64,000 nt of DNA, taken from the NCBI RefSeq assembly GCF_014652235.1, contig NZ_BMYK01000008.1:1-64000 (forward strand), read 5' to 3'. The stretch's first letter is position 1, and every line of letters begins with the position of its first letter. The notes beneath the pieces were generated by a model. The model searched no databases. It saw nothing but the letters and a program-made list of their open reading frames with translations, and had not been told where the DNA came from. The position numbers were made by a program, and so were the translations under genes. Shown one piece after another: positions 1 through 64,000 of the stretch. Origin of the DNA: Pseudorhodoferax aquiterrae (GTDB lineage: Bacteria; Pseudomonadota; Gammaproteobacteria; Burkholderiales; Burkholderiaceae_C).

Positions 1-51
1 TTGCGCGATCGCGGCCCCCGTCAGTGGGTCAGTTTTCAACGATCGCCAACA
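1..51 (-). mobile_element. Terminal end of an IS21-like insertion sequence (continues off the window)
   Basis: Read on the minus strand, the aldehyde dehydrogenase frame stops matching its family at position 51. There the sequence becomes TGTTGGCGATCGTTGAAAAC followed by TGACCCAC. This resembles the left end of the IS21-type element at 38063 (TGTTGGCGCCGACCGAAAAC then TGAGCCAC), so I infer the end of a related but distinct IS21-family element. No transposase is visible because the element runs off the window. Confidence 0.6.
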
Positions 52-411
52 CCACTGCATCATGCTTGTCGCCACGTCCACTTCCGCACGTGCTTGAACG
101 AGAGGCTTCCCCTGCTCGAGCGTCAAGCAGCGGGCGATGTCCTCGCGACGCGCACGAATGGCATCGATGCCGTGCTGCAGCATGCGCTGACGTTCTGCCG
201 CTGGCACTCGCTTCCATGCCGCAAAGCCGCGCTCGGCCGCGACAAGCGCGGCGTCTAGATCGGCGGACGAAGCGTGGCTTAGCTCGTCCAGCGTATTACC
301 GGTAGCCGGGTCGATGACTGGGCTGGCTGTGCTGGCTGATCCTAGGCGCCAATGGCCACCAATCAGCATCTGGGGCGCGGTGTAGGCGCGGAGGTCGTCG
401 GTGTTCAGCAT
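52..411 (-). pseudogene. NAD(P)-dependent aldehyde dehydrogenase, 5' fragment interrupted by an IS
   Basis: The minus strand from ATG at 411 encodes about 120 residues typical of the N-terminus of succinate-semialdehyde-type aldehyde dehydrogenases: an IGGHW strand near residue 17, the PATG...ELSHAS segment, AERGFAAWKRVPAAERQRML, and EQGKPLVQARAEVD followed by MMQW. The family normally runs to about 480 residues with a catalytic Cys near 300, none of which is present. The match ends exactly where the IS-like end begins, so the gene is disrupted. The frame stays open through the IS end to position 1, so a fused N-terminal peptide could be made but would lack all catalytic residues. Confidence 0.8.
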
Positions 412-1063
412 CAGCAGTCAGTCTTTCATTACGCGGGTTGCTCGACCCCCGCCTATCGTCGGAACCATATCCCGAGCGCCAGTATCAGCGTCTCGTCATG
501 TCCTGATAAATGAAAACTTCAACTAGAACATGCAGTTTTGGACATACCTGTGCCACGCCGGTCGGGTGCTTTAAACGACATCGGACCGAAAAAATGGGGT
601 CCATGCGTACTCGTCAAGCACCGTTTTGGCAGGCTAGGTCGATTCAGTCCAACTATCGACTTGTCAACAAGTCGACCTGGGGTCATCGCCGAAAAGTACG
701 TGTTCCGGTGCTTCGGAACGCAATGCCGTCGAGAGTAAGGATCGAGTCTTCGACGACTGCTCTGGCACACCTGATCCGCCTGAGCCATCGACCGTGCGAC
801 GCCGCGGCCTTCAGGGCGCGCTGCCATAAGGCCGAACGTGTCTAGATCCCTGGACGATGGACTAACCAAGCAATGTGAATGCGCGCGCATGGCCGTGAGC
901 AGTCTCACGCTTGAATGGTTGACAGCGCGAATTGTTGCTCGGGCTGCCCATCCGACATGTGCGCAGGCAATCAACCCATTGGCTCCTGCTATTGCCTAAA
1001 CGCACTTCTTATCGACGTCGCCCAGCCAACCGAGCCGACGACCAGCAGGTCTCACTGGGCAGA
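412..1063. other. Gene-poor stretch
   Basis: No convincing coding frame. The longest frame (519-974, minus) has composition typical of an off-frame reading and no family features. The only structure I see is the palindrome listed separately at 657-674. Confidence 0.5.
657..674. promoter_or_regulatory. Perfect palindrome resembling a GntR/FadR-type operator
   Basis: CGACTTGT-CA-ACAAGTCG is a perfect 8+8 inverted repeat with a 2-base centre. Its core TTGTCAACAA resembles operators of FadR-subfamily GntR regulators (TTGT-NN-ACAA type). No GntR gene is adjacent, so the assignment rests on symmetry alone. Confidence 0.3.
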
Positions 1064-1732
1064 TCAAGCCACGTCGCAATGGAAAAACACGCGCCGTTGC
1101 GCCATGAGCACGAGTAGGTACGCGCCTGTCTCTGAAAGCTCTTCAAAGTTTTGAGCGACCCAATGGACGTCGAGACCTAGGTCCACGTACAGCTTTCCTT
1201 CAGCAGCGCCGGAGGCCAACATGCAGATGACAGCGCAAACGAGCTCTACGCACGGCACAGCTCTGCGCTTCCAAAGCGTAGCGAGAAACGGCACCTGCCC
1301 GGTCCAGACGAACCTTAATAGAAGTACCGCGAGAAGCGCGGAGAGGACGTACGGAACCATTGGCCTGTACCACAGCTGAACCGTGGAAGAGTAACGGGGG
1401 CCCGTGTCGGCGGCCATCTCGTAAGGAGGCAGAAAGCAGGCCCCCCAACTCAGCTCACGCGCAGCAAGGACAAACCAGACGGGAGCCATCAAGCGCCAAA
1501 ACGTTCGCAGTTGGGCTGCCGTTTGCGTCTGCGCGTAGCGAAGGGCTAGAAGGCCCCCAGAGATCAGCATCGCAACTTGCAGATTCTCGACCGGCCCGTT
1601 CTCCCAGCCGGTCCACTTTGGTAAACGCGACGACGCAAAAAAACTCAGCGCAAGGAACAGTACAGTGGCTGGGACTGCGATTGAATGATCCGAGGCAGGT
1701 GGCGGTGCATTAGTAGCCCTTCTAAAGTGCAT
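1064..1732 (-). CDS. Putative multi-pass membrane protein of unknown function
   Basis: A 222-residue protein from ATG at 1732, chosen because AAGGTCAAGGG lies just upstream and the longer frame upstream is Arg-rich and unlike a protein. It shows about five or six hydrophobic segments: AVPATVLFLALSFFA; NLQVAMLISGGLLAL; LMAPVWFVLAARELSWG; PYVLSALLAVLLLRFVW; CVELVCAVICMLASGA; and a last amphipathic stretch before GAYLLVLMA. The RELSWG motif between segments is the most distinctive feature. I do not recognise a named family. An inner-membrane location is inferred from the hydrophobic segments. It stands alone between a gene-poor stretch and dnaE2. Confidence 0.6.
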   Translation of the reverse strand: MHFRRATNAPPPASDHSIAVPATVLFLALSFFASSRLPKWTGWENGPVENLQVAMLISGGLLALRYAQTQTAAQLRTFWRLMAPVWFVLAARELSWGACFLPPYEMAADTGPRYSSTVQLWYRPMVPYVLSALLAVLLLRFVWTGQVPFLATLWKRRAVPCVELVCAVICMLASGAAEGKLYVDLGLDVHWVAQNFEELSETGAYLLVLMAQRRVFFHCDVA

Positions 1733-2026
1733 TTCGCCCTTGACCTTCGCGTAAGGTGGGCCGAAAGAGTTAAGCCGGCGACGATACCGCGTTCTGACGA
1801 CTTCTCGCAGCGCTAAGTCTGCGCTTCGCAGCCGCAGTTGAATTCGACTGGAGCAGGCGGAATAGACTGGCGAAGCTGCGCTTGTGATCGCTTCAGAGTC
1901 TGACTTCACTGATGCGCACCGCCGCTCGCTGAGTGCTCACTCGAGCTGGTGGTGGGGCCGCCCGATGGACGACCGCTGCTGATCGGGTGCGGGTGCACTG
2001 TCTGCGGACAAGCGGAAGATATACCC

Positions 2027-5000
2027 CTAGTGAAAATCCCGCGACGTCGTCTCAAGCCCCCCAAGCAGCGGCGTCAGGTCCGCCAGCTTGTGCGCGACCA
2101 AGTTCTTGACACCGTCCTGCAACTGCCACTGCCCGTACACCGCCAGCAAGCGCGCACGCAGCACTTCTGCCCTTTGCTTCTCCTTCAACGTGGGCCACAC
2201 GATGACCTGCACGTTGCCGGTCTCGTCCTCGAGCGAGATGAAGACGACGCCCTTGGCCGTCTCCGGCTGCTGTCGCACGGTGACGATGCCGGCGTAGCGC
2301 ACGAAGCGCCCCCCCGGCACACCGTCCAGGTCGACAGCGCGCGCGAGCTTGCGCTTGTTCAGCTCCGGTCGCAGGAGCAGCATCGGATGGCTGCGCAAGG
2401 TCAAGCCGACGGTCTCGTAGTCGTGCACGACCTCTTCTCCCTCCAGAGCCGCAGGCAGCTCCAAAAAGTCCTCGTCGACCACCGCATCGTGCAGCAGCTC
2501 CGGCGCACGACGCAACGCCGAGGCTTGCCACACCTGCTGCCGGCGATGGCCGGACAAGCTCATCAGCGCATCGGCCCCGGCGAGAAGCTGCATCTCGTGC
2601 TGCTCGAGCCTTGCGCGTCGGGCCAGGTCCTCCGGATCGTCGAAGGGCGCCTGGGCTCGCGCCGCCACAACACGCGCGACCGATGCCTCCTTCAGGCCCT
2701 TCACCAGGCGCAGGCCCAATCGCACGGCCGGCGGATCAGGAAGGTCTTCGAGCGTGCAATCCCAGTCGCTGTGCATGACGTCCACTGCCCTCACCTCGAC
2801 GCCGTGCCGCTGCGCGTCCTGCACCAGCTGGCTCGGCGAGTAGAAGCCCAGTGGCTGCGAGTTCAGCAGCGCGGCCAGGAACTCGGCAGGATGGTGGTGC
2901 TTGATCCAGCAGCTGGCGTAGACCAGCAGGGCAAAACTGGCGGCATGGCTCTCGGGAAAGCCGTATTCGGAGAACCCGCGGATCTGCTCGAAGATCTGTT
3001 CGGCGAAGGCTTTCTCGTACCCGCGCTTCGTCATGCCCGTGATGATCTTGTCGTAGTACTGCTGCAGGCCTCCTTTGCGCTTCCAGGCGGCCATGGAGCG
3101 TCGCAGCTGGTCGGCCTCTCCGGCCGTGAAGCCCGCGGCGAGGATCGCCACTTGCATCACCTGCTCCTGAAAGATCGGCACACCCAGCGTCCGCCCAAGC
3201 GCTTCCTCCAACGCCTCGCTCGGGTACGACACGGGCTCGCGGCCCTGACGCCGGTTGAGGTACGGATGCACCATGTTGCCCTGGATGGGCCCGGGGCGAA
3301 CGATGGCCACCTCGATGACGAGGTCGTAGAAACACTTTGGCTTGAGCCTTGGCAGCATCGACATCTGCGCGCGCGACTCGATCTGGAACACACCGACGGT
3401 GTCCGCGCGGCTGATCATGCGGTAGGTCGCTGGGTCCTCGGGCGGAATGTCCTGCATGGAGAACACGTGGCCCTTGCGCTCGCCGATGAACTCCAGCGAG
3501 CGGCGGATGGCCGACAGCATGCCCAGGGCCAGCACGTCGACCTTGAGCAAGCCCAGCGCGTCCAGATCGTCCTTGTCCCACTCGACGATGGTGCGGTCTT
3601 CCATGGCCGCGTTCTCGATCGGCACGAGGCGCTTGAGCGGCCCTTTGGTCAGCACGAAGCCCCCAGGATGCTGGCTCATGTGACGGGGCATGCCGATCAG
3701 CTGAGAGGTGAGCAGCATCAATTGCTCCACCACCAGTTCCTTCGGATCCAGGCCGGCCTCGGCGACGCGTTGCTGCAGCACCTCGCTGCCGTCCCACCAC
3801 GCGAGGTTCGACGCCAGCGCTTCGAGCCGCTCCAATTCGATGCCCAGGGCCTTGCCGACGTCCTTGAACGCCGACTTGGCCCGGTACTTGATCACCACCG
3901 AGGTCAGTGCGGCCCGGTCACGGCCGTACTTGCCGTACAGGTACTGGATGACCTCTTCCCTGCGCTGGTGCTCGAAGTCCACGTCGATGTCGGGCGGTTC
4001 GTTGCGCTCCTTGGAGATGAAGCGTTCGAACAGCGTTGACATGCGCGCGGGGTCGACCTCCGTGATGCCCAAGCAGTAGCAAACCACGGAGTTGGCGGCG
4101 CTGCCGCGCCCTTGGCAAAGGATGTGCTGCGACTGCGCGAAGCGCACGATGTCGGCGACCGTGAGGAAATAGTGCTCGTAGCCGAGCTCGGCGATCAGTT
4201 CCAGCTCGTGCTCGGTCTGGCTTTGCACCTTCGCCGGCATCCCGCCTGGCCACCGGCGGCCCGCGCCTTCGTAGGTGAGCTGGCGCAGGTAGCTGGTCGG
4301 GGTCTGGCCCTCCGGCACGACCTCCGCCGGGTACTGGTAGCGCAGCTCGTCGAGGGAGAACGTGCAGCGGCTTGCGACCTTCAACGTTTCTGCGAGCAAG
4401 GCGTCGGAGAAGCGCTGCGCGAGCTGGACACGGCTGCGCATGTGCTGCTCGCTGTTGAGTTCCAGGTCCAGACCGCATTCGGTCAGCGGGCGGCCGACGC
4501 GCGTTGCGGTCATGACGTCGTGCAAGGGTTTGCGCGATCGGACGTGCATGCGCACGTCGCCGCTGGCCACCAGATGGATGGCCGTCATCTCGCTGATCCG
4601 CTCCATGCGGTACAGCCACATCTCGTCGTCGAGGACGCGCTGCATCTCGACCGCGAGCCAGCAGCGGCCGGTGAAATGCGTCAGCAGCCAACGCGCGATC
4701 GTTTCCAGCTGGTCGTCGGTGGACGCGCGGTCGGGCGACACCAGGACCACGCAGTCCGTTAACGCCGCAGGGTCGATGGCATCGATTGTTAGGCAGTACG
4801 TGCCCTTCGCCGCGCTGCGGCGCAGGCCCGTGATGAACTCGCAGAGGTTGCCGTAGCCCTCGATGTTGCAGGCGAGCACGACCAACGTGAACGGGCTGTC
4901 GCATTCCACGGCGAACTGGCTGCCGTGGATGACGTGAACGCCCTGCTCCTTGCCCTCCGTGTGCGCGCGCACGGCGCCGGCCATGGAACACTCGTCGCAC

Positions 5001-5140
5001 ACCGCGATCGCGCTGTAGCCGAGTTGCTTGGCGCGCTCGACCAGCTCCTCCGGCCAGCTGGCACCTTTGAGGAAGGAGAAGTTGCTGAGCGCGCGCAGTT
5101 CCGCGTAGGGTGGGATGCCGGCACGTGGGTCGGTGTTCAT
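2027..5140 (-). CDS. dnaE2: Error-prone DNA polymerase DnaE2 (ImuC)
   Basis: A C-family polymerase of 1037 residues, the usual size for DnaE2/ImuC. It performs SOS-induced translesion synthesis with ImuA and ImuB. The N-terminal PHP domain begins with a LSNFSFLKGAS...DECSMAGAVRAH signature, the palm carries PDIDVDFE at about residue 383, and LGLLKVDVLALGML and QHPGGFVLTKGP are typical family blocks. A C-terminal OB-fold region (about 900-1000) contains the FVRYAGIVTVRQQPETAKG segment. The start ATG overlaps the imuB stop by 4 bases (5137-5140), indicating translational coupling. It is last in the imuA-imuB-dnaE2 operon behind the LexA box at 7206-7225. Confidence 0.95.
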   Translation of the reverse strand: MNTDPRAGIPPYAELRALSNFSFLKGASWPEELVERAKQLGYSAIAVCDECSMAGAVRAHTEGKEQGVHVIHGSQFAVECDSPFTLVVLACNIEGYGNLCEFITGLRRSAAKGTYCLTIDAIDPAALTDCVVLVSPDRASTDDQLETIARWLLTHFTGRCWLAVEMQRVLDDEMWLYRMERISEMTAIHLVASGDVRMHVRSRKPLHDVMTATRVGRPLTECGLDLELNSEQHMRSRVQLAQRFSDALLAETLKVASRCTFSLDELRYQYPAEVVPEGQTPTSYLRQLTYEGAGRRWPGGMPAKVQSQTEHELELIAELGYEHYFLTVADIVRFAQSQHILCQGRGSAANSVVCYCLGITEVDPARMSTLFERFISKERNEPPDIDVDFEHQRREEVIQYLYGKYGRDRAALTSVVIKYRAKSAFKDVGKALGIELERLEALASNLAWWDGSEVLQQRVAEAGLDPKELVVEQLMLLTSQLIGMPRHMSQHPGGFVLTKGPLKRLVPIENAAMEDRTIVEWDKDDLDALGLLKVDVLALGMLSAIRRSLEFIGERKGHVFSMQDIPPEDPATYRMISRADTVGVFQIESRAQMSMLPRLKPKCFYDLVIEVAIVRPGPIQGNMVHPYLNRRQGREPVSYPSEALEEALGRTLGVPIFQEQVMQVAILAAGFTAGEADQLRRSMAAWKRKGGLQQYYDKIITGMTKRGYEKAFAEQIFEQIRGFSEYGFPESHAASFALLVYASCWIKHHHPAEFLAALLNSQPLGFYSPSQLVQDAQRHGVEVRAVDVMHSDWDCTLEDLPDPPAVRLGLRLVKGLKEASVARVVAARAQAPFDDPEDLARRARLEQHEMQLLAGADALMSLSGHRRQQVWQASALRRAPELLHDAVVDEDFLELPAALEGEEVVHDYETVGLTLRSHPMLLLRPELNKRKLARAVDLDGVPGGRFVRYAGIVTVRQQPETAKGVVFISLEDETGNVQVIVWPTLKEKQRAEVLRARLLAVYGQWQLQDGVKNLVAHKLADLTPLLGGLETTSRDFH

Positions 5141-6447
5141 GAGAAGGATCCGTGCAGAAACCAGGCGGAGTCGTCGCGCGCCAGACGCTCCTGGAACACC
5201 CAGAGCACTGCGCCCAGCGGGCTCTGCGCGACCCAGTAGTCGCGCACGACGATTGCGGTCGCTTCGTTGTCACCATCTCGCAGGCGATGCCACCACCCGC
5301 CTTCGACGCGGTGCGGGCCGATGCGCAGCTCCAGGACACCCTGGTACAGCGGTTTGTCCCCGCGCATCGCCAGGCGCAGCGGCTTGGCCAGGATGAAGCT
5401 GGGCTCGGGGAATCGGCTGCGACGCGCGCGCTTCTTCGGCAGCGACTGCGGCGCTGGCTGCCAATGGGTCTGCCATTCCGGCCTATGGTCCTCGACGACC
5501 ACGGGGCGCAGCACCTTTTCGGCGCCCAGGCGGGCAGCGATGCGTTCTAGGGTGAGCGTCAACGACTCGCCTTGCTGTGCGACGTCGGGCAACAGGGACT
5601 TGCTCACTTCCTCGAGCGCGTGCACCTCGACCGCCTCGAGCTCCAGGTCACCAGCAGGCGCCTGCAGCTCTACTTTGGCGAGGTTCTCGGCGAGCAGCCG
5701 GCACAGGTGCTCGACGTCGCGCATCGGCGCGGCGGTGCGGATCGTCACTTCGCCGCCAGCGTTCGAACCGCGCGGTCGCATCGCATCGTGCACCCAGCGC
5801 AGCGTGAAGGCGGTGATGCCGGAGTGGCGCGCCGCGAGCCAACCGCACAGCAGCAGCAACAGGCGCCGGGCACCGAACAGCAGCGCCGGTGCGGAGTCGA
5901 CACGGGACATCAGCTCCAGGCGTTCTCGGAACGTTTCCGGGGCTTCGATCCAGACGTGCGCCTCCGGCCGTAGCCCATAGGCCTGGTCCATCGCTGTCAG
6001 CAGCGCCTTGTCGAAACGCCTGCTGATGCCGCCCCGCGGCAGCTTGCGCACATCGCCAAGCGTTCGGCAGCCGAGCTGCGACAGCGTCGTCGCATGCGGA
6101 CGCACCGCCGACAGCGTGTCCATCGGAAGCTGGTCCAGCAGCGAGGCAAGCGCACCGCGCACACCGTTCTCCTTGCCGGCCCGCGCAAAAGCCAGCGCAG
6201 CCAGGCTCGTGGGCGCCCAGGCAAGGCTGGCTACGCCAAGCTCTGCGACCTCCGCCACGATGCGGTCGCGAAGCGCACGGCGCCCGCCGAAGAGCGTGAC
6301 GCTGGCCTCCAGCTCGACGACCACGGAGTCCTCGACGATGGCGGTGCGCGGCGAGAACTGCAGCGCGTACATCGTGAGGCCACGCAGCTTGTCATCAGGC
6401 GGCGGCGTGCTGGGCTTGGACCGAATCAGCAAGGCTACCCAGAGCAT
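5137..6447 (-). CDS. imuB: ImuB, Y-family polymerase-like mutasome adaptor
   Basis: A 436-residue protein beginning MLWVALL. It is a Y-family polymerase homologue with the palm-fingers pattern (ALQFSPRTAIVED, VVVELEASVTLFGG, GRRALRDRIVAEV) and the helix-hairpin region LSQLGCRTLGDVRKLPRGGISRRF at about 165-190. Known ImuB proteins lack the catalytic carboxylates and act as an adaptor linking ImuA and DnaE2 to the beta clamp. Here, too, VELEASVTLFGG replaces the usual active-site DxD/E block. The C-terminal third is Arg-rich and ends near SPLGAVLWVFQERLARDDSAWFLHGSFS. It overlaps imuA by 53 bases upstream and dnaE2 by 4 bases downstream. Slightly short for the family. Confidence 0.92.
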   Translation of the reverse strand: MLWVALLIRSKPSTPPPDDKLRGLTMYALQFSPRTAIVEDSVVVELEASVTLFGGRRALRDRIVAEVAELGVASLAWAPTSLAALAFARAGKENGVRGALASLLDQLPMDTLSAVRPHATTLSQLGCRTLGDVRKLPRGGISRRFDKALLTAMDQAYGLRPEAHVWIEAPETFRERLELMSRVDSAPALLFGARRLLLLLCGWLAARHSGITAFTLRWVHDAMRPRGSNAGGEVTIRTAAPMRDVEHLCRLLAENLAKVELQAPAGDLELEAVEVHALEEVSKSLLPDVAQQGESLTLTLERIAARLGAEKVLRPVVVEDHRPEWQTHWQPAPQSLPKKRARRSRFPEPSFILAKPLRLAMRGDKPLYQGVLELRIGPHRVEGGWWHRLRDGDNEATAIVVRDYWVAQSPLGAVLWVFQERLARDDSAWFLHGSFS

Positions 6448-7195
6448 GGGAGATCTCGGGCGCGACGGGACGGGTCAACCGTCGCAGTCGCGGAGTCAGG
6501 ACGGCCGCGAGGCCGCCGGGGATCGATGGCAGCGTCAGCGGCTGCTCGTGCGTCGGGCCCCGCCGCTTCAGGATGTGCACGTGCAGGTTCCAGTCCAGAC
6601 CTGCGGATGCCTGCACCCGCAGGGGCGCAGCAGAAGACTCGTGGCGTGCCGCCTCGGGTCGGCACAGGATTGCCAGCCCATCGCAGCCCTGGGCGCAGAC
6701 CTGCAAGCGGCGGATCTGGTCGGCGCGCGCCTTGGGCAGCCAGGCGATGACAGCGCCGGCCGCGCGGGACTTGATGAGCTGCTCGGTCGTCCAGAGCCGT
6801 TCGGCCGGCTGGTCGGCTTGGATCCAGACGAACTGGCGTTCACTCAGACCGAGGTGCTGCAGGCCAGGCAGATGGGGGTGACGAGGAGGTCCGACCACGA
6901 CGACTTGACCACCGCCTTGCACGACGCTGCGCAGCGCCGGCGACAACAGCCGCCACTCGAGCACCGCTGGCTGCGCCGACAGGATCTCGACGAGCGATTG
7001 CTGGGGCCAACCGCCGCCGGGAAGTTCGGCATCCAGTTCGGGCCAGCCTGTGGGCTGGACGGCCGTGGTCCGGTGCTCCAGTTCGGTACCCCGCCACACC
7101 GACTCGGCGATTTGCGGTGCGACCGGCTGCAGGTGCGCCTGCGCCCTGGCGGGTCTGGCGGGGGCAGGTGGGTCGAAGGCGGGGACGGCAGACAT
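6395..7195 (-). CDS. imuA: ImuA, RecA-like component of the SOS mutasome
   Basis: A 266-residue ImuA-type protein, first gene of the mutasome operon. Family features are TGWPELDAELPGGGWPQQSLVEIL (the degenerate RecA/SulA-like core, about 50-75), QVVVVGPPRHPHLPGL, QFVWIQADQPAERLWTTEQLIKS and the LPKARADQIRRLQV segment. Known ImuA interacts with ImuB and is required for damage-induced mutagenesis by DnaE2. The start codon lies only 11 bases from the LexA box, so the operon should be tightly repressed by LexA. There is no clear Shine-Dalgarno sequence between box and start; the mRNA may be leaderless. Confidence 0.92.
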   Translation of the reverse strand: MSAVPAFDPPAPARPARAQAHLQPVAPQIAESVWRGTELEHRTTAVQPTGWPELDAELPGGGWPQQSLVEILSAQPAVLEWRLLSPALRSVVQGGGQVVVVGPPRHPHLPGLQHLGLSERQFVWIQADQPAERLWTTEQLIKSRAAGAVIAWLPKARADQIRRLQVCAQGCDGLAILCRPEAARHESSAAPLRVQASAGLDWNLHVHILKRRGPTHEQPLTLPSIPGGLAAVLTPRLRRLTRPVAPEISHALGSLADSVQAQHAAA

Positions 7196-7205
7196 AGTAT
7201 AAAGT

Positions 7206-7225
7206 TACTGTACATCAATACAGTA
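7206..7225. promoter_or_regulatory. LexA (SOS) box controlling imuA-imuB-dnaE2
   Basis: The sequence contains CTGT-ACATCAAT-ACAG, a perfect match to the CTGT-N8-ACAG LexA consensus of gamma- and betaproteobacteria, extended by TA on each side. It sits 11 bases upstream of imuA (minus strand) and about 70 bases upstream of an alkB-like remnant on the plus strand, so it may once have controlled both directions. Confidence 0.88.
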
Positions 7226-7294
7226 TCACGAACTTCTGGTTGTGTCTGCCGGGCGGCAGCGGTTTTTGAAGCCGTCGGCAACCGACCACGCCGC

Positions 7295-7420
7295 ATGCAA
7301 ACCAACCTGTTCGCCAACGACGAAGTCCAGTCCATTCCTGGTGTGCAGTACCAGCCGGACTTCCTGAGTCCGCAGGAGGAGCGCAACTGCTTGCGGTCAT
7401 GCGCAGAAGATTGGCAAGGT
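7295..7420 (+). pseudogene. Remnant of an AlkB-like 2-oxoglutarate-dependent dioxygenase
   Basis: From ATG at 7295 the frame reads MQTNLFANDEVQSIPGVQYQ then PDFLSPQEERNCL. This looks like the N-terminus of AlkB-type DNA dealkylases (short leader, IPGL-Y-PDFLS, then a helix). Beyond about residue 35 the similarity ends. The catalytic HxD...H and the RxxxxxR segment are nowhere in the 250 bases before the next gene, so the gene is a 5' remnant. A divergent alkB-like gene beside an SOS box would make sense functionally. The identification rests on about 33 residues. Confidence 0.45.
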
Positions 7421-7598
7421 GGCTCGCCGACCCGGCACACGCGAATGTGGGTTGCCAGGAAGGAGACCAGAGGGAGACGCGACTGCCGCGACAGACCACC
7501 GGCCAGTCTGCGACGGCGCAATGTCCCACACGGCATTCAGCTGCTCGGCCTGAGTATGGAGGGCTCCACCACCACTGCTGGACCTCCCGGCCACCGAA

Positions 7599-8168
7599 AT
7601 GTCTTCAGTCCAACCGCCAGCCCCCGCAGGCGCTGTGCCCAAGCCGGCACTCACATCCGTGCAGCTGCGCATCAACGGCATGGCGCACGACCTGCAAGTC
7701 GAGCCCTGGGTCACCTTGCTGGACCTGCTGCGCGACCGCCTTGAGCTGACAGGCACCAAGAAAGGTTGCGACCATGGGCAGTGCGGTGCCTGCACAGTGC
7801 TGGTGAACGGTGAGCGCATTCTGTCCTGCCTGACGCTCGCGGTGATGCGCGACGGCGCTGAGGTGACTACGGTGGAGGGGCTCGCGCAGGGCGATAGGCT
7901 GCACCCACTGCAACAGGTCTTCATGCGACGTGACGCCTTCCAATGCGGCTACTGCACCCCCGGTCAGCTGTGCTCGGCCGTCGGCCTCATCAACGAGGGG
8001 AACGCAACCAGCCTGGACGAAGTGCGGGAACTGATGAGCGGCAACCTGTGCCGGTGCGGCGCCTACGTGCAGATCGCGCAGGCCGTGGCCGAAGTGGCGC
8101 TGGGGCAGCCCGACGCCACAAGCGCGCGCTCGCGCTGCCCTATCGTCACCGGAACGGTGCCGGCATGA
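7599..8168 (+). CDS. 2Fe-2S subunit of a PaoABC-type molybdenum aldehyde/xanthine oxidoreductase
   Basis: A 189-residue small subunit carrying two [2Fe-2S] clusters. The plant-ferredoxin-like N-terminal domain has GCDHGQCGACTVLVNGERILSC spread over about residues 55-77. The C-terminal four-helix domain has CGYCTPGQLCS and LMSGNLCRCGAYVQI. It transfers electrons from the Mo site to FAD. E. coli PaoA (YagT) carries a Tat signal; here the N-terminus (PPAPAGAVPKPALTSVQL) has no twin Arg or hydrophobic stretch, so a cytoplasmic enzyme is likely. The stop overlaps the next start (ATGA). The remnant at 7295 lies just upstream. Confidence 0.93.
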   Translation: MSSVQPPAPAGAVPKPALTSVQLRINGMAHDLQVEPWVTLLDLLRDRLELTGTKKGCDHGQCGACTVLVNGERILSCLTLAVMRDGAEVTTVEGLAQGDRLHPLQQVFMRRDAFQCGYCTPGQLCSAVGLINEGNATSLDEVRELMSGNLCRCGAYVQIAQAVAEVALGQPDATSARSRCPIVTGTVPA

Positions 8169-9190
8169 ACGACTTCGACTACGCCATGGCGCCTGACTCG
8201 GGCGCGGCCCTGGCTGCCTTGGGGCCAGACGCCAAGTTGATCGCCGGCGGTACCAACCTACTGGACCTTATGAAGGAAAACCTGCTGCGCCCAGCGCGGC
8301 TGGTCGACATCAACCGGCTGCCCCTCGCTGGAATCGAGGCGCTGGCCGATGGCGGCCTGCGTTTAGGCGCCCTGGCACGCAACGCAGCCACTGCCTATCA
8401 CCCCCTCGTGCGCGAGCGGTTGCCGCTGTTGTCCAGCGCCATCCTGGCAGGTGCCTCGCCACAGATCCGCAACATGGCCAGCAACGGCGGCAATCTGCTA
8501 CAGCGCACGCGCTGCTACTACTTCTACGATGCCGGTGTGCCATGCAACAAGCGTCAACCCGGCTCGGGTTGCCCGGCCATCGGCGGCCTGGCCCGGCAGC
8601 ACGCGATCCTGGGTGCCAGCGCACACTGCATTGCCACCCATCCCTCGGACATGTGCGTGGCACTGGCGGCGCTGGACGCTGTGGTGCACGTGCGGTCGTT
8701 GCGGGGGCCGCGGGAGATTCCGTTCGCGGCGTTCCACCGGCTGCCGGGCGACACGCCTGAGCTCGACAACACACTGGCGGACGACGAACTCATCGAGTAC
8801 ATCGTGGTGCCGGCATCTGAGCAGTACGCCGCCCATTCCGTCTATCTCAAGCTGCGTGAGCGCCAATCCTATGCATTCGCGCTGGTGTCCGTGGCCGCCG
8901 CGTTGGACCTTGACAGCGCAGGGCGGGTACGGAGCGCGCGCGTGGCGCTGGGCGGCGTGGCGCACAAGCCGTGGCGCGACCCGGCGGCAGAGGAACTGCT
9001 GTCGGGGCAGTTGCCGGACATCGCTGCATTTGAGCGCGTCGCCACTCGTCTGCTCCAGGGGGCGCAGCCGCAAGGTATCGGCGTGGGCAGCAATGTCTTC
9101 AAGCTTCCCATGGCACATCGGGCCATCGTGCGCGCGCTGGAGACGGCTATGCAGGGCACCGTGCGCAATACCGGGGAGAACCTCCAATGA
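8165..9190 (+). CDS. FAD-binding subunit of the PaoABC-type oxidoreductase
   Basis: A 341-residue FAD subunit starting at ATG 8165 (the open frame extends upstream, but this start overlaps the previous stop by 4 bases). FAD-binding signatures are LIAGGTNLLDLMKE near residue 25 and ASPQIRNMASNGGNLLQRTRC near 100. The insert with four cysteines, C-YYFYDAGVP-C-NKRQPGSG-C, matches the extra [4Fe-4S] loop of PaoB (YagS), placing the enzyme with the PaoABC subgroup rather than classical xanthine dehydrogenase. The stop overlaps the next ORF start by 4 bases. Confidence 0.92.
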   Translation: MNDFDYAMAPDSGAALAALGPDAKLIAGGTNLLDLMKENLLRPARLVDINRLPLAGIEALADGGLRLGALARNAATAYHPLVRERLPLLSSAILAGASPQIRNMASNGGNLLQRTRCYYFYDAGVPCNKRQPGSGCPAIGGLARQHAILGASAHCIATHPSDMCVALAALDAVVHVRSLRGPREIPFAAFHRLPGDTPELDNTLADDELIEYIVVPASEQYAAHSVYLKLRERQSYAFALVSVAAALDLDSAGRVRSARVALGGVAHKPWRDPAAEELLSGQLPDIAAFERVATRLLQGAQPQGIGVGSNVFKLPMAHRAIVRALETAMQGTVRNTGENLQ

Positions 9191-11544
9191 CGAGCCCTCA
9201 CAACGATGTGCAACCGGTGGCCGAGCCAGGCACGGGCTACGTGCGCAAAGGCGATGGCGTGCCGCGGGTGGACGGCCGTGCCAAGGTCACAGGCCAAGCG
9301 CGCTATGCTGCCGAGCACCTGGCAGACGGCATGATTTTCGGCGTGGTGGTCAATAGCACCATCGCCAAGGGCCGGATTGCGACGCTTCAGCTGGATGCGG
9401 CCAGGGCCGTACCTGGCGTGGTGGAGATCCTGTCGCATCTGAACCGCCCGCGCATGCGCAAACTCGACCTGTTCTACAAGGACATGACGGCGCCTGCCGG
9501 CTCACCGTTCAAGCCCTTCCACAGCGACGGCATCCTGTACAGCGGCCAGCCCATCGCCCTGGTGTTGGCCGACTCGTTCGAAGCTGCTCGCTACGCCGCC
9601 TCTCTGGTGCGAGTGCAGTATGTGCAGGAGGAGCACGAAACGCACCTGCTCTCCCACTTGGAGCGCAGCCACAAGCCGAGTCGGCTGAAGGCGGGCTTCT
9701 CGCCACCGCCCGACGAGACAGGCGATGCCCAGGCTGCGTTCGACGCCGCGCCGATGCAGGTCAGCGCAGAGTATTACGCCGGCGTGGAGCACCACAACCC
9801 GATGGAGATGCACGCCAGCACGGTGCTATGGGGCGAGGACGGCCATCTGACGGTCTACGACAAAAGCCAGAGTTCGCAGAACAGCCGTTGGATGGTCTCG
9901 CACGTGTTCGGTATTCCCAAGCACAGGCTGACCGTCAAGAACCCATTCGTCGGTGGCGCCTTCGGCTCCGGCCTGCGGCCACAGTACAACCTGATTCTTG
10001 CCGTGATGGCGGCCCTGCACCTCAAGCGCTCGGTGCGCGTGGTGCTGACGCGCCAGCAGATGTTCACCTTTGGCCACCGGCCCGAGACTTGGCAGCGCGT
10101 GCAGCTCGCGGCGCGGGCTGACGGCACCCTGGCTGCCGTGTTGCATGAGGCCATCGCCGAAACCGCCCGAATCGAGGACTACGTCGAAGTGGTCGTCAAC
10201 TGGTCGGGCCAGCTCTACAAGTGCGACAACGTCAAGCTGGGCTACCGGCTGGTGGCCTTGGACCATTACAGCCCCATCGACATGCGTGCGCCGGGCGCGG
10301 CGCACGGCATCCATGCACTCGAAGTGGCGATGGACGAATTGTCGTACGCGGTGGGCATGGACCCATTGGCCTTGCGTCTGCATAACTACAGCGAACGCGA
10401 CGAAGCGCAGGACCTGCCGTACTCGACCAAGGAGCTGCGCGCCTGCTACGAACAGGGCGCCGCGCGCTTTGGCTGGAGCCAGCGCCCCATGGCGCCGCGC
10501 TCGATGCGGGAAGGCCACGAGCTGATTGGCTGGGGCATGGCCACGGGTCAGTGGGACGCGATGCAAATGTTCGCGCGCGCTCATGCGGAGCTGCACGCCG
10601 ACGGCCGTCTAGTGGTCGGCAGCGCTGCCACCGACATCGGTACTGGCACCTACACCGTCATGGCCCAGATTGCTGCAGATGCGATGGGCCTGCAACTGGA
10701 AGACGTCGTGTTTCGCTTGGGCGATTCCACCCTGCCGGTAGCGCCCATCGAAGGCGGGTCCTCACACGTCGCTACGGTCGGCTCGGCCGTCGAAGGCGTC
10801 TGCGAAAAATTGCAGAAGAAGCTTTTCGCGCTGGCACGTCGACTGGACGACCTGCCCTTCGCCAAGGCGAGGTTCGCGGACGTGCAATTCCGTGAAGGCA
10901 GCATGGTGCTGCAGGGCGGCCCCGGCGGTTCCTGCGCCATTTCGCTGCAGCAGCTGCTGGCCCGCGCCGGCGAGACCAGAGTGGAGACCAAGTACCTGAT
11001 GCTGCCCAATATCCTCAAGCAGAAGAAGTACGTGCGGGCAACCCACTCGGCGGTGTTCTGCGAGGTGCGCGTGGACGAGGACTTCGGCACCGTGCGCGTG
11101 ACCCGTGTGGTCAGCGCCGTTGCGGCCGGCCGCATCATGAATCCGCAGCTGGCGCGCAGCCAGATCATGGGCGGCGTGGTCTGGGGCATTAGCCAGGCCC
11201 TGCACGAAGAGACCCATGCCGACCACCGCCTGGGCCGGTTCATGAACCACAGCCTGGCCGAGTACCACGTCGCCGTGCAGGCGGACGTCCACGACATCGA
11301 TGTGCTGTTCGTCGAGGAGGATGACCGCATCGTCAGCCGCCTGGGGGCCAAGGGTGTCGGCGAGATCGGCATGGTGGGCGTCGCCGCGGCAGTGACCAAT
11401 GCCATTTACCATGCTACCGGGCGACGCATCCGTTCCACGCCCATGACACCGGACAAGGTCATGACGCCGGGCATGGGATGGGAGGCGCGCGACAGCGCAG
11501 TAGGCATTGGCGTGGGTTTGGACCCGCGCAGTGTGGCGCGGTGA
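9187..11544 (+). CDS. Molybdopterin-binding catalytic subunit, xanthine dehydrogenase/aldehyde oxidase family
   Basis: A 785-residue large subunit. The N-terminal hammerhead domain begins near GKGVPRVDGRAKVTGQARYAAE-type sequence. Mo-cofactor blocks include NPFVGGAFGSGLRPQYN, DMRAPGAAHGIHALEVAMDEL and GGSSHVATVGSAV. The catalytic Glu is expected in GAKGVGEIGMVGV near the C-terminus. Related PaoC oxidises aromatic aldehydes using a molybdopterin cytosine dinucleotide cofactor; the substrate here is unknown. The three genes overlap stop to start, forming a tight operon. The XdhC/PaoD-type maturation factor that often follows is absent from the window; a broken hydrolase follows instead. Confidence 0.92.
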   Translation: MTSPHNDVQPVAEPGTGYVRKGDGVPRVDGRAKVTGQARYAAEHLADGMIFGVVVNSTIAKGRIATLQLDAARAVPGVVEILSHLNRPRMRKLDLFYKDMTAPAGSPFKPFHSDGILYSGQPIALVLADSFEAARYAASLVRVQYVQEEHETHLLSHLERSHKPSRLKAGFSPPPDETGDAQAAFDAAPMQVSAEYYAGVEHHNPMEMHASTVLWGEDGHLTVYDKSQSSQNSRWMVSHVFGIPKHRLTVKNPFVGGAFGSGLRPQYNLILAVMAALHLKRSVRVVLTRQQMFTFGHRPETWQRVQLAARADGTLAAVLHEAIAETARIEDYVEVVVNWSGQLYKCDNVKLGYRLVALDHYSPIDMRAPGAAHGIHALEVAMDELSYAVGMDPLALRLHNYSERDEAQDLPYSTKELRACYEQGAARFGWSQRPMAPRSMREGHELIGWGMATGQWDAMQMFARAHAELHADGRLVVGSAATDIGTGTYTVMAQIAADAMGLQLEDVVFRLGDSTLPVAPIEGGSSHVATVGSAVEGVCEKLQKKLFALARRLDDLPFAKARFADVQFREGSMVLQGGPGGSCAISLQQLLARAGETRVETKYLMLPNILKQKKYVRATHSAVFCEVRVDEDFGTVRVTRVVSAVAAGRIMNPQLARSQIMGGVVWGISQALHEETHADHRLGRFMNHSLAEYHVAVQADVHDIDVLFVEEDDRIVSRLGAKGVGEIGMVGVAAAVTNAIYHATGRRIRSTPMTPDKVMTPGMGWEARDSAVGIGVGLDPRSVAR

Positions 11545-11597
11545 ACGAGGACGCCGCAACCTGGGTTCGAGTGCATGCGGCCGGGCCAGTGGTGTGA

Positions 11598-11985
11598 GTC
11601 GGGCAGTCCATGGGCGGCATGGTGGGCCTGGGTTTGGCGATCCGGCATCCGCAGCTGCTGCGTGGCCTGATGGCGGCGCACTCCTGCGCTCTCTATCCCG
11701 AGGTCGCGCGCGCGGCCTGGGACCAGCGCATCGCAACGGTCGCTGCCGACGGCATCGCCGCAATTGCGAACACGGTCATGACGCGCTATTTCCACGCGGC
11801 GTTCCGCGCGCGCAGCATCCCGAAGTGGAAACGGCTGCGCGCGCTACGCTGCTGGCCACCGACCCGGCCGGTTACCTGGGCTGCTGCCACGCGGTGCGAA
11901 ACGTAGACTGGCGTGCCGGGCTGGCGGACATCCATTGCCCCCCTCTGGTGGTCGCGGGCGCCCTGGATCAGGGCGCGCCGGTCGC
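11598..11985 (+). pseudogene. Alpha/beta-hydrolase remnant (3-oxoadipate enol-lactonase-like)
   Basis: The nucleophile elbow GQSMGGMVGLGLAIRHPQLL opens the readable part, followed by LRGLMAAHSCALYPEVARAAWDQRIATVAADGIAAIANTVMTRYF, a cap-like segment of PcaD-type lactonases. Near 11820 the match jumps to another frame (ARATLLATDPAGYLGCCHAVRNVDW...PPLVVAGALDQGAP). The 5' end, with the first strand and oxyanion region, and the 3' end with the catalytic His are missing. This is a frameshifted internal fragment. It may once have belonged to the catabolic operon upstream. Confidence 0.7.
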
Positions 11986-12330
11986 ACCAAAATGATTGCT
12001 CACGGAGTGTCAAGGGTGCAGGTACGGGTCCTGCAGAAGTCATCGCACATCGGGTTACTTGGCCCTACATTGAGCAGCCGACCGCGCACGTGCTTTGCGT
12101 CCTCTCTATGCGCCTGTTGAGCGGCTGCTTGGCGCCCTCTGCAGGCCTCTGTCTGCTGAACCCAAGCGTCAGCAGTGCAGCGGTTGCTGTCAGTCGTTGC
12201 TGCGAGATCAACTGACGCTGACTGCCACAATGCGGCCGCTCCAGGCTGGCTTGGGCAGACTACCATGCGAGCCTCTTTAGGATGACCACCACACCATCAA
12301 GCTAAGCCTTACGCCAATACGGGAGAAGAC
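11986..12330. other. Intergenic region between the hydrolase remnant and the Gabija operon
   Basis: No gene seen in about 345 bases. The last 20 bases carry a good ribosome-binding site (GGGAGAAG) for the downstream nuclease gene. I could not point to a confident promoter. Confidence 0.5.
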
Positions 12331-14151
12331 ATGAAGGTTGTCCGGCTGACCATCTCGAACTTCCGCGGCATCAAGTCGGCGGAGCTCCTGTTCGACGGGC
12401 ACACCCTGATGGTGGGTTCCAACAATGTCGGCAAGAGCACGCTCTGCGAAGCCCTCGACTTGGTCTTGGGCCCCGACCGGCTCAACCGCTTCCCTCCGGT
12501 CGATGAGTTCGACTTCTACAACGCTGAATACCTGGCCCCTGCCGCAGAAGAAGGCGCGGAACGGGTGCCGACTCCGCTTCGGATCGAGGCGGTCCTCATT
12601 GAACCCGGCGCCGAGATTGGAGCCAAGTGCGGCGGCAACATCGAGTTCTGGCATGTAGCCGAGCAAAGACTGCTCGGGCCGGGAGAGGCCGACGCTGCCA
12701 ATCTGCCCCATGCCGTCCCCTGCCTTCGGATCGAGACCATCGGCCAATACAACCTCGAGGAAGACGAGTTCGAGGCACGCACCTACTTCTCCCATAGCCC
12801 CGACGCTCCCCCCGGGGAGCTGACCAAGGTGCCCAAGCCGATCAAGCGGCTGTTTGGTTTCCTATACCTGCGGGCGCTTCGGACCGGCTCGCGGGCGCTG
12901 AGCTTGGAGCGTGGGTCGCTGCTCGACATCATCCTGCGGACCAAGGGCGTGCGCACCAGCCTGTGGGAGAAGACCATCGAGCGCCTGCGCGGCCTCGATA
13001 TCGAAGCCGACGCGGCCGAGATCGCGCCGGTTCTTCGATCCGTGGAGAGGCGGCTGGCCCGCTACATCGCATTGGAGTCGCCCGGCAACGCCACCAAGCT
13101 GCATGTCTCGGAGCTCACGCGTGAGCATCTGCGTAAGACGATGACGTTCTTTTTGGCGCTGTCGGCGGACCAAGGACACGTTCCATTCCCCCACGCCGGC
13201 ACGGGCACCATCAACACGCTGGTGCTCGCGCTGCTCTCCTTCATCGCCGACCTCAAGCCCGACACGGTCATCTTCGCCATGGAGGAGCCTGAGATCGCAG
13301 TGCCGCCGCACACCCAGCGACGCATCGCCCAGTACCTGCTGACCAAGACAACGCAGGCCTTCGTGACCTCCCACTCGCCATTTGTGATCGAGAAGTTCGA
13401 GCCATCCAAGACACTGCTGCTGGCTCGCAATGCCGGCGTGGTCACGGCGCGAAAGGTCTCCGACGCCACCGGCCTCAAAGACAACGACTACAAGCGCTTC
13501 TCTCGCTCCGGCCTGTCTGAATGCATGCTGGGACGAGCAGCCATCGTCGTCGAAGGCGTTACCGAGTTGCATGCGATGCCCGTCGTAGCACGGCGCATGG
13601 AGGAGAGCGATCCCAACTTGCAGCCGCTGGACATCGCGGGTGTGGCCTTCTTCGACGCTGATGGCGAGTCGAACATGCCCAAGTTCGGAAAGTTCTTCAA
13701 GACGCTGGGGCTACGCACCTTCGCTTTCTACGACCTTGACTACAAAAAGAAGCGCAAGCCCGAGCAGACACAGGCTCTGGCGGACAACTTCGATATCAAT
13801 GTCGAGCACGCCTACAAGGGCTTCGAAGACCTCGTCGTGGCGGAGGTACCCGTGGATCGGCTGTGGTCCTTCCTGTCGGGCCTAAAAGCCAATGATGAGA
13901 ACGGCAACGTCGCGATCCCCGATGCGCGCCCGAGCGACGACGCGGTCAAGGCCATCGTCAAAGAAGCCCTTGGCGGCAACAAAGGCGCCGGCTGGTCGGC
14001 GCGCCTGTTCGAGGAGTGCGAGCTCCACGAGCTGCCGGCCACTGTGACGAATTTTCTGGCGTCAGTGTTCGCACTTTTCCCACCCCCACCCCCGATCGAC
14101 GACGGCGATGAAGCACCACCCGAACCGGCCGCCGCTGCGGCCGCTTCATGA
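12331..14151 (+). CDS. OLD-family (class 2) ATP-dependent endonuclease, GajA-like
   Basis: A 606-residue protein with an SMC/ABC-type ATPase followed by a TOPRIM nuclease. It opens with MKVVRLTISNFRGIKSAELL and a Walker A GSNNVGKST (about 30-38). The ABC-like EEPEIAVPPHTQRRIAQYLL and TSHSPFVIEKF segments give Walker B and the His switch (about 310-350). The TOPRIM domain has AAIVVEGVTELHAMPVV (Glu near 405), FFDADGESNM (about 440) and FAFYDLDYKKK (about 466). GajA of Gabija and the Burkholderia class 2 OLD nucleases share this order. The stop overlaps the helicase start by 4 bases. A low-complexity acidic/Ala tail closes it. Expected role: DNA cleavage during phage infection. Confidence 0.85.
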   Translation: MKVVRLTISNFRGIKSAELLFDGHTLMVGSNNVGKSTLCEALDLVLGPDRLNRFPPVDEFDFYNAEYLAPAAEEGAERVPTPLRIEAVLIEPGAEIGAKCGGNIEFWHVAEQRLLGPGEADAANLPHAVPCLRIETIGQYNLEEDEFEARTYFSHSPDAPPGELTKVPKPIKRLFGFLYLRALRTGSRALSLERGSLLDIILRTKGVRTSLWEKTIERLRGLDIEADAAEIAPVLRSVERRLARYIALESPGNATKLHVSELTREHLRKTMTFFLALSADQGHVPFPHAGTGTINTLVLALLSFIADLKPDTVIFAMEEPEIAVPPHTQRRIAQYLLTKTTQAFVTSHSPFVIEKFEPSKTLLLARNAGVVTARKVSDATGLKDNDYKRFSRSGLSECMLGRAAIVVEGVTELHAMPVVARRMEESDPNLQPLDIAGVAFFDADGESNMPKFGKFFKTLGLRTFAFYDLDYKKKRKPEQTQALADNFDINVEHAYKGFEDLVVAEVPVDRLWSFLSGLKANDENGNVAIPDARPSDDAVKAIVKEALGGNKGAGWSARLFEECELHELPATVTNFLASVFALFPPPPPIDDGDEAPPEPAAAAAAS

Positions 14152-15908
14152 ACGAGCCTTGTAAGCTGCGCGAAAGCGTCATGGCTTGCGAGGGCCATGC
14201 CTTGGTCATCGGCGGACCCGGCAGCGGCAAGACGACGCTCGCGCTGCGCAAGGCGGTCAAGCGGATTCGCGACGGCATGCTTCCGGGTCAGTCGGCCTTG
14301 TTTCTGAGCTTCTCGCGGGCGGCAGTGGCGCGCATCTTGGATGCCGCCAAGCTCGAATCCACCAAAGCCGAACAGGAGCAGCTCTCCGTCCAGACGTTCC
14401 ATTCGTTCTTCTGGGACATCCTCAAAGCCCACGCCTACCTGCTCGGGGGACAGCGTAGGCTCTCGATCTTGCTGCCACACGACGAGAAGGCCCTGTCGGG
14501 CGGCCTCGGCGACGAAGACGATGGCTGGTACGAGTGGCTTGCCGAGCGTGAGCGGCTGTTTCGCGAAGAGGGGCGGATCGCGTTCGATCTGTTCGCGCCC
14601 AATGCGACAGCTCTGTTGGCTCGCAGCTCGCATCTTTTGGCGTCGATCGCTCATCGGCATCCCGTCATCATCGTGGACGAGGCCCAGGACACCGGCCAAT
14701 ACGCGTGGCAGTGCATCCAGATGCTCGCGCCACACACGCAGGTGCTGTGCCTGGCAGACCTCGAGCAGCAAATCTTCGACTACCTGCCAGGCGTCGGCCC
14801 GGAGCGCGTGATCGCCATCAGGGAGGCATTGAAGCCGCACGAGATCGACCTTGGGACGCAGAACCACCGCAGCCCGGACTCCGAAATCTTGGCGTTCGGC
14901 AATGACATCCTGACGGCCAAGCCACGCGGCGCGCCTTACAAGGGCGTGTCCGCCCTTGCCTACCGCCCCGAGAAGCCACCGCCGAACTGGAATCATCTGC
15001 TGCGCCGAGCCCTCGGGGAGCTCTTGAAATCAATTCGGGCTCAGAGCGACAAGAAGGTGGAGACGATCGCGATACTGGTCACCAACAACCGCAGTGCGTT
15101 GAAGATGTCCAACGCTCTGAATGCGTTGGGGGCCAATGTCGGGAAGCCGGTTCGGCACAAGCTGCTGTTCGACGAGGCCGAAGCGCTGCTGTCAGCCCGT
15201 TTCGCGGCCTTTCTGCTGGAACCCAAGGACCTCGCCCAACTGGAGTCCGATGTCGCCACCAGCATGGAAATGATCGCCGCCGCGAGGCGCGCGACGGGAC
15301 AGGGCCGGAAGGAAGTCGCCAAACTCTTGGAGCAGGCCAACAAAATCAAGGGTGGCAAGGCCCTGAACATCAACATCGCCAACGCGCTGCGCGGTCTGAT
15401 TTCACGCTTGACAGTCAACGATTTCAGCGGCGATCCCGCCGAGGACTGGCTCACGGTCAAACATGAGCTGCGGGCGACCAATCAAGACGAACTCACGCGG
15501 GTTGCTGCGCAGCTGGACTTCTTGGCGGCGTTCCGTCGGGGACATCGCATCTCGGCTGCCCTCTCTGATGAATGGCTTCGCGACGGCGCCTACACCAATG
15601 CCCGCACCGCTCTCGACTTGGCTCTCGCACAGGAGCAAATCCTCGACGGCGTGGAACCGCCGATGGGCTTGCAAGTCATGAATTTCCACAAGGCCAAGGG
15701 CAAGCAGTTCGACGGAGTCATCCTCGTCCGCGAAGCTCGTCGGACCGGCCCCGCCGTCGAATCATCGTTCGTGTGGCGAGGCGACACTGCACCGTATCCC
15801 AAAAGCCGACGTGTGCTTCGAGTCGGCATCACGCGAGCAAAAGTCCACACGCTCATCCTCGATCCGCTTTGGCCGCAATGCCCCCTTCTCAAGGGGCACA
15901 AGCTTTAA
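14148..15908 (+). CDS. UvrD/Rep-like superfamily 1 helicase, GajB-like
   Basis: A 586-residue SF1 helicase coupled (ATGA overlap) to the OLD-type nuclease. Motif I is GGPGSGKTTLALRKAV (about 24-35), motif II VIIVDEAQDTGQYAW (about 175), followed by VLCLADLEQQIFDYL (motif III position), LGTQNHRSPDSEI (motif IV-like), MNFHKAKGKQFDGVILV (motif V) and VGITRAKVHTLIL (motif VI). In Gabija, GajB accompanies GajA and senses DNA ends. At 586 residues it is larger than the roughly 500-residue GajB first described but matches helicases beside class 2 OLD proteins. The pair looks intact and probably functions as anti-phage defence. Confidence 0.83.
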   Translation: MNEPCKLRESVMACEGHALVIGGPGSGKTTLALRKAVKRIRDGMLPGQSALFLSFSRAAVARILDAAKLESTKAEQEQLSVQTFHSFFWDILKAHAYLLGGQRRLSILLPHDEKALSGGLGDEDDGWYEWLAERERLFREEGRIAFDLFAPNATALLARSSHLLASIAHRHPVIIVDEAQDTGQYAWQCIQMLAPHTQVLCLADLEQQIFDYLPGVGPERVIAIREALKPHEIDLGTQNHRSPDSEILAFGNDILTAKPRGAPYKGVSALAYRPEKPPPNWNHLLRRALGELLKSIRAQSDKKVETIAILVTNNRSALKMSNALNALGANVGKPVRHKLLFDEAEALLSARFAAFLLEPKDLAQLESDVATSMEMIAAARRATGQGRKEVAKLLEQANKIKGGKALNINIANALRGLISRLTVNDFSGDPAEDWLTVKHELRATNQDELTRVAAQLDFLAAFRRGHRISAALSDEWLRDGAYTNARTALDLALAQEQILDGVEPPMGLQVMNFHKAKGKQFDGVILVREARRTGPAVESSFVWRGDTAPYPKSRRVLRVGITRAKVHTLILDPLWPQCPLLKGHKL

Positions 15909-16223
15909 GGAAAACTCCTCGTCAGTCGGACTGGCGCGTGGCGTTATGACGCAGGGTGACGGAGTTTTGCACGAAGACCAAGGTCTTCCCTCTTGAGCCG
16001 ACCGGGCTGGCTACAGATTCCGACTGAGAGTTGTCGGCGACGAAGGGAATCGCTTCGCACGAGGAAGGTCAATGACCGGCTCCGGCAGCCGCTGACATTC
16101 GCTTTAGAACGTCGAACGACCGTACCCAGTCTGGAGCTGTCTATCGCGGCTCCGCGGCGGGCGGCTGCTCCTGGCCGAGAGCGGACGCTTGCAGCGGCGG
16201 TCAGCCTCCCCAAAGAATGATGA
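15909..16223. other. Intergenic region after the Gabija operon
   Basis: No gene seen in about 315 bases. The frames present are short and Arg-rich. No clear terminator hairpin with a U tract was found. Confidence 0.4.
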
Positions 16224-16700
16224 TCAACTGCTGCTCCCAGCCGCCATTAGCTCGTCGAGTGCAGAGATCAGCGCCTTGAACCGTTTCTCCCCCACCAAAT
16301 CGGACCACTCCTTTTCAACGGCTCGCACCGTGGCGCGCTGCAGTTTCGCGACCTTCCAGCCCTGCTCTGTCAGTGACACCAGGCGGCCATTCGAGCCGCC
16401 TTCGGCCACGCGCTGAACGTAGCCCATGTCCTCCAGCTGAGCCAGCAGGTAGTTCATCGCCTGCTTGGTCATGCCGGCCCGCTGGGCAAGGTCGATGGGA
16501 CGCTCGTTCTCGGGTGGCGGGAACCGCAAGACCTTGAAGTGGGCACGGTTCAGATCGGCGAAGCCTTCATCACGCAACGCCTGCTCAATCCGCTCCTCAA
16601 CGGCCGTAAGTGCAAAGCGCAGACGCGCTCCGATCAGCGGGTCGTCCGGGTCCGAGTCGTTCGGGAAGCGTTCGTTGATTGCTTGACGAGAGGCGGCCAC
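16224..16700 (-). CDS. MarR-family transcriptional regulator
   Basis: A 158-residue winged-helix regulator. The DNA-binding core is RPIDLAQRAGMTKQAMNYLLAQLEDMGYVQRV (about 68-99) followed by the wing GGSNGRLVSLTEQGWKVA. Helices at both ends provide the dimer interface. It is divergent from the cupin gene with only 36 bases between the starts, and a perfect palindrome lies in that gap, so it very likely represses itself and the cupin gene. The inducer is unknown. Confidence 0.88.
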   Translation of the reverse strand: MAASRQAINERFPNDSDPDDPLIGARLRFALTAVEERIEQALRDEGFADLNRAHFKVLRFPPPENERPIDLAQRAGMTKQAMNYLLAQLEDMGYVQRVAEGGSNGRLVSLTEQGWKVAKLQRATVRAVEKEWSDLVGEKRFKALISALDELMAAGSSS

Positions 16701-16703
16701 GTG

Positions 16704-16718
16704 GTAAAGTCGCTTTAC
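16704..16718. promoter_or_regulatory. Operator palindrome between marR-like and cupin genes
   Basis: GTAAAG-TCG-CTTTAC is a perfect 6+6 inverted repeat in the 36-base divergent region. Its position and size suit a MarR dimer site. Which -35/-10 elements it overlaps is not clear. Confidence 0.6.
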
Positions 16719-16736
16719 TTAAAGGTAGAGGGCATT

Positions 16737-17171
16737 ATGGAGCGAGAGACAGACGAAGTGATCGCCATCGGGGCCATCACCATGCGCTTTCTGGTTGACG
16801 GCACCACGACCGATGGGCACATGGCCATGGCCGAAATGGTCGTGCAGCCACAGGCCAAGGTTCCACCTCCGCATCGCCATGACGATGTCGACGAGACCAT
16901 CCGGGTGATCGAGGGAGCCCTGACCTACCGCGTGGATGACGAGGTCCGTGTGTTGCAGGCCGGCGACCACTGTTTCTCGCCGCGCGGCAGCGTGCACCAC
17001 TTCAGCAACCAGGGCGACGTCCCAGCGCGTGCCCTCGTGGTGTTCTCGCCGGCGTCGATTGGGCCGGCCTACTTCCGTGACGTCGCAAATGTCCTTGGTG
17101 CCGGCGGACCGCCTGACCCGCACGCATTTTCCGCTGTGATGGCGCGGCATGGCATCGCCCTAGCGACCTGA
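16737..17171 (+). CDS. Cupin-domain protein
   Basis: A 144-residue single-domain cupin from ATG at 16737. Motif 1 is PPPHRHDDVDETIRVIEGALTYRV (two His and a Glu as metal ligands, about 44-60). Motif 2 is GDHCFSPRGSVHHFSNQGD (His ligand, about 80-95). The conserved metal ligands suggest an active small dioxygenase, isomerase or ligand-binding protein; the substrate cannot be read from sequence. It is divergent from and probably controlled by the adjacent MarR protein. Confidence 0.85.
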   Translation: MERETDEVIAIGAITMRFLVDGTTTDGHMAMAEMVVQPQAKVPPPHRHDDVDETIRVIEGALTYRVDDEVRVLQAGDHCFSPRGSVHHFSNQGDVPARALVVFSPASIGPAYFRDVANVLGAGGPPDPHAFSAVMARHGIALAT

Positions 17172-17247
17172 GTTCCCCGTCCGGCTTCTGATGCGCCGCG
17201 TCGTGCGGCGGGAGACCGGCTGTCCGTAACCTTGCCAAGGCACAACT

Positions 17248-17949
17248 GTGAATATGACCCGTTTCCTTCGCCGCACCTCGCTATTCGCTGCGCTGCTCTC
17301 CCTCCACGCCTTCTTGGCCCCCTCCGCGCATGCGGACATCGTCCGGTTGGTCGATCCTACGTCGAACATGCTGAGCTGGGCCAAGGGCGTTGCGCTGGGA
17401 GACGAACTCTACGATGTCCGATTCGTCCAGGGCGCAAGTTGCGCCACCGTGTACGCCGGCTGCGCCAGCTTCTCGCCGTCGTCGTTCACGTTCACAACCC
17501 AACAGAGCGCGAACGACGCCGCACGGGCCTTGCTCGAGCAGGTCTTCGTTGACGATCTGTCGAGCGGGAAGCTCTGGGACTCAAACATTGCATTGACCTG
17601 CGGCAACGCTCGCTACTGCAACGCTGCCGTGCCTTACGGCTTTGAGCTGAACGCCCAGGGTCAGCCGTACGGCGTGAACTTCAGGTCCGTCTTGAACCAA
17701 CCGGGTACCGCGTCGGGCAACTCCAATCGCTACGTGAGCGGGTATCGGGGCATCGGGCCGAGCAGCGTGTTCTCAGACACGGTCTACACCGTTTGGACGT
17801 TGGCCGAACCCGAGCCTGTGCAGGAGGTTCCTGAGCCGACGACTGCCGCCTTGGTCTTGCTGGCCCTGATTGGGTGCGCAGGAGCTCTCCGACCGGGCCA
17901 TATGGTTCATCGCAAGCGCAGCCAAGCAATGCTGAGCCGCCTTCACTAG
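17248..17949 (+). CDS. PEP-CTERM sorted exported protein
   Basis: A 233-residue protein from GTG 17248 (ATG 17254 is an in-frame alternative). The N-terminal signal peptide (RFLRRTSLFAALLSLHAFLAPSAHA) ends near residue 29. The C-terminus shows the PEP-CTERM layout: VPEPTTAALVLLALIGCAGAL, a single membrane helix and a basic tail with HRKR. Such proteins are processed by exosortase EpsH/XrtA and go to the envelope or exopolysaccharide; no exosortase is in the window. The middle region has four Cys that could pair as disulfides. Function unknown. Its 3' end overlaps the convergent osmC-like gene by 4 bases. Confidence 0.85.
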   Translation: MNMTRFLRRTSLFAALLSLHAFLAPSAHADIVRLVDPTSNMLSWAKGVALGDELYDVRFVQGASCATVYAGCASFSPSSFTFTTQQSANDAARALLEQVFVDDLSSGKLWDSNIALTCGNARYCNAAVPYGFELNAQGQPYGVNFRSVLNQPGTASGNSNRYVSGYRGIGPSSVFSDTVYTVWTLAEPEPVQEVPEPTTAALVLLALIGCAGALRPGHMVHRKRSQAMLSRLH

Positions 17950-18356
17950 CTGGCGCGCCGGATGACGAGGGAGACCGCGACGCCCGCACGAATCGTGTTG
18001 TGGACTTCAGCGACCGCGTCCGTCTGCCGAACAAGCTCCGCGACGTCGTTGGCATTGGCGGACGAGGAGACCTTCACTTCATAGCGGATGTTGGTCGCCG
18101 CCAAACCGATGCCGGGGAAATCGGCAGTCGCCTCAACAACGACCCCGTCCACCGGCACATTCAGGCGCTGAGCTTCACGGTACAGGTCATTGCAGTAGCA
18201 CGTTGCGAGCGCAAGCATGAGGAATTCACCGCCATTGACCGCCGACCCCTGGCCTGAAGGCTTGGAGGCCACAGCGATGGCCTGCTCGTTCGACCCTGTG
18301 CGGACGACGACTTCGTGGCTGGACCCCGAGTTCCGGACAGTTGCAGAAATCAGCAC
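17946..18356 (-). CDS. OsmC-family protein
   Basis: A 136-residue OsmC-like protein, the usual length. The conserved helix with the first Cys is NGGEFLMLALATCYCNDLYREA (about 43-64). In classical OsmC/Ohr peroxidases a second Cys sits in a CPVH motif near residue 120; here that segment reads TDAVAEVHNTIRAG with no Cys. It may therefore not be a standard thiol peroxidase but belong to the YhfA-like subgroup or have lost activity. Redox stress context: the next gene on the same strand is an AhpD-like protein. Confidence 0.85.
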   Translation of the reverse strand: MLISATVRNSGSSHEVVVRTGSNEQAIAVASKPSGQGSAVNGGEFLMLALATCYCNDLYREAQRLNVPVDGVVVEATADFPGIGLAATNIRYEVKVSSSANANDVAELVRQTDAVAEVHNTIRAGVAVSLVIRRAS

Positions 18357-18480
18357 GGTGACCTCCGATTCGCCTAAGCAACACGACCCCAGATTCTGCC
18401 TGCGCCCCCGCCACCAAGCGCTGCCTGCGCCGCAGGACTGACGGGAAGCAACGTGGTCTGTGGCGACGCCGGTCTTAGCC

Positions 18481-18930
18481 TTACGCTTTCGCGCGCGGCG
18501 GCATCCGAAAGCTGATGCCCAGGCGGTTGATGGCGTTCATGGTGGCAATCGTCACCGTCAGGTCCACCAGGTCCTTCTCCTCGAACATCTTGGCGGCCGC
18601 CGCATAGGCTTCGTCGCAAGCGTGCGACTCGCTCACGCGCGTGACCTCCTCCGACCACGCCAAGGCCGCGCGCTCCGCCTCGGAGAAGAGGTACGCGGCC
18701 TCGTGCCAAACAGGGATGAGCACCAAGGTGTCGACGGGCATCCCCTCCTTGAGCAGGTCGCGGGTGTGAATGTCGATGCAGTGCGCACAGCCGTTCAGCT
18801 GGGAAACACGCAGAAAGACGAGATGCACGAGGCGCGACGGAAGACCCGTGCCCGTTGTCACGAAATGGTGGAGGCTGCCAATGGCCTTTGCGGCGTCGGG
18901 GGACACCTGGAACCAGCTTGCACGCTGCAT
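18481..18930 (-). CDS. Carboxymuconolactone decarboxylase/AhpD-like protein
   Basis: A 149-residue CMD-domain protein. The redox-active CxxC is in LNGCAHCIDIHTRDLLKEG (about 46-64), with the downstream His typical of AhpD. DEAYAAAAKMFEEKDLVDLTVTIATMNAINRLGISFR is the conserved C-terminal helix pair. AhpD-like proteins reduce peroxiredoxins or act as thiol-linked oxidoreductases. It lies 124 bases from the osmC-like gene on the same strand, possibly one stress-response unit. Confidence 0.87.
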   Translation of the reverse strand: MQRASWFQVSPDAAKAIGSLHHFVTTGTGLPSRLVHLVFLRVSQLNGCAHCIDIHTRDLLKEGMPVDTLVLIPVWHEAAYLFSEAERAALAWSEEVTRVSESHACDEAYAAAAKMFEEKDLVDLTVTIATMNAINRLGISFRMPPRAKA

Positions 18931-19054
18931 GTCTTGCTTTCCTTCGGATGGCGATGGCCAACGGGAATCGTCGGCCCATCACTTGCAAGACGTGCGAGGG
19001 AGCACGGCTGTGACAGCCTGCTCAAAGAATGTGGACGCTGGTGGGGCACGAGCG

Positions 19055-20014
19055 CTACTGCGGCGTGACGATGGCGTGCCGGTAGTGCGGCCGCACCCGC
19101 CTGTCGAGGATGGCTTCCTGGGCCGCGAGGTCGCTGCGTGAGGGGTTCAGCCAAGCATCCAGGTCCGCGGGCTGGATGGGACAGATGCAGCGGTCGTGCC
19201 CTACTGCAGCGATTTCCGGTGGCGGGTCTTCCGTGATGAGCGCGAACGACAACAACTCGGGTTGACCAGGCCGGGACCACCGGGACCAGATGCAAGCGGC
19301 CAGGAGGTCCTGGGGTTCTTCGGGTCGGAACTCGACTTGCACCGTTCCAGGCGCTTGCTCGGGTGGGCGGTTCTCGGCGCGATGCCGCGGCACGTGTTCG
19401 TAGAACGCGCTGAGGACAACCACGCCGTGGTGGCTTCCGTACAGGTCTCGCCAAAACCCTTTCAAGCTGTCCCTGCGCGCGATGTAGCACCCCGGGTACT
19501 CCTTGTCGAAGCTCTCCGGCATGTTCCACGGCCGACAGCGGTACCGCATGGGCTTGAACACGCGCTGCCCGTTCTCCCAGACCATCACCGGCACATAGCT
19601 GCCCGGGAAAATCCGCGAATCCGACGCGTCGAGTTCCGCACGTTGGAGGTGGTCGATGCGCTCCTGGAATGCCGAAATCTTGTTGAGCGCGATGCGCCGG
19701 TCATCTGTGGCTGCTTTGGTTGTCTTCTTGGCCAGCTTCGCCTCGGCTGCGGCCAGCCGCTCTTGCTGCGCAGCCTGCTTCAGCCGGAGGTCCTCGACAT
19801 GCGCAGCGGCGTGCTGCGCAATCATGCTTCGGATTTCCCGCGCCTCGTCGGTCTCAGGCGAAGCAAATGCCGACTCGACGGCGCGCGGAACCACCATCGT
19901 TGGGTCGCCCAGGCGGCGCCAGAACAGGTCGAAGAAGTCCTTGATGCTCAGGACCGCACCGTACTCTCGGACGAACCGGCTGTAGTCGGCCTTGATTTGC
20001 GCGCTGTAGCACAT
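19055..20014 (-). CDS. SRAP-family protein (YedK/HMCES-like) with intact catalytic residues
   Basis: A 319-residue SOS-response-associated peptidase family protein. It begins MCYSAQIKADYS, giving the Cys2 that becomes N-terminal and forms a thiazolidine crosslink to abasic sites in single-stranded DNA. The acidic residue is in LSAFYEHVP, and the His is in AAVGHDRCICPI, aligned to the HDRMP motif of YedK. Compared with E. coli YedK (about 222 residues) it has an insertion of about 90 residues (about 45-135), Ala/Lys/Glu-rich and probably a coiled coil. A second copy at 33545 shares the insert but lacks Cys2 and the His. No LexA box is visible upstream. Confidence 0.88.
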   Translation of the reverse strand: MCYSAQIKADYSRFVREYGAVLSIKDFFDLFWRRLGDPTMVVPRAVESAFASPETDEAREIRSMIAQHAAAHVEDLRLKQAAQQERLAAAEAKLAKKTTKAATDDRRIALNKISAFQERIDHLQRAELDASDSRIFPGSYVPVMVWENGQRVFKPMRYRCRPWNMPESFDKEYPGCYIARRDSLKGFWRDLYGSHHGVVVLSAFYEHVPRHRAENRPPEQAPGTVQVEFRPEEPQDLLAACIWSRWSRPGQPELLSFALITEDPPPEIAAVGHDRCICPIQPADLDAWLNPSRSDLAAQEAILDRRVRPHYRHAIVTPQ

Positions 20015-20131
20015 GGTGGGCTTGGCTCCCTTGCAACACGACTGGATTGCGGCTCGCGTCGTTCAGCGATGGTGCCGCAAATTGGCTGCCTGCGCTGCAC
20101 ATCGACGGTTCCTCGCCCCTTCCCGTGCATT

Positions 20132-20560
20132 CATGACGGCGCGCTCTCCATCTTCGTGGGATTGGCCTATACCCAACCGTGCGCAGCCGCGGACGGGTCG
20201 CGTCAGACGCAGCAGTAAGAAGGTCGTTTCGCGCGCCGAGATGGTCAAGGGCTACGAGGTTGAGCGCGACCACTTCGTCCTGTTCAGCCAGGACGAGCTC
20301 AAGGCGCGTGAGCAAGCCAGCAGTCATGTCATCGACACCGTGGCCTTCATCCCCGAAAAGACCGTCGACCCGCTGTACAACGACGGCCCTGAACTGGTCC
20401 CTGCGCAAGGTGCAACAGGAGCTGGGGATGTCCTGGCGCATCGTCGCGGGCTTCATGGCTGAAGGCTTCGTGCCTCCCACCAGAGTCGCGTGCAATCCGG
20501 TGCACTCGTTCCGCGACCGTTGCTGCTGCGCACTGTTCGGATGGCGAGCGAACTGCTAAA
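20132..20560 (+). pseudogene. Decayed second copy of the ku gene fused to its HTH partner
   Basis: From about 20215 the frame reads KKVVSRAEMVKGYEVERDHF, then VLFSQDELKAREQASSHVID and a further block to PEKTVDPLYN. This is nearly the same as an internal piece of the intact Ku at 28026. It then jumps, in shifting frames, to sequence matching the start of the Ku partner at 28955 (ELNWSLRKVQQELGMSWRIV, then MAEGFVPPTR). The Ku N-terminus is barely recognisable at 20132 and most of Ku's C-terminal half is deleted. So a former ku-HTH gene pair collapsed by internal deletion. Confidence 0.8.
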
Positions 20561-20599
20561 ACCGCACCCGGGCGTGGACGTCGTGCCGAATGCCGCCAC

Positions 20600-21214
20600 T
20601 CACGGCTTGATCGAGGGGTACCTTGCGGTTCTCAACAGGCTCGCCAGGTGGTGGGTGAGCCGCGCCAGCGTGCGCGTTGTCCCAGCAGTTTTCTCGGGCG
20701 TGGACTTCAGATCGACGTAGTTGGTGCTGCCCATGGCCTCGCCGACCCAGTAGGTGGACGCGCTCGCCGGGATAGTGAACCCCACATCGACTAGAGCCTG
20801 GAACACCTCGGCACAGACGTGGTGGGCGCCGTCCTCGTTGCCCACGACGGCGACGCCCGCGACCTTTCCGTACGCCGGCATGTGCCCCGTGTTCTCATCG
20901 ACTTCACTGATGAAGGCGTCCATGCGTTCGAGCACGCGCTTGCAGACGCTCGATGGCTGGCCGAGCCAGATCGGCGTGCCGATCACAACGATGTCGGCCG
21001 CCATGATGCGCTGGCGCACCGCTGGCCACTCGTCGCCAGGCCCCTCGTCCGACGTCACGCCGGGCAGCAGGTTAAGGTCTGCCGCGCGGACCGACTGCAC
21101 GTCGATGCCAAGCTTGCGCCACTCGGCTTCAACCTCGTCAAGCAACCGTGCGGTGGACGAGACGGCGTCCTTCGCCGTGGACTTGAGGGAGCAATTGATG
21201 GTGAGGGCCTGCAT
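20600..21214 (-). CDS. Flavodoxin-like NAD(P)H:FMN oxidoreductase
   Basis: A 204-residue flavodoxin-fold protein from ATG 21214, preceded by an excellent ribosome-binding site (GGGAGGAAAC). The phosphate-binding loop is at the N-terminus (LTINCSLKSTAKDAVSSTARLL, about 4-22). IVVIGTPIWLGQPSSVCKRVLERMD (about 75-98) and the VAGVAVVGNEDGAHHV strand-loop are the other FMN contacts. Related proteins are NADPH-dependent FMN reductases or multimeric flavodoxin WrbA relatives. It is last in a minus-strand run behind a TPP enzyme and a histidine phosphatase. Confidence 0.85.
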   Translation of the reverse strand: MQALTINCSLKSTAKDAVSSTARLLDEVEAEWRKLGIDVQSVRAADLNLLPGVTSDEGPGDEWPAVRQRIMAADIVVIGTPIWLGQPSSVCKRVLERMDAFISEVDENTGHMPAYGKVAGVAVVGNEDGAHHVCAEVFQALVDVGFTIPASASTYWVGEAMGSTNYVDLKSTPEKTAGTTRTLARLTHHLASLLRTARYPSIKP

Positions 21215-21216
21215 GG

Positions 21217-21810
21217 TCAAGTTTCCTCCCTTGGACGAAGGCCAGTGGCGGTGGGGGCGCGGCCCGTGGGTGCGCCGTCTCCGGCGAGAAGGTCCTGGCC
21301 GACCTCCTGCAAGCGCCGACGCACTGACGGTCCATCGATGATCCAGAGCAGGTCGAAGCGGTCCTTGGGCCACGCCGCGGGAACCTGCGCGGCCGCAGCG
21401 CTGTCGGCCAGGTAGGCCCGCGCCAGCGCCGGAAGGCCTTGGTGCGACCAAGCCACCAGGGCGACGCCGTCAGTGCGTTGGAGGCAGGCAGCGAGGCGGC
21501 TCTCGTCCTGTTTTTCGACTGTGGTATCGATTTCGAGCCCCAGTGCACGCGCCAAGGGCCCAAGCGTTTGCACAGACCGCCGGCTTGGCGCCTGCGCTGT
21601 TGCCGGACAGGCGTACAGGCAAGTGGGTACCGCAAGTGCAGGCGCACTGGCGGCGAGCTGGCGAAACAACGGCACCAGCGCGCCAGCACGTTGCCACCCG
21701 GCCACGCTCAGGCTGTGCGGACAAGCGCTGCCGTCCTCGGCCACGCCAGCCTCGCGCGCTCTCCTCGGCCGCTCGCCGTGGCGGATCAGCATGAGGAAGT
21801 CCAGTGCCAT
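21217..21810 (-). CDS. Histidine phosphatase superfamily protein
   Basis: A 197-residue protein with the phosphohistidine motif LIRHGERP near residue 8 and a second catalytic-type histidine in VALVAWSHQGLPALARAYL (about 118-135). I chose ATG 21810 (MALDFLM) over an upstream TTG because the family begins just before the RHG motif. The substrate is unknown; the family ranges from sugar-phosphate to protein phosphatases. It sits 12 bases after the TPP enzyme gene and its 3' end carries the ribosome-binding site of the flavodoxin gene, so the three are cotranscribed. Confidence 0.78.
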   Translation of the reverse strand: MALDFLMLIRHGERPRRAREAGVAEDGSACPHSLSVAGWQRAGALVPLFRQLAASAPALAVPTCLYACPATAQAPSRRSVQTLGPLARALGLEIDTTVEKQDESRLAACLQRTDGVALVAWSHQGLPALARAYLADSAAAAQVPAAWPKDRFDLLWIIDGPSVRRRLQEVGQDLLAGDGAPTGRAPTATGLRPREET

Positions 21811-21822
21811 GGCGCGCAAGCG

Positions 21823-23619
21823 CTATCCGCGCCGCCCCTTGAGGTTGGCCACGACGCCGGCCCACCACTCGCGCGCGCTGCCCAGCATGGCCTTGCGCGC
21901 GTCCGGGTCGCCCTTGAGCAGCGCCGCTGCGTAGGCACGCATCTGCGCGCCGGTGACGTGTGGTGGCACTGGCGGCACATTCGGATCGGTGACCATCTCC
22001 AGCACGACCGGCCTTCCGGCGGCGAACGCCTGCTCCCACGCTGGGCCGACCTGCTCTGGATCGTCCACGCGTATCCCGCCCAGGCCAAGTTGCCGCGCGA
22101 ACTCCGCGTACGCGAAGGTCGGCAGGTCCTGCGAAGGAGAAAACTTGGGGTCGCCTGCGGTGGCCCGCTGCTCCCATGTCACCATGTTCAGATCGCCGTT
22201 GTTCAGCACCATGATGACCAGCCCCGGATTGCGCCAGTGCTTCCAGCTGGCCGCGATGGTGATCAAGGCGTTGATGCCCAGCATCTGCATTGCGCCGTCG
22301 CCCAGCAGCGCTACAACCGGCCGGTCCGGATGGGCGTGCTTGGCGGCCAGCGCATAGGGCAACGCCGGTCCCATGGTGGCCAGGCCTCCCGACAGCGAGC
22401 CCATCATGCCGCGGCGCAGCTGCAGGTCTCGCGCGTACCAGGTGGCCGCCGTGCCGGAGTCGCAGGTCAGGATGCAGCCGTCCGGCAGGCGCGGCGAAAG
22501 CTCCCAGAACACGCGCTGCGGATTGATCGGCTCGGCGGGCTGCATGGCGCGTTCCTCCAGAACCCGCCACCAGCGGGCGACCTTGTCCTCGATCTCTTCG
22601 CGCCAGGCAAGGTCGGTCTGCTGCCGCAGCCTTGGAACCAGGGCCGCCAGTGTGGCACGGCTGTCGCCGACCAAGTTGAGCTCCATCGGGTAACGAACAC
22701 CGAGCCGCGCGGCATCCGTATCGATCTGCACGCCACGGGCCTTGCCCTCCTCGGGCAGGTACTCGGCATAGGGAAAGTTGGATCCGACCATGAGCAGGGT
22801 GTCGCATCCTTCCATGAGCTCGGAGCTGGGGGCGGTGCCGAGCAGCCCGATCGAGCCGGTCACGTAGGGCAACGCATCGGGCAAGGCGGCTTTGCCCAAC
22901 AAGGCTTTGGCCACGCCGGCGCCCAGGCGGTCGGCCACGGCCATCAGCTCGTCACTCGCGTGCAGTGCGCCAGCCCCGACGAGCATGGCGACGCGGCGGC
23001 CGGCGTTGAGGATGTCAGCCGCTGCATCCAAGGCTGCATCGTCCGGCACCTGGGCGCGGTGGGTGATGCCGATGCCACTGCGCACGCTGCCGTGTTCGCG
23101 CGGCGGCACGGCCACGGCGTCCAGCTCCTGCACGTCGTTGGGCAGGATGATGCAGGTGACGGTACGGCGCTCGGAGGCGATGCGCAGCGCGCGGTCCACC
23201 ACGTGGCGCAACTGCGCCGGCACGGAAACGGTCTGCACAAACTCCGAGGCCACGTCCTTGAACAGGCTGGACAGGTCCACCTCCTGCTGATACTCGCCGC
23301 CCAGCGCACTGCGGGCCTGCTGGCCGACGATGGCGACGACAGGCTGATGGTCCATGCGTGCGTCGTACAGACCGTTCAGCAGATGGATCGCGCCAGGCCC
23401 TGAGGTGGCCAGGCACACACCTGGCATGCCGGTGAACTTGGCGTGCGCGCAGGCCATGAAGGCTGCCAGTTCCTCGTGCCGCGCCTGCACGAATGCGATG
23501 CCGTGGTCGTCGCGGCCCAACGCCCCCATCACGCCGTTGATGCCATCGCCTGGGTAGCCGAAGATGCGACGCACACCCCATTCGGACAGGCGCTGGACTA
23601 GGTGGTCACTGACGTTCAT
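21823..23619 (-). CDS. Thiamine-pyrophosphate-dependent enzyme (pyruvate oxidase/acetolactate synthase-like)
   Basis: A 598-residue ThDP enzyme from ATG 23619. The N-terminal PYR domain holds the cofactor-activating Glu in VQARHEELAAFMA (about 45-57) after FGYPGDGINGVMGAL. The central domain binds a nucleotide or FAD in related oxidases (VGAGALHASDEL, LLMVGSNFPYAEYLP). The C-terminal PP domain carries GDGAMQMLGINALITIAA...VLNNGDLN, the GDG-N26-NN ThDP/Mg motif (about 450-480). The overall pattern resembles PoxB-type pyruvate oxidases and related stress-induced TPP proteins. The exact product cannot be decided from sequence. Confidence 0.85.
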   Translation of the reverse strand: MNVSDHLVQRLSEWGVRRIFGYPGDGINGVMGALGRDDHGIAFVQARHEELAAFMACAHAKFTGMPGVCLATSGPGAIHLLNGLYDARMDHQPVVAIVGQQARSALGGEYQQEVDLSSLFKDVASEFVQTVSVPAQLRHVVDRALRIASERRTVTCIILPNDVQELDAVAVPPREHGSVRSGIGITHRAQVPDDAALDAAADILNAGRRVAMLVGAGALHASDELMAVADRLGAGVAKALLGKAALPDALPYVTGSIGLLGTAPSSELMEGCDTLLMVGSNFPYAEYLPEEGKARGVQIDTDAARLGVRYPMELNLVGDSRATLAALVPRLRQQTDLAWREEIEDKVARWWRVLEERAMQPAEPINPQRVFWELSPRLPDGCILTCDSGTAATWYARDLQLRRGMMGSLSGGLATMGPALPYALAAKHAHPDRPVVALLGDGAMQMLGINALITIAASWKHWRNPGLVIMVLNNGDLNMVTWEQRATAGDPKFSPSQDLPTFAYAEFARQLGLGGIRVDDPEQVGPAWEQAFAAGRPVVLEMVTDPNVPPVPPHVTGAQMRAYAAALLKGDPDARKAMLGSAREWWAGVVANLKGRRG

Positions 23620-23974
23620 TGCGTTGGCTTTTCGTATCGGTAGTGCAGAGGTTGCGCATTCCGCGCGGCGATCCGGCAACCGTACGGCGGGGAAGCCACT
23701 AGCGGGGTCAGCCAGCCACCCCGCAAGGCCGTCGGCATGTCCTACGGTGCGGCGCTGTCACGGTCCTGTTAACGCTGTGGTCGGTGGTGACAGTGGGCAC
23801 CAAGTGGTGCCGCACACCTTCGCGCTTCAATGGCTGTTCGTCCTCCGGTGGCCAGAAGCGCTTCCTCCGGGGTTTCCATGAACGTCGCGCCTGCACTGGT
23901 CCGGCGTGCTCCGCTGTCTTCTCCCATGGTGACGTGCCAACTAGGAGGGTCCTGCGGCGCCAGTGATGCAGAGG
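23620..23974. other. Divergent intergenic region
   Basis: About 350 bases between the TPP-enzyme start and the helicase start. No gene is seen. Promoters for both directions should lie here; only the LexA-like box at its right end is clear. Confidence 0.5.
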
Positions 23975-23994
23975 AACTGGATTGATATACAGTA
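23975..23994. promoter_or_regulatory. LexA-like box upstream of the UvrD-like helicase
   Basis: CTGG-ATTGATAT-ACAG matches CTGT-N8-ACAG with one mismatch (G for T in the left half) and has the AA/TA flanks of strong boxes. It ends 8 bases before the ATG at 24000, a layout like that of imuA. This suggests SOS induction of the helicase. Confidence 0.6.
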
Positions 23995-23999
23995 TATGC

Positions 24000-26117
24000 A
24001 TGTCATCCCTGTCCCCTAGCCCTACTGCCACGCCCGTGCTCGATAGGGAAGCGGCCCGGCGCTCTGACCCGTTCGCCGACCTCAATGCGGCTCAGCGTGC
24101 CGCCGTAGAGCACGGCACCGAGGCGGAGCCGGAGCTGCGCCCGCTGCTGGTGATCGCCGGTGCCGGTTCAGGCAAGACCAACACGCTGGCCCATCGCGTT
24201 GCCAGGCTGATCCTGCACGGCGCCGATCCCCAGCGCATGCTGTTGCTGACGTTCTCGCGCCGGGCGGCGCAGGAGATGGAGCAACGGGTCTCTGGTGTGC
24301 TGCGCCGCGTCCTGGGCGGCACCACGGCCCCGGCCGTCCTGCCTTGGTCCGGCACCTTCCACAGCGTCGGCGCGCGCCTGCTGCGCGAGTACGCAGGCCG
24401 CATCGGCCTGGAGGCCAACTTCACTATCTCGGACCGCGGCGACGCCGAGGACTTGTTGGGCCTGGTGCGCAACGACCTGGGCCTGACCCAGACCAGGAGC
24501 CGCTTCCCGCAGAAGGGCACCTGCCTGTCGATCTACTCGCGGGTGGTCAACACCCAGGCGCCGCTGGCCGAGGTGCTGCAGCAGACTTTCCCGTGGTGCA
24601 GCGCCTGGGAAGACGAACTGCGCCGCCTGTTCGGCGCCTACGTGGAGGCCAAGCAGCACCAGAACGTGCTCGACTACGACGACCTGCTGCTGTTCTGGTC
24701 CGAGATGATGGGCGAGCCCAGCCTGGCGGCCGAGGTCGGCGCCGCATTCGACCATGTGCTGGTCGACGAGTACCAGGACACCAACCGCCTGCAGGCGACC
24801 ATTCTGCTGGGCCTCAAGCCCGAGGGCACAGGCATGACCGTGGTGGGCGACGACGCCCAGTCCATCTACGCCTTCCGGGGTGCGACGGTGCGCAACATCC
24901 TGGACTTCCCGCACCAGTTCGGCCAGCCGGCCCGCAGTGTGGCGTTGGAACAGAACTACCGCTCGACCCAGCCTATCCTCGCGGTGTCCAACGCCGTGAT
25001 CGCAGCGGCCAGCGAGCGCCACGCGAAGACCCTGTGGACCGAGCGGCCCGGTGCGCAGCTGCCGCAGCTCGTCACCGTGCCGGACGAGGCCAGCGAAGCG
25101 CGCTGGGTCGCCGACCGCATCCTGGAGCACCGCGAGGCCGGCCTCACGCTGAAGTCGCAGGCGGTGCTCTTCCGTAGTTCTTCGCACAGCGCCGTGCTGG
25201 AGCTGGAGCTGACTCGGCGCAACATCCCTTTCGTGAAGTTCGGCGGCCTCAAGTTCCTGGAGGCCTCGCACGTGAAGGACCTGCTGGCCATCCTGCGCTT
25301 CGCGCAGAACCCGCGGGGCCGGTTGGCTGGGCTGCGCACGCTGCAGCTGATGCCGGGCATTGGACCGGTGACGGCCACGCGTGTGCTGGAAGCCATCGAG
25401 CAGGCCGCCGACCCGCGCGAGGCCGTGCAGGCCTTCGAGCCGCCGGCGGCCGCTGCAGCTGAATGGGCAGGCTTCGTGGCGCTGTTCCTGGCGATGCACA
25501 AGAGCAGCGGCGCGGCGACCTGGCCGGCCGAGGTCGGCTTGGCCAAGCGCTGGTACCTGCCACAGCTCGAGCGTCTGCACGACGACGCCGAGGCGCGCCG
25601 CGCCGACGTCGAGAACCTGGAGCGAATGGCCGCCGGCTACGCAGACCGCGAGCGCTTCCTGTCCGAACTCACACTCGACCCGCCCGAAGCCACGAGCGAC
25701 CAGGCCGGCCCCCCAGGCCGAGACGAGGACTATCTGATTCTGTCGACCATCCATTCGGCCAAGGGCCAGGAATGGAACGCCGTGTTCCTGCTGCGCGCGG
25801 TCGATGGCTGCATGCCCTCGGACCTGGGCACGGGCAGCAGCGCGGAGATCGACGAGGAGCGCCGGCTGCTTTACGTGGCGATGACCCGCGCCAAGGACCA
25901 TCTGCACGTGATGGTGCCGCACCGCTTCTACATCACGCAGCAGGGTTCGATGGGGGACCGCCACGTGTACGCGGCGCGCACGCGCTTCATCGCCGACAGC
26001 CTCCTGCCGCAGTTCGAAAGCATCTCCTGGCCGCAAGCGGCCGCGGGACACGGCCCGCGAGCACCGCAGACCGCCGTCATGCAGATTCGCGACAGGGCGA
26101 GGTCAGCATGGCGATGA
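24000..26117 (+). CDS. UvrD/PcrA-like ATP-dependent DNA helicase
   Basis: A 705-residue SF1A helicase from ATG 24000 (MSSLSPSPTATPVL). Motifs: Q-motif region DLNAAQRAAVEHG; I, VIAGAGSGKTNTLAHRVARLI; Ia, LLTFSRRAAQEM; II, VDEYQDTNRLQ; III, VVGDDAQSIYAFRGA; IV, ALEQNYRSTQPIL; V, LSTIHSAKGQEWNAVFL; VI, ERRLLYVAMTRAKDHLHV. The C-terminus is short. UvrD-type helicases unwind DNA in repair and strip RecA; this one is a paralogue rather than certainly the housekeeping uvrD. The LexA-like box just upstream supports a damage-inducible role. The last 10 bases overlap a small downstream gene. Confidence 0.9.
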   Translation: MSSLSPSPTATPVLDREAARRSDPFADLNAAQRAAVEHGTEAEPELRPLLVIAGAGSGKTNTLAHRVARLILHGADPQRMLLLTFSRRAAQEMEQRVSGVLRRVLGGTTAPAVLPWSGTFHSVGARLLREYAGRIGLEANFTISDRGDAEDLLGLVRNDLGLTQTRSRFPQKGTCLSIYSRVVNTQAPLAEVLQQTFPWCSAWEDELRRLFGAYVEAKQHQNVLDYDDLLLFWSEMMGEPSLAAEVGAAFDHVLVDEYQDTNRLQATILLGLKPEGTGMTVVGDDAQSIYAFRGATVRNILDFPHQFGQPARSVALEQNYRSTQPILAVSNAVIAAASERHAKTLWTERPGAQLPQLVTVPDEASEARWVADRILEHREAGLTLKSQAVLFRSSSHSAVLELELTRRNIPFVKFGGLKFLEASHVKDLLAILRFAQNPRGRLAGLRTLQLMPGIGPVTATRVLEAIEQAADPREAVQAFEPPAAAAAEWAGFVALFLAMHKSSGAATWPAEVGLAKRWYLPQLERLHDDAEARRADVENLERMAAGYADRERFLSELTLDPPEATSDQAGPPGRDEDYLILSTIHSAKGQEWNAVFLLRAVDGCMPSDLGTGSSAEIDEERRLLYVAMTRAKDHLHVMVPHRFYITQQGSMGDRHVYAARTRFIADSLLPQFESISWPQAAAGHGPRAPQTAVMQIRDRARSAWR

Positions 26118-26395
26118 CCATCATCTCCAGCGTCGGCGACCACAACGACCTGCGCACCTCCGGTGCGGAGGCTCTGGCGTTGGAACAATTGCCGGATGGT
26201 GAACTCGCTGAACTTGCCAGGTCCCTGCGCGTGGAAGCACTGCGCGGCAACCGCAAGGCCCGCGGTCAAGCACACATGTGCGAGGTGGAACTACGCCGGC
26301 GGCACAGCGCGACCGAGGCGCGGTCGAGGGAGCCGCTCGACTTGCGCTCGCTCGAACAGCGTCAGCGACCACAGGCGTGGTGGAAGCTCTGGTGA
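26108..26395 (+). CDS. Small hypothetical protein cotranscribed with the helicase
   Basis: A 95-residue protein (MAMTIISSVGDHNDLRTSGA...) whose start overlaps the helicase stop by 10 bases, so it is very likely in the same transcript and SOS-regulated with it. The middle (ALALEQLPDGELAELARSLRVEALRGNRKARGQAHMCEVELRRR) is predicted helical and charged. The C-terminus ends in Trp-rich PQAWWKLW. I do not recognise a family. Gene status is supported by the overlap and the protein-like composition. Confidence 0.6.
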   Translation: MAMTIISSVGDHNDLRTSGAEALALEQLPDGELAELARSLRVEALRGNRKARGQAHMCEVELRRRHSATEARSREPLDLRSLEQRQRPQAWWKLW

Positions 26396-26834
26396 GGATG
26401 GCCTTCGGAGCACGCCAATCCCCTTGGGCGCGTCGGCACGGTTTGCGCTCCAGGTGACGTGAGCGGTCGCGCATTGCAGCCGGCCCAGGCGCCAGGCCAG
26501 TTCTTGAAAGCTTCCAGCCGGTCATCTTGCCCAGGGGCGCGTTCGGATTGCCACCTTCGCCAACTCCGCTCGCACGTGCTCTTCAACCCGCGTCGAATGC
26601 GGCGTCCACTTCCAGGTGCTCCATCCACCTGCGCGGGCAATCCATGCGCTGATGGCGCCGGCCGCCGTAGGTGGCCTGCGTGAGAGGTCCGGCCCTGCTT
26701 CCGCCCGTCCAGCGTACCCGTGCGGGTACTGCAACAATTTCTGTGTTGTAGCGCTATCCTTTGCAAGTTGGACGGCAACGACGCTGTTCTACCAGGTACG
26801 GGCCGCAGCCCGGGAGTCTTCACAACCTGGAGAT
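26396..26834. other. Mostly empty region with one weak minus-strand ORF
   Basis: About 440 bases. A 71-residue minus-strand frame at 26522-26737 ends in a plausible helical segment (STRVEEHVRAELAKVAIRTRPW), but its start and function are unsupported. Nothing else seen. Confidence 0.35.
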
Positions 26835-27089
26835 ATGCAGACGACCATCCCTCCCCATCACCTTCAAGCATGCGTGCAGGCACTGGCGCGCGCGGACGCG
26901 TCGGACGAGATGCGGCCGCTCGCATGCGATCTGCTCACAAGGTTGATTCGTCTGAACGACACCGGACGCTTGAGCAGAGATGTGCTCATGCTCGCCTTGG
27001 ACTCACTGGCGTTGGTTCCGGAACTCGAGTCTCACTTGGAGCCGCTGCGCATCCACGCGGGTACGAGCAAACCCGCAGACCTCGGGTAA
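26835..27089 (+). CDS. Small hypothetical helical protein
   Basis: An 84-residue protein (MQTTIPPHHLQACVQALARA...). It is almost entirely helix-forming: LARADASDEMRPLACDLLTRLIRLNDTGRLSRDVLMLALDSLALVPELESHLEPL. GGAG lies just upstream of the ATG, though at unusually short spacing. The family is unknown. It lies 70 bases before a receiver-domain protein, possibly a small partner of it. Confidence 0.5.
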   Translation: MQTTIPPHHLQACVQALARADASDEMRPLACDLLTRLIRLNDTGRLSRDVLMLALDSLALVPELESHLEPLRIHAGTSKPADLG

Positions 27090-27162
27090 GGGGTCCTACC
27101 CACCTTCGCTGCGGCATCGGCAATCCTGGGGCTCCGATGATTGCTTGCTACGGTTGGACGTG

Positions 27163-27537
27163 ATGGTTGTTCGCGTGTTCTTGGTCGAAGACAACCCCAC
27201 CATTCGTGATGGCCTGATGGAAACGTTGAGCGAACTGCTCGACGTGCGGTGGGCCGGGTGGGCTCCCGACGAAGCAGGTGCCATCGCGTCCATGCGGGCA
27301 GTGCCATGGGACATCGCATTGGTCGACTTGTTCCTCGAAGCTGGCTCCGGCATCGGCGTGGCGCGGGCATTTGAGAGCCGCGGTGCGGCCAAGCTTTTCG
27401 TGCTGACCAACTACGCGACGCCAGACATGAGAGAAAGATGTACTGAGGCGGGGGTCGACGCGGTATTCGACAAGTCCGTCGAACTCGATGCGCTGTTGGC
27501 CGCCATCGAAGATGTCGACGCGGCAGGAGACCCATAA
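27163..27537 (+). CDS. Single-domain response regulator
   Basis: A 124-residue CheY-like receiver without an output domain. VFLVEDNPTIRDGLMETL gives the acidic pair near residues 9-10, the phospho-acceptor Asp is in WDIALVDLFLEAGSGIG (about 53), the Thr/Ser switch in LFVLTNYATPDM (about 80) and the Lys in AVFDKSVEL (about 104). ATG 27163 is preferred over GTG 27160. No histidine kinase is nearby, so its input is unknown; it may act by protein-protein contact. Confidence 0.85.
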   Translation: MVVRVFLVEDNPTIRDGLMETLSELLDVRWAGWAPDEAGAIASMRAVPWDIALVDLFLEAGSGIGVARAFESRGAAKLFVLTNYATPDMRERCTEAGVDAVFDKSVELDALLAAIEDVDAAGDP

Positions 27538-27719
27538 CCCGAGGCCTCCGGATGGTCCGTCCTGCGAGCCACAAGTTGGGCTGCGCCCCTCGAGCGGGCC
27601 TTTTCCCGACCAGAGCAGCCGGCGCGACGGGTCTGCACCGACAAAGTAGCGGCGTTGGACTACGCTCAGGGCCTCTGCTCCGTCATACGGTGAATCGGTT
27701 TCAACGAATACCGGAGGCG

Positions 27720-27989
27720 ATGATGGGACGCACACCAAGCACCAGCGGAGAAGGCTCCAGACCGACCACCGACGGAACGGTTGCCAACATCGGCGCCGGC
27801 AGCAAGCTGGACGTCGGGCGCGCAGCGACTGGCGAGCCGAACAACGGGCCGGCGGATCCGGAGCGCATGCAGGACAAGCGGGCCGATGCGCAAGCCGCAG
27901 AGCATGACGATTCCGTGCCCCTGGGCTTGCAGGGCGACAAGCACCCCCAGTCCAACCAGGAGCCGCAGCCCCCATCGCGCAGGTCCTGA
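27720..27989 (+). CDS. Small hydrophilic, probably disordered protein
   Basis: An 89-residue protein (MMGRTPSTSGEGSRPTTDG...), rich in Gly, Pro, Asp, Gln and Ser, with no hydrophobic core and ending PQSNQEPQPPSRRS. It is preceded by GGAGGCG (ribosome-binding site) and lies 36 bases upstream of ku. Composition resembles small stress-associated hydrophilic proteins. Function unknown; it may be cotranscribed with ku. Confidence 0.5.
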   Translation: MMGRTPSTSGEGSRPTTDGTVANIGAGSKLDVGRAATGEPNNGPADPERMQDKRADAQAAEHDDSVPLGLQGDKHPQSNQEPQPPSRRS

Positions 27990-28025
27990 ACTACTGAACG
28001 TCGACTTTGCTGCACGGAGGTTCGA

Positions 28026-28958
28026 ATGGCGACCGCGCGCTCCATTGCATCGCTCACCCTGAGCTTCGGGCTCGTCAACATTCCTGTCCGCCTGTACTCG
28101 GCGACCGAATCGGGCTCGGACGTCCACTTCAACCTGCTGGCCAAGGATGGTTCGCGCCTGAAACAGCAGTACATCTCGGAAAAGACGCAGAAGGTCGTGC
28201 CCCGCTCCGAGATGATGAAGGGATACGAGGTCGAGAAAGACCACTTCGTGCTGTTCAGCCAGGATGAACTCAAAGCCTTGGAAGAAGCCAGCAGCCATGT
28301 CATCGACATCGTCGCGTTCATCCCCGAGAAGTCGGTGGACCCGCTGTACTACGACAAGGCCTACCTCCTCGCCCCGGACAAGCGCGGCGGCAAGCCCTAC
28401 CAGCTGCTGATGGCGGCCATGCGCAAGAGCGGCCGCTGTGCACTCGCCAAGTGGGCGTGGAAGGCAAAGCAGTACGTGGTGCAGATTCGGCCGGCTGAGG
28501 ACGGCCTGATTCTTCAGCAGCTGCGCTACGCCGATGAGGTACGCATGCCGAGCGCGCTGGGCATCGAGAAAACTGACGTCAGCAGCAGCGAGCTGCAGTT
28601 GGCCCTGCAGCTCATCGACCAGATCGCAGAGGACACCTACGACCCCGCGCAGTTCGCCGACGAAGAGAAGCAGCGCGTTCTCGCCGCCATCGACAAGAAG
28701 ATCGCTGGCAAGCAAATCGTCGCCTCGGCCCATCCGGAAGACGCAGTCGGGGGTGGACAGGTCGTTGACCTCATGGCCGCGCTGCAGGCCAGCCTCGGGA
28801 AGGGCAAGTCGGTGGGCAAGCCGTCCATCGCGAAGCGGTCATCGTCGCCCTCGAACGTGACGATCATGGACGATGCGAAGGCCCGCAAGACCGTCAAGCG
28901 CGCACCCAAGTCGGGGTCTGCGGAGCAAACGCCTCCGCGCACGAGGTCGCACAAGTGA
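28026..28958 (+). CDS. ku: Ku protein, non-homologous end-joining DNA end binder
   Basis: A 310-residue bacterial Ku, start supported by CGGAGG upstream. The core beta-barrel ring is present: MATARSIASLTLSFGLVNIP, VRLYSATESG...VHFNLL, KGYEVEKDHFVLFSQDELKAL, DIVAFIPEKSVDPLYYDKAYLL and SGRCALAKWAWKAKQYVVQIRP. Bacterial Ku homodimers thread onto DNA ends and recruit LigD; no ligD lies in the window. The C-terminal 60 residues are basic (KRSSSPSNV...KTVKRAPKSG...RSHK), like the extended tails that promote DNA binding. Its stop overlaps the start of the HTH/TPR gene (GTGA), indicating coupled translation. A decayed copy of the pair is at 20132. Confidence 0.95.
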   Translation: MATARSIASLTLSFGLVNIPVRLYSATESGSDVHFNLLAKDGSRLKQQYISEKTQKVVPRSEMMKGYEVEKDHFVLFSQDELKALEEASSHVIDIVAFIPEKSVDPLYYDKAYLLAPDKRGGKPYQLLMAAMRKSGRCALAKWAWKAKQYVVQIRPAEDGLILQQLRYADEVRMPSALGIEKTDVSSSELQLALQLIDQIAEDTYDPAQFADEEKQRVLAAIDKKIAGKQIVASAHPEDAVGGGQVVDLMAALQASLGKGKSVGKPSIAKRSSSPSNVTIMDDAKARKTVKRAPKSGSAEQTPPRTRSHK

Positions 28959-29827
28959 GCACACCCGCGAATCCGGAACTGAACTGGTCCCTGCGCCAGG
29001 TCGAGCAGAAGCTGCGCCTGTCCAGGCGCATCGTGACCGGCCTCATGGCCGAGGGCTTTGTGTCCCCGACCAGAGGCGCGCGCAACGCATTCCAGTTCTC
29101 GTTCCGCGATCTGGTGCTGCTGCGCACTGCCCATGGTCTGCGCAGCGCCCAGGTGCCTCCGCGGACGATTCTTCGAGCGCTTGGCAAGCTGCGCGCCGAG
29201 TTGCCACCATCGCTTCCGCTGACCGGTCTTCGCGTCACAGCCGATGGTGGCAATGTCGTGGTCTGGGACGATGAAGGTCCGCGCGACGCCTTGAGCGACC
29301 AGCTGATGCTGGACTTCAGGCTCGTTCCGGACGAGGACGATGGCTTGGTGGTCCTCGAGACCACCGTTCCGAGGGTACAACCGGTCGGCATGGGAGGACC
29401 ATCCCAGGCCGAACTTGCATTTAAGAGGGGCGAGCTCCTCGAAGATGTTGACCGCGCCGCTGCGGCCTCCGCGTACCGAGACGCGCTATCGCACGATCCG
29501 ACGCAGACGCATGCCGCCATCAACCTCGGTGCCATGCTCTGCGAGGAGAAGAAGTGCGAAGCAGCGCTGCAGGTGTTCGAGGAGGCGCGACGCAACGGCG
29601 TCCAGCACCCCCTGCTCCACTTCAACCATGGCGTGGTGCTGGAGGACCTCGACAGGCCCGACGAAGCCCTGCGTGCCTACGATGAGGCGCTGCGCCTGGA
29701 CCCGGTGTTCGCGGATGCGCATTTCAACGCTGGAATGCTGCGTCGCCAGCTTGGCGATGAACGTGGAGCGCTGCGACACCTCAATGCGTACCGCCGGCTG
29801 TACAACGACGCAGGGCGCGTGTCGTAG
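28955..29827 (+). CDS. MerR-like HTH plus TPR protein coupled to Ku
   Basis: A 290-residue protein starting GTG 28955 inside the ku stop. The N-terminus has a MerR-type winged-helix signature: WSLRQVEQKLRLSRRIVTGLMAEGFVSPTR, then FSFRDLVLLRTAHGLRSAQVPPRTILRALGKLR (about 8-80). A middle linker includes VVVWDDEGPRDALSDQLMLDF. The C-terminal half holds about three tetratricopeptide repeats (AELAFKRGELLEDVDRAAAASAYRDALSHDP; AAINLGAMLCEEKKCEAALQVFEEA; HFNHGVVLEDLDRPDEALRAYDEALRLDP). It may be a regulator or scaffold of the Ku pathway; that the broken copy at 20132 retains both genes side by side supports a functional pair. Confidence 0.8.
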   Translation: MSTPANPELNWSLRQVEQKLRLSRRIVTGLMAEGFVSPTRGARNAFQFSFRDLVLLRTAHGLRSAQVPPRTILRALGKLRAELPPSLPLTGLRVTADGGNVVVWDDEGPRDALSDQLMLDFRLVPDEDDGLVVLETTVPRVQPVGMGGPSQAELAFKRGELLEDVDRAAAASAYRDALSHDPTQTHAAINLGAMLCEEKKCEAALQVFEEARRNGVQHPLLHFNHGVVLEDLDRPDEALRAYDEALRLDPVFADAHFNAGMLRRQLGDERGALRHLNAYRRLYNDAGRVS

Positions 29828-30007
29828 GCGTGCGCTTTTGGCGCCGACCACGTGAGACCCGGACTTTTGCGAAGCGCTCGTCAGGCGCCCGGGCCGGCCC
29901 CTTGCTCGTCCGGCGATGAGCCGTTCTCAGGCGGTGATTGAGGGCAACGCCAACGCTACCGTGCCGCCCAAGGCCTCTCGGTCAGTGCAGCCGCTTCAAG
30001 CCGCAGC

Positions 30008-30526
30008 CTAAGTCTGCGCGTCAAGGTAAGCAGCGGCCTCCAGCGCTCCCATGCTTCGTGCCAGTTCCGCCGCGGACAACCCCTCTGAACTCTTTCTATG
30101 GACGTCCACACCACGCGACAGCAGCAGCTTCACGATCTCCAGCCTGTTGAACATCGCCGCAAACATCAAAGGCGTCTTCCCGCCTGGCGGAGCGAAATCC
30201 GGGCCGGCTCCGTGGCGCAGCAACGCGTCCACCACCTGAAGGTGACCCTTGAACGTGGACGCGCCGAGCGGAGTTTGGGCCATGTCGTTGTACTTGTCGG
30301 GGTCCGCGCCCGCCCCCAGCAGCGCCGTGGTCGCATCGACGTGCCCGTGATAGGCGGCGAGCATCAGCAACGTGTCGCCCTTGTGGTTGCTCATGTTCGG
30401 CGGAAGACCTTTCTCCAGAAGGCGGCCCAGCGTTGACGCGTCCCCCGAGCGCGCAAGCTGAAACACCTCCTGTGCGAATGCGTTGAACTCCGCCTGTGAC
30501 GCGGGACCCGTGGGTGAAATGGACAT
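30008..30526 (-). CDS. Ankyrin-repeat protein
   Basis: A 172-residue protein from ATG 30526 with a good ribosome-binding site (AAGGAGCAGCA). Four ankyrin-like repeats are visible: ASTLGRLLEKGLPPNMSNHKGD; TLLMLAAYHGHVDATTALLGAGADPDKYNDMAQ; TPLGASTFKGHLQVVDALLRHGAGPDFAPPGGK; TPLMFAAMFNRLEIVKLLLSRGVDVHRKSSEG. No signal peptide. Such small ankyrin proteins act in protein-protein contacts; the partner is unknown. The ORF downstream in the opposite sense is unrelated. Confidence 0.85.
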   Translation of the reverse strand: MSISPTGPASQAEFNAFAQEVFQLARSGDASTLGRLLEKGLPPNMSNHKGDTLLMLAAYHGHVDATTALLGAGADPDKYNDMAQTPLGASTFKGHLQVVDALLRHGAGPDFAPPGGKTPLMFAAMFNRLEIVKLLLSRGVDVHRKSSEGLSAAELARSMGALEAAAYLDAQT

Positions 30527-30697
30527 TGCTGCTCCTTCAATTGGGTTGGTCGCCCGTGCAAGCTTCGCCACATTTGGAATCGCGTGGCCAGAGCTCCCGC
30601 CAAGATCGCCTGTGTCCGAGCAAACGCACGACTCTCGGATCCCGCATCGCTGCCCCGCGCCCCGGGCGCAGTGGCTCGCATCCGGTGCCGGCCCGCT

Positions 30698-31393
30698 TCA
30701 CTGCACACGCTCGCAGGTCAGCGCGGTGGTCCACGTACCGTTACCGCAGCGCGGACAACGAGCAGTCGCCATGGCATGAAGCTCAGCAGGGGCACCACAG
30801 CGAACACAGCAATACAGCCCAGGGGATGGTGGTTCGGTGACGACCCGTCGATGTGGGGGCGGAAGTACCGACAAGCCGGGTCGTACATCCTGCGGCTCGA
30901 AAAAGTACAGGCTCACGTCACCATCGATCTCCAGGATGGCGAGTCGCACTTGGCCCAGGTGTTCGACGCCGCGCTGCCGAAGCTCCATAAACAGTTCTGA
31001 GGATGACATGTTGAGCCCCTCCAAGGACTCCAACTTGTACAGCCCGTCTTCGATCACGGTCACCGGCTTGCCGTCCATCCACCGTTCGAGCCGCTTACTG
31101 CGCGCCATGGCGTAGGTGGTGACGCGGTACAGCGCAAGAAGGGTCAGGAAGACCATCGCCACAGGAAGCATCGGCACGTCTTCGTAGATCGACACATCGC
31201 CAGCGGCCGACCCGAGCGTCAAGATGACCACCAGCTCGAACAGCGACAGCTGCCGGATCCCGCGACGGCCGCTGAACTTGAGGAATAGGAATACGACGAC
31301 GTACGCGAACGCACTTCGCAGGGCGACCTCGCCCAGAAACGCCACCGGCAGGTCCTTGAGGAACATGCGGGCGGGATCGAAGGAGGTCATCAT
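30698..31393 (-). CDS. DUF421/YetF-family membrane protein with C-terminal zinc ribbon
   Basis: A 231-residue protein. Three N-terminal membrane segments (VALRSAFAYVVVFLFLKF; LSLFELVVILTLGSAAGDV; MLPVAMVFLTLLALYRVTTYAM) are followed by the DUF421 cytoplasmic domain (KRLERWMDGKPVTVIEDGLYKLESLEGLNMSSSELFMELRQRGVEHLGQVRLAILEIDGDVSLYFF, broken here only for description). Unusually, the C-terminus adds a four-Cys zinc-ribbon-like module, CCVRCG...ARCPRCGN (about 195-220). DUF421 proteins are of unknown function, widespread and stress-related. Confidence 0.83.
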   Translation of the reverse strand: MMTSFDPARMFLKDLPVAFLGEVALRSAFAYVVVFLFLKFSGRRGIRQLSLFELVVILTLGSAAGDVSIYEDVPMLPVAMVFLTLLALYRVTTYAMARSKRLERWMDGKPVTVIEDGLYKLESLEGLNMSSSELFMELRQRGVEHLGQVRLAILEIDGDVSLYFFEPQDVRPGLSVLPPPHRRVVTEPPSPGLYCCVRCGAPAELHAMATARCPRCGNGTWTTALTCERVQ

Positions 31394-32237
31394 GGGGACT
31401 CAGCCTTTGACACGGTGGCTTACAGCGGTATGGGTTCGGTACGGAAACGGGAAAGTTCGAGCCCTTGGGCCTTCCGGCGCACAGCCAGCGGTGCTTGGTC
31501 CGGCCGATGCGGGATCGCTTGTGGTGCGTCGCACAATTTGGTCACGCGCGCATCTAATTGCACCGTCTTCGCAGGAACTCCAATGATGAGAGTCGCGGCG
31601 CCGTCCGACAACTGGCGTTGCGTGCAAGCCTCGATAAGCGCGAGTGTCGGCGCACAACTGCCTGCTTGCCTGTTCTTCCGATTTCCTGCGAGGCCGGCTG
31701 GAGTAGGACTTCATGAGTCATTCGCGCGCGCAGGTCGCCCTGCCAGCGGCGCCCGGGACTTGGTACGAAGGCAGGACTTGGTACCGAGCGCGCCGGTGCT
31801 GGCCACGGACGCGGGCTGCAGTTGCTGCCAGTATGGTCGAGCTGTACCGTAGGTCTTGCAGACTACGGCAGGCAACAGCACGACCAATGGCCAAGCCCTG
31901 ATGATTACTGCCACCGCCGCAAGGACCGTCACCCGCGCGCGAAGCGCCTCCGGCAAGCGAGAGATTGCCTCGTTACCGAAGGTGCCACCAACGTAGGGAT
32001 CAGACGCCCATGTGCCGCGCGGAGCGCCTACCGCGCGAGCGACCTAGTCCTTTGGCCAATCCAGCGCTTCCCCAGGCGTTCTCAAGGGTTGAGCCGACCT
32101 CCTTCCATTTCCAAGTCTCGGCAATCCAGCCAGTTGGCGGCTTGCTTTGCACACGAGGCGCCGGAGGCACCGGTGGGTAAGCAAGTGCCACCGCAGGCGA
32201 GACGGGAAACTTCAATCCCCAACCGTTGCACGCGCGC
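31394..32237. other. Gene-poor stretch of about 840 bases
   Basis: No convincing gene. The frames present are short and Arg/Pro/Ala-rich. A short direct repeat (GGACTTGGTAC at 31756 and 31774) is the only local pattern. Confidence 0.4.
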
Positions 32238-32798
32238 TCAGTCCTTCGCCCGCGCCTCGTTGCGCAGATCTCGGATCTGATCGTGATTTTTCTGGGCACC
32301 TTCGGCTTGGCGCTCAACCACAGCTCGAACGTCCGCCGGCAGCTCGCTCTTGAGGGCCTTGCGGTACCGCGCGATGGCAGTGTCTTCTCCGCGCTCGCAA
32401 GACTCCAAGATGGACAGCTCGCTGTCTGCACCGACGGCGCCCTTGACGGCCACCCAGCCGCGGTGCATGGCGCCGTACATCGTCCCGCCGTTGGCCGGCT
32501 CGCCTCCGTACTGGCGGATCAGGTGAATGAGTTCCTCGCCGGCAACGCGGCAGCCTTCTGCACGCGAAGCGAAGAGTTCCTTGGCGCGAGCAGTCTGGAC
32601 CTGGTCGGCGCAGGTCTTGAACCCGTACTCGCCGTCGCGCGCGTTTTCCAACAGGTCGTTAAGGACGTCCACGACGTCGTCTCGCGACGGGGCCTCGCTG
32701 CTGACGATGGTCGCCCCGGTGCTTTCGCGCGCTGGTACGTTGACCGGCGTGGCCTGTGCTAGGTTGTTGATCAGAGTGGGGTCGGTGGTGTTGGTCAT
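32238..32798 (-). CDS. PA2169-type (DUF2383) four-helix-bundle protein
   Basis: A 186-residue protein. The core is SRDDVVDVLNDLLENARDGEYGFKTCADQV (about 40-70), AKELFASRAEGCRVAGEELIHLIRQYGGEPANGGTMYGAMHRGWVAVKGAV, and the ILESCERGEDTAIARYRKAL helix. This matches the ferritin-like DUF2383 family, with conserved Glu/His positions in the helices. Members are often found in stress or biofilm settings; function is unknown. The N-terminal 40 residues are low-complexity (NNLAQATPVNVPARES). Confidence 0.83.
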   Translation of the reverse strand: MTNTTDPTLINNLAQATPVNVPARESTGATIVSSEAPSRDDVVDVLNDLLENARDGEYGFKTCADQVQTARAKELFASRAEGCRVAGEELIHLIRQYGGEPANGGTMYGAMHRGWVAVKGAVGADSELSILESCERGEDTAIARYRKALKSELPADVRAVVERQAEGAQKNHDQIRDLRNEARAKD

Positions 32799-32996
32799 GG
32801 AAGCTCCAGAGGTCTATGCCTACGCTGAGGCGAAGAAACCACTTTGCGGCCTTCAGTGCTCTCGCTGGGTAGGCGAGGAGTTGAGCCCTGGGTAGGCGCC
32901 GCGCCATTGCGATGGTCCATGACGCGAGTCGTCAGAACAGACTTGGGCGGCCGTCATCCTGCTGTAACGCCTGTAAGCAACGCTTTGCAGAATTTT

Positions 32997-33012
32997 TGTG
33001 ACGGCGATCACA
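32997..33012. promoter_or_regulatory. Perfect CRP-type palindrome
   Basis: TGTGA-CGGCGA-TCACA equals the E. coli CRP consensus half-sites with 6-base spacing, both halves perfect. It is 38 bases upstream of the ORF at 33050. FNR-type proteins use a different consensus (TTGAT-N4-ATCAA). A chance perfect match is unlikely but possible. Confidence 0.5.
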
Positions 33013-33049
33013 CGCCGGCTGTAACGGCCCAACTTACGATTGCCGCGAA

Positions 33050-33250
33050 ATGAAACAAGTCCGAATCGCCACTTCCCTGTCTGCGCAACTGCCGACCGAA
33101 CGCTTCACATGCGAGTGGATGGAAGGCTCGATGATGAACCGCTGGCTCCTCAAGGCTCGTTTGTCCGAGGCTCTGGCGGCGCATGGCGAGGACACCCACT
33201 GGATCGAGACCCGGGACAAGCCACGCGTCGAAGAAGCAGCGCTTGCCTGA
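33050..33250 (+). CDS. Small hypothetical protein downstream of the CRP-type site
   Basis: A 66-residue protein (MKQVRIATSLSAQLPTERFT...), with internal methionines at MEGSMMNRW that could be alternative starts. The segment RWLLKARLSEALAAHGEDTHWIETRDKPRVEEAAL is charged and probably helical. No known family. It is followed after 5 bases by a small membrane protein gene, and both lie behind the CRP-type palindrome. Confidence 0.45.
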   Translation: MKQVRIATSLSAQLPTERFTCEWMEGSMMNRWLLKARLSEALAAHGEDTHWIETRDKPRVEEAALA

Positions 33251-33255
33251 ACGCC

Positions 33256-33429
33256 ATGAGCTTGCCCTGGCAGGTCGGTTGCTTTTTCGCGCTCATGGTG
33301 GCCGTGGCTGGCTGGGAGCGGATACCTGACACTTGGCGCTCGGACGTGACAGAAGGGCCGGCCGGGCGGACACTGCGCTTCGCGTTCTGGAGCGCAGCCG
33401 CACTTGTTTATTACAACCTGCTCCCTTGA
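33256..33429 (+). CDS. Small putative membrane protein
   Basis: A 57-residue protein (MSLPWQVGCFFALMVAVAGW...) with one clear hydrophobic segment at 4-20 and a second weaker one at the C-terminus (FAFWSAAALVYYNLLP). It starts 5 bases after the preceding ORF stop. Function unknown. Confidence 0.45.
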   Translation: MSLPWQVGCFFALMVAVAGWERIPDTWRSDVTEGPAGRTLRFAFWSAAALVYYNLLP

Positions 33430-33544
33430 GTGCGCCGCATTCGACCGCATGGGGAGCCGAGCCGCAGCGGCGGTGCGTTCGGGCCACGGCTCGACCTCCG
33501 TCGGAAGACTGGCCGTGCCCCTACCCAAGTTTGCGATCCCTCCC

Positions 33545-34588
33545 ATGTATTCCGCAACCGTCTGGACCGACCCAAAGCTCTACGCCGGGCATTTCCAAGG
33601 TCACATCGACCTGAACGCGTTCCACGAAAGCTTCCGGCGGCGCGCGGCAGGTAATCGCGTTGCTATCCCGACCGAAGTGGACCAGGCGTTCCTTGACACG
33701 CAAGAGGCCGAACTTGAGCCCATCCGCGACCTGGTGATTCGACATCGGCTCGCACAAATTCAGGCCGCCGACGAAGAGATCGCATCGCAAGTGGCACGGT
33801 TGGCTGACGCGCAGCACCGCCTCGGGTCGAAGGAAGCGAAGGCCGCCGGGCACAGCGCGCGCATGTCCATGCACAAGATTGCGGCGGCGCGGCGACGTCG
33901 CGCTTCACTCGCTCAGAACGTGGATGGATGCCAGCTTGGGCGGATGTTTCCAGGAAGCTTCGTGCCGATCGTGACCGTCCAGGACGGCCAGACGCTCATC
34001 AGGCCCATGCGATACCAATGCAGGCCCTCCAGCGTCGAGCGTCGCATGGAGAACCTGCTGGAGAGCCCGCACCATGCGCGCAAGGACTGCCTGCAAGGTC
34101 GATGGCGGACGGAGTTCGGCCACACGCACGGAGTGATCGCCGTCGAGTCGCTCTTCGAAGCGGTTGCGCTCCATCGCCTGCGAAACCGCCAGCTCCTGAG
34201 AGGTGAAGGCTTGGCCGCACTCGAGCTGGAGTTCCTTCCCACCCCGCGCCAGACCTTGTACGTGGCGTGCCTGTGGTCCCATTGGCAACGACCTGGCAGA
34301 GCCGACTTGCTGTCTTTTGCGACCATCGTCGACAGGGCTCCAGCCGAGGTCCAAGCCGCTGGACAGGACATCTGCCCCGTGGTGATCAAGCAGGAGAATG
34401 TCAATGCCTGGCTCAACCCGGATCCGACGGACCTTGCTGCCAGCCTTGCGATCTTGGAGGATCGCCCCGCGGTTTCGTACGAGCACTTTCCGTCTTCGGC
34501 CGAGCGGGAGCGTCTTGCCCGTCCGGCGCCGGCAAAAATCATCAACCTCTGGAAACCGCCTCAATCGAGGAGCCCGCTGGCGGCATAG
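33545..34588 (+). CDS. SRAP-family paralogue lacking catalytic Cys2 and His
   Basis: A 347-residue paralogue of the SRAP protein at 19055, sharing its inserted helical segment (about 50-125: ELEPIRDLVIRHRLAQIQAADEEIASQ...KIAAARRRRAS) and the blocks FPGSFVPIVTVQDGQ...RPMRYQCRP, HGVIAVESLFEAVALHR and VNAWLNPDPTDLAASLAILEDRP. It begins MYSATVWTDPK where the active copy has MCYSAQ, so the N-terminal Cys is missing. The His of GHDR is replaced in AAGQDICPV. It therefore should not form the abasic-site crosslink of YedK/HMCES; it may bind DNA non-covalently or be non-functional. Longer upstream starts do not restore a Cys2. Confidence 0.8.
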   Translation: MYSATVWTDPKLYAGHFQGHIDLNAFHESFRRRAAGNRVAIPTEVDQAFLDTQEAELEPIRDLVIRHRLAQIQAADEEIASQVARLADAQHRLGSKEAKAAGHSARMSMHKIAAARRRRASLAQNVDGCQLGRMFPGSFVPIVTVQDGQTLIRPMRYQCRPSSVERRMENLLESPHHARKDCLQGRWRTEFGHTHGVIAVESLFEAVALHRLRNRQLLRGEGLAALELEFLPTPRQTLYVACLWSHWQRPGRADLLSFATIVDRAPAEVQAAGQDICPVVIKQENVNAWLNPDPTDLAASLAILEDRPAVSYEHFPSSAERERLARPAPAKIINLWKPPQSRSPLAA

Positions 34589-34620
34589 GCTTCGCCATGT
34601 CTTCGGGCCAACGTTTCTCT

Positions 34621-35270
34621 TTACAGACGCCACTTCCTACCGTAGATCCGCATGAACTGGCTGGCCATCGAACGTTGCGCGTCTTCCATTGAATCGGAAT
34701 CGAAGGCATGGAAAGGCCACCGCAATGTAGATCGTGCGGGCGCGCGGACCAGCAGCCCGTGCTCGTTGGCAAGCGGAAGCTTCTCGGCTCCGAACATGGT
34801 GCATGTGGCAATGACGGTTTCATCGACTCCAGCCGCGTGCAGAACGCGCCACCCGACGTCCACGCATCCATGAAGGCGTCCGCATAGAACGTGGCGACGC
34901 AAGGCAACCGGCCGACTTGCTCCGGAAACCTCCATATGGCCGCGAGGAAATGGCCGTCGCTGTGAAGCTCGGTAACGTATCCCGCCAGCCGGTCCTTGTC
35001 GTGGGATGCCAGCCCATCGAGCACCATGGCAGGGCCTTGCGGTCCTTTGAAACCGTGCCACCATCCATCGGATGCCGTGGCCGACCCTGCTCGAATCGAC
35101 TGCGCCACATCGGCATTGAACAGATCGATGCTTCGGGGGGCCTCTGAAGCCATCTGCCAAACCAAGGACGGTACGTCGCGCAGCCCATAGTCGTCGAGCA
35201 AGTTTAAGCGCTTGCGTTCAAAGAAACGTTCTCGCATTTCAAGGGCCGCCGCGTGTTGGGGAAAGGTCAC
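34621..35270 (-). pseudogene. Unknown protein beside the TIR gene, frameshifted
   Basis: From GTG 35270, preceded by AAGGAGCGTCC, the frame reads MTFPQHAAALEMRERFFERK, then LNLLDDYGLRDVPSLVWQMASEAPRSIDLF and further to FMDAW. Near 34862 the natural sequence moves to another frame (VGWRVLHAAGVDETVIATCT...FGAEKLPLANEHGLLVRAPA...SMASQFMRIYGRKWRL). Joined, it would be about 215 residues with no hydrophobic segment. I recognise no family. It starts 22 bases after the TIR gene stop on the same strand, so the two formed an operon. The frameshift is either real decay or a sequencing error. Confidence 0.6.
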
Positions 35271-35292
35271 GGACGCTCCTTCTTGATCGGTT

Positions 35293-36255
35293 TCATCGCT
35301 GGGCGCGCTCGACAAACATGCTCCAAAGCAACTCGGCGTATTCATCCTGAGTCAGAAGATCAGCTCGCCCGAACCTTGTCGCCATCCCCATGGAGCGCAT
35401 GTGCAACGCATGCGGACTGGCCTCCACACTCAGCATCTCGTTGAACGAGGTGTCGCTGTGCTGGCGGCCCAATGAAATCACGATGCCGTTGGAGTTGAAC
35501 AAGCCGCCTAGACGCACCGAGCACTCCGTGAGCGTCTTGCCGTGGCGGCAAAGAACCGCGTGCATGCGTCGCGAATCGATGCGCTCGAAGCTGCCCTGCA
35601 CGTTCGAATGCTGCTTTCCGATGTCGTGGATCGACTTCTCGAAGTAGTTGCAGACGAGGTCGAAGGTGTTTCGCACGAACGCATCCCGGTCCTGGTCCGA
35701 AAACTCTTCCTTCAACCGCAAGTTGCCCGAGCGCGGACCGAACAGCCCAGGCTGCGATGCGGTCTGAAGATCCGCACGCATTGGACTTGCCGTCGGCGCG
35801 GGAGAGCGTGCCGGCGTCTCAAGGCTTTCGATCGCCCTTCGAACCTGGAGGACCACGTCGGTGAATGCCTCGTCGCGGTCTTGCCAACTGGTCACGGCTT
35901 TGCCGTCTTTCGGCGCCGCCATCAACTTCCCGAAGGGTGCGGATTTCCAGTCGCAATGACGCAAGATCACGGGTATGACACGCGCCTGCCTTGTGTCGTG
36001 CCGTTCCATCGCGCGGACCATCTCCCGGGAGTAGCAGTACCACGAGTTGATGAAGTCCGAACTGATGAGCAACAGGATGACATCGGCACTTTCCAAGTTT
36101 TGGAAGATTGCGGATCCAACTCATCACCCGCGAGGATCTTGCGGTCGTGCCAGTGCTCGATCAACCCCTGGTTCTTCAGCAGTCCTAGGTGCGCCTCCAG
36201 CTCGTCGCGCAGCGCTTCCGTCTTTGTGACTGTATGAAAAGAACAAGGTGGCCAT
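35293..36255 (-). pseudogene. TIR-domain protein, frameshifted twice (defence effector-like)
   Basis: From ATG 36255 the sequence reads MATLFFSYSHKD, the start of a bacterial TIR domain, then shifts frame near 36219 to EALRDELEAHLGLLKNQGLIEHWHDRKILAGDELD, and again near 36111 to the frame that continues NLESADVILLLISSDFINSWYCYSREMVRAM to the end. The last frame is the C-terminal 267 residues: QDRDAFVRNTFDLVCNYFEKSI..., IDSRRMHAVLCRHGKTLTECSVRLGGLF and NEMLSVEASPHALHMRSMGMATRFG, a domain that accompanies TIR in other bacteria. WCYSREM is the BB-loop-side helix and the catalytic Glu would be in the EM dyad. TIR effectors degrade NAD+. One insertion and one deletion of a base would restore it. 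Confidence 0.75.
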
Positions 36256-36825
36256 GGACCTATTGTGCATGGCACGAGGCACTTCCAATGGGCCGATCTC
36301 GCAGCTAAACCGTTGGCGGCGAACTCGACGTCCGATGCTCAGCTGGCCGTCGTTCCAGACGGACAGCGGCGCTTCGAGCGAAGCCTCTTGCGCGACGACT
36401 TGATTCCGGGCGTCAAGGTCTCACCCGAAAACTCCTCGATGCCGAGCCCCTCGACCTCGCTCATAACGCGATCAAGAAGAGCCTGGAGTTCGCGTTGCTG
36501 GGGGTGCCGCAAAGAAGTACATTCGCGGGCTCCACGGAGCCGTTTTGCTGTGACCCATCGAGCGCCTGACCCATCGCATTCCGCAGGACAACTACTGCGA
36601 GAGCTGGGCCGTGCGCTTCGCAGGCCGGGCCTGCCTCGCAGGTCCGTGTTCACCGGCGCCCCTGGGGTCTTCGCCTACTCCGCCGACCCCGAGGATCCAA
36701 GCCGCCTCGTTCGGGAGGCAGAGGACGGCACGCGCACCGTGGGCGTGTGGCGCGGTGGACGATTCCGGCCCGTCCGGAGGGGCAGGTGAGCGTCGCGCGC
36801 GGCGCTTGACGCAAGGCGGACAGCC
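36256..36825. other. Region with uncertain coding content
   Basis: Two competing frames. Plus 36265-36789 ends in a protein-like GAPGVFAYSADPEDPSRLVREAEDGTRTVGVWRG segment (from about 36650). Minus 36339-36653 contains QQRELQALLDRVMSEVEGLGIEEFSGETLTPG. Neither has a good start, so both may be remnants. Confidence 0.3.
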
Positions 36826-37287
36826 ATGCAGGCAGAGCATCAAGTTCGAGCACTCCTGGACCGCTACACGTCCATGTTCAGACAACCCGACCTGCTCGAT
36901 GTCTACGCAGGATGGGTCTCGCCGTTGGTCGCGCTGTGCGCTGAAGTCGAGGTCCTACTTGTCGGTGGTCCGTTTGTCTTCCATTTCACTCGGATCAAAG
37001 AGAAGTTCGGGCAGTGCCGCATCTCCTTTGTGCTTGAGCATGGGCCTGATGCGCGGCGAACTGCAGAGACCGAGGACGAGTTGGAGCGGTGCACGAAGGA
37101 GATCGAACAGCGAGTCAAAGCAGCGCAGTGCGCTTGCGCCTCCCGCTGCTTGGTGTGCGGTCGCACCGCAGCGGCCCCCGCCGCTTGCATGCCCACCCCG
37201 CTGTGCAAATTGCACGCGTGGTCAGAGGACCAGCGGGACCCCTGGTCGATTGGAAAGATCCACCTCACCGTTAGGCTGGACCGCTGA
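36826..37287 (+). CDS. Hypothetical protein with C-terminal Cys-rich zinc-binding motif
   Basis: A 153-residue protein (MQAEHQVRALLDRYTSMFRQ...). The first 80 residues mix helix and strand (LLVGGPFVFHFTRIKEKFGQCRISFVLEHG). The C-terminal third has CACASRCLVCGRTAAAPAACMPTPLCKLHAW, with CxxC and CxxHxxW-like spacing that suggests a zinc site. No family recognised. It lies between the TIR locus and the IS cluster. Confidence 0.55.
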   Translation: MQAEHQVRALLDRYTSMFRQPDLLDVYAGWVSPLVALCAEVEVLLVGGPFVFHFTRIKEKFGQCRISFVLEHGPDARRTAETEDELERCTKEIEQRVKAAQCACASRCLVCGRTAAAPAACMPTPLCKLHAWSEDQRDPWSIGKIHLTVRLDR

Positions 37288-37319
37288 CATCAAGGTGCTG
37301 CACCTCAAAGCTTGCACAC

Positions 37320-37832
37320 GTGGCGCGAAATTCCCAGCGACTGTACGATGAGCTACTCAAGAGGACTTGCGTAGATGACACACCGTCTCCTCACTCCGTA
37401 CAAACTCGGTCCATCCGCCGTGCCGATCGACGGGCTTGTAGACACCGTGCTGATTCCGACGTATGCGATGCCGATGGCCCGCTGTTTTGCCGTTGCGCGA
37501 GCCGTGACCGTACGGGGTGGAACCCCGTTGCTCTTGCGTGCTGCGAATCAGCCGATGCCGTCCATGCCGGAGTTCCTGCGTATCCGAAGGTGCGTGCGGA
37601 ACTGCTGTCGGTCGACGTGCGCTTCGCCGAAGAGTCCACGAGTGACGAAGAACTGCTTTCCCACGTCGCCCAGGCTATCAAGGGCTGCCTGCCCGCCTCG
37701 AACGCCCCACCGCCCAAGTTGGGGAGGGGGCGGCCGGTCCCCGGCCCAAAGATTCCGGATCTCACTGCCGAGGAGCGGAAGCAGTTTCTGGCTGCGATTT
37801 ACTCGCCCAGGCGCATCTATGACGCCCCCTGA
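37320..37832 (+). CDS. Hypothetical protein, N-terminal part uncertain
   Basis: A frame of 170 residues. Its last 80 (YPKVRAELLSVDVRFAEEST then SDEELLSHVAQAIKGCLPAS and LTAEERKQFLAAIYSPRRIYDAP) look like real protein. The first half is Arg/Cys/Ala-rich, and an alternative frame from 37375 (MTHRLLTPYKLGPSAVPIDG...) looks better there. A frameshift near 37560 may separate two halves of one gene. It overlaps the next small ORF by 14 bases. No family recognised. Confidence 0.35.
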   Translation: MARNSQRLYDELLKRTCVDDTPSPHSVQTRSIRRADRRACRHRADSDVCDADGPLFCRCASRDRTGWNPVALACCESADAVHAGVPAYPKVRAELLSVDVRFAEESTSDEELLSHVAQAIKGCLPASNAPPPKLGRGRPVPGPKIPDLTAEERKQFLAAIYSPRRIYDAP

Positions 37833-38055
37833 GGCAGTCGACGCGCATCCTTCCCGAAGCATCCCGAGGGACCATGCAATGGCAGGACACTTCGAACCGC
37901 CCCCTCCGGGCTACCGTCAGACGTTCCGCGGCATAGCGCTGCTTGAAATGCACGCCATGGCAGAAGCGTGGTCGGAGTTCACGGAGATGCTGGATCAGGA
38001 TCCGAACTACGCGCACCAAGTTCTTGGATTGGTTCTGCGCCGAGGATCAAGTTGA
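37819..38055 (+). CDS. Small hypothetical protein at the IS21 boundary
   Basis: A 78-residue ORF starting at ATG 37819, overlapping the previous stop by 14 bases. The better-looking part is MAGHFEPPPPGYRQTFRGIA...MHAMAEAWSEFTEMLDQDPNYAHQVLGLVLRRGSS. It stops 8 bases before the IS21 end at 38063, so it may be intact or slightly truncated. No family recognised. Confidence 0.4.
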   Translation: MTPPEAVDAHPSRSIPRDHAMAGHFEPPPPGYRQTFRGIALLEMHAMAEAWSEFTEMLDQDPNYAHQVLGLVLRRGSS

Positions 38056-38179
38056 CCACTACTGTTGGCGCCGACCGAAAACTGAGCCACTTTTGAAGGG
38101 TCTGCCGACCCAAAACTGAGCCAGGTGAAGAACCTACTCTGCTGCTTTTTTGTGCAGCAGAGGAATAGGAGTGATCACC

Positions 38180-39699
38180 ATGGACATGATTGGCAGAATC
38201 CGGCGGCTGCACAGCCGGGGCAACAAGTCGGAGCGCGAGATCGCGCGCATCACGGGGCTGTCGCGCAACACAGTCTCCAAGTGGCTGCACGGCCAGGTCG
38301 ACGGCCCGCCGAAGTACCAGCGCGGCGAGCAGCCGACCAAGCTCACGGCGTTCCACGAAGCGCTGCGCCAGGCCCTGACGGCCGATGCCCGGCGACCGAG
38401 GCAGCAGCGTCGCACCGCCCGCGCCCTGTACACCGAGATCAAGGTCGCCGGCTACGAGGGCGGCTACAGCCGCGTGACCGACTTCATCCGCGCGTGGCGC
38501 CAGGGCGAAGGCCAAGGCGCTGCGACCAACGCCTTCATCCCGCTGGCGTTCGCGCTCGGCGAGGCCTACCAGTTCGACTGGAGCGAAGAGGGCCTGGTGG
38601 TGGGCGGCATCTACTACCGCGTGCAGGTCGCGCACATGAAGCTGTGCGCCTCGCGGGCGTTCTGGCTGGTGGCCTACCCCAGCCAGGGCCACGAGATGCT
38701 GTTCGACGCCCACACGCGTTCGTTCGCCGCACTCGGCGGCGTGGCCCGACGCGGCATCTACGACAACATGAAGACCGCGGTGGACAAGGTCCGCAAGGGC
38801 AAGGGCCGCGTCGTCAACGAGCGCTTCGCCACCATGTGCGCGCACTACCTGGTCGATCCGGACTTCTGCAACGTGGCCTCGGGCTGGGAGAAGGGCGTGG
38901 TGGAGAAGAACGTGCAGGACAGCCGCCGGCGCATCTGGATCGAGGCGGCCAAGCGCAAGTTCTCCAGCTTCGCCGAGCTGAACGCCTGGTTGGCCGAGCG
39001 GTGCCGAGCCCTATGGGCCGAAGTGCGCCACCCCGAGCACGCGCAGTTCAGCGTGGCCGAGATGCTGGAGCATGAACGCGCGCACCTGATGCCCATGCCG
39101 GCGCCGTTCGACGGCTACGTGGAGAAGCCCGCTCGCGTGTCCAGCACCTGCCTGGTGGCGGTGGCGCGCAACCGCTACTCGGTGCCGTGCGAGCTGCACG
39201 GGCAGATGGTCAGCACGCGGCTGTACCCCGCCAGCGTGGCCATCGTGGCGGGCGACAGTGTCGTTGCGCGCCACGACCGGCTGAGCAACGCTGGAGAGAC
39301 CCGTTACGACTGGCAGCACTACATCCCGCTGCTGCTGCGCAAGCCCGGCGCGTTGCGCAACGGCGCGCCGTTCGCCGACATGCCCGAGCCGCTGCAGCGC
39401 CTGCGTCGCGGTCTGCTGCGCAATCCGGGCGGCGACCGCGTGATGGCGCAGGTGCTGGCCATCGTGCCGGCGGCCGGGCTGGACGCGGTTCTGGTTGCCG
39501 TGGAGCTGGCGGGCCACCGGGCAAGGTCAGCGTGGAGCACGTGGTCAACGTGCTGGGCCGGCTGAACGCGGCGCCCATCCCGCCGACAGCGTCCACGCAC
39601 CTGAAGGCCATCACGGCGCCGCTGGCCGACACCGCGCGCTATGACCGCCTGCGTGCGGGCACCGAGGCTGCTGTCGAGGAGTCCAGCCATGAAGCCTGA
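38180..39699 (+). pseudogene. istA: IS21 transposase IstA, frameshifted near its C-terminus
   Basis: From ATG 38180 (MDMIGRIRRLHSRGNKSERE). An N-terminal HTH (REIARITGLSRNTVSKWLHG) is followed by the DDE core: FDWSEEGLVVGG (first Asp), RGIYDNMKTAVD (second Asp) and VASGWEKGVVEKNVQDSRRRIW (Glu). Near 39510 the family sequence shifts frame: the original frame ends in HRARSAWSTWSTCWAG at 39565, while the other frame continues GKVSVEHVVNVLGRLNAAP to a stop at 39699. This suggests loss of bases near GGCGGGCC. The last 45 or so residues are thus misread, though the DDE core is intact. Confidence 0.85.
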
Positions 39700-40510
39700 C
39701 GTGCTGATCGAACTGAAGGCGCTGCGCCTGCACGGCATGGCCGGCGCGTGGGCGGACCTGGTCGAGCAAGGCGGTGGTGCGGGTGCAGGCGCTGGCATCG
39801 AGTCCTCGCGCTGGCTCATCGAACACCTGCTGCAGGCCGAGGCCACGGACCGCGCGATGCGCTCGGTCAGCCACCAGATGCACGCGGCCCGCTTCCCGGT
39901 GCACCGCGACCTGGCAGGCTTCGACTTCGAGGTCTCGCCGGTGGACCGCGCGCTCGTGACCACGCTTGCCACGACGGCCTTCACGGACAACGCGCACAAC
40001 GTTGTGCTGGTCGGCGGGCCGGGCACCGGCAAGACCCATCTGGCCACGGCCATCGGCGTGTCTGGCATCACCCGACACGGCAAGCGGGTGCGGTTCTATT
40101 CCACCGTCGACCTGGTCAACGCGCTGGAGCAGGAGAAGGCGCAGGGCAAGGCCGGACGCATCGCTGCGAGCCTGTTGCGCATGGACCTGGTGATCCTCGA
40201 TGAGTTGGGCTACCTGCCGTTCAGCCAGGCCGGCGGGGCACTGCTGTTCCACCTGCTCAGCAAGCTGTACGAGCACACCAGCGTGGCGATCACCACCAAC
40301 CTGGACTTCGCCGAATGGTCCAGCGTGTTCGGCGACGCCAAGATGACCACGGCGCTACTGGACCGGCTCACGCACCACTGCCACATCGTGGAGACCGGCA
40401 ACGAGTCCATCCGCTTCAGCCGCAGCACGGCGGACGCCAAGAAGCGCATCAAGGCCCGCGAGCAGGCACGCAAAGGCGCCAAAGCCGACGCCGGGATCGA
40501 ACCGTTCTGA
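39689..40510 (+). CDS. istB: IS21 helper ATPase IstB
   Basis: A 273-residue DnaC/DnaA-type AAA+ ATPase. Walker A is [17 protein letters not shown] (about 107-122), Walker [20 protein letters not shown] (about 167-180), followed by [46 protein letters not shown], the sensor and Arg-finger part. It assembles on target DNA and stimulates IstA transposition. Overlaps istA by about 11 bases, as usual in IS21. Confidence 0.93.
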
Positions 40511-40659
40511 GCCACGCGCGATCAACACGGCATCGAGGAGGTCCACGAAACAGGCTGACAACTACACTTATCCACAGCCGACCATCTCAACGTCGGCTTC
40601 CACCCCTGGCTCAGTATTCGGTCGGCGCGGTGGCTCACTTTTGCATCGGCGCCGACAAC

Positions 40660-42117
40660 CTGGCGCTGGAGCGCCTGAAGGCCCTGCAGCGTCAGCTCTT
40701 CGCGGCCAAGAGCGAGGCGCGCAGCACTGACCAGAAGGACCTGTTCCTCAACGAGGCCGAGCAGCTCGCCCCCACGGACCAGACGCCAGCAGTGCTGACC
40801 GAGGAAGAGGAATCGACGCCGGTCGCCGGCCACCAGCGCAAGAAGCGCGGCCGCAAGCCACTGGACCCGGCACTGCCGCGCGAGATCGTGCGCCACGAGT
40901 TGCCCGAGGCCGAGCGCGTGTGCGCCCACGACGGGCACGCGCTGGTGGAGATCGGTGCAGAGGTCAGCGAGCAGATGGACGTGATCCCCGAGCAGGTGCG
41001 CGTGCTGCAGCACCACCGCATCAAGTACGCCTGCCCGTGCTGCGACCAAGGCCTGAAGGTCGCGCCGACACCGGCACGCATCATTCCCCGCGGGCTGCTT
41101 ACCGAGCGGGCACAGGCCTGGGTCATCACCGGCAAGTACCAGTTCGGCATGCCGCTGTACCGCACAGCCGCACTGCTGCGCCGCTTCGGCGGCGACATCG
41201 CGAGCAACACGCTTGCCGCCGGCGTCGTGCGCATCGGCCAGGCCGTGCAGCCCGTCATCAACCTGCTGCGCGACCACCTGCTGGACGCGGACCTCATCTA
41301 CGGCGACGAGACCACAGTCCAGGTGCTCAAGGAGCCCGGGCGCAAGGCACAGACCAAGAGCTACATGTGGGCGCAGATGAACGGCACGGGCCCGCCGGTG
41401 CGGCTGTTCGCCTATGCGCCGGGACGTGGCGCCGCGCATGCGGAGAAGCTCTACGCCGGCATCCGCCCGGGCGCCACGCTCATGAGCGATGGCTACGAGG
41501 TCTACAACGGCATTGCCAAGGCCGGCGGGCTCACGCACCTGGGGTGCTGAGTCCATGCGCGCAGACCGTTCATCAAGGCTGAAGACGCCATCCCGAAGGC
41601 CGCACGTTCAAAGGACCAGGTCGCCAGCCGGTTCGTGCGGCTCATCGCCAAGCTGTACCGCGCGGAGGCACTTGCCAAGGACTGGGCTGCAGCGCGCCGG
41701 CTGCGGCTGCGCTCGCGTTACAGCCGCGCGGTCGTGCGCGAGATCGAGCAGATGCTGCTCACGCACCTGCACCGCGTCGCGCCGTCCAGCCTGCTGGGCG
41801 AGGCGTTGCACTACCTGCACGGGCAATGGCCCAAGCTCGTGCGGTTCCTGGACAGCGGCAGCTGGCCGCTGGACTCCAACCCGGTGGAGAACGCGATCCG
41901 GCCGTTCGTCGTCGGAAGACGCAGTTGGTTGTTCGCCGACACCGTGGGCGGCGCCAACGCCACTGCCAACCTGTACTCGTTGATCGAGACCGCCAAGGCC
42001 AACAACATCGAGCCCTACCGCTACCTCGTCGCGCTCTTCAAGAAGCTGCCGCTCGCGCAGACCGTGGACGACTACGAGGCTCTGCTGCCCTGGAACATCG
42101 TGCTCGGCGAGCCGTAG
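40660..42117 (+). pseudogene. tnpC: IS66-family transposase TnpC, 5'-truncated and with an internal stop
   Basis: The frame starts abruptly at the IS21 right end (LALERLKALQRQLFAAKSEA). Family blocks: KRGRKPLDPALPREIVRHELPEAERVC, the Cys zinc motif YACPCCDQGLKV, QAWVITGKYQFGMPLYR, DADLIYGDETTVQVLKEPG (catalytic Asp) and SDGYEVYNGIAKAGGLTHLGC. At 41548 a TGA replaces the conserved Trp codon of CWAHARRPF, and the same frame continues VHARRPFIKAEDAIPKA... to LDSNPVENAIRPFVVGRRSWLF and the true stop at 42117. So this is a nonsense mutation, not a frameshift. The first roughly 40 residues are lost. Confidence 0.9.
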
Positions 42118-42178
42118 AACGCGGCTCGCGGATCGGCGCCAGCGCCGCGCGCAAGGGCGGGGTTCATTGACGGCTTAC
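42118..42178 (+). mobile_element. Right end of the IS66 element
   Basis: After tnpC the sequence runs to GGTTCATTGACGGCTTAC, which read inward is GTAAGCCGTCAATGAACC, typical of IS66 termini (GTAAGC...). Flanking coding sequence resumes at 42180. Confidence 0.6.
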
Positions 42179-42179
42179 G

Positions 42180-42368
42180 AAGGAGCTGCTCAAGAACGCG
42201 AACGAGCGGCGTTCTGAAGACAGCCGCTTTTCACGGCAAAGGCTGGACAAGCTGAACGGCAGAGACTACACCGCATCGGTCATGGTTGAGATGCTGGACC
42301 TCAGCAGCCCACTGCCCCCACTCCTTTATGCGAACCTGGAGAAAGCAAGGAAGGCACGCAACAACTGA
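42180..42368 (+). pseudogene. 3' fragment of an unknown gene cut by the IS66 element
   Basis: Directly after the IS66 end an open frame reads KELLKNANERRSEDSRFSRQ then LDKLNGRDYTASVMVEMLDL and ends ARKARNN at 42368. Composition is protein-like and the frame has no start of its own, so it looks like the C-terminus of a gene the IS cluster interrupted. No family recognised. Its 5' part was not found left of 38063. Confidence 0.55.
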
Positions 42369-42377
42369 GCACACGAC

Positions 42378-42569
42378 ATGAAGACGCCGGAACACGCCGA
42401 TGTGGAAGCTTGTCTTTCAGCCATCAAGCAACTGCTCGACGAGTGTGGCATCCAGCTCAACTTGATCGGCATTTTCCGTACTGGAGGACCCACATCGCCA
42501 GTTGGGAATGTTGCGAGGCTCAGAGGGGGCCATCCGAACCTCCAAGATCCGGATGCGCCGACCGAATAA
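42378..42569 (+). CDS. Small hypothetical protein
   Basis: A 63-residue ORF (MKTPEHADVEACLSAIKQLL...) starting 9 bases after the fragment above. The first 40 residues, including DECGIQLNLIGIFRTGGPTSP, look protein-like. The remainder less so; it may be truncated or frameshifted near 42510. No family recognised. Confidence 0.4.
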   Translation: MKTPEHADVEACLSAIKQLLDECGIQLNLIGIFRTGGPTSPVGNVARLRGGHPNLQDPDAPTE

Positions 42570-43863
42570 GCACCGAAGGCAGCAGTTCGGTCGATTGATG
42601 TTTGCCGGCCCAGCTCTTCGGTTGGGGCATCAAAACTCAGAGCCGCCAAAGGCTCGTGCAGAGCGTCGGGCCAACCTTTTTCTGGGTTGATCCGTTTCAC
42701 AAAGGTCAGTTTGCTCGCGGCGGCGAAGCCCACGTGGGTTGGTGACGCCGCGCAAGTTCGTCTGGCCCGTGCTTGCTGCCCGTGCCGCGCAGCAAGGCTG
42801 CGCGAGTGAGTGCGGTGATCGAGGTCAAAGTCGTCTGGCTAAGCACCGGGCCCACGGACACGCACGCGGGCACGGGCACGACTTTCGCGCGCATGGTGCG
42901 CGTCCTCGGTGAGACGCTTGCGACCAGCGTCCACACCTCGCAAGCGAACTTTCCTCGCGCTTGAAGATGCTCGCTCCTCACGGCACTGGCGTCTGACCCG
43001 CCTCGGGGTTCCCGCCCCAAGGCCGCCTCTCCTGTTAGGTGGCGTTGCAATGCTTGATGCTACGACAGGCATACCTAGACCTCGGGCCGTTGAGGTGACC
43101 TGTCGGGGTAAGGCTCCATGAGGCGGAAAGAAGCGCCGGAGAGGGAACCGCTGGCTGGTTCGCGTCAACCCGGCATTGGCGCCGTCGTCTGAGAAAACAA
43201 CGTTAGATCAAACTCAAATCAATCTCAAAATGCAATAGTTGCATCACAAAGAAAACAGATCGAGCGGCTATGGCCCCGCCGCTAGAGGCGCCGACGCTTA
43301 CAAGTTGACTTTGGGTCATGCCGACATGATTCTGGAGGTCCTCCGCCCGTATGGCCCATCCACTTCACAACAGGCTGTCGTTTCATGATCTGACGCCCGG
43401 CCGACAGTGACACCCCAACTCTCGGACAGCCGTGCGGCCAGCTCCCCGATCTGGCCTGCTGCAAGTGAACTCAACGACATTCGTCAGAACGCCGTCAACA
43501 GGACGCAACACCCGAGTCGCGGGTTCAGATCAGACGAAAGGGGACTGGGAGGTCGGCCACCACCAAGCGAGTTGGGTGGCGGAGTTCCAACCTTGACTTT
43601 CCCAACGAGTCGCCAATTTGGATTAGCAGGGCTAGAGTCTGCGATCTTCCGATTCATCAAACCCAACAAAACGCGCTGTATTGTGCGACTGAATCAGCAG
43701 CGCGCAGCCATGGCGCCTCGTCCACTACCTCCGCATAGAAAAGAGACCGGTGCAGCGAGAATCATGCGGACTGCTTGTCTGCTTTCGCTCTGCCGGGTTA
43801 GCGTGGACTCGCCTGATAAAACAAGCAGATAGAAAAATAAGTTCACAAAATCGGCGAGCGCCA
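42570..43863. other. Gene-poor region with entry into a lower-GC island
   Basis: No supported gene. GC content drops noticeably after about 43195 with A/T-rich runs (TCAAACTCAAATCAATCTCA). An ACGCTTAC motif near 43290-43300 resembles an IS66-type terminus but is too short to assign. The low-GC sequence continues to about 44600. Confidence 0.45.
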
Positions 43864-44433
43864 CTACCGATCCCTTTGAATGGGTGAGTCCCATCGCTCA
43901 AATTGAGCAAGAGCACCAGCGAGAGAATCGAAAGGCACCCACCGATTCTCGATCCCCATCCCCCACCTCAAATCAATACAAGCATCCAACAAGCGTTGCA
44001 GGGTAGCAACAACGCTACGCTCTGAAGAAAATTTTTGGCCAGAGTCCAAACCGGAGAAGTTGTAAAAAAAACGTGAGGCACATCTCTTGAGAAACAACTC
44101 CGCAGTACTTCAGTCTCGCCGGCCCTAACTCAGCACCGAAATCCTCCGAGCCTCTACCAATAAAAACTTGACTTACTTCACTTTCGACATCAAATTCAAA
44201 ATTTTTTCTTAGCTATCAAGGCTTTATAAAATTCTCGGCCTTCATGCACATTATGGGCCGGCCGTTGAAAACGGGGCTGATTCCGCCGATTTGGGCACTC
44301 CATCACCCCGACCCAAAGTGTTACAGAACCCGTCAAAAAAACGGTTGTCAAGAAATTTCGACATCTCAGCGAACGCCAAATCACCTGGCACATAGTTGAA
44401 ACCAGTCGGCAATTTTCTTAAAGTCTCTCCCAA
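43864..44433 (-). pseudogene. Low-GC remnants of one or more unknown minus-strand genes
   Basis: Three minus-strand fragments in different frames look protein-like: METLRK-type 44251-44433 (GETLRKLPTGFNYVPGDLAFAEMSKFLDNRFFDGF), 44196-44250 (NVHEGREFYKALIAKKKF) and 43864-44097 (AELFLKRCASRFFYNFSG... TLQRLLDACIDLRWGMGIENRW). None has a convincing start, and frames change between them. The base composition (AT-rich) differs from both sides, suggesting imported and decayed genes. No family recognised. Confidence 0.35.
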
Positions 44434-44610
44434 CGCAAGGAAAGACAGGGCCAGCCCTCTCCCCAGGACTGACCCCTAAAACCTGCGTTAACCCTCAGCG
44501 CTCATTACAAGTGAGCCCCCTCAATCCCCAAAGAAGGAAAGGATCGCCTAACGAGATAAGCACTAGTTCTAACCCTAATGGCAACTCGCTAAACCGCAGA
44601 TAACCGACGG

Positions 44611-44997
44611 ATGAATTATGTCGTTATCTGTGAGAGGTGTCAAGGGAGAACTATTGCCGATCGAAATGTGAAGTGCGAAACGTGCAATATGTCCATCAAC
44701 CTCTTTCAACCCGGTGACGCAACCCGCTCCAATCACGTCCCGGAGCATTTTCGAAGGCTACGCGGCCGAAATAGAGCACCGCTTCGCTGCCATCGATTGT
44801 CGGCGAGCGAACCCATTGCGCCACGATTTCTGGTGGCAGCCCGAGGCTGGCAGTTTCCACTGGAACTGGCAATGCGGGCGATGCAATCGTCTCCCGCTCC
44901 TGCCATCGCGCCGATGCCAAGCAGTTACTCCCGGGGACTGACCCGGAAGCGGCGCCGGAACTGGCCCGCCACCGCCGGCCGTAGCTACCTCCATTGA
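44611..44997 (+). CDS. Possible small zinc-ribbon ORF
   Basis: A 128-residue frame. Only the first 35 residues are persuasive: MNYVVICERCQGRTIADRNV and KCETCNMSINLF, with two CxxC pairs as in a zinc ribbon. After that it becomes Arg/Pro-rich and a second frame (44714-44941: ITSRSIFEGYAAEIEHRFAAIDC...FHWNWQCGRCNR) looks better. The two may be parts of one frameshifted gene or two overlapping small genes. Confidence 0.35.
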   Translation: MNYVVICERCQGRTIADRNVKCETCNMSINLFQPGDATRSNHVPEHFRRLRGRNRAPLRCHRLSASEPIAPRFLVAARGWQFPLELAMRAMQSSPAPAIAPMPSSYSRGLTRKRRRNWPATAGRSYLH

Positions 44998-45094
44998 GAC
45001 CTGCCGCGGCGCGCAGCACTTGACCTTTCTCATGCGGCGATGCGCCGCGGGGAAGGGTCGTCACCAGACGAGTTTGACTGTTAACAGGAATCTT

Positions 45095-45301
45095 ATGAAA
45101 AAACCGCATTGTGAGATGAGGGCCAAGCAACCCCGAATTACTTGCCGTCGCATGCCCCGCCAGGGTGGCTCGGCCCATCGCGTGGCTGGAAACCGTCCAC
45201 GGTTGCCGGATCCTCCGACGATTGGAGAACCGTTCGACGATTCTGAGTGGTGGGCAATCTGCAACTCGCTGGGCATCGACCAGCGAACCGCCGCTGAATG
45301 A
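45095..45301 (+). CDS. Small ORF in the string upstream of tnsAB
   Basis: A 68-residue ORF with AGGAA upstream of ATG 45095 (MKKPHCEMRAKQPRITCRRM...). The C-terminus GEPFDDSEWWAICNSLGIDQRTAAE looks genuinely protein-like. No family recognised. Confidence 0.4.
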   Translation: MKKPHCEMRAKQPRITCRRMPRQGGSAHRVAGNRPRLPDPPTIGEPFDDSEWWAICNSLGIDQRTAAE

Positions 45302-45326
45302 GGGTGCCCCATGCACATTACCACTC

Positions 45327-45647
45327 ATGAGCATTCCCTCAAGGCGCGCATCACACGAGGGCTACGTCGCGCCGTTCGTCGCGGCGCAAGCTCGCAGCCA
45401 TGTCATCGAGCAGCACCAAGGAGCCGCCCTACCCGTAGCGCCTTGGCAGAAGTTCTCACCTCAGCTCCGGACGGTCGGTGTGCGGCCCAAGCACAGGAGC
45501 GAGCGTCCGGTTCGAGAGCAACGACTGCCATCCACGCATCTAGCGTCGCTGCGTCTCACTCTCCAATGCAGAACCGAACAACTGGGATCTGCATGCGGCG
45601 AACGGACCAGCACTCGATCTGGGCCATTCAATTCATCAGCCGCTTGA
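45327..45647 (+). CDS. Small ORF in the string upstream of tnsAB
   Basis: A 106-residue frame (MSIPSRRASHEGYVAPFVAA then QARSHVIEQHQGAALPVAPWQKFSPQLRTV). The first 60 residues are fairly protein-like, the rest Arg/Ser-rich. An overlapping frame from 45311 (MHITTHEHSLKARITRG) competes. No family recognised. Confidence 0.3.
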   Translation: MSIPSRRASHEGYVAPFVAAQARSHVIEQHQGAALPVAPWQKFSPQLRTVGVRPKHRSERPVREQRLPSTHLASLRLTLQCRTEQLGSACGERTSTRSGPFNSSAA

Positions 45648-45757
45648 GGCACCTGTGCCCGTTAGGGAGTTTCTACGGATCTTCCGATTGCTGCGAACGC
45701 CCCCTAGACCGGCGTGTCGGGGCGCCTTTGTCATCAGTTTTTGCGGGGAGCTTTTGC

Positions 45758-46165
45758 ATGGATACGAAAACGAAGACGGCTGACCTTTCAACTGAAAGGC
45801 AGCAACGCTTGAAAGGCCCGACTGCTGCGAAGCGGGCAGCGTCACCAACTTTGGCAGCACGACGCCGGAGCACGCAGTTCAGCGATGACGCGGAAGCCAG
45901 TCCCATCGCACGGTCATGGCCCGACTTGCGCCTCATCCGCCGACCAAGGCCGGTGCTGAAGGCGACGTGTCGCGCTTTGCAAGAGCGGCCGAGCCGCTCG
46001 TCAGCGGCCCTCACGCCGACGTTCTTGCAAAGGAGTGCTGCTGTGCCTCCGCTGCTCGCCACCTCTGCCACAACTGCCCTGCACGGCCGTCCCAACTGCC
46101 GTCGGGTCCATGCGGCGTATGCGCTCCCAGGTCTCGACCGCTTAGGCGGCTCGGACCTCGTCTGA
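45758..46165 (+). CDS. Small basic ORF in the string upstream of tnsAB
   Basis: A 135-residue frame after GGGGAGCTTTTGC (MDTKTKTADLSTERQQRLKG). It starts Lys/Thr-rich, then becomes Arg/Ala/Pro-rich (RRSTQFSDDAEASPIARSWPDLRLIRRPRP). A different frame from 45916 also looks partly protein-like. May be spurious. Confidence 0.28.
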   Translation: MDTKTKTADLSTERQQRLKGPTAAKRAASPTLAARRRSTQFSDDAEASPIARSWPDLRLIRRPRPVLKATCRALQERPSRSSAALTPTFLQRSAAVPPLLATSATTALHGRPNCRRVHAAYALPGLDRLGGSDLV

Positions 46166-46273
46166 ACACGCCGCCTCCGGCGGCGCCCCTCCAACTCGAT
46201 CGTCGCGCGGCTCATGGCCGCGGGGCGGAGCGTTGCCGCCAGAAATTTGAACTTTATTCCGAGGAACCTAAGT

Positions 46274-46480
46274 ATGACGCTTACCAGAAACCCCTTCTCC
46301 ACACCGCGTCGCCGCATGACGTGCCACCGGCGCAATCGCCCAGGAGGCGGTACGCACGCCTTGGACCCATCCCGTCCGCAACTGCCGCCGCCCGGTCCGC
46401 AATCCGGTGCCGCTGAGCACACCCACCGCTGGGAACGCGCTCCAGCCTTCCACCGCAACCCGCACGTCGCCAACCATTGA
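46274..46480 (+). CDS. Small ORF in the string upstream of tnsAB
   Basis: A 68-residue frame after CCGAGGAACCTAAGT (MTLTRNPFSTPRRRMTCHRR...), rich in Arg, Pro and His, ending FHRNPHVANH. Gene status doubtful; it is listed because it has an upstream purine-rich site and sits in the chain of similar ORFs. Confidence 0.25.
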   Translation: MTLTRNPFSTPRRRMTCHRRNRPGGGTHALDPSRPQLPPPGPQSGAAEHTHRWERAPAFHRNPHVANH

Positions 46481-46494
46481 AAGGAGCCATCGAC

Positions 46495-46710
46495 ATGCAA
46501 ACGACTACTCACTCGCAGCGCGAGATTGCCCTACCCCCTGTCGGCGACCGCTTGCCCAAGCGGGCGCGGTCGCAGCAAAGCCGAGCCGGCCAACGGCGTC
46601 ATGCCACCACGGCTACAGCCGCGCATTGCGATCAGAAGAGACCGAGCGCACGAGGCGGCTGGCTCTGCGACTTGCGAATCCGCGACGACAACGGCGCGAT
46701 CGAGGTGTGA
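46495..46710 (+). CDS. Small ORF in the string upstream of tnsAB
   Basis: A 71-residue frame with a strong ribosome-binding site (GAAAGGAGCCATCGAC before ATG). It reads MQTTTHSQREIALPPVGDRL...WLCDLRIRDDNGAIEV; the last 15 residues look protein-like. A 39-residue ORF (GTG 46716 to 46835) follows before tnsAB. No family recognised. Confidence 0.35.
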   Translation: MQTTTHSQREIALPPVGDRLPKRARSQQSRAGQRRHATTATAAHCDQKRPSARGGWLCDLRIRDDNGAIEV

Positions 46711-46845
46711 CACCCGTGCGCACGACTCGCTTCACACGTTTGCCTTACGCCGGGGAGCAGACCGTCGGCGACTTGGCTTCAACCCATCCGGAGCGGCGGC
46801 ATCCGAAAGCGCCGAGCTGCCCCCTCTCCATCTAAGGAAAGATCT

Positions 46846-49311
46846 ATGAAACACAAGAGCAACAGCTGGCTGACGAACATGCAGCCGTGGCATCCGAAGC
46901 TTCCCTGCGTGGAAGCAATCAACACCGCCATGTTCGACTGCCGTCTCAACGGAGAAGGGCGCGCGAACGTCAACAGCGCGATCGCCAATGGGCCTTCACG
47001 TCGGGTCCAAAGCCATCGAGGGAACGTCACCATTCGCTTCACGAGCACGAAGATGGCGACCCAGGTGATGCTCGAGAGCCGACGTGGTGAACTGCCATTG
47101 GCCGTGCTCGCGGAGGCCAATCCCGACGTGGTCGCCTTCTTCGCCCAGCCGGATCCGATCGAGCTGGAAATCAAGGACGCCAGCGGCAAGGTGTTGACCC
47201 GCCTCTCGTACACGCCAGATCTGATGGTCGTGTTCAAAAACGCCGTGGAGATCTGGGAAGCAAGGGACCTCGCCAAGCTGGCCGCGGATCACCTCAAGAA
47301 TCCGATGCGCTTCGTCTTGACCGAGGACGGCCAATGGCACGACCGCGCAGCCGAGGAGGCGTACAAGAAGCTTGGCTTCCAGCATCGTCTGATCGACAAC
47401 AGCTCGATCCCATCGGTGCTGGTGCGCAACATCCGTTTCCTTGAGGACTACACACGCTCAGACAGCCCTCCCCTCGATCCGAAGGTGGGCGAGGCTATCG
47501 CAGCGTACGTGCAAGCGCAACGCTTTGTCACCCTGCACCATCTGATTCGGCTCGCGGGGTTCAAAGCTGACGACGTCTACAAACTGGTCCTGCTCAACGG
47601 CGTGTACGTTGACATGAAAACTCAGCTTCTCGACAACTCTTCCGATCTCACGATCTACTCCGATGCGACGACGTGCGCAGCTCACCAGCGCGTGGCCACT
47701 GCGCAATTGGAGAAGCCGTTGCCAGTACCCGGGCGCGCTTGGATCCGAACAGGAGGTCAGCTCAAGTACCAGGGAGTCACCTACACCGTGATCTTGGTAG
47801 GTGAGCGCGACGTCTTGGTGCGCAACTCTGACGGCATCGACTCGACCTTGCAACTCGAGGCCCTCAGGGCGCTCAACGATGCCGGTCACATCGTGACCGA
47901 CGCATTGACTCAAAAGTCGGACATTCGCCAGCTTGCCGACTTCTCCCCTGAGGAGATCGAACGCGCCATGGCCCGCATGGACGCCATCGCCAACCCTGGT
48001 GCATCCAAGTATTCGATTCGCCAAATCAACAAGTTTCGCAGGTGCATCGCCCACTGCGTCACGCAGATCGACGCGCTCATCGCGCTGATGGATCGGCAAC
48101 GGGACCGCGGCAACTTCAAACCGCGGCATCCGAGTCGATCCCAAGACCTGCTCAGGCAGGCCATCGACGAGCACTACAACAAGCCGGAACGCCCCACCAG
48201 GATGGACGCCTGGAAAGAGTACGTCAAAGCGTGTCGCACCACGCTTCCGGACCAGAGCGCGGTCACTCCGATCTCGTACTCACGGTTCTGCAAGTCTTGC
48301 AATGAACACGAAGACGTGAAGAAGCGCGAGGGAAAGAAGCAGGCCTACCAAAAGCGCGCCATCGTTCAGTCTCTGGACAACGCCTACCCTGTCCATGGGT
48401 TGAGGCCACACGAGGTGGTTCACATCGACCACACGGTTGCGACGATGGCAACCATCAGCCCCAACGGCGCGGACCTTGGCAAGCCCTACTTGAGCATCGC
48501 CTTCGATGCTTGCATCGCGAGCTGCCGGGCAATGGTTCTTTCTTACAACCCGCCTTCCTCTGCGACGGTACTGCTTCTTCTGCGGGATTACGTGCGTCGA
48601 AATGGCCGCGCACCGAGCGGCTTGGTACTTGATCACGGCAAGGAATTCAAAAGCGCCGAGCTTGCGTTCTTCTGCGCCTTGCACGGGATCGAGATCCGCT
48701 ACCGACCGCCCGGAATGCCGCGCGGAGGGTCCCCAGTCGAGCGCGCCTTCGGATCGCTGGAGACTGAAGTCTTCGCAGCGCTGGAGGGAAACACCCGCCA
48801 AATGCGTGACCCCCGCCTTGTGACCGCCGAGGTGAACCCTTTCGCTCGTGCTACCTGGACGCTGACCGCGCTTTACTACGCGATCGAGAAATATTTCTTC
48901 CAGGACAAGCCCAACGAAGTGTCCCCAGCTTTGGGCATGACGCCGAAGGAGTACGAGAAGAAGCTGCTCGAGGAGACCGGGCAACGTGCGCACATGCTCG
49001 TTCGTTACGACGAGAACCTCATGCTGTTGACGTGCCCTCACCCGACGCGGCGGCACCATGTGGTCGACCCGAAGCGCGGCGTTTGGGTGAACGGCATGTG
49101 GTACATGCACCCCGACTTCAAGAAGCTGCTCGGGAAGACCAAAGCCGAGGTGCGGGTGGAGCCGTGGCTTCATCGCGTGGTGTACGTGCAGATCAACCAA
49201 CGTTGGGTCGCCGCTACGGCCAGCAACGCTCGTTGGGTTGGCAACAAGACCAAGGAAGAAGTTGAGATCGCCCTGCGAGAGGAACGCCGCCAGGCCGGGG
49301 CTGACGCCTAG
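46846..49311 (+). CDS. Fused TnsA-TnsB transposase of a Tn7-like element
   Basis: An 821-residue protein with AAGGAAAGATCT before ATG 46846. Residues about 55-200 form a TnsA-like PD-(D/E)XK nuclease (ELPLAVLAEANPDVVAFFAQ..., RLSYTPDLMVVFKNAVEIWEARDLAKLAADH, QHRLIDNSS); the usual E-x-K core reads EAR here. Residues about 430-700 hold a Mu/TnsB rve DDE core: HEVVHIDHTV (Asp about 526), GLVLDHGKEFKS (Asp about 594), PPGMPRGGSPVERAFGSLE (Glu about 630). The C-terminal MuA-like beta-barrel follows (RRHHVVDPKRGVWVNGMWYMHPD). TnsB joins the element ends to the target; TnsA cuts the other strand. Operon with tnsC and tniQ. Confidence 0.9.
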   Translation: MKHKSNSWLTNMQPWHPKLPCVEAINTAMFDCRLNGEGRANVNSAIANGPSRRVQSHRGNVTIRFTSTKMATQVMLESRRGELPLAVLAEANPDVVAFFAQPDPIELEIKDASGKVLTRLSYTPDLMVVFKNAVEIWEARDLAKLAADHLKNPMRFVLTEDGQWHDRAAEEAYKKLGFQHRLIDNSSIPSVLVRNIRFLEDYTRSDSPPLDPKVGEAIAAYVQAQRFVTLHHLIRLAGFKADDVYKLVLLNGVYVDMKTQLLDNSSDLTIYSDATTCAAHQRVATAQLEKPLPVPGRAWIRTGGQLKYQGVTYTVILVGERDVLVRNSDGIDSTLQLEALRALNDAGHIVTDALTQKSDIRQLADFSPEEIERAMARMDAIANPGASKYSIRQINKFRRCIAHCVTQIDALIALMDRQRDRGNFKPRHPSRSQDLLRQAIDEHYNKPERPTRMDAWKEYVKACRTTLPDQSAVTPISYSRFCKSCNEHEDVKKREGKKQAYQKRAIVQSLDNAYPVHGLRPHEVVHIDHTVATMATISPNGADLGKPYLSIAFDACIASCRAMVLSYNPPSSATVLLLLRDYVRRNGRAPSGLVLDHGKEFKSAELAFFCALHGIEIRYRPPGMPRGGSPVERAFGSLETEVFAALEGNTRQMRDPRLVTAEVNPFARATWTLTALYYAIEKYFFQDKPNEVSPALGMTPKEYEKKLLEETGQRAHMLVRYDENLMLLTCPHPTRRHHVVDPKRGVWVNGMWYMHPDFKKLLGKTKAEVRVEPWLHRVVYVQINQRWVAATASNARWVGNKTKEEVEIALREERRQAGADA

Positions 49312-49320
49312 CGGGACCGT

Positions 49321-49695
49321 TTGTCGGTGAAGAAGGCAAAGGCGCAAGTGAACGTCAAAGAGCCTTCGTACTTCGACCCGCGGCTGCGCTGCCAACAAGA
49401 CGAAATGCTGCACCTGTACGGCAGCACCGGCATGCACGGCATGACGTACGCAATGGAATCGGTCAGACCATGCAGGATGGTCGAGGTGGTAGCCGTGGAG
49501 CCCTCTAGCAACTCGTTCGCGGCACCGGCCTCTGCAGCGATCGAGCTTTCCGCCCCGACCGGCGAGCCCGCAATCGTGTCCGCAATCACACCGCACTGCG
49601 ACAGCGAACCTGCTTCGGATAACGGCTCGGGCGATGCGCCTTCGACGATCTTGCAAGACTATGGAGACCAAATTGACCTGCCCGGCTGGCACTGA
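49321..49695 (+). CDS. Small acidic ORF between tnsAB and tnsC
   Basis: A 124-residue frame opening at TTG 49321 (GTG 49327 is a likelier start), 9 bases after tnsAB. KKAKAQVNVKEPSYFDPRLRCQQDEMLHLYGSTGMHGMTYAMES is protein-like; the second half is Ser/Ala/Pro/Glu-rich, probably disordered. No family recognised. Position in the operon suggests a Tn7-like accessory protein, unproven. Confidence 0.5.
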   Translation: MSVKKAKAQVNVKEPSYFDPRLRCQQDEMLHLYGSTGMHGMTYAMESVRPCRMVEVVAVEPSSNSFAAPASAAIELSAPTGEPAIVSAITPHCDSEPASDNGSGDAPSTILQDYGDQIDLPGWH

Positions 49696-49921
49696 GACGT
49701 TGCCGCTGTTGCGACACCGCATCGGGCATCTGCCACATCCTGCTTGCGCGCGTCGTCCTCGTAAGCCTGGCTGGCAGAGACGGTCGCACGTCATCGTCAC
49801 CCATCAGTGGCCGTCCTTCGCCCATCGCCTGCACCGCGGCGCCGGCTGTCTCGCTATCGATTCGGCGGCGTCCCATTCACTTGATCCTCAACCGTCCATG
49901 AAAGGCTCTTATGACTGTTAA
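49661..49921 (+). CDS. Small Arg/His/Cys-rich ORF before tnsC
   Basis: An 86-residue frame from ATG 49661 (METKLTCPAGTETLPLLRHR...) overlapping the previous ORF by 35 bases and tnsC by 11. Composition (Arg, His, Pro, Cys) resembles the short ORFs upstream of tnsAB. May be spurious. Confidence 0.3.
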   Translation: METKLTCPAGTETLPLLRHRIGHLPHPACARRPRKPGWQRRSHVIVTHQWPSFAHRLHRGAGCLAIDSAASHSLDPQPSMKGSYDC

Positions 49922-51101
49922 CTCCAAAGCACCATCGCCCCTCGACCAGGCGGTCAGCGAAGCCAGCAACCCTGAGCGTCTGGACGTCGACGCATCCCTA
50001 ATCGGGCTCAAGCGCGAAGCTGTCCTTGGCCTGAGCATGGCTCTGCGCCTTCGGTGGTTCCATTTGCAACAGGTCAGACATCCGCGCTTGCTTCACGTGT
50101 TCCAAGACCTCTCTGAACTCATGGAACCCAACAACGACGTCAACATTGTCAGCCTCGTCGGCATGACTGGTGTCGGCAAGACGACTCTGGCGCGCCAGTT
50201 GGTGCCGCACATCGTCTCACTCTACGGCGACGCTCCACCCAACGAGATTCCGGTTCTCTATGTCAAAGTGCCTGCAAACGGAGAACGTTCCCTTTCGTGG
50301 CGCGTCTTGTACCAGCGCATCTGCAACGCAGCGCAAGAGATCATGCTGCAAAACCGGATCAACGTGGACACCTCCACACCTGGAGAGATGCGATACACCG
50401 GACGTGCAGGCAGGTCCATCGCTGCCATGCGAGAGGTACTTGAGCCCATCATCGAACATCGCAACGTGCGCATGCTGATATTGGACGAGGCGGTGCATCT
50501 TCTGCGCTTCCAGGAATACAAGGAGGTGATGGACACCGTCAAGAGCCTCTCCGACATCGGCAACATGAAGCTGCTGCTGATCGGCAGCTACGACATCGTC
50601 GAACTGATGTCCAGCTACGGCCAAGTGGCCAGACGAAGCGAGATCGTTCACTACCGAAGATACAGCGTGGAGCAAACGAAGCCCGTCGTCAAGGATGGCG
50701 TGGAGAAATTGACCGCCGACCAGATGGAGTTCAGAAAAGTTCTCAAGCAGTTCGAGGAAATCTGGCCGAGCAAGAACGTACCGAACCTGCAGCTTGCCTG
50801 GTTCGAATGGATGCTCCAGACGCTTGGCTGCATTGGGCTGCTTAAGCTCATCCGATTGGCGGCGCTGCAGCTCAAGGCACCTGGCGAGAAACTGAAAGTG
50901 CCGATGCTGAAGAAGATCTTCAAGACGAAGAAGGCGCTGCAGCTGCTCGAGGAGGAAACCAGCAAGGGCGAGGATGCACTTCGCGGCGGCTGCTACGGAG
51001 AGTCGCCTTTCGACGACGATGCCCTTGCTGCGCTTTTCAGCACCATGACTGGGGAAAAGATCGTGAAGCCCACCAAGGAGGGCGCCGATGCGGTCGCTTG
51101 A
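49911..51101 (+). CDS. TnsC/TniB-type AAA+ transposition regulator
   Basis: A 396-residue AAA+ ATPase from ATG 49911. Walker A is SLVGMTGVGKTTLARQLV (about 83-100) and Walker B VRMLILDEAVHLLRF (about 186-199). MKLLLIGSYDIVELM gives sensor 1, and GQVARRSEIVHYRRYS the Arg-finger side. The N-terminus LRLRWFHLQQVRHPRLLHVFQDLSELM is the usual TniB/TnsC lead-in. TnsC filaments on DNA link the target selector (TniQ/TnsD) to TnsAB. Its 3' end overlaps tniQ by 14 bases. Confidence 0.9.
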   Translation: MTVNSKAPSPLDQAVSEASNPERLDVDASLIGLKREAVLGLSMALRLRWFHLQQVRHPRLLHVFQDLSELMEPNNDVNIVSLVGMTGVGKTTLARQLVPHIVSLYGDAPPNEIPVLYVKVPANGERSLSWRVLYQRICNAAQEIMLQNRINVDTSTPGEMRYTGRAGRSIAAMREVLEPIIEHRNVRMLILDEAVHLLRFQEYKEVMDTVKSLSDIGNMKLLLIGSYDIVELMSSYGQVARRSEIVHYRRYSVEQTKPVVKDGVEKLTADQMEFRKVLKQFEEIWPSKNVPNLQLAWFEWMLQTLGCIGLLKLIRLAALQLKAPGEKLKVPMLKKIFKTKKALQLLEEETSKGEDALRGGCYGESPFDDDALAALFSTMTGEKIVKPTKEGADAVA

Positions 51102-52500
51102 AAAACTTTACACGCCGACGCCGCTTTATGGGCTGAAGTTGCTGCGCACATCGGAGGGAGACCCGGAGTCGCTCCACAGCTACTTTCAGCGACTCGCCTT
51201 CGCGCACCGAGTCACACCTCATCACCTGCTGCATAAGTTCGTCGCTTGGAGGCATCACGAGCGCACCGGGTATCACATGACCTTCGCATCTGGGGCCGAC
51301 GCGGGTATCCGAATGCTCGGCGCCACAAAGGCAGCCCAGCGGTTTTGTACCGAGTTCACAATCCTGAACGGAGTCAAAGGTCTGGAGCTTGGCACGGCAC
51401 TGACTCTTTCAGGACACTGCAGTACGCAGGAACTCGTGACACCCGCGGACCGTGTTTGCCTCGCCTGCGTCCAGGAGGATCTGGAAATCGGCAAAGCATC
51501 CTTCGGCCGGCTGCTGTGGCGATTGGCCTGCGTCCGATGTTGCCCGCGGCACGGCTGCAATCTTGTTGAAGTGGGGCACTGCGGCCCCATGCCGTTCAAG
51601 TTCGACAGACGGAAACCGGCGAAGCTTTACGGCGTTTGTCCAGCTTGCGCTTCCATTGGCTACAAATGCTTGACACGCGGTGAGGAAGCCGGGCCGGAGG
51701 AGCTTGCCACCGCTGTCCTATGTCGTGACCTGCTTGTAGCGGCGCCACACCTTCCGTCGACATCGGAAGCTGCAAAGTCCGCGTTCCGGGAGCTTGCAAT
51801 GACCCTAGAGGCAGGTTACTCGGGTGTAGCCAAGAACGCCAACTTGAACAAGTCAATCCTAGCGAGGTGGCTCAATGCGCCCGACGCCAGACTGACTTTG
51901 CCTGCCATCATCGCCATCGCGAAGGTACTTGAAGTGACAGCGGTGCAGTTTCTAAGAGGTGAGATGACAAGTGCCACGCGGGAGCCTACGCGGACAGTTG
52001 GGAGGCAGAAGCGCGTATTCACTACTAGCGATCCTGCCTCGCTCAAAGCTGCGCTTGAGGCCGCGCTTGACTCCGACTCGACGAGCGCTGCAGACATTCT
52101 GCGCACCTTCAAGGTGGACAAGAAGGCCTTGCGCCGAGCAGACCCGGTACTGCTCGATAAACTGGTCAAGCGCCGCACGCAACAACGAGCCGAACAGATC
52201 CAGAAGCGCTGGGAAGACGCGTATGACCGGGCGGCAAGCGTTGCATTGCGGCTACGTGCGTTGGGTCACCGAGTGACCTTGCAGGCAGCATCGGCACTTG
52301 AGGGAGGGAATCGGTGGACGCCCACCGATGTTCATTCAAGAGTCCTATTCGCGCTGGCGTCTGGCAACGTCGAGAAAACGATTCGGCGTCACTTTATTCC
52401 GGCAGACATCGCCGATCGATGCCGGAAGTTTGTCGCTGATCGTGAAGCGACGAAGGCTCAGCAGTTCGCAAAGGGACCTGTGTCGGAGTGCCTACCATGA
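51088..52500 (+). CDS. TniQ/TnsD-type target-selection protein
   Basis: A 470-residue TniQ-domain protein. The N-terminus (LYGLKLLRTSEGDPESLHSYFQRLAFAHRVTPHHLL) is typical. The zinc-binding core has CLACVQEDL, LACVRCCPRHGCNLVE and GVCPACASIGYKC. From about 230 an XRE-like HTH (NLNKSILARWLNAPDARLTLPAIIAIAKVLEV) suggests sequence-specific DNA binding, as in TnsD. Further helical domains follow (LRRADPVLLDKLVKRRTQQRAEQIQKRW...), with ALASGNVEKTIRRHF near the end. It would choose the target site and recruit TnsC. No CRISPR or Cas genes are in the window, so guide-directed targeting is not indicated. Confidence 0.85.
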   Translation: MRSLEKLYTPTPLYGLKLLRTSEGDPESLHSYFQRLAFAHRVTPHHLLHKFVAWRHHERTGYHMTFASGADAGIRMLGATKAAQRFCTEFTILNGVKGLELGTALTLSGHCSTQELVTPADRVCLACVQEDLEIGKASFGRLLWRLACVRCCPRHGCNLVEVGHCGPMPFKFDRRKPAKLYGVCPACASIGYKCLTRGEEAGPEELATAVLCRDLLVAAPHLPSTSEAAKSAFRELAMTLEAGYSGVAKNANLNKSILARWLNAPDARLTLPAIIAIAKVLEVTAVQFLRGEMTSATREPTRTVGRQKRVFTTSDPASLKAALEAALDSDSTSAADILRTFKVDKKALRRADPVLLDKLVKRRTQQRAEQIQKRWEDAYDRAASVALRLRALGHRVTLQAASALEGGNRWTPTDVHSRVLFALASGNVEKTIRRHFIPADIADRCRKFVADREATKAQQFAKGPVSECLP

Positions 52501-52520
52501 GTTCTGAACTTCCCCAACGA

Positions 52521-52544
52521 AAGGACGCCACGGCGTCCTTTTTT
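52521..52544 (+). terminator. Rho-independent terminator after tniQ
   Basis: GGACGCC-A-CGGCGTCC forms a 7-bp-plus stem with a tiny loop (about GGACGCCACGGCGTCC), directly followed by TTTTTT. It ends the tnsAB-tnsC-tniQ transcript, 20 bases after the tniQ stop. Confidence 0.85.
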
Positions 52545-52625
52545 GTTGTCGAATGAACTACAACGAAGCCTAGTTTGCGTTGAACCACAACGGCGGAATG
52601 GCGCCCTTTTATGCGGAACTTGACA
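52545..52625 (+). mobile_element. Right end of the Tn7-like element, with TnsB-type repeats
   Basis: Read inward on the minus strand the end starts TGTCAAGTTCCGCATAAAAG at 52625. Two similar repeats follow: CGTTGTGGTTCAACGCAAAC and CGTTGTAGTTCATTCGACAAC-like sequence, about 26 bases apart. The TGT start and tandem repeats are the layout of Tn7-like TnsB-binding ends. The next 5 bases outward (52626-52630, ATGAG) are a candidate target duplication. Beyond lies the CoA-transferase gene. Confidence 0.7.
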
Positions 52626-53260
52626 ATGAGGTACTGCTGCATGTGCTGGGACGCCAGGAACACGCAGTTCTCGAACAGCGCGCTCTGCACCTCCTGGCCT
52701 TTGCCGGTGCGCTCGCGCTCGCGCAGCGCGGCCAGCACGCCGATGGCGCCGAACAGGCCGCCCATGATGTCGTTGACCGAGGTGCCCGCGCGCAGCGGCC
52801 GGCCCACCGGCCCGGTCATGTACGAAAGCCCACCCATCATCTGCACCACCTCGTCGAGCGCAAGACGGTTCTCGTAAAGGCCGGGCAGGAAGCCCTTGTG
52901 CGTGACGTAGATGAGCCGGGGAAAGCGCGCCGACAGCGTGGCGTAGTCCAGGCCCAGCTGCGCCATGAGGCCGGGGCGGAAGTTCTCCAGCACCACGTCG
53001 CACTGGCCGGCGAGTTCGGCGGCCGCGGCGCGGCCCTCCTCGCCCGTGATGTCCAGCACGATGCTCTTCTTGTTACGGTTGAAGCTGCGGAAGAAGCCGA
53101 TGCCCAGGCCCGGCAGCCTGCGCGTCTTGTCGCCGCCGGGCGGCTCGACCTTGATGACCTCGGCGCCCAGGTCCGCAAGGACCATGCCGCAGGTCGGGCC
53201 CATGACCATGTGGGTGAATTCGAGCACGCGGATGCCCGAGAGGGGAAGCGTCTGTTCCAT
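52626..53260 (-). pseudogene. CaiB/BaiF (family III) CoA-transferase, 3' part lost at the Tn7-like end
   Basis: From ATG 53260 (MEQTLPLSGIRVLEFTHMVM). Family blocks: GPTCGMVLADLGAEVIKVEPPGGD, RSFNRNKKSIVLDITGEEG, ENFRPGLMAQLGLDYATLSARFPRLIYV (with the catalytic-type Asp region following), and ALDEVVQMMGGLSYMTGPVGRPLRAGTSVNDIMGGLFGAIGVLAAL. It breaks after FLASQHMQQYL, about residue 210 of a usual roughly 400. The frame runs on into the transposon to 52394. Start lies 8 bases after the HMG-CoA-lyase-like stop, so it was in that operon. Confidence 0.88.
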
Positions 53261-53268
53261 GGATGTTC

Positions 53269-54195
53269 CTAGGCGGTTGGAGCGAACGTCTTGGGCAGGC
53301 CGGCGCGCCACAGCGTGCCGTGCAGCACCTCGCCCTGCAGCCAGGCCGCGACCTTGTGGCGCAGCGCGAGCAGCCGGTGCAGGTCGATGCCGGTGGCGAT
53401 GCCCATGTCCTCCAGCAGGAAGGCCAGGTCTTCGCTGGCCGCGTTGCCGCTGGCACCCGGAGCGTGCGGGCAGCCGCCGATGCCAGCCAGCGTGGCGTCG
53501 AAGCGGTCCACGCCGGTCTGCAGCGCCGCGTAGACGTTGGCCAGCGCCAGGCCGCGCGTGTCGTGGAAGTGGCCGCAGCACAGGCGCTCGCCCGCGATGG
53601 CCCGGGCCTGCTCGAACAGACGCAACACCGCCGCGGGATTCGCATAGCCCACGGTGTCGGCCAGGCTCACGCGGTCGGCGCCGGCATCGAGCAGCGCCTG
53701 CATGCAGCGCAGCACCTCCACGGCCGCCACCTCGCCCTGGAGGGTGCAGCCAAAGGCCGTGCCGACACCACCTTCGATGAGCGTCTTCGACCCCGCCGCA
53801 TCGCGCAGGGCGCGCATCTTCGCCACCTCGGCCACGACCTCGTCGGGCGTCCTGCGCAGGTTGGCCAGGCTGTGCGCGTGGCTGGCCGACAGCGGCACCA
53901 GCATCACGTCGGCCTGGGCATCGATGGCGCTCTCGGCGCCGCGCAGGTTGGGCACCAGCACCGAGACCACCAGGCCGGGCAGCGTCTTCGCATAGGCCAC
54001 GAGTTCGGCCGTGTCGGCAAGCTGCGGCAGCAGCCGCGCCGGCACGAAGGAGCCGACCTCGATCTCGCGCTGGCCGGCCGCGTGCGCATCGCGGATCCAT
54101 TCCTTCTTGCGCGCCGTGGGCAGCACGGTGGAGATGCTTTGCAGGCCATCGCGCAGGCCGACTTCGCGCACCACGGCGCGGCGGGGTTGGGTCAC
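53269..54195 (-). CDS. Hydroxymethylglutaryl-CoA lyase-like aldolase
   Basis: A 308-residue DRE-TIM metallolyase. I chose GTG 54195 (MTQPRRAVVREVGLRDGLQS) because GGAGACAAGACC precedes it and family members start here. Motifs: REVGLRDGLQS (active-site Arg/Asp), IEVGSFVPARLLPQLADT, GTAFGCTLQGEV, LADTVGYANPAAVLRLF and CGHFHDTRGLALANVYAAL (metal-binding HxH), then GIGGCPHAPGASGNAASEDL (catalytic Cys). It cleaves HMG-CoA or a similar 3-hydroxy-3-alkyl-glutaryl-CoA to acetyl-CoA and a keto acid. Partners: a CoA-transferase downstream and a divergent LysR regulator. Confidence 0.88.
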   Translation of the reverse strand: MTQPRRAVVREVGLRDGLQSISTVLPTARKKEWIRDAHAAGQREIEVGSFVPARLLPQLADTAELVAYAKTLPGLVVSVLVPNLRGAESAIDAQADVMLVPLSASHAHSLANLRRTPDEVVAEVAKMRALRDAAGSKTLIEGGVGTAFGCTLQGEVAAVEVLRCMQALLDAGADRVSLADTVGYANPAAVLRLFEQARAIAGERLCCGHFHDTRGLALANVYAALQTGVDRFDATLAGIGGCPHAPGASGNAASEDLAFLLEDMGIATGIDLHRLLALRHKVAAWLQGEVLHGTLWRAGLPKTFAPTA

Positions 54196-54298
54196 GGTCT
54201 TGTCTCCGTGTAAAGGCTTGGCCCGCACTCTAGACATGCCGATGCGAATCGAGAAGCGCTATTCTTTCGCGCCTGACATGCCATTTCGGAACGTCTCC

Positions 54299-55201
54299 AT
54301 GCACGACCTCGACCTCACCACGTTGCGCCTCTTCGTTGCCACCTGCACGCTGCGCACCATCGCGCGGGCCGGGGAGCAGCAGCACATCGGGGCCTCGGCC
54401 ATCAGCAAGCGTCTGGCGCAGCTGGAGCGGACCGTCAACGCACCGCTGTTCGAACGCGGCCGCCGCGGCGTGGTGCCCACCGCCGCCGGCGAGATCCTGC
54501 TGGAGCATGCGCGCGCCATGCTGGCCAGTGCCGACCGCGTGGCACGCGACATGGCGGCCTACCGGCACGGCATCAAGGGCCAGGTGCGCGTGCTGGCCTC
54601 GATGTCGTCGATCGCCGAGCAGCTGCCGGACGACATCGCCGGCTTCCTGGCCGACCCGGCGCACGCCGAGATCCGCGTGGACCTGGAGGAGCAGGTCTCC
54701 AGCCAGATCGTGCGCGCCGTGCGCGAGGGCCTGGCGCCGCTGGGCATCTGCTGGGACGCGGCAGACACCGAAGGCCTGCAGACCCGGCCCTACCGCAGGG
54801 ACCGCCTGGTGCTCGTGGCGCACCCGCAGCACCCAGCGGCGCAGCGGCCACGGCTGGCCTTTGCCGACAGCCTGGTCCACGAGCATGTCGGACTGCCCGC
54901 CTCCACCGCGGTCTACAGCATGCTGGCCCGGGCCGCGGCCATCGCCGGTCGGCCGCTGCACTACCGCACGGTGGTCTCCACCTTCGAGGCCAGCCTGCGT
55001 TGCGTGCGTGCCGGCCTGGGCATCGCCGTGGTGCCGCGCGAGGTGGTGCCGCTGGTGGCCTCTGCCGATGGCCTGCGCGTGGTGGAGCTCACCGACCCCT
55101 GGGCCACGCGGCAGTTCGCGATCTGCTTTCGTGACGCGCAGGGACTGTCGCCCTCGGCGCGGCTGCTGCTCGCGCACCTGCAGGCGAAGGCGGCGACCTG
55201 A
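54299..55201 (+). CDS. LysR-family transcriptional regulator
   Basis: A 300-residue LysR protein from ATG 54299 (MHDLDLTTLRLFVATCTLRT). The HTH is TIARAGEQQHIGASAISKRLAQLERTVNAPLFER (about 20-55) and the recognition helix is followed by PTAAGEILLEHARAML. The periplasmic-binding-like effector domain spans about 90-295 (VRVLASMSSIAEQLPDDIAGFL, ASLRCVRAGLGIAVVPREVV). Divergent from the lyase/CoA-transferase genes with about 100 bases between, so it most likely controls them. A longer in-frame start at 54239 is less likely. Confidence 0.9.
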   Translation: MHDLDLTTLRLFVATCTLRTIARAGEQQHIGASAISKRLAQLERTVNAPLFERGRRGVVPTAAGEILLEHARAMLASADRVARDMAAYRHGIKGQVRVLASMSSIAEQLPDDIAGFLADPAHAEIRVDLEEQVSSQIVRAVREGLAPLGICWDAADTEGLQTRPYRRDRLVLVAHPQHPAAQRPRLAFADSLVHEHVGLPASTAVYSMLARAAAIAGRPLHYRTVVSTFEASLRCVRAGLGIAVVPREVVPLVASADGLRVVELTDPWATRQFAICFRDAQGLSPSARLLLAHLQAKAAT

Positions 55202-55281
55202 CCATGCCGGCCTGCGTGCCGCACCCCGGTGGCGCGCGGCGGCCGCTGACGGGCGCTGAACCGCGCCGCGTGCGACAGCGC

Positions 55282-56667
55282 TCAGGCAACCAGCGCGCGC
55301 AGGTCGGGCGCCGCTTCCAGCGCATGGATGCCGGCCAGCAACGCGCGGGCGCGCGCGGCGCCGATGACGGGCGACGCCAGTTCCAGCAGCTTGTCCTGCA
55401 GCTCCGCATCCGACAGCGGCAACTCGGGGTCGCCCTTGCGGTCGGGCTGCAGCCAGGACAGGCGCCGCCCGTCGCGCGTCTCGATCTCCACGCGCGCGGC
55501 GCGGCGCCCCGGGAAGCCGGCGTCGATGGCCGGGTCCACCGCGGCCGAGACGCGGCCGAGCATGTCCCGCAGCCGCGGATCGGCCAGCCGCTCCGGGGTG
55601 TACGCGGACAGGCGCACGCTGCCGTGCACGAGCGCGGTGGCCACCACGAACGGCAGGCTGAAGCGGGCTTCGTTCTCGGTCTGGGGCTGGGTGTGGCAGG
55701 CGATGTCCAGCGCGGGCCCGTAGGTGGCCACGTGCACGCGGGCCACTTCGTCCGGCCGCAGGCCGTGCCGACGCGCCAGCTCCAGCGTGGCGTCGATGGC
55801 CGCGAACGTGTGGCCGCAGCCGATGTGGTTCTTGAAGGTCAGGCGCGTGATGTGGAAGTCGCGGCCCAGCGTGGCACCGACCTGCGCCCAGTCCGGTCCG
55901 TCGCTCATGGCGCGGCCGAGACCGACCTCGCCGTCCAGCACGTCGCGCGCGCCCGTCACGCCCTGCGCCGCGAGCTGCGCGGCCAGCAGCCCGCCCTCCG
56001 CGGCCCGCCCGGCGTGCAGGGGCTTGGACATCGAGTCCGTGCGGAAGGCCTGTTGCAGCCCCGCGGCGAAGGTGGCCGCGGTCGCCAGCGCATGCGCGAA
56101 CGGCGCGCCGTGCAGCGCGAAGAGGCCGGCCGCCGCGGCCGCCGCGCCGAAGGTGCCCACCGTGCCGGTGCTGTGCCAGTGGCGGTAGTGCGGCCGGCCG
56201 AGCACCACGCCGATGCGCGTGGAGACCTCGTAGCCCAGCACCACGCCGCGCAGGAAGTCCAGGCCGCTCGCACCGCGCTCCTGCGCGGCCGCCAGCGCCG
56301 CGGCGACGGTGGCGGCACCCGGGTGGTACATGGCGTCGCGAAAGCTGTCGTCCACCTCCGCCGCATGGGCGGCCGTGCCGTGCAACAGTGCCGCGCTGCG
56401 CGCCGGCAGGGCCTGACCGTCGAACCGGCGGGCGCGGCCCTGGCCCAGTTCGTCTGCCAGCAGGGCCTGCAGCTGCGGCACCGGGTCTGCGGCCAGACCC
56501 GGAAACAGCGCGGCATACCAGTCGATCACGGCGCGCTTGGCGTGGTGCAGCACGTCGGCGTGCAGCCGCTCGCGCTGGAACGTGGTGACCCAGGCGCCGA
56601 AAACTTCGGTGGCGTGCATGGTGGATCCCATCCCTTTCTCGCGTTGTTCAGACAGTGTCATGGTCAT
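55282..56667 (-). CDS. MmgE/PrpD-family protein
   Basis: A 461-residue PrpD-fold protein, start at ATG 56667 overlapping the Bug protein stop (ATGA). Features: HHAKRAVIDWYAALFPGLAADP, GTAAHAAEVDDSFRDAMYHPGAATVAAALAAAQE (active-site Asp/His of 2-methylcitrate dehydratase relatives), GYEVSTRIGVVLGRPHYRHWHSTGTVGTFGAAAAAA, FKNHIGCGHTFAAIDA and SLPFVVATALVHG. The family dehydrates 2-methylcitrate, cis-aconitate-like or itaconate-type tricarboxylates. Together with Bug binding proteins, CoA synthetase and hydratase it suggests breakdown of an organic acid. An internal start at MHATEVFG cannot be excluded. Confidence 0.87.
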   Translation of the reverse strand: MTMTLSEQREKGMGSTMHATEVFGAWVTTFQRERLHADVLHHAKRAVIDWYAALFPGLAADPVPQLQALLADELGQGRARRFDGQALPARSAALLHGTAAHAAEVDDSFRDAMYHPGAATVAAALAAAQERGASGLDFLRGVVLGYEVSTRIGVVLGRPHYRHWHSTGTVGTFGAAAAAAGLFALHGAPFAHALATAATFAAGLQQAFRTDSMSKPLHAGRAAEGGLLAAQLAAQGVTGARDVLDGEVGLGRAMSDGPDWAQVGATLGRDFHITRLTFKNHIGCGHTFAAIDATLELARRHGLRPDEVARVHVATYGPALDIACHTQPQTENEARFSLPFVVATALVHGSVRLSAYTPERLADPRLRDMLGRVSAAVDPAIDAGFPGRRAARVEIETRDGRRLSWLQPDRKGDPELPLSDAELQDKLLELASPVIGAARARALLAGIHALEAAPDLRALVA

Positions 56668-57635
56668 TCCGCCTTGATGGACTGCGCCTGCACGAGGCGC
56701 AGCCATTTGGCGCGCTCCTCCCGCACGATGCGTTCGGTGGCGGCCGGGTCCTCGCGCGTGAGCTGCAAGCCTTCCTGCGCCGCGCGCCGCTCGAAGGCGG
56801 GCGTGGCGCTGGCACGGCGCATGGCGGCGTGTACGGCCTGCAGCAGCGCGTCGGGCAGGCCGGCCGGCGCGAACAGGCCATACCAGACATCGGCCTCGTA
56901 GCCAGCCACACCCGCCTCGGCGAAGGTCGGCACGGCGGGCAGCAGCGGTGAGCGCCGGCCCGCGGTCACGGCCAGCGCGCGCAGCTTGCCCGTGGCCAGG
57001 AACGGTGCCACGCTCGGCAGCGTGCCGAAGCCCAGATCGATCTGCCCCGCCAGCACATCGTTGACCATGGGGGTCGCCCCCCGGTAGGGCACGTGCGTGA
57101 CGAAGATGCCGGCCGAGTTCTTGAGCAGCTCGGCAGCCAGGTGGGTCGATGTGCCATTGCCGGCCGAGCCGTAGGCCAGCCCACCGGGCCGGGCCCGGGC
57201 CTTGGCGAGGAAGTCGGCTGCCGAGGCCAGCGGGCTCTCGGCACGGACCACGGCCACGTTCGGCGCGCGACCCAGCAGCATCACTGCGGCGAAGGCGGTG
57301 TCGGCCGGGTACGGCAACCGCGGGTACAGGCTGGGCACGATGGCCAGTGCGCTGGTGTTGAGCAACAGCGTGTGGCCGTCGGGCGCGCTCTTGGCCACCA
57401 GGTCGTTGCCGATCACGGTGCCGGCGCCCGCCCGGTTGTCCACGAACACGGGCTGCCCCGTGTCCTGGGCGATGGCCTCGCCCAGCGCGCGCGCCATCGC
57501 GTCGGTGCCGCCGCCCGCCGGGAACGGCACGACCAGCCGGATCGGCCGGGACGGCCAGGCCTGCGCCCGCGCTGCCACGGCCGTGGCCGCAGCCGCGATG
57601 GCGCCGCCAGCCTGCAGAAGAATTCGTCGCCGCAT
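56664..57635 (-). CDS. Bug-family tripartite tricarboxylate transporter substrate-binding protein
   Basis: A 323-residue periplasmic protein from ATG 57635 (MRRRILLQAGGAIAAAATAV...), with a Tat/Sec-like signal peptide to about residue 27 (ARAQA). Typical TctC/Bug features: PSRPIRLVVPFPAGGGTDAMARAL, GQPVFVDNRAGAGTVIGNDLVAKSAPDG, HVPYRGATPMVNDVLAGQIDLGF, and GYEADVWYGLFAPAGLPDALL. These proteins deliver carboxylates to TctAB membrane components, which are not in the window. Coupled with the MmgE/PrpD gene downstream. Confidence 0.92.
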   Translation of the reverse strand: MRRRILLQAGGAIAAAATAVAARAQAWPSRPIRLVVPFPAGGGTDAMARALGEAIAQDTGQPVFVDNRAGAGTVIGNDLVAKSAPDGHTLLLNTSALAIVPSLYPRLPYPADTAFAAVMLLGRAPNVAVVRAESPLASAADFLAKARARPGGLAYGSAGNGTSTHLAAELLKNSAGIFVTHVPYRGATPMVNDVLAGQIDLGFGTLPSVAPFLATGKLRALAVTAGRRSPLLPAVPTFAEAGVAGYEADVWYGLFAPAGLPDALLQAVHAAMRRASATPAFERRAAQEGLQLTREDPAATERIVREERAKWLRLVQAQSIKAE

Positions 57636-57723
57636 GGCGTTGCTCCGTGGAATGTCGGTGGGTGGCGTGCAGCCCCGTCGCGTCCCGGCGCACGGGCCGG
57701 CCGGTCCGGGGGCCGCAGGCGGT

Positions 57724-59814
57724 TCAAAGCAGCACGACGACGCCGTCGGCCGCGCGCACACCCTGGCCTTCGGGCAGCACGAACACGGGGTTGATCTCGG
57801 CCTCGAGCAGCCGGTCCCCGAGCTGCGCGACCATCTGCGAGAAGGCGACGACGGCCGTGACCAGCGCCTGCACGTCGGCCCTGGGCCGGCCGCGGAAGCC
57901 GTCCAGCAGCGGCCAGGTCCGAAGCGCCTGCGCCATCGCCAGCGCTTCGTCGTGCGACAGGCCGCCCGAGGGCGGCAGCAGGCGCAATGTGGTGTCCTGG
58001 AACAACTCCGCCGTCACGCCGCCCATGCCCAGCAGGATGGCCGTGCCCAGTGCATCGCGGTGCATGCCCAGGATCAGCTCGGTGCCGCCGCCGACCATCT
58101 CCTGCACGAGGAAGCGCCGGGGCTGCACGCCGGCCCGGGCCTCGACCTCGCAGGCCATCTGGCCCAGGCGTGCGCCGATGGTTTCGGGTGTCAAGCCCAC
58201 GGCCACGCCGCCGACATCGCTCTTGTGCGTGATCTGCGCCGACAGGATCTTGAGCACCACGCGCCCGCCCAGTGCAGCCGCCGCCGCCTGCGCCTCCTCG
58301 GCCGTGGCGACCACGCGTTCGGCCGCACAGGGCACGCCGAAGCGGGCGAACAGCCGCTTGGCCTCGGCCTCGTCGAGCGCGCCGCAGGGCAAGGGGTCCA
58401 GCGCCACGGCGCGCGGTGCGGCAGCGTCCTCCCGCACAGGCGCCTGGAACTGCGCCACGCGCAGCATGCCGGCCAGCGCGGCCGTGCAGCTCTCGGCGGC
58501 GGCGAAGGCGGGCACGCCGCGCTGCGTCAACAGCGCGCCGATCTCGGGCGCGTGCGGACTCACGTAGGCCAGCACCGGCTTGTCCGAGGCGGGCAGGCAG
58601 TCCTGGATCGCGCCAGCCAGCAGTTCGGGCATGGCCAGGCTGGAGGAGCCGACGATGATGACCAGCGCGTCGTAGGTCGGGCTGGCCAGCAACGCCTGGA
58701 TCGCGCCGCGCAGCAGATCGGGCCGCAGGCCCGCGAGCGTCACGTCGATGGGGTTGCGGTCCAGCACCGCCTCGCTGCCGCTCTGCAGCGCACGCAGCGC
58801 ATCGGCCGTGGCCACGTCGGGCGCTGGCGTCTCGAAGCCCGCCACCCCCAGGTCGTCGGAGACCAGGGTGCCGGCGCCGCCGGTAGAGGTCAGGATGGCC
58901 ACGCGCCTGCCGTGCAACCGGCGCCCGGTGGCCAGCGCCGCGGGAATGTCCAGCAGGTCGGAGAAGCTCTGCGCGCGCACCACGCCCACCTGGCGGAACA
59001 GCGCGTCGTACATGCGGTCGGCCCCGGCCATGGCGCCCGTGTGCGAGACCGCGGCCTGGGCCCCGGCTTCGGAGCGCCCGATCTTGAAGGCCACCACCGG
59101 CTTGCCGGCGCGCGCGGCCTTCAGGCAGGCAGCGCGGAACTTCGCGGGATGGCGCACCGTTTCCACGTACAGCGCGATCACCCGCGTCGCCGGATCGTCG
59201 GCCAGGTGGTCCACGAAGTCGGCCAGTTCGAGATCGACCTCGTTGCTCGTGGCGATCAGCTTGGACAGACCGATGCCGCGCGCCGCGGCGCGCGACAGCA
59301 GCGCGCCCAGGATGCCGCCGCTCTGCGACACGACGCCGATGCCGCCCACCGGGAACGCGTCCATCTCCAGCGCACCCGAGGGCGAGAGCACGATGCCGTC
59401 GGTCAGATTGACCAGGCCGATGGTGTTGGGGCCGAGGATGCGCATGGCGCCGGCCGCCTCCACCAGTTGCTGCTGCCGGCGTGCCCCCTCCGCGCCGGTC
59501 TCGGTGTAGCCGCTGGCCAGCACGATGGCCGCCGCGCAGCCGCGCGCCGACAGCTCCCGGACGGCCACGTGCGCGCGCTCGGCGCCCAGCAGCACCACGG
59601 CCACGTCCGGCACCTCCGGAAGGGAGGCGATGTCGGGGTAGCACGGCAGATCGCCGATGCGCTCGACCTTGGGGTTGACCGGCAGGATGCGGCCGGCGTA
59701 GCCGTGCTTGCGCAGGTAGGCCACGGGACGACCGCTGGTCTTCTTCGGGTCGGCGGAGGCGCCGATGACGGCGACGCTGCGCGGCGAGAGCAGTCTGGAA
59801 ATGGCGTCGTTCAT
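57724..59814 (-). CDS. ADP-forming acyl/acetate-CoA ligase family protein (fused alpha-beta)
   Basis: A 696-residue fused ADP-forming CoA ligase. CoA-binding Rossmann domain: LLSPRSVAVIGASADPKKTSGRPVAYLRK (about 8-35). Succinyl-CoA-ligase-like flavodoxin domain: GIGVVSQSGGILGALLSRAA and AAVSHTGAMAGADRMY, containing the phospho-His. C-terminal ATP-grasp: EAEAKRLFARFGVPCAAERVV, GRVVLKILSAQITHKSDVGGVAVGL, FLVQEMVGGGTELILGMHRDALGTAILLGMGGV, LEAEINPVFVLPEGQGV. It would activate a carboxylate to its CoA thioester using ATP. Next to enoyl-CoA hydratase (4 bases away) and Bug genes in one operon. Confidence 0.92.
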   Translation of the reverse strand: MNDAISRLLSPRSVAVIGASADPKKTSGRPVAYLRKHGYAGRILPVNPKVERIGDLPCYPDIASLPEVPDVAVVLLGAERAHVAVRELSARGCAAAIVLASGYTETGAEGARRQQQLVEAAGAMRILGPNTIGLVNLTDGIVLSPSGALEMDAFPVGGIGVVSQSGGILGALLSRAAARGIGLSKLIATSNEVDLELADFVDHLADDPATRVIALYVETVRHPAKFRAACLKAARAGKPVVAFKIGRSEAGAQAAVSHTGAMAGADRMYDALFRQVGVVRAQSFSDLLDIPAALATGRRLHGRRVAILTSTGGAGTLVSDDLGVAGFETPAPDVATADALRALQSGSEAVLDRNPIDVTLAGLRPDLLRGAIQALLASPTYDALVIIVGSSSLAMPELLAGAIQDCLPASDKPVLAYVSPHAPEIGALLTQRGVPAFAAAESCTAALAGMLRVAQFQAPVREDAAAPRAVALDPLPCGALDEAEAKRLFARFGVPCAAERVVATAEEAQAAAAALGGRVVLKILSAQITHKSDVGGVAVGLTPETIGARLGQMACEVEARAGVQPRRFLVQEMVGGGTELILGMHRDALGTAILLGMGGVTAELFQDTTLRLLPPSGGLSHDEALAMAQALRTWPLLDGFRGRPRADVQALVTAVVAFSQMVAQLGDRLLEAEINPVFVLPEGQGVRAADGVVVLL

Positions 59815-59818
59815 CGCA

Positions 59819-60610
59819 TCACTCCCTGGCAGCGTTCTTGTGGAGAAAGGCTTCGACGGCGGCGCGGTGCTCGCTGCTCGTGTAGCAGATGCCCTGGGCC
59901 TGGCTGCCCTGCGCGAACACGTCGTGCGCTGACAGCTCGAAGCTCTGGTTCAGGATGGTCTTGGTCAGCGCGAGGGCCGTGGCCGAGCCCTGGCCGAGTT
60001 CGGCGGCCCAGGCCTGCGCGTCGGCCACCAGCGTCTCGGCGCTGGTCTTTCGGTCCACGATGCCCAGCGCGAGGGCCTCGTCCACCTTGACCTGGCGGCC
60101 CGTGAAGATCAGCTCCTTGGCGCGGGCCAGGCCCACACGGCGCGGCAGGAAGTACATGCCGCCGCCGTCGGGGATGATGCCGCGGTGGATGTACGACCAG
60201 GCGAAGCTGGCCCACTCGCTGGCGATCACGAAGTCGCAGGCCAGCGCCGTATCCGCCCCCAGGCCCGAAGCGGCGCCATTGACGGCTGCGATCACCGGCT
60301 TGGGCATGGTGTGCAGCAGGGCCTGCACATGGTGCACGCGCTGCTGGCGGTGCCAGCCGTTGAAGCCCACTTCACCGGCCGGCGCGTTCATGCGCTTTTG
60401 CATGCCGGCGATGTCGCCGCCGGCGCAAAAGCCCCTGCCGGCTCCGGTCAGCACCAGGGCCTTGATGGACTTGTCGGCCGCCACGCGTTCCAGCGCATCG
60501 ATGAATTCGGTGCGCATGTCGTCGCTCATGGCGTTGCGCTTGTCGGGACGGTTCAGGGTCAGCGTGGCGATGCTGTCGGCCACCTGCAGGGTGATGAGTT
60601 CGTAGGTCAT
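59819..60610 (-). CDS. Enoyl-CoA hydratase/isomerase family protein
   Basis: A 263-residue crotonase-fold protein from ATG 60610 (MTYELITLQVADSIATLTLN). CoA-binding NRPDKRNAMSDDMRTEF and oxyanion-hole ALVLTGAGRGFCAGGDIAGM are present. The second oxyanion segment is VNGAASGLGADTALACDFVIAS, followed by SYIHRGIIPDGGGMYFLPRRVG with an acidic residue where hydratases place Glu/Asp. C-terminus typical (AVEAFLHKNAARE). It hydrates an enoyl-CoA of the substrate pathway. Its stop lies 4 bases before the CoA ligase start. Confidence 0.92.
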   Translation of the reverse strand: MTYELITLQVADSIATLTLNRPDKRNAMSDDMRTEFIDALERVAADKSIKALVLTGAGRGFCAGGDIAGMQKRMNAPAGEVGFNGWHRQQRVHHVQALLHTMPKPVIAAVNGAASGLGADTALACDFVIASEWASFAWSYIHRGIIPDGGGMYFLPRRVGLARAKELIFTGRQVKVDEALALGIVDRKTSAETLVADAQAWAAELGQGSATALALTKTILNQSFELSAHDVFAQGSQAQGICYTSSEHRAAVEAFLHKNAARE

Positions 60611-60635
60611 GGCGGTCTGTCGGAGATGGGTGGGT

Positions 60636-61614
60636 TCAGTCGGCCTTGATGCCGTTTTCCTTGACGATGCGGGCCCAGCGGGCCTCCTCGGCGCGCACGT
60701 AGGTGTCGAGTTCGGCGGGTTCGCCCGCGCCGATGGCAAGGCCCTCGGCCTCGACCTTGCGCGCGAACTCCGGCGAACGGGCCGCCTTGCGGGCGGCGGC
60801 GTTCAAGCGAGAGATCACGTCCTTCGGCGTGCCGGCCGGCGCGTACAAGCCATACCAGCTTTCCACCGTAGCCGGCAATGCTGGCGCCGATGGTGGGAAT
60901 GCCCTTGAAGGCGGCGGACGGCTCGGCGCTGGTCACCGCGATGGCGCGCAGTTGCCCGCGGTCCACGAACGGCGCGACGGCCGCGGCCGTGCCGAAAAAC
61001 ATCTCCACCTGCCCGCCCATGAGGTCGGTCATCGCCGGGCCCGCGCCGCGGTAGGGCACGTGCAAGGTCTTCACCTTGGCCAGGTTGTCGAACATCTCGC
61101 CGGCCAGATGCGCTGAGGTGCCGGCACCCTGTGAGGCGTAGGTCAGTTTGCCCGGGTTGGCCCGCGCGGCGGACAGCACGTCCTGCACCGTCTTGAGCGG
61201 ACTGGCCGGGCGCACCACCAGCACGTTGGGACCGCGGCCGACCAGCATCACGGGCGCGAAGGCATTGGCGTTGTCGAACGGCAGCTTGCTCTGCAGACTG
61301 GGGTTCACCGCATGCGCGAAGCTGGCCATCACGAGCGTGTAGCCGTCCGGCGCCGCCTTGGCCACGGCATCGGTGCCGATGATGGTGCCCGCGCCGGGCT
61401 TGTTGTCGATGATGACGGGCTGGCCCAGGTCTTTGGCCATCTCCTGGCCCAGCGTGCGCGCGATCAGGTCGGTGCCGCCGCCGGGCGCGAAGGGCACGAC
61501 GATGCGCACCGGTTTGGTCGGGAAGTCGGCCTGGGCCGCGCCTGCGGTCAGGGCCAGAACGAGGCCGGCGCCGGCCAGCCGCAGACACCATGCACGGGAA
61601 AGGAAAGCTCGCAT
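60636..61614 (-). pseudogene. Bug-family binding protein with a frameshift near its C-terminus
   Basis: From ATG 61614 (MRAFLSRAWCLRLAGAGLVL): signal peptide to about residue 29, then PTKPVRIVVPFAPGGGTDLIARTL, GQPVIIDNKPGAGTIIGTDAVAKAAPDG, HVPYRGAGPAMTDLMGGQVEMFFG. Near 60867 the family sequence leaves the frame (…PTIGASIAGYGGKLVW) and resumes in another as TVESWYGLYAPAGTPKDVISRLNAAARKAARSPEFARKVEAEG to the stop at 60636. One extra base or two missing bases explain it. Real mutation or sequencing error. Otherwise equal in length to the intact Bug proteins. Confidence 0.85.
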
Positions 61615-61786
61615 CGAAAGGTCTCCGAACGTTGGAATGGAACATCCAGCTGCACTGGAATGGCCGCGAGCTTAGGGATCCGAGGCGGCGCTGTGACCCC
61701 CCTTGTTCCATGGAGTGGAACCGCAGTCCGGACAGGCGGCGCCCCCACCGCGCTGTCGGCATGGCGTCGTGCCGTACGATGCCGCC

Positions 61787-62593
61787 ATGCCCGCGAGCCG
61801 CTCCGCCATCCTCGACCCCAAGCCCGGGGCCTCGCCTGCCAACCGCTCGCTGGAGCGCGGCATCGAGATCCTGCGCGCGTTCCGGCCGGGTTCGGAACTG
61901 CTCGGCAATGCGGACCTGGTGGAGCGCACGGGCCTGTCCAAGGCCACCGTGAGCCGGCTCACGCAGACCCTGGTGGGCATGGGCATGCTGCAGCAGGACA
62001 GCGCCGGACGCGCGTTCCGCCTGGCACCCGCGGTGCTGAGCCTGGGGCAGGCCATGCGCACGGGCTCGCGCATCCTCGCGGTGGCGGCGCCATTCATGCA
62101 GGCGCTGGCGCAGCGCGAGCGCATCAACGTGGGACTGGCCGCGCCCGACCGCGACGAGATGGTCTACCTCGAATCGATCCGCTATGCGCGGCGCGTGGCG
62201 CTGCGCCAGGTGGTGTCGGGCCAGCGCGTGCCGATGGAGCTCACCTCGCTCGGCCGCGCCTACCTCGCAGTGGCACCGCCGGCGCGCCGCAAGGCCCTGC
62301 TCGCCCTGTTCCGCAGCCGGCGCGGCCGCACCTGGCCGGCATTGGCCGAGGCGATCGAAGCGTCACGCCAGGCGGTGCTTGCGCATGGGTACTGCGCGGC
62401 GTCCTGGCAGCCCGAGGTGGTGGCCGTGGCGACGCCGCTGGACGCGTTCGGTGCGCCCTACGTGCTCAACCTCAGCACGTCGACCGAGGAACCCCTCGAA
62501 CAAGCGGCCGCGCGCCTGGCCACACCGCTGCTGGAACTGCGCGCCGCGGTCGTGCGGGCCGAGGCGCAGCAGTCGGCCTGGCCGGCGGGCTGA
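61787..62593 (+). CDS. IclR-family transcriptional regulator
   Basis: A 268-residue IclR protein. The winged HTH is NRSLERGIEILRAFRPGSELLGNADLVERTGLSKATVSRLTQTLVGMGML (about 17-65). The effector GAF-like domain includes RINVGLAAPDRDEMVYLESI, VSGQRVPMELTSLGRAYLAVAPP and HGYCAASWQPEVVAVATPLDAFGAPYVLNLS. Divergent from the Bug/enoyl-CoA hydratase operon (start about 170 bases from the Bug gene), so it probably controls that operon. Followed by a convergent Bug gene. Confidence 0.9.
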   Translation: MPASRSAILDPKPGASPANRSLERGIEILRAFRPGSELLGNADLVERTGLSKATVSRLTQTLVGMGMLQQDSAGRAFRLAPAVLSLGQAMRTGSRILAVAAPFMQALAQRERINVGLAAPDRDEMVYLESIRYARRVALRQVVSGQRVPMELTSLGRAYLAVAPPARRKALLALFRSRRGRTWPALAEAIEASRQAVLAHGYCAASWQPEVVAVATPLDAFGAPYVLNLSTSTEEPLEQAAARLATPLLELRAAVVRAEAQQSAWPAG

Positions 62594-62835
62594 GGCGCCA
62601 CATCGGCGTCCAGACGCCGCGCCGAGCGCCTCGCTTCTTCCTGGCCACGGAGCGGCGAACAGCTGTGGTCGCAAGCCCTGCCGGTCCCAGGGACTGCCGG
62701 CCGGGACGACGCGCAGCGGTCGGCGCGGCCAGGCCGAGGCCCATGCGCGGACCATCGCGGAGCCCAACACGTTGCCCGCACCGCAAGACAGCAGTGTGCG
62801 GTGGGAAGGGGATTGCTTGAGCACGGCGCGCCTGC

Positions 62836-63825
62836 TCAATCCAGCTTGACGCCCGCCGCGCGCACCACCTGGCCCCACATCGCGCGGTCGGCCTCGATGA
62901 AGGCCGCGAACTCGGCCGGCGTGTTGCAGCGCAGCTCGCCGCCGTAGTCGCGCCACTTCTTCTGCAGGTCGGGCGACTGGCAGACCTTGGCCATGGCCGC
63001 GCTGAGCTTTTCCAGGATGGCCGTCGGTGTGCCGGCCGGCGCCAGCACGCCCTGCCAGGCGATGGGCGTGTAGTCGGGAAGGCCCTGCTCGGCGAAGGTG
63101 GGCACGTCCGGGAAGCTCGGATGGCGCGCCTTGCCCGTGATACCCAGCAGCTTGAGCTTGCCGCCGCGGATGGGACCGGCCGCCGCCGGCAGGCCGTCGA
63201 ACATCAGCTGCACCTGGCCGGCCATCAGGTCGGTGTAGGGGCTGTTGCTGTTGTAGGGAACGAGGTTGCTGCGCACGCCGGCCGCGTTGTTGAACCACAC
63301 GCCCGACAGGTGCGAATAGCTGCCCGGCCCCTGCGTGGCCACGGCGACCGACTCGGGCCTGGCCTTGAGCTGGGCCACGAGTTCGCGCGCGTCCTTCGCC
63401 GCCAGGCCCGGCGTGGCGATCAGGCCGGTGTTGAGCACGCCCAGCAGGCTGATCGGCGCGAAGTCGCGGGCGGCGTTGAACGGCAGCTTGCTGTACAGGT
63501 GCGGCACCACCGACAGCGAGCTCGTGGTGCCGATGTACAGCGTGTAGCCGTCGGCCGGCGCGCGGGCCGCGGCCTCGGTGCCGATGATGTTCGAGGCGCC
63601 CGGACGGTTCTCGACGAAGAAGCTCTGGCCCAGCACGGCCGTGAGCCCGGCCGCCAGCTCGCGCGCGTTGGCGTCCGGCCCGCTGCCTGCGGGGAACGGC
63701 GCAACGATGCGCACCGGTTTGGCCGGGTAGTCGGCCTGCGCTGCCGCGCCCAGCGGTATGGCGGCCAGCAGCGCCGCCAGCGCCAACCCCGCCCCGCTTT
63801 TCACGAACCCTTGGAAAAAAGCCAT
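62836..63825 (-). CDS. Bug-family tripartite tricarboxylate transporter substrate-binding protein
   Basis: A 329-residue binding protein from ATG 63825 (MAFFQGFVKSGAGLALAALL) with AGGAGACATCG upstream. Signal peptide to about AAAQA (residue 31), then YPAKPVRIVAPFPAGSGPDANARELA, ENRPGASNIIGTEAAARAPADGYTLYIGTTSSLSVVPHLYSKLPFN, VPYNSNSPYTDLMAGQVQLMFDGL and ADRAMWGQVVRAAGVKLD. The GSGPDANAR variant replaces the common GGGTDxxAR. A sigma70-like promoter is upstream at 63868-63895. No TctAB partner seen. Confidence 0.93.
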   Translation of the reverse strand: MAFFQGFVKSGAGLALAALLAAIPLGAAAQADYPAKPVRIVAPFPAGSGPDANARELAAGLTAVLGQSFFVENRPGASNIIGTEAAARAPADGYTLYIGTTSSLSVVPHLYSKLPFNAARDFAPISLLGVLNTGLIATPGLAAKDARELVAQLKARPESVAVATQGPGSYSHLSGVWFNNAAGVRSNLVPYNSNSPYTDLMAGQVQLMFDGLPAAAGPIRGGKLKLLGITGKARHPSFPDVPTFAEQGLPDYTPIAWQGVLAPAGTPTAILEKLSAAMAKVCQSPDLQKKWRDYGGELRCNTPAEFAAFIEADRAMWGQVVRAAGVKLD

Positions 63826-63867
63826 CGATGTCTCCTGTTGCGAATGTGTGCCCATTGCACGGCGTGA

Positions 63868-63895
63868 ATCTTACAAAAATCCAGTCTATTGTCAA
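63868..63895 (-). promoter_or_regulatory. Sigma70-type promoter for the Bug gene at 62836
   Basis: On the minus strand TTGACA (63895-63890), a 16-base spacer and TAAGAT (63873-63868) lie about 43 bases upstream of the start codon. Position and consensus suit the Bug gene. The same AT-rich gap also holds the promoter of the plus-strand gene. Confidence 0.6.
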
Positions 63896-63970
63896 AATAC
63901 GATAATTCAGATACTATTTGACCATCGACACGATCATCAAGGACACCCGTTATCGGGAGGAGACAATTCG

Positions 63971-64000
63971 ATGGAAACACCTTCGCAACTGCAGTTCAGC
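63971..64000 (+). CDS. Start of a gene continuing beyond the window
   Basis: ATG 63971 follows a strong ribosome-binding site (GGGAGGAG, 63955-63962) and gives METPSQLQFS before the window ends. Too short to identify. Divergent from the Bug gene. Confidence 0.6.
   Translation, partial: METPSQLQFS

What the first reader, a model, noticed from the sequence alone, without database searches (positions are those of the whole stretch)
28026..29827. Ku translationally coupled to a MerR-HTH/TPR protein, with a decayed second copy of the same pair
Seen: the ku stop overlaps the partner start (GTGA), and the partner combines a MerR-type HTH with about three TPRs. At 20132-20560 a collapsed locus contains an internal Ku segment followed directly by the partner's N-terminal segment. 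Known: bacterial NHEJ usually needs Ku and LigD; a fused HTH/TPR partner is not a textbook component. Inference: the pair travels as a unit and the partner may regulate or scaffold Ku-dependent end joining. Hydrophilic ORF 27720-27989 may belong to the same unit.
Basis: partly seen in the sequence, partly recalled or inferred. Interest (0 to 1): 0.7.

Follow-up and report, generated by a model that had tools for sequence, protein, structure and literature searches.

The report
Third gene of bacterial end-joining operons
Beside the gene for Ku, the protein that caps broken DNA ends, some bacteria carry a second, nearly inseparable gene for a protein with a DNA-binding-like head and a protein-binding tail, which suggests that their DNA-break repair may use a third part.

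Summary
A remnant at 20191-20535 keeps an internal Ku piece followed directly by the partner's N-terminal piece.

The proposed refutation failed. Outside this genome the samples gave 60 partner copies in 57 genomes; of 59 whose upstream DNA could be read, 58 follow a ku (one after a ligase gene). Of 33 plasmid records with the partner, 32 have ku upstream and one has ku fragments. One orphan lies in a genome with no detected ku. In a 369-genome sample the partner occurs in 10 of 31 ku-positive and 0 of 338 ku-negative genomes. It goes with one Ku clade; ligD-ku-partner is a common order.

Best reading (about 0.5): a dedicated third NHEJ component, a Ku-binding adaptor. Its TPRs may dock on the Ku tail, where this clade carries a basic motif; its head is a MerR-like winged helix with an atypical recognition helix. 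A far relative adds a BRCT domain and follows ku and an ATP-dependent ligase. A regulator of ku is the main rival. No binding or repair was tested, and the structure model failed for the head. ORF 27720-27989 is not part of the unit.

The parts
28026..28958 (+). ku, bacterial Ku, 310 aa, with basic C-terminal tail holding ARKTVKRAPK
   Evidence: TIGR02772 272.6 bits; Pfam Ku; tail compared
28955..29827 (+). partner, 290 aa: MerR-like winged helix, beta-like segment, TPRs
   Evidence: start overlaps ku stop by 4 nt
28955..28958 (+). GTGA overlap of ku stop and partner start
   Evidence: the same 4-nt overlap in 10 of 14 distinct intact pairs examined, this one included
28985..29183 (+). MerR-like winged helix-turn-helix (about residues 11-76)
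   Evidence: GlnR alignment; conservation over 73 rows
29210..29323 (+). conserved segment LPLTGLRxTAxGxxVxV...QLMLDF after the HTH, no Pfam family found
   Evidence: also in the ku-less relatives; strands come from a low-confidence model
29438..29815 (+). TPR repeats and capping helix (about residues 162-287)
   Evidence: model blocks with pLDDT 76-95 in residues 171-280
20191..20384 (+). remnant of ku (internal segment)
20389..20535 (+). remnant of partner (N-terminal segment)

Best explanation
The partner is a dedicated third component of a bacterial non-homologous end-joining system, made together with Ku. SHOWN: it is a near-obligate neighbour of one clade of Ku, often overlapping ku by 4 nt, often in the order ligD-ku-partner, and under purifying selection in the pairs tested. 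INFERRED: translation of the two is coupled; the partner binds Ku through its mostly acidic TPR domain, most simply at the basic Ku tail; its basic head touches DNA near the break without a fixed target sequence, so that it holds Ku, LigD and the two ends together or controls when LigD is recruited. Working comparison: the Ku-binding accessory factors of eukaryotic NHEJ (APLF, PAXX, XLF; recalled, no homology claimed).
For: Linkage: 58 of 59 testable copies outside this genome next to ku. Class sample: partner in 10 of 31 ku+ and 0 of 338 ku- genomes, p 4e-12. Plasmids: 32 of 33 records with ku upstream, 1 with ku fragments. Ku tree: 29 of 30 partner-linked Ku rows in one group of 32, SH-aLRT 98. 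Ku-partner distance correlation 0.82 over 28 pairs, 0 of 5000 permutations as high. dN/dS of partner 0.10-0.14 in three comparisons. LigD or ATP-dependent ligase in 20 of 24 fetched neighbourhoods, ligD-ku-partner on one strand in 11 of 24; pairs without nearby LigD also exist, so the bond is to ku. G448: Ku, ATP-dependent ligase, then a BRCT-MerR-TPR protein. Ku tail motif in 35 of 45 partner-linked against 2 of 43 other Ku, shuffles expect about 1 in each; 22 of 28 further partner-linked tails. Mean charge: head +7, TPR part -5 over 44 rows. The aromatic pair of the MerR recognition helix is replaced by mostly G/S and L over 73 rows, which suits structural rather than operator-specific binding.
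Against: No interaction, structure or phenotype was tested. Linkage and overlap fit a regulator as well. The tail motif was chosen after seeing the tails, and the Ku that carry it are mostly one clade, so it may be inherited rather than functional; no new negative set was tried, and the stricter form of the motif is in only 26 of 45 and 11 of 28. The G448 Ku lacks it. The recognition-helix arginine is kept in 33 of 73 rows. Three Ku of that clade have no partner found (G030 genome; a C. pinatubonensis and a Gemmatirosa plasmid record), so Ku can do without it. One partner (G1182) is an orphan in a genome without detected ku. The TPR part is not acidic in every row (range -10 to +7; the two highest are fragments, and four full rows are +1 to +3).
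Confidence: 0.5

Rival explanations
1. The partner is a transcriptional regulator of the ku(-ligD) operon: the MerR-like head binds the promoter, and the TPRs sense a protein or peptide signal (possibly Ku itself).
For: MerR_1 matches in 16 of 16 alignment rows; annotated as a MerR family regulator on one plasmid. About half of the heads keep the recognition-helix arginine (33 of 73). HTH+TPR regulators exist (RNPP family, recalled). Overlapping genes suit autoregulation.
Against: No inverted repeat shared within 320 bases upstream of four ku genes (window and three whose partners are 84-93% identical to the window's); the upstream DNA of the two lineages does not align. The aromatic pair kept as Y-W in 8 of 8 rows of the ku-less relatives is absent from the common letters here except F in 8 of 73 at one position. 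The Ku-tail motif is unexplained. The operator could still lie further upstream or before ligD.
Confidence: 0.28
2. The partner is a stoichiometric brake on Ku: joint synthesis titrates Ku so that it does not block recombination or replication restart.
For: Overlapping reading frames and joint decay of both genes in remnants. Toxicity of free Ku is an assumption.
Against: Three Ku of the clade have no partner found, and an orphan partner exists. The BRCT-bearing relative in G448 looks more like assembly than inhibition.
Confidence: 0.13
3. Passenger linkage: the genes are adjacent because they ride on plasmids and islands together, without joint function.
For: 33 plasmid records; several copies in some genomes.
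Against: Order and closeness kept across several family groups of the class while the flanks change; purifying selection; correlated divergence.
Confidence: 0.05

Closest known systems
Bacterial Ku-LigD NHEJ (TIGR02772 Ku with LigD)
   Same: Ku is a full TIGR02772 member; LigD lies near many of the pairs (20 of 24 fetched neighbourhoods).
   Different: The known minimal system has two proteins; here a third gene is near-obligately tied to one Ku clade.
MerR-family regulators (Pfam MerR_1; GlnR as best solved sequence, E 0.099)
   Same: Winged-helix scaffold and wing with mostly conserved arginines (82-83% of 73 rows).
   Different: Aromatic pair of the recognition helix replaced; followed by an unnamed segment and TPRs; no shared palindrome found upstream of ku.
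MerR-like proteins with open frames of 163-244 aa in ku-less genomes, 4 of 6 viewed beside a ParA-like ATPase
   Same: Same head and same segment after it.
   Different: The one scanned has no TPR; genomes without ku; recognition helix with Y-W in 8 of 8 rows.
Eukaryotic Ku-binding accessory factors APLF, PAXX, XLF (recalled)
   Same: Proposed role: Ku-bound adaptor.
   Different: No sequence relationship shown or sought; other folds by recollection.
RNPP regulators (HTH + TPR, Firmicutes; recalled)
   Same: HTH joined to TPRs.
   Different: Different HTH type by recollection; linked here to ku.

Membership tests
Bacterial Ku (TIGR02772) | Score over the curated cut-off across the whole model | tested here: met
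   272.6 bits against 150, model positions 1-259 of 259
Bacterial NHEJ operon | ATP-dependent ligase D encoded with ku | tested here: met
   Not met at the window pair itself (none in window 17001-40000), but a LigD lies about 3.5 kb from the C44 pair and in 20 of 24 fetched neighbourhoods; four LigD polymerase domains in this genome
MerR-family transcriptional regulator | MerR winged helix-turn-helix | tested here: met
   16 of 16 rows match MerR_1 at E <= 0.1; the window copy alone is under the Pfam cut-off; the G448 relative is over it
MerR-family transcriptional regulator | Recognition-helix residues of the LRYYE kind (motif recalled; seen in GlnR) | tested here: not met
   R kept in 33 of 73 rows, aromatic pair replaced; Y-W in 8 of 8 rows of the ku-less relatives
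MerR-family transcriptional regulator | Dyad operator in the promoter of the controlled gene | tested here: inconclusive
   No shared palindrome within 320 bases upstream of four ku genes; promoters not mapped
MerR-family transcriptional regulator | C-terminal dimerisation helix and effector domain | tested here: inconclusive
   C-terminal part is TPRs; the head was not modelled
Third NHEJ component (proposed) | Physical binding to Ku or LigD and effect on end joining | not testable with these tools
   needs bench work

The most novel reading that the evidence does not exclude
A Ku-dedicated adaptor exists in Burkholderiales and other members of the window's class, so bacterial NHEJ is not always a two-protein system. 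Its TPR domain reads a basic motif in the Ku tail and its altered winged helix grips DNA at the break: a bacterial counterpart, by function, of APLF/PAXX/XLF.
Probability: 0.45. Interest if true: 0.8.

Novelty: new variant of a known kind. Interest (0 to 1): 0.63.

Why it matters
Bacterial NHEJ is described as Ku plus LigD (beginnings of the abstracts of PMC12784961 and PMC5124664, seen in search listings). A third gene that was found without ku only once in 59 readable cases, and that marks one Ku clade, makes a direct question testable: what does this system need beyond the two-protein kit? It also offers a candidate for better NHEJ-based genome editing in bacteria, and a role for proteins now called 'tetratricopeptide repeat protein' beside ku on plasmids.

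Tried and rejected
The small ORF 27720-27989 as part of the unit: rejected. Phage or virus carriage: no match in 50,697 phage records, none confirmed in viral contigs. Solved structures: only GlnR at E 0.099 and two acetyltransferase chains at E 0.57-0.59. Promoter palindromes: none shared. Left out of the partner count as different proteins: ten weak class-level hits (open frames of 163-244 aa; six viewed, one scanned) and one order-level hit, G1043. Other phyla were hardly surveyed: the one genome-contig scan returned two close relatives, the genome samples lie within the window's phylum, and the plasmid hits were all in Cupriavidus, Paraburkholderia, Caballeronia, Variovorax and Burkholderia.

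Literature: the listings (open PMC papers only) showed nothing on a MerR/TPR partner of Ku, but some were capped (20 of 34 shown, 12 of 40, 12 of 65). The one paper holding LigD, tetratricopeptide and Ku protein (PMC10345425) was not opened. Passages of PMC7719229, PMC11936186, PMC3765255 and PMC5862659 were seen; the terms sought in PMC8656161 were not found. PMC311082 is not held. This is no proof that nothing is in print.

Full report
WHAT IS THERE. In the window, ku (28026-28958) is followed by a 290-residue protein gene (28955-29827) whose GTG start overlaps the ku stop as GTGA. Ku is a full member of TIGR02772. The partner has a MerR-like winged helix (weak in this copy, but present in 16 of 16 alignment rows), then a conserved segment without a Pfam match, then TPRs. 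At 20191-20535 a remnant keeps Ku residues 50-115 followed by partner residues 9-56. The genome, 7.1 Mb in 94 contigs, also has a second intact pair on contig C44 (85% and 84% aa identical), a partner-less ku of another type on C28 (33%), and four LigD polymerase domains, one in a LigD about 3.5 kb from the C44 pair. The remnant is nearer to the C44 pair than to the window pair. The window probably comes from a Variovorax: a same-genus genome (G069) has a contig of exactly the length of V. boronicumulans DE0202 NZ_VEDO01000024.1; this is inference. L022, L131 and L037 are thus taken as one locus and counted once.

Window's family, 150 genomes: partner in 14, Ku in 43. Ku falls into a near type (52-100% identity to this Ku, 14 genomes) and a far type (27-37%). 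Of the 14 near-type genomes 13 have the partner, directly downstream of ku; the exception is G030, where a LigD gene follows. One more partner (G104) lies at a contig end, so its upstream neighbour cannot be read. In G071 the ku lacks its 5' part and its remainder runs in frame into the partner. Class, 369 genomes: 20 matches, namely own, 8 strong, the G448 variant, and 10 weak ones in genomes without ku. All 9 partner-type copies outside own follow ku, G448 with a ligase gene between. Ku itself is in 31 of the 369: partner in 10 of 31 ku+ and 0 of 338 ku- (Fisher 4e-12). Phylum, 398 genomes: own, G748 (two copies) and G814, all beside ku. Order, 280 genomes: 20 matches, namely own, G748, G814, G1043 (a different MerR-like protein, no ku near) and 16 new genomes, all 16 beside ku. 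Family of G422, 100 genomes: 18 matches, 17 of them new genomes with 19 copies; 18 of these copies are beside ku, and the orphan is G1182, in which no ku was found (96% complete). Sum outside the own genome: 60 copies in 57 genomes; 59 testable; 58 follow ku. A few partner frames are broken or cut (G968 and G154 at contig ends, G924, one copy of G1221). Pseudorhodoferax soli also has the pair and is not in this sum. The samples are not independent draws, and related genomes share ancestry.

PLASMIDS. 33 of 72,556 records carry the partner, in 34 places; I compared the best place of each record. 32 have ku on the same strand directly upstream by coordinates (one across the record start), and one (NZ_AP023181) has only ku fragments. 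The second place in NZ_CP084287 was not checked. Some plasmids repeat genomes already counted. Three Ku of the same clade have no partner found: in the G030 genome, and on the records NZ_CP080768 (C. pinatubonensis) and NZ_CP007130 (Gemmatirosa). No phage record matches.

OPERON. In 10 of 14 distinct intact pairs examined, the window's included, the overlap is the same 4 nt; one overlaps by 1 nt and three have short gaps or unsure starts. Of 24 fetched neighbourhoods other than the window, 20 hold a LigD or ATP-dependent ligase gene, and in 11 the order is ligD-ku-partner on one strand, as on C. necator pBB2. Pairs without nearby LigD occur, so the partner belongs to ku rather than to ligD.

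EVOLUTION. In a quick tree of 74 Ku rows, 29 of 30 partner-linked Ku lie in one group of 32 (SH-aLRT 98); the other is G448, a long branch of unsure place. The label needs 5 changes against 23.5 in shuffles. The G448 locus also enters once as L170, labelled none only because that stretch is short. Ku and partner distances correlate at r 0.82 over 28 pairs, 0 of 5000 permutations as high; two of the 30 pairs were left out as fragments. dN/dS is 0.10-0.14 for the partner and 0.07-0.12 for ku in three comparisons each.

CLUES TO MECHANISM. (a) Ku tails: a loose pattern like RKxPKRA lies 20-30 residues from the end in 35 of 45 partner-linked Ku and 2 of 43 others, one of the two being the partner-less C. 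pinatubonensis Ku; shuffles expect about 1 in each set; a stricter form is in 26 of 45 and 1 of 43. The pattern was made after looking. In tails not used to make it, 8 of 10 plasmid Ku (one identical to an earlier row) and 14 of 18 of the G422 family (two identical) match the loose form, and 7 and 4 the strict form. No further negatives were tested. (b) The head is basic (+7 on average), the TPR part mostly acidic (-5 on average; 44 rows, some fragments, four full rows slightly positive). (c) In 73 heads (not all independent) the recognition-helix arginine is kept in 33, but the aromatic pair is replaced, while wing arginines and core stay; the ku-less relatives keep Y-W in 8 of 8 rows. (d) Four ku genes, the window's and three whose partners are 84-93% identical, share no palindrome in 320 bases upstream. 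(e) In G448 a 355-residue relative carries BRCT, MerR and TPR (each over Pfam cut-offs) behind ku and an ATP-dependent ligase; it was the only such protein in the 24 genomes of its order searched, where the other hits were partial. Together these lean to an adaptor at the break and away from a classical promoter-bound MerR regulator, but none is a functional test.

LIMITS. The structure model is useless for residues 1-164. Phyla other than the window's were hardly surveyed. The literature search covers open PMC papers only.

Noticed in passing
L078-L087 (class hits): MerR-like proteins with the same head and following segment, in genomes without ku; of the six viewed, four (L078, L079, L083, L086) lie beside a ParA-like ATPase; the L078 ATPase has a C-terminal AMPK1_CBM domain. 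An unnamed pair of its own.
   Followed up: partly
window 19055-20014 (-): SRAP gene beside the ku-partner remnant (59.9 bits); genes annotated as SOS response-associated peptidase also lie near pairs on C. necator pBB2, P. terrae pPT365 and Caballeronia Lep1P3 p3. SRAP(DUF159)-Ku neighbourhoods were noted before in PMC3765255 (passage seen).
   Followed up: partly
window 33548-34486 (+): A second SRAP-like stretch, 35% identical to the first.
   Followed up: no
window 23982-26117 (+): UvrD/Rep-type helicase; a 94% identical gene lies near the same pair in G069/V. boronicumulans.
   Followed up: no
L034 (G071): ku lacks its 5' part, with transposase-like sequence (by eye) on the other strand; its remainder is in one open frame with the partner.
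   Followed up: no
L124 (NZ_AP023181): Shortened partner frame (247 aa) with degenerate ku fragments about 0.9 kb upstream.
   Followed up: no
L225 (G1182) 8659-9681: Orphan partner with a changed C-terminal end beside a universal-stress-like gene (by eye), in a genome with no ku found.
   Followed up: partly
L176 (G319): Two very divergent Ku genes in tandem without partner, longest branches of the Ku tree.
   Followed up: no
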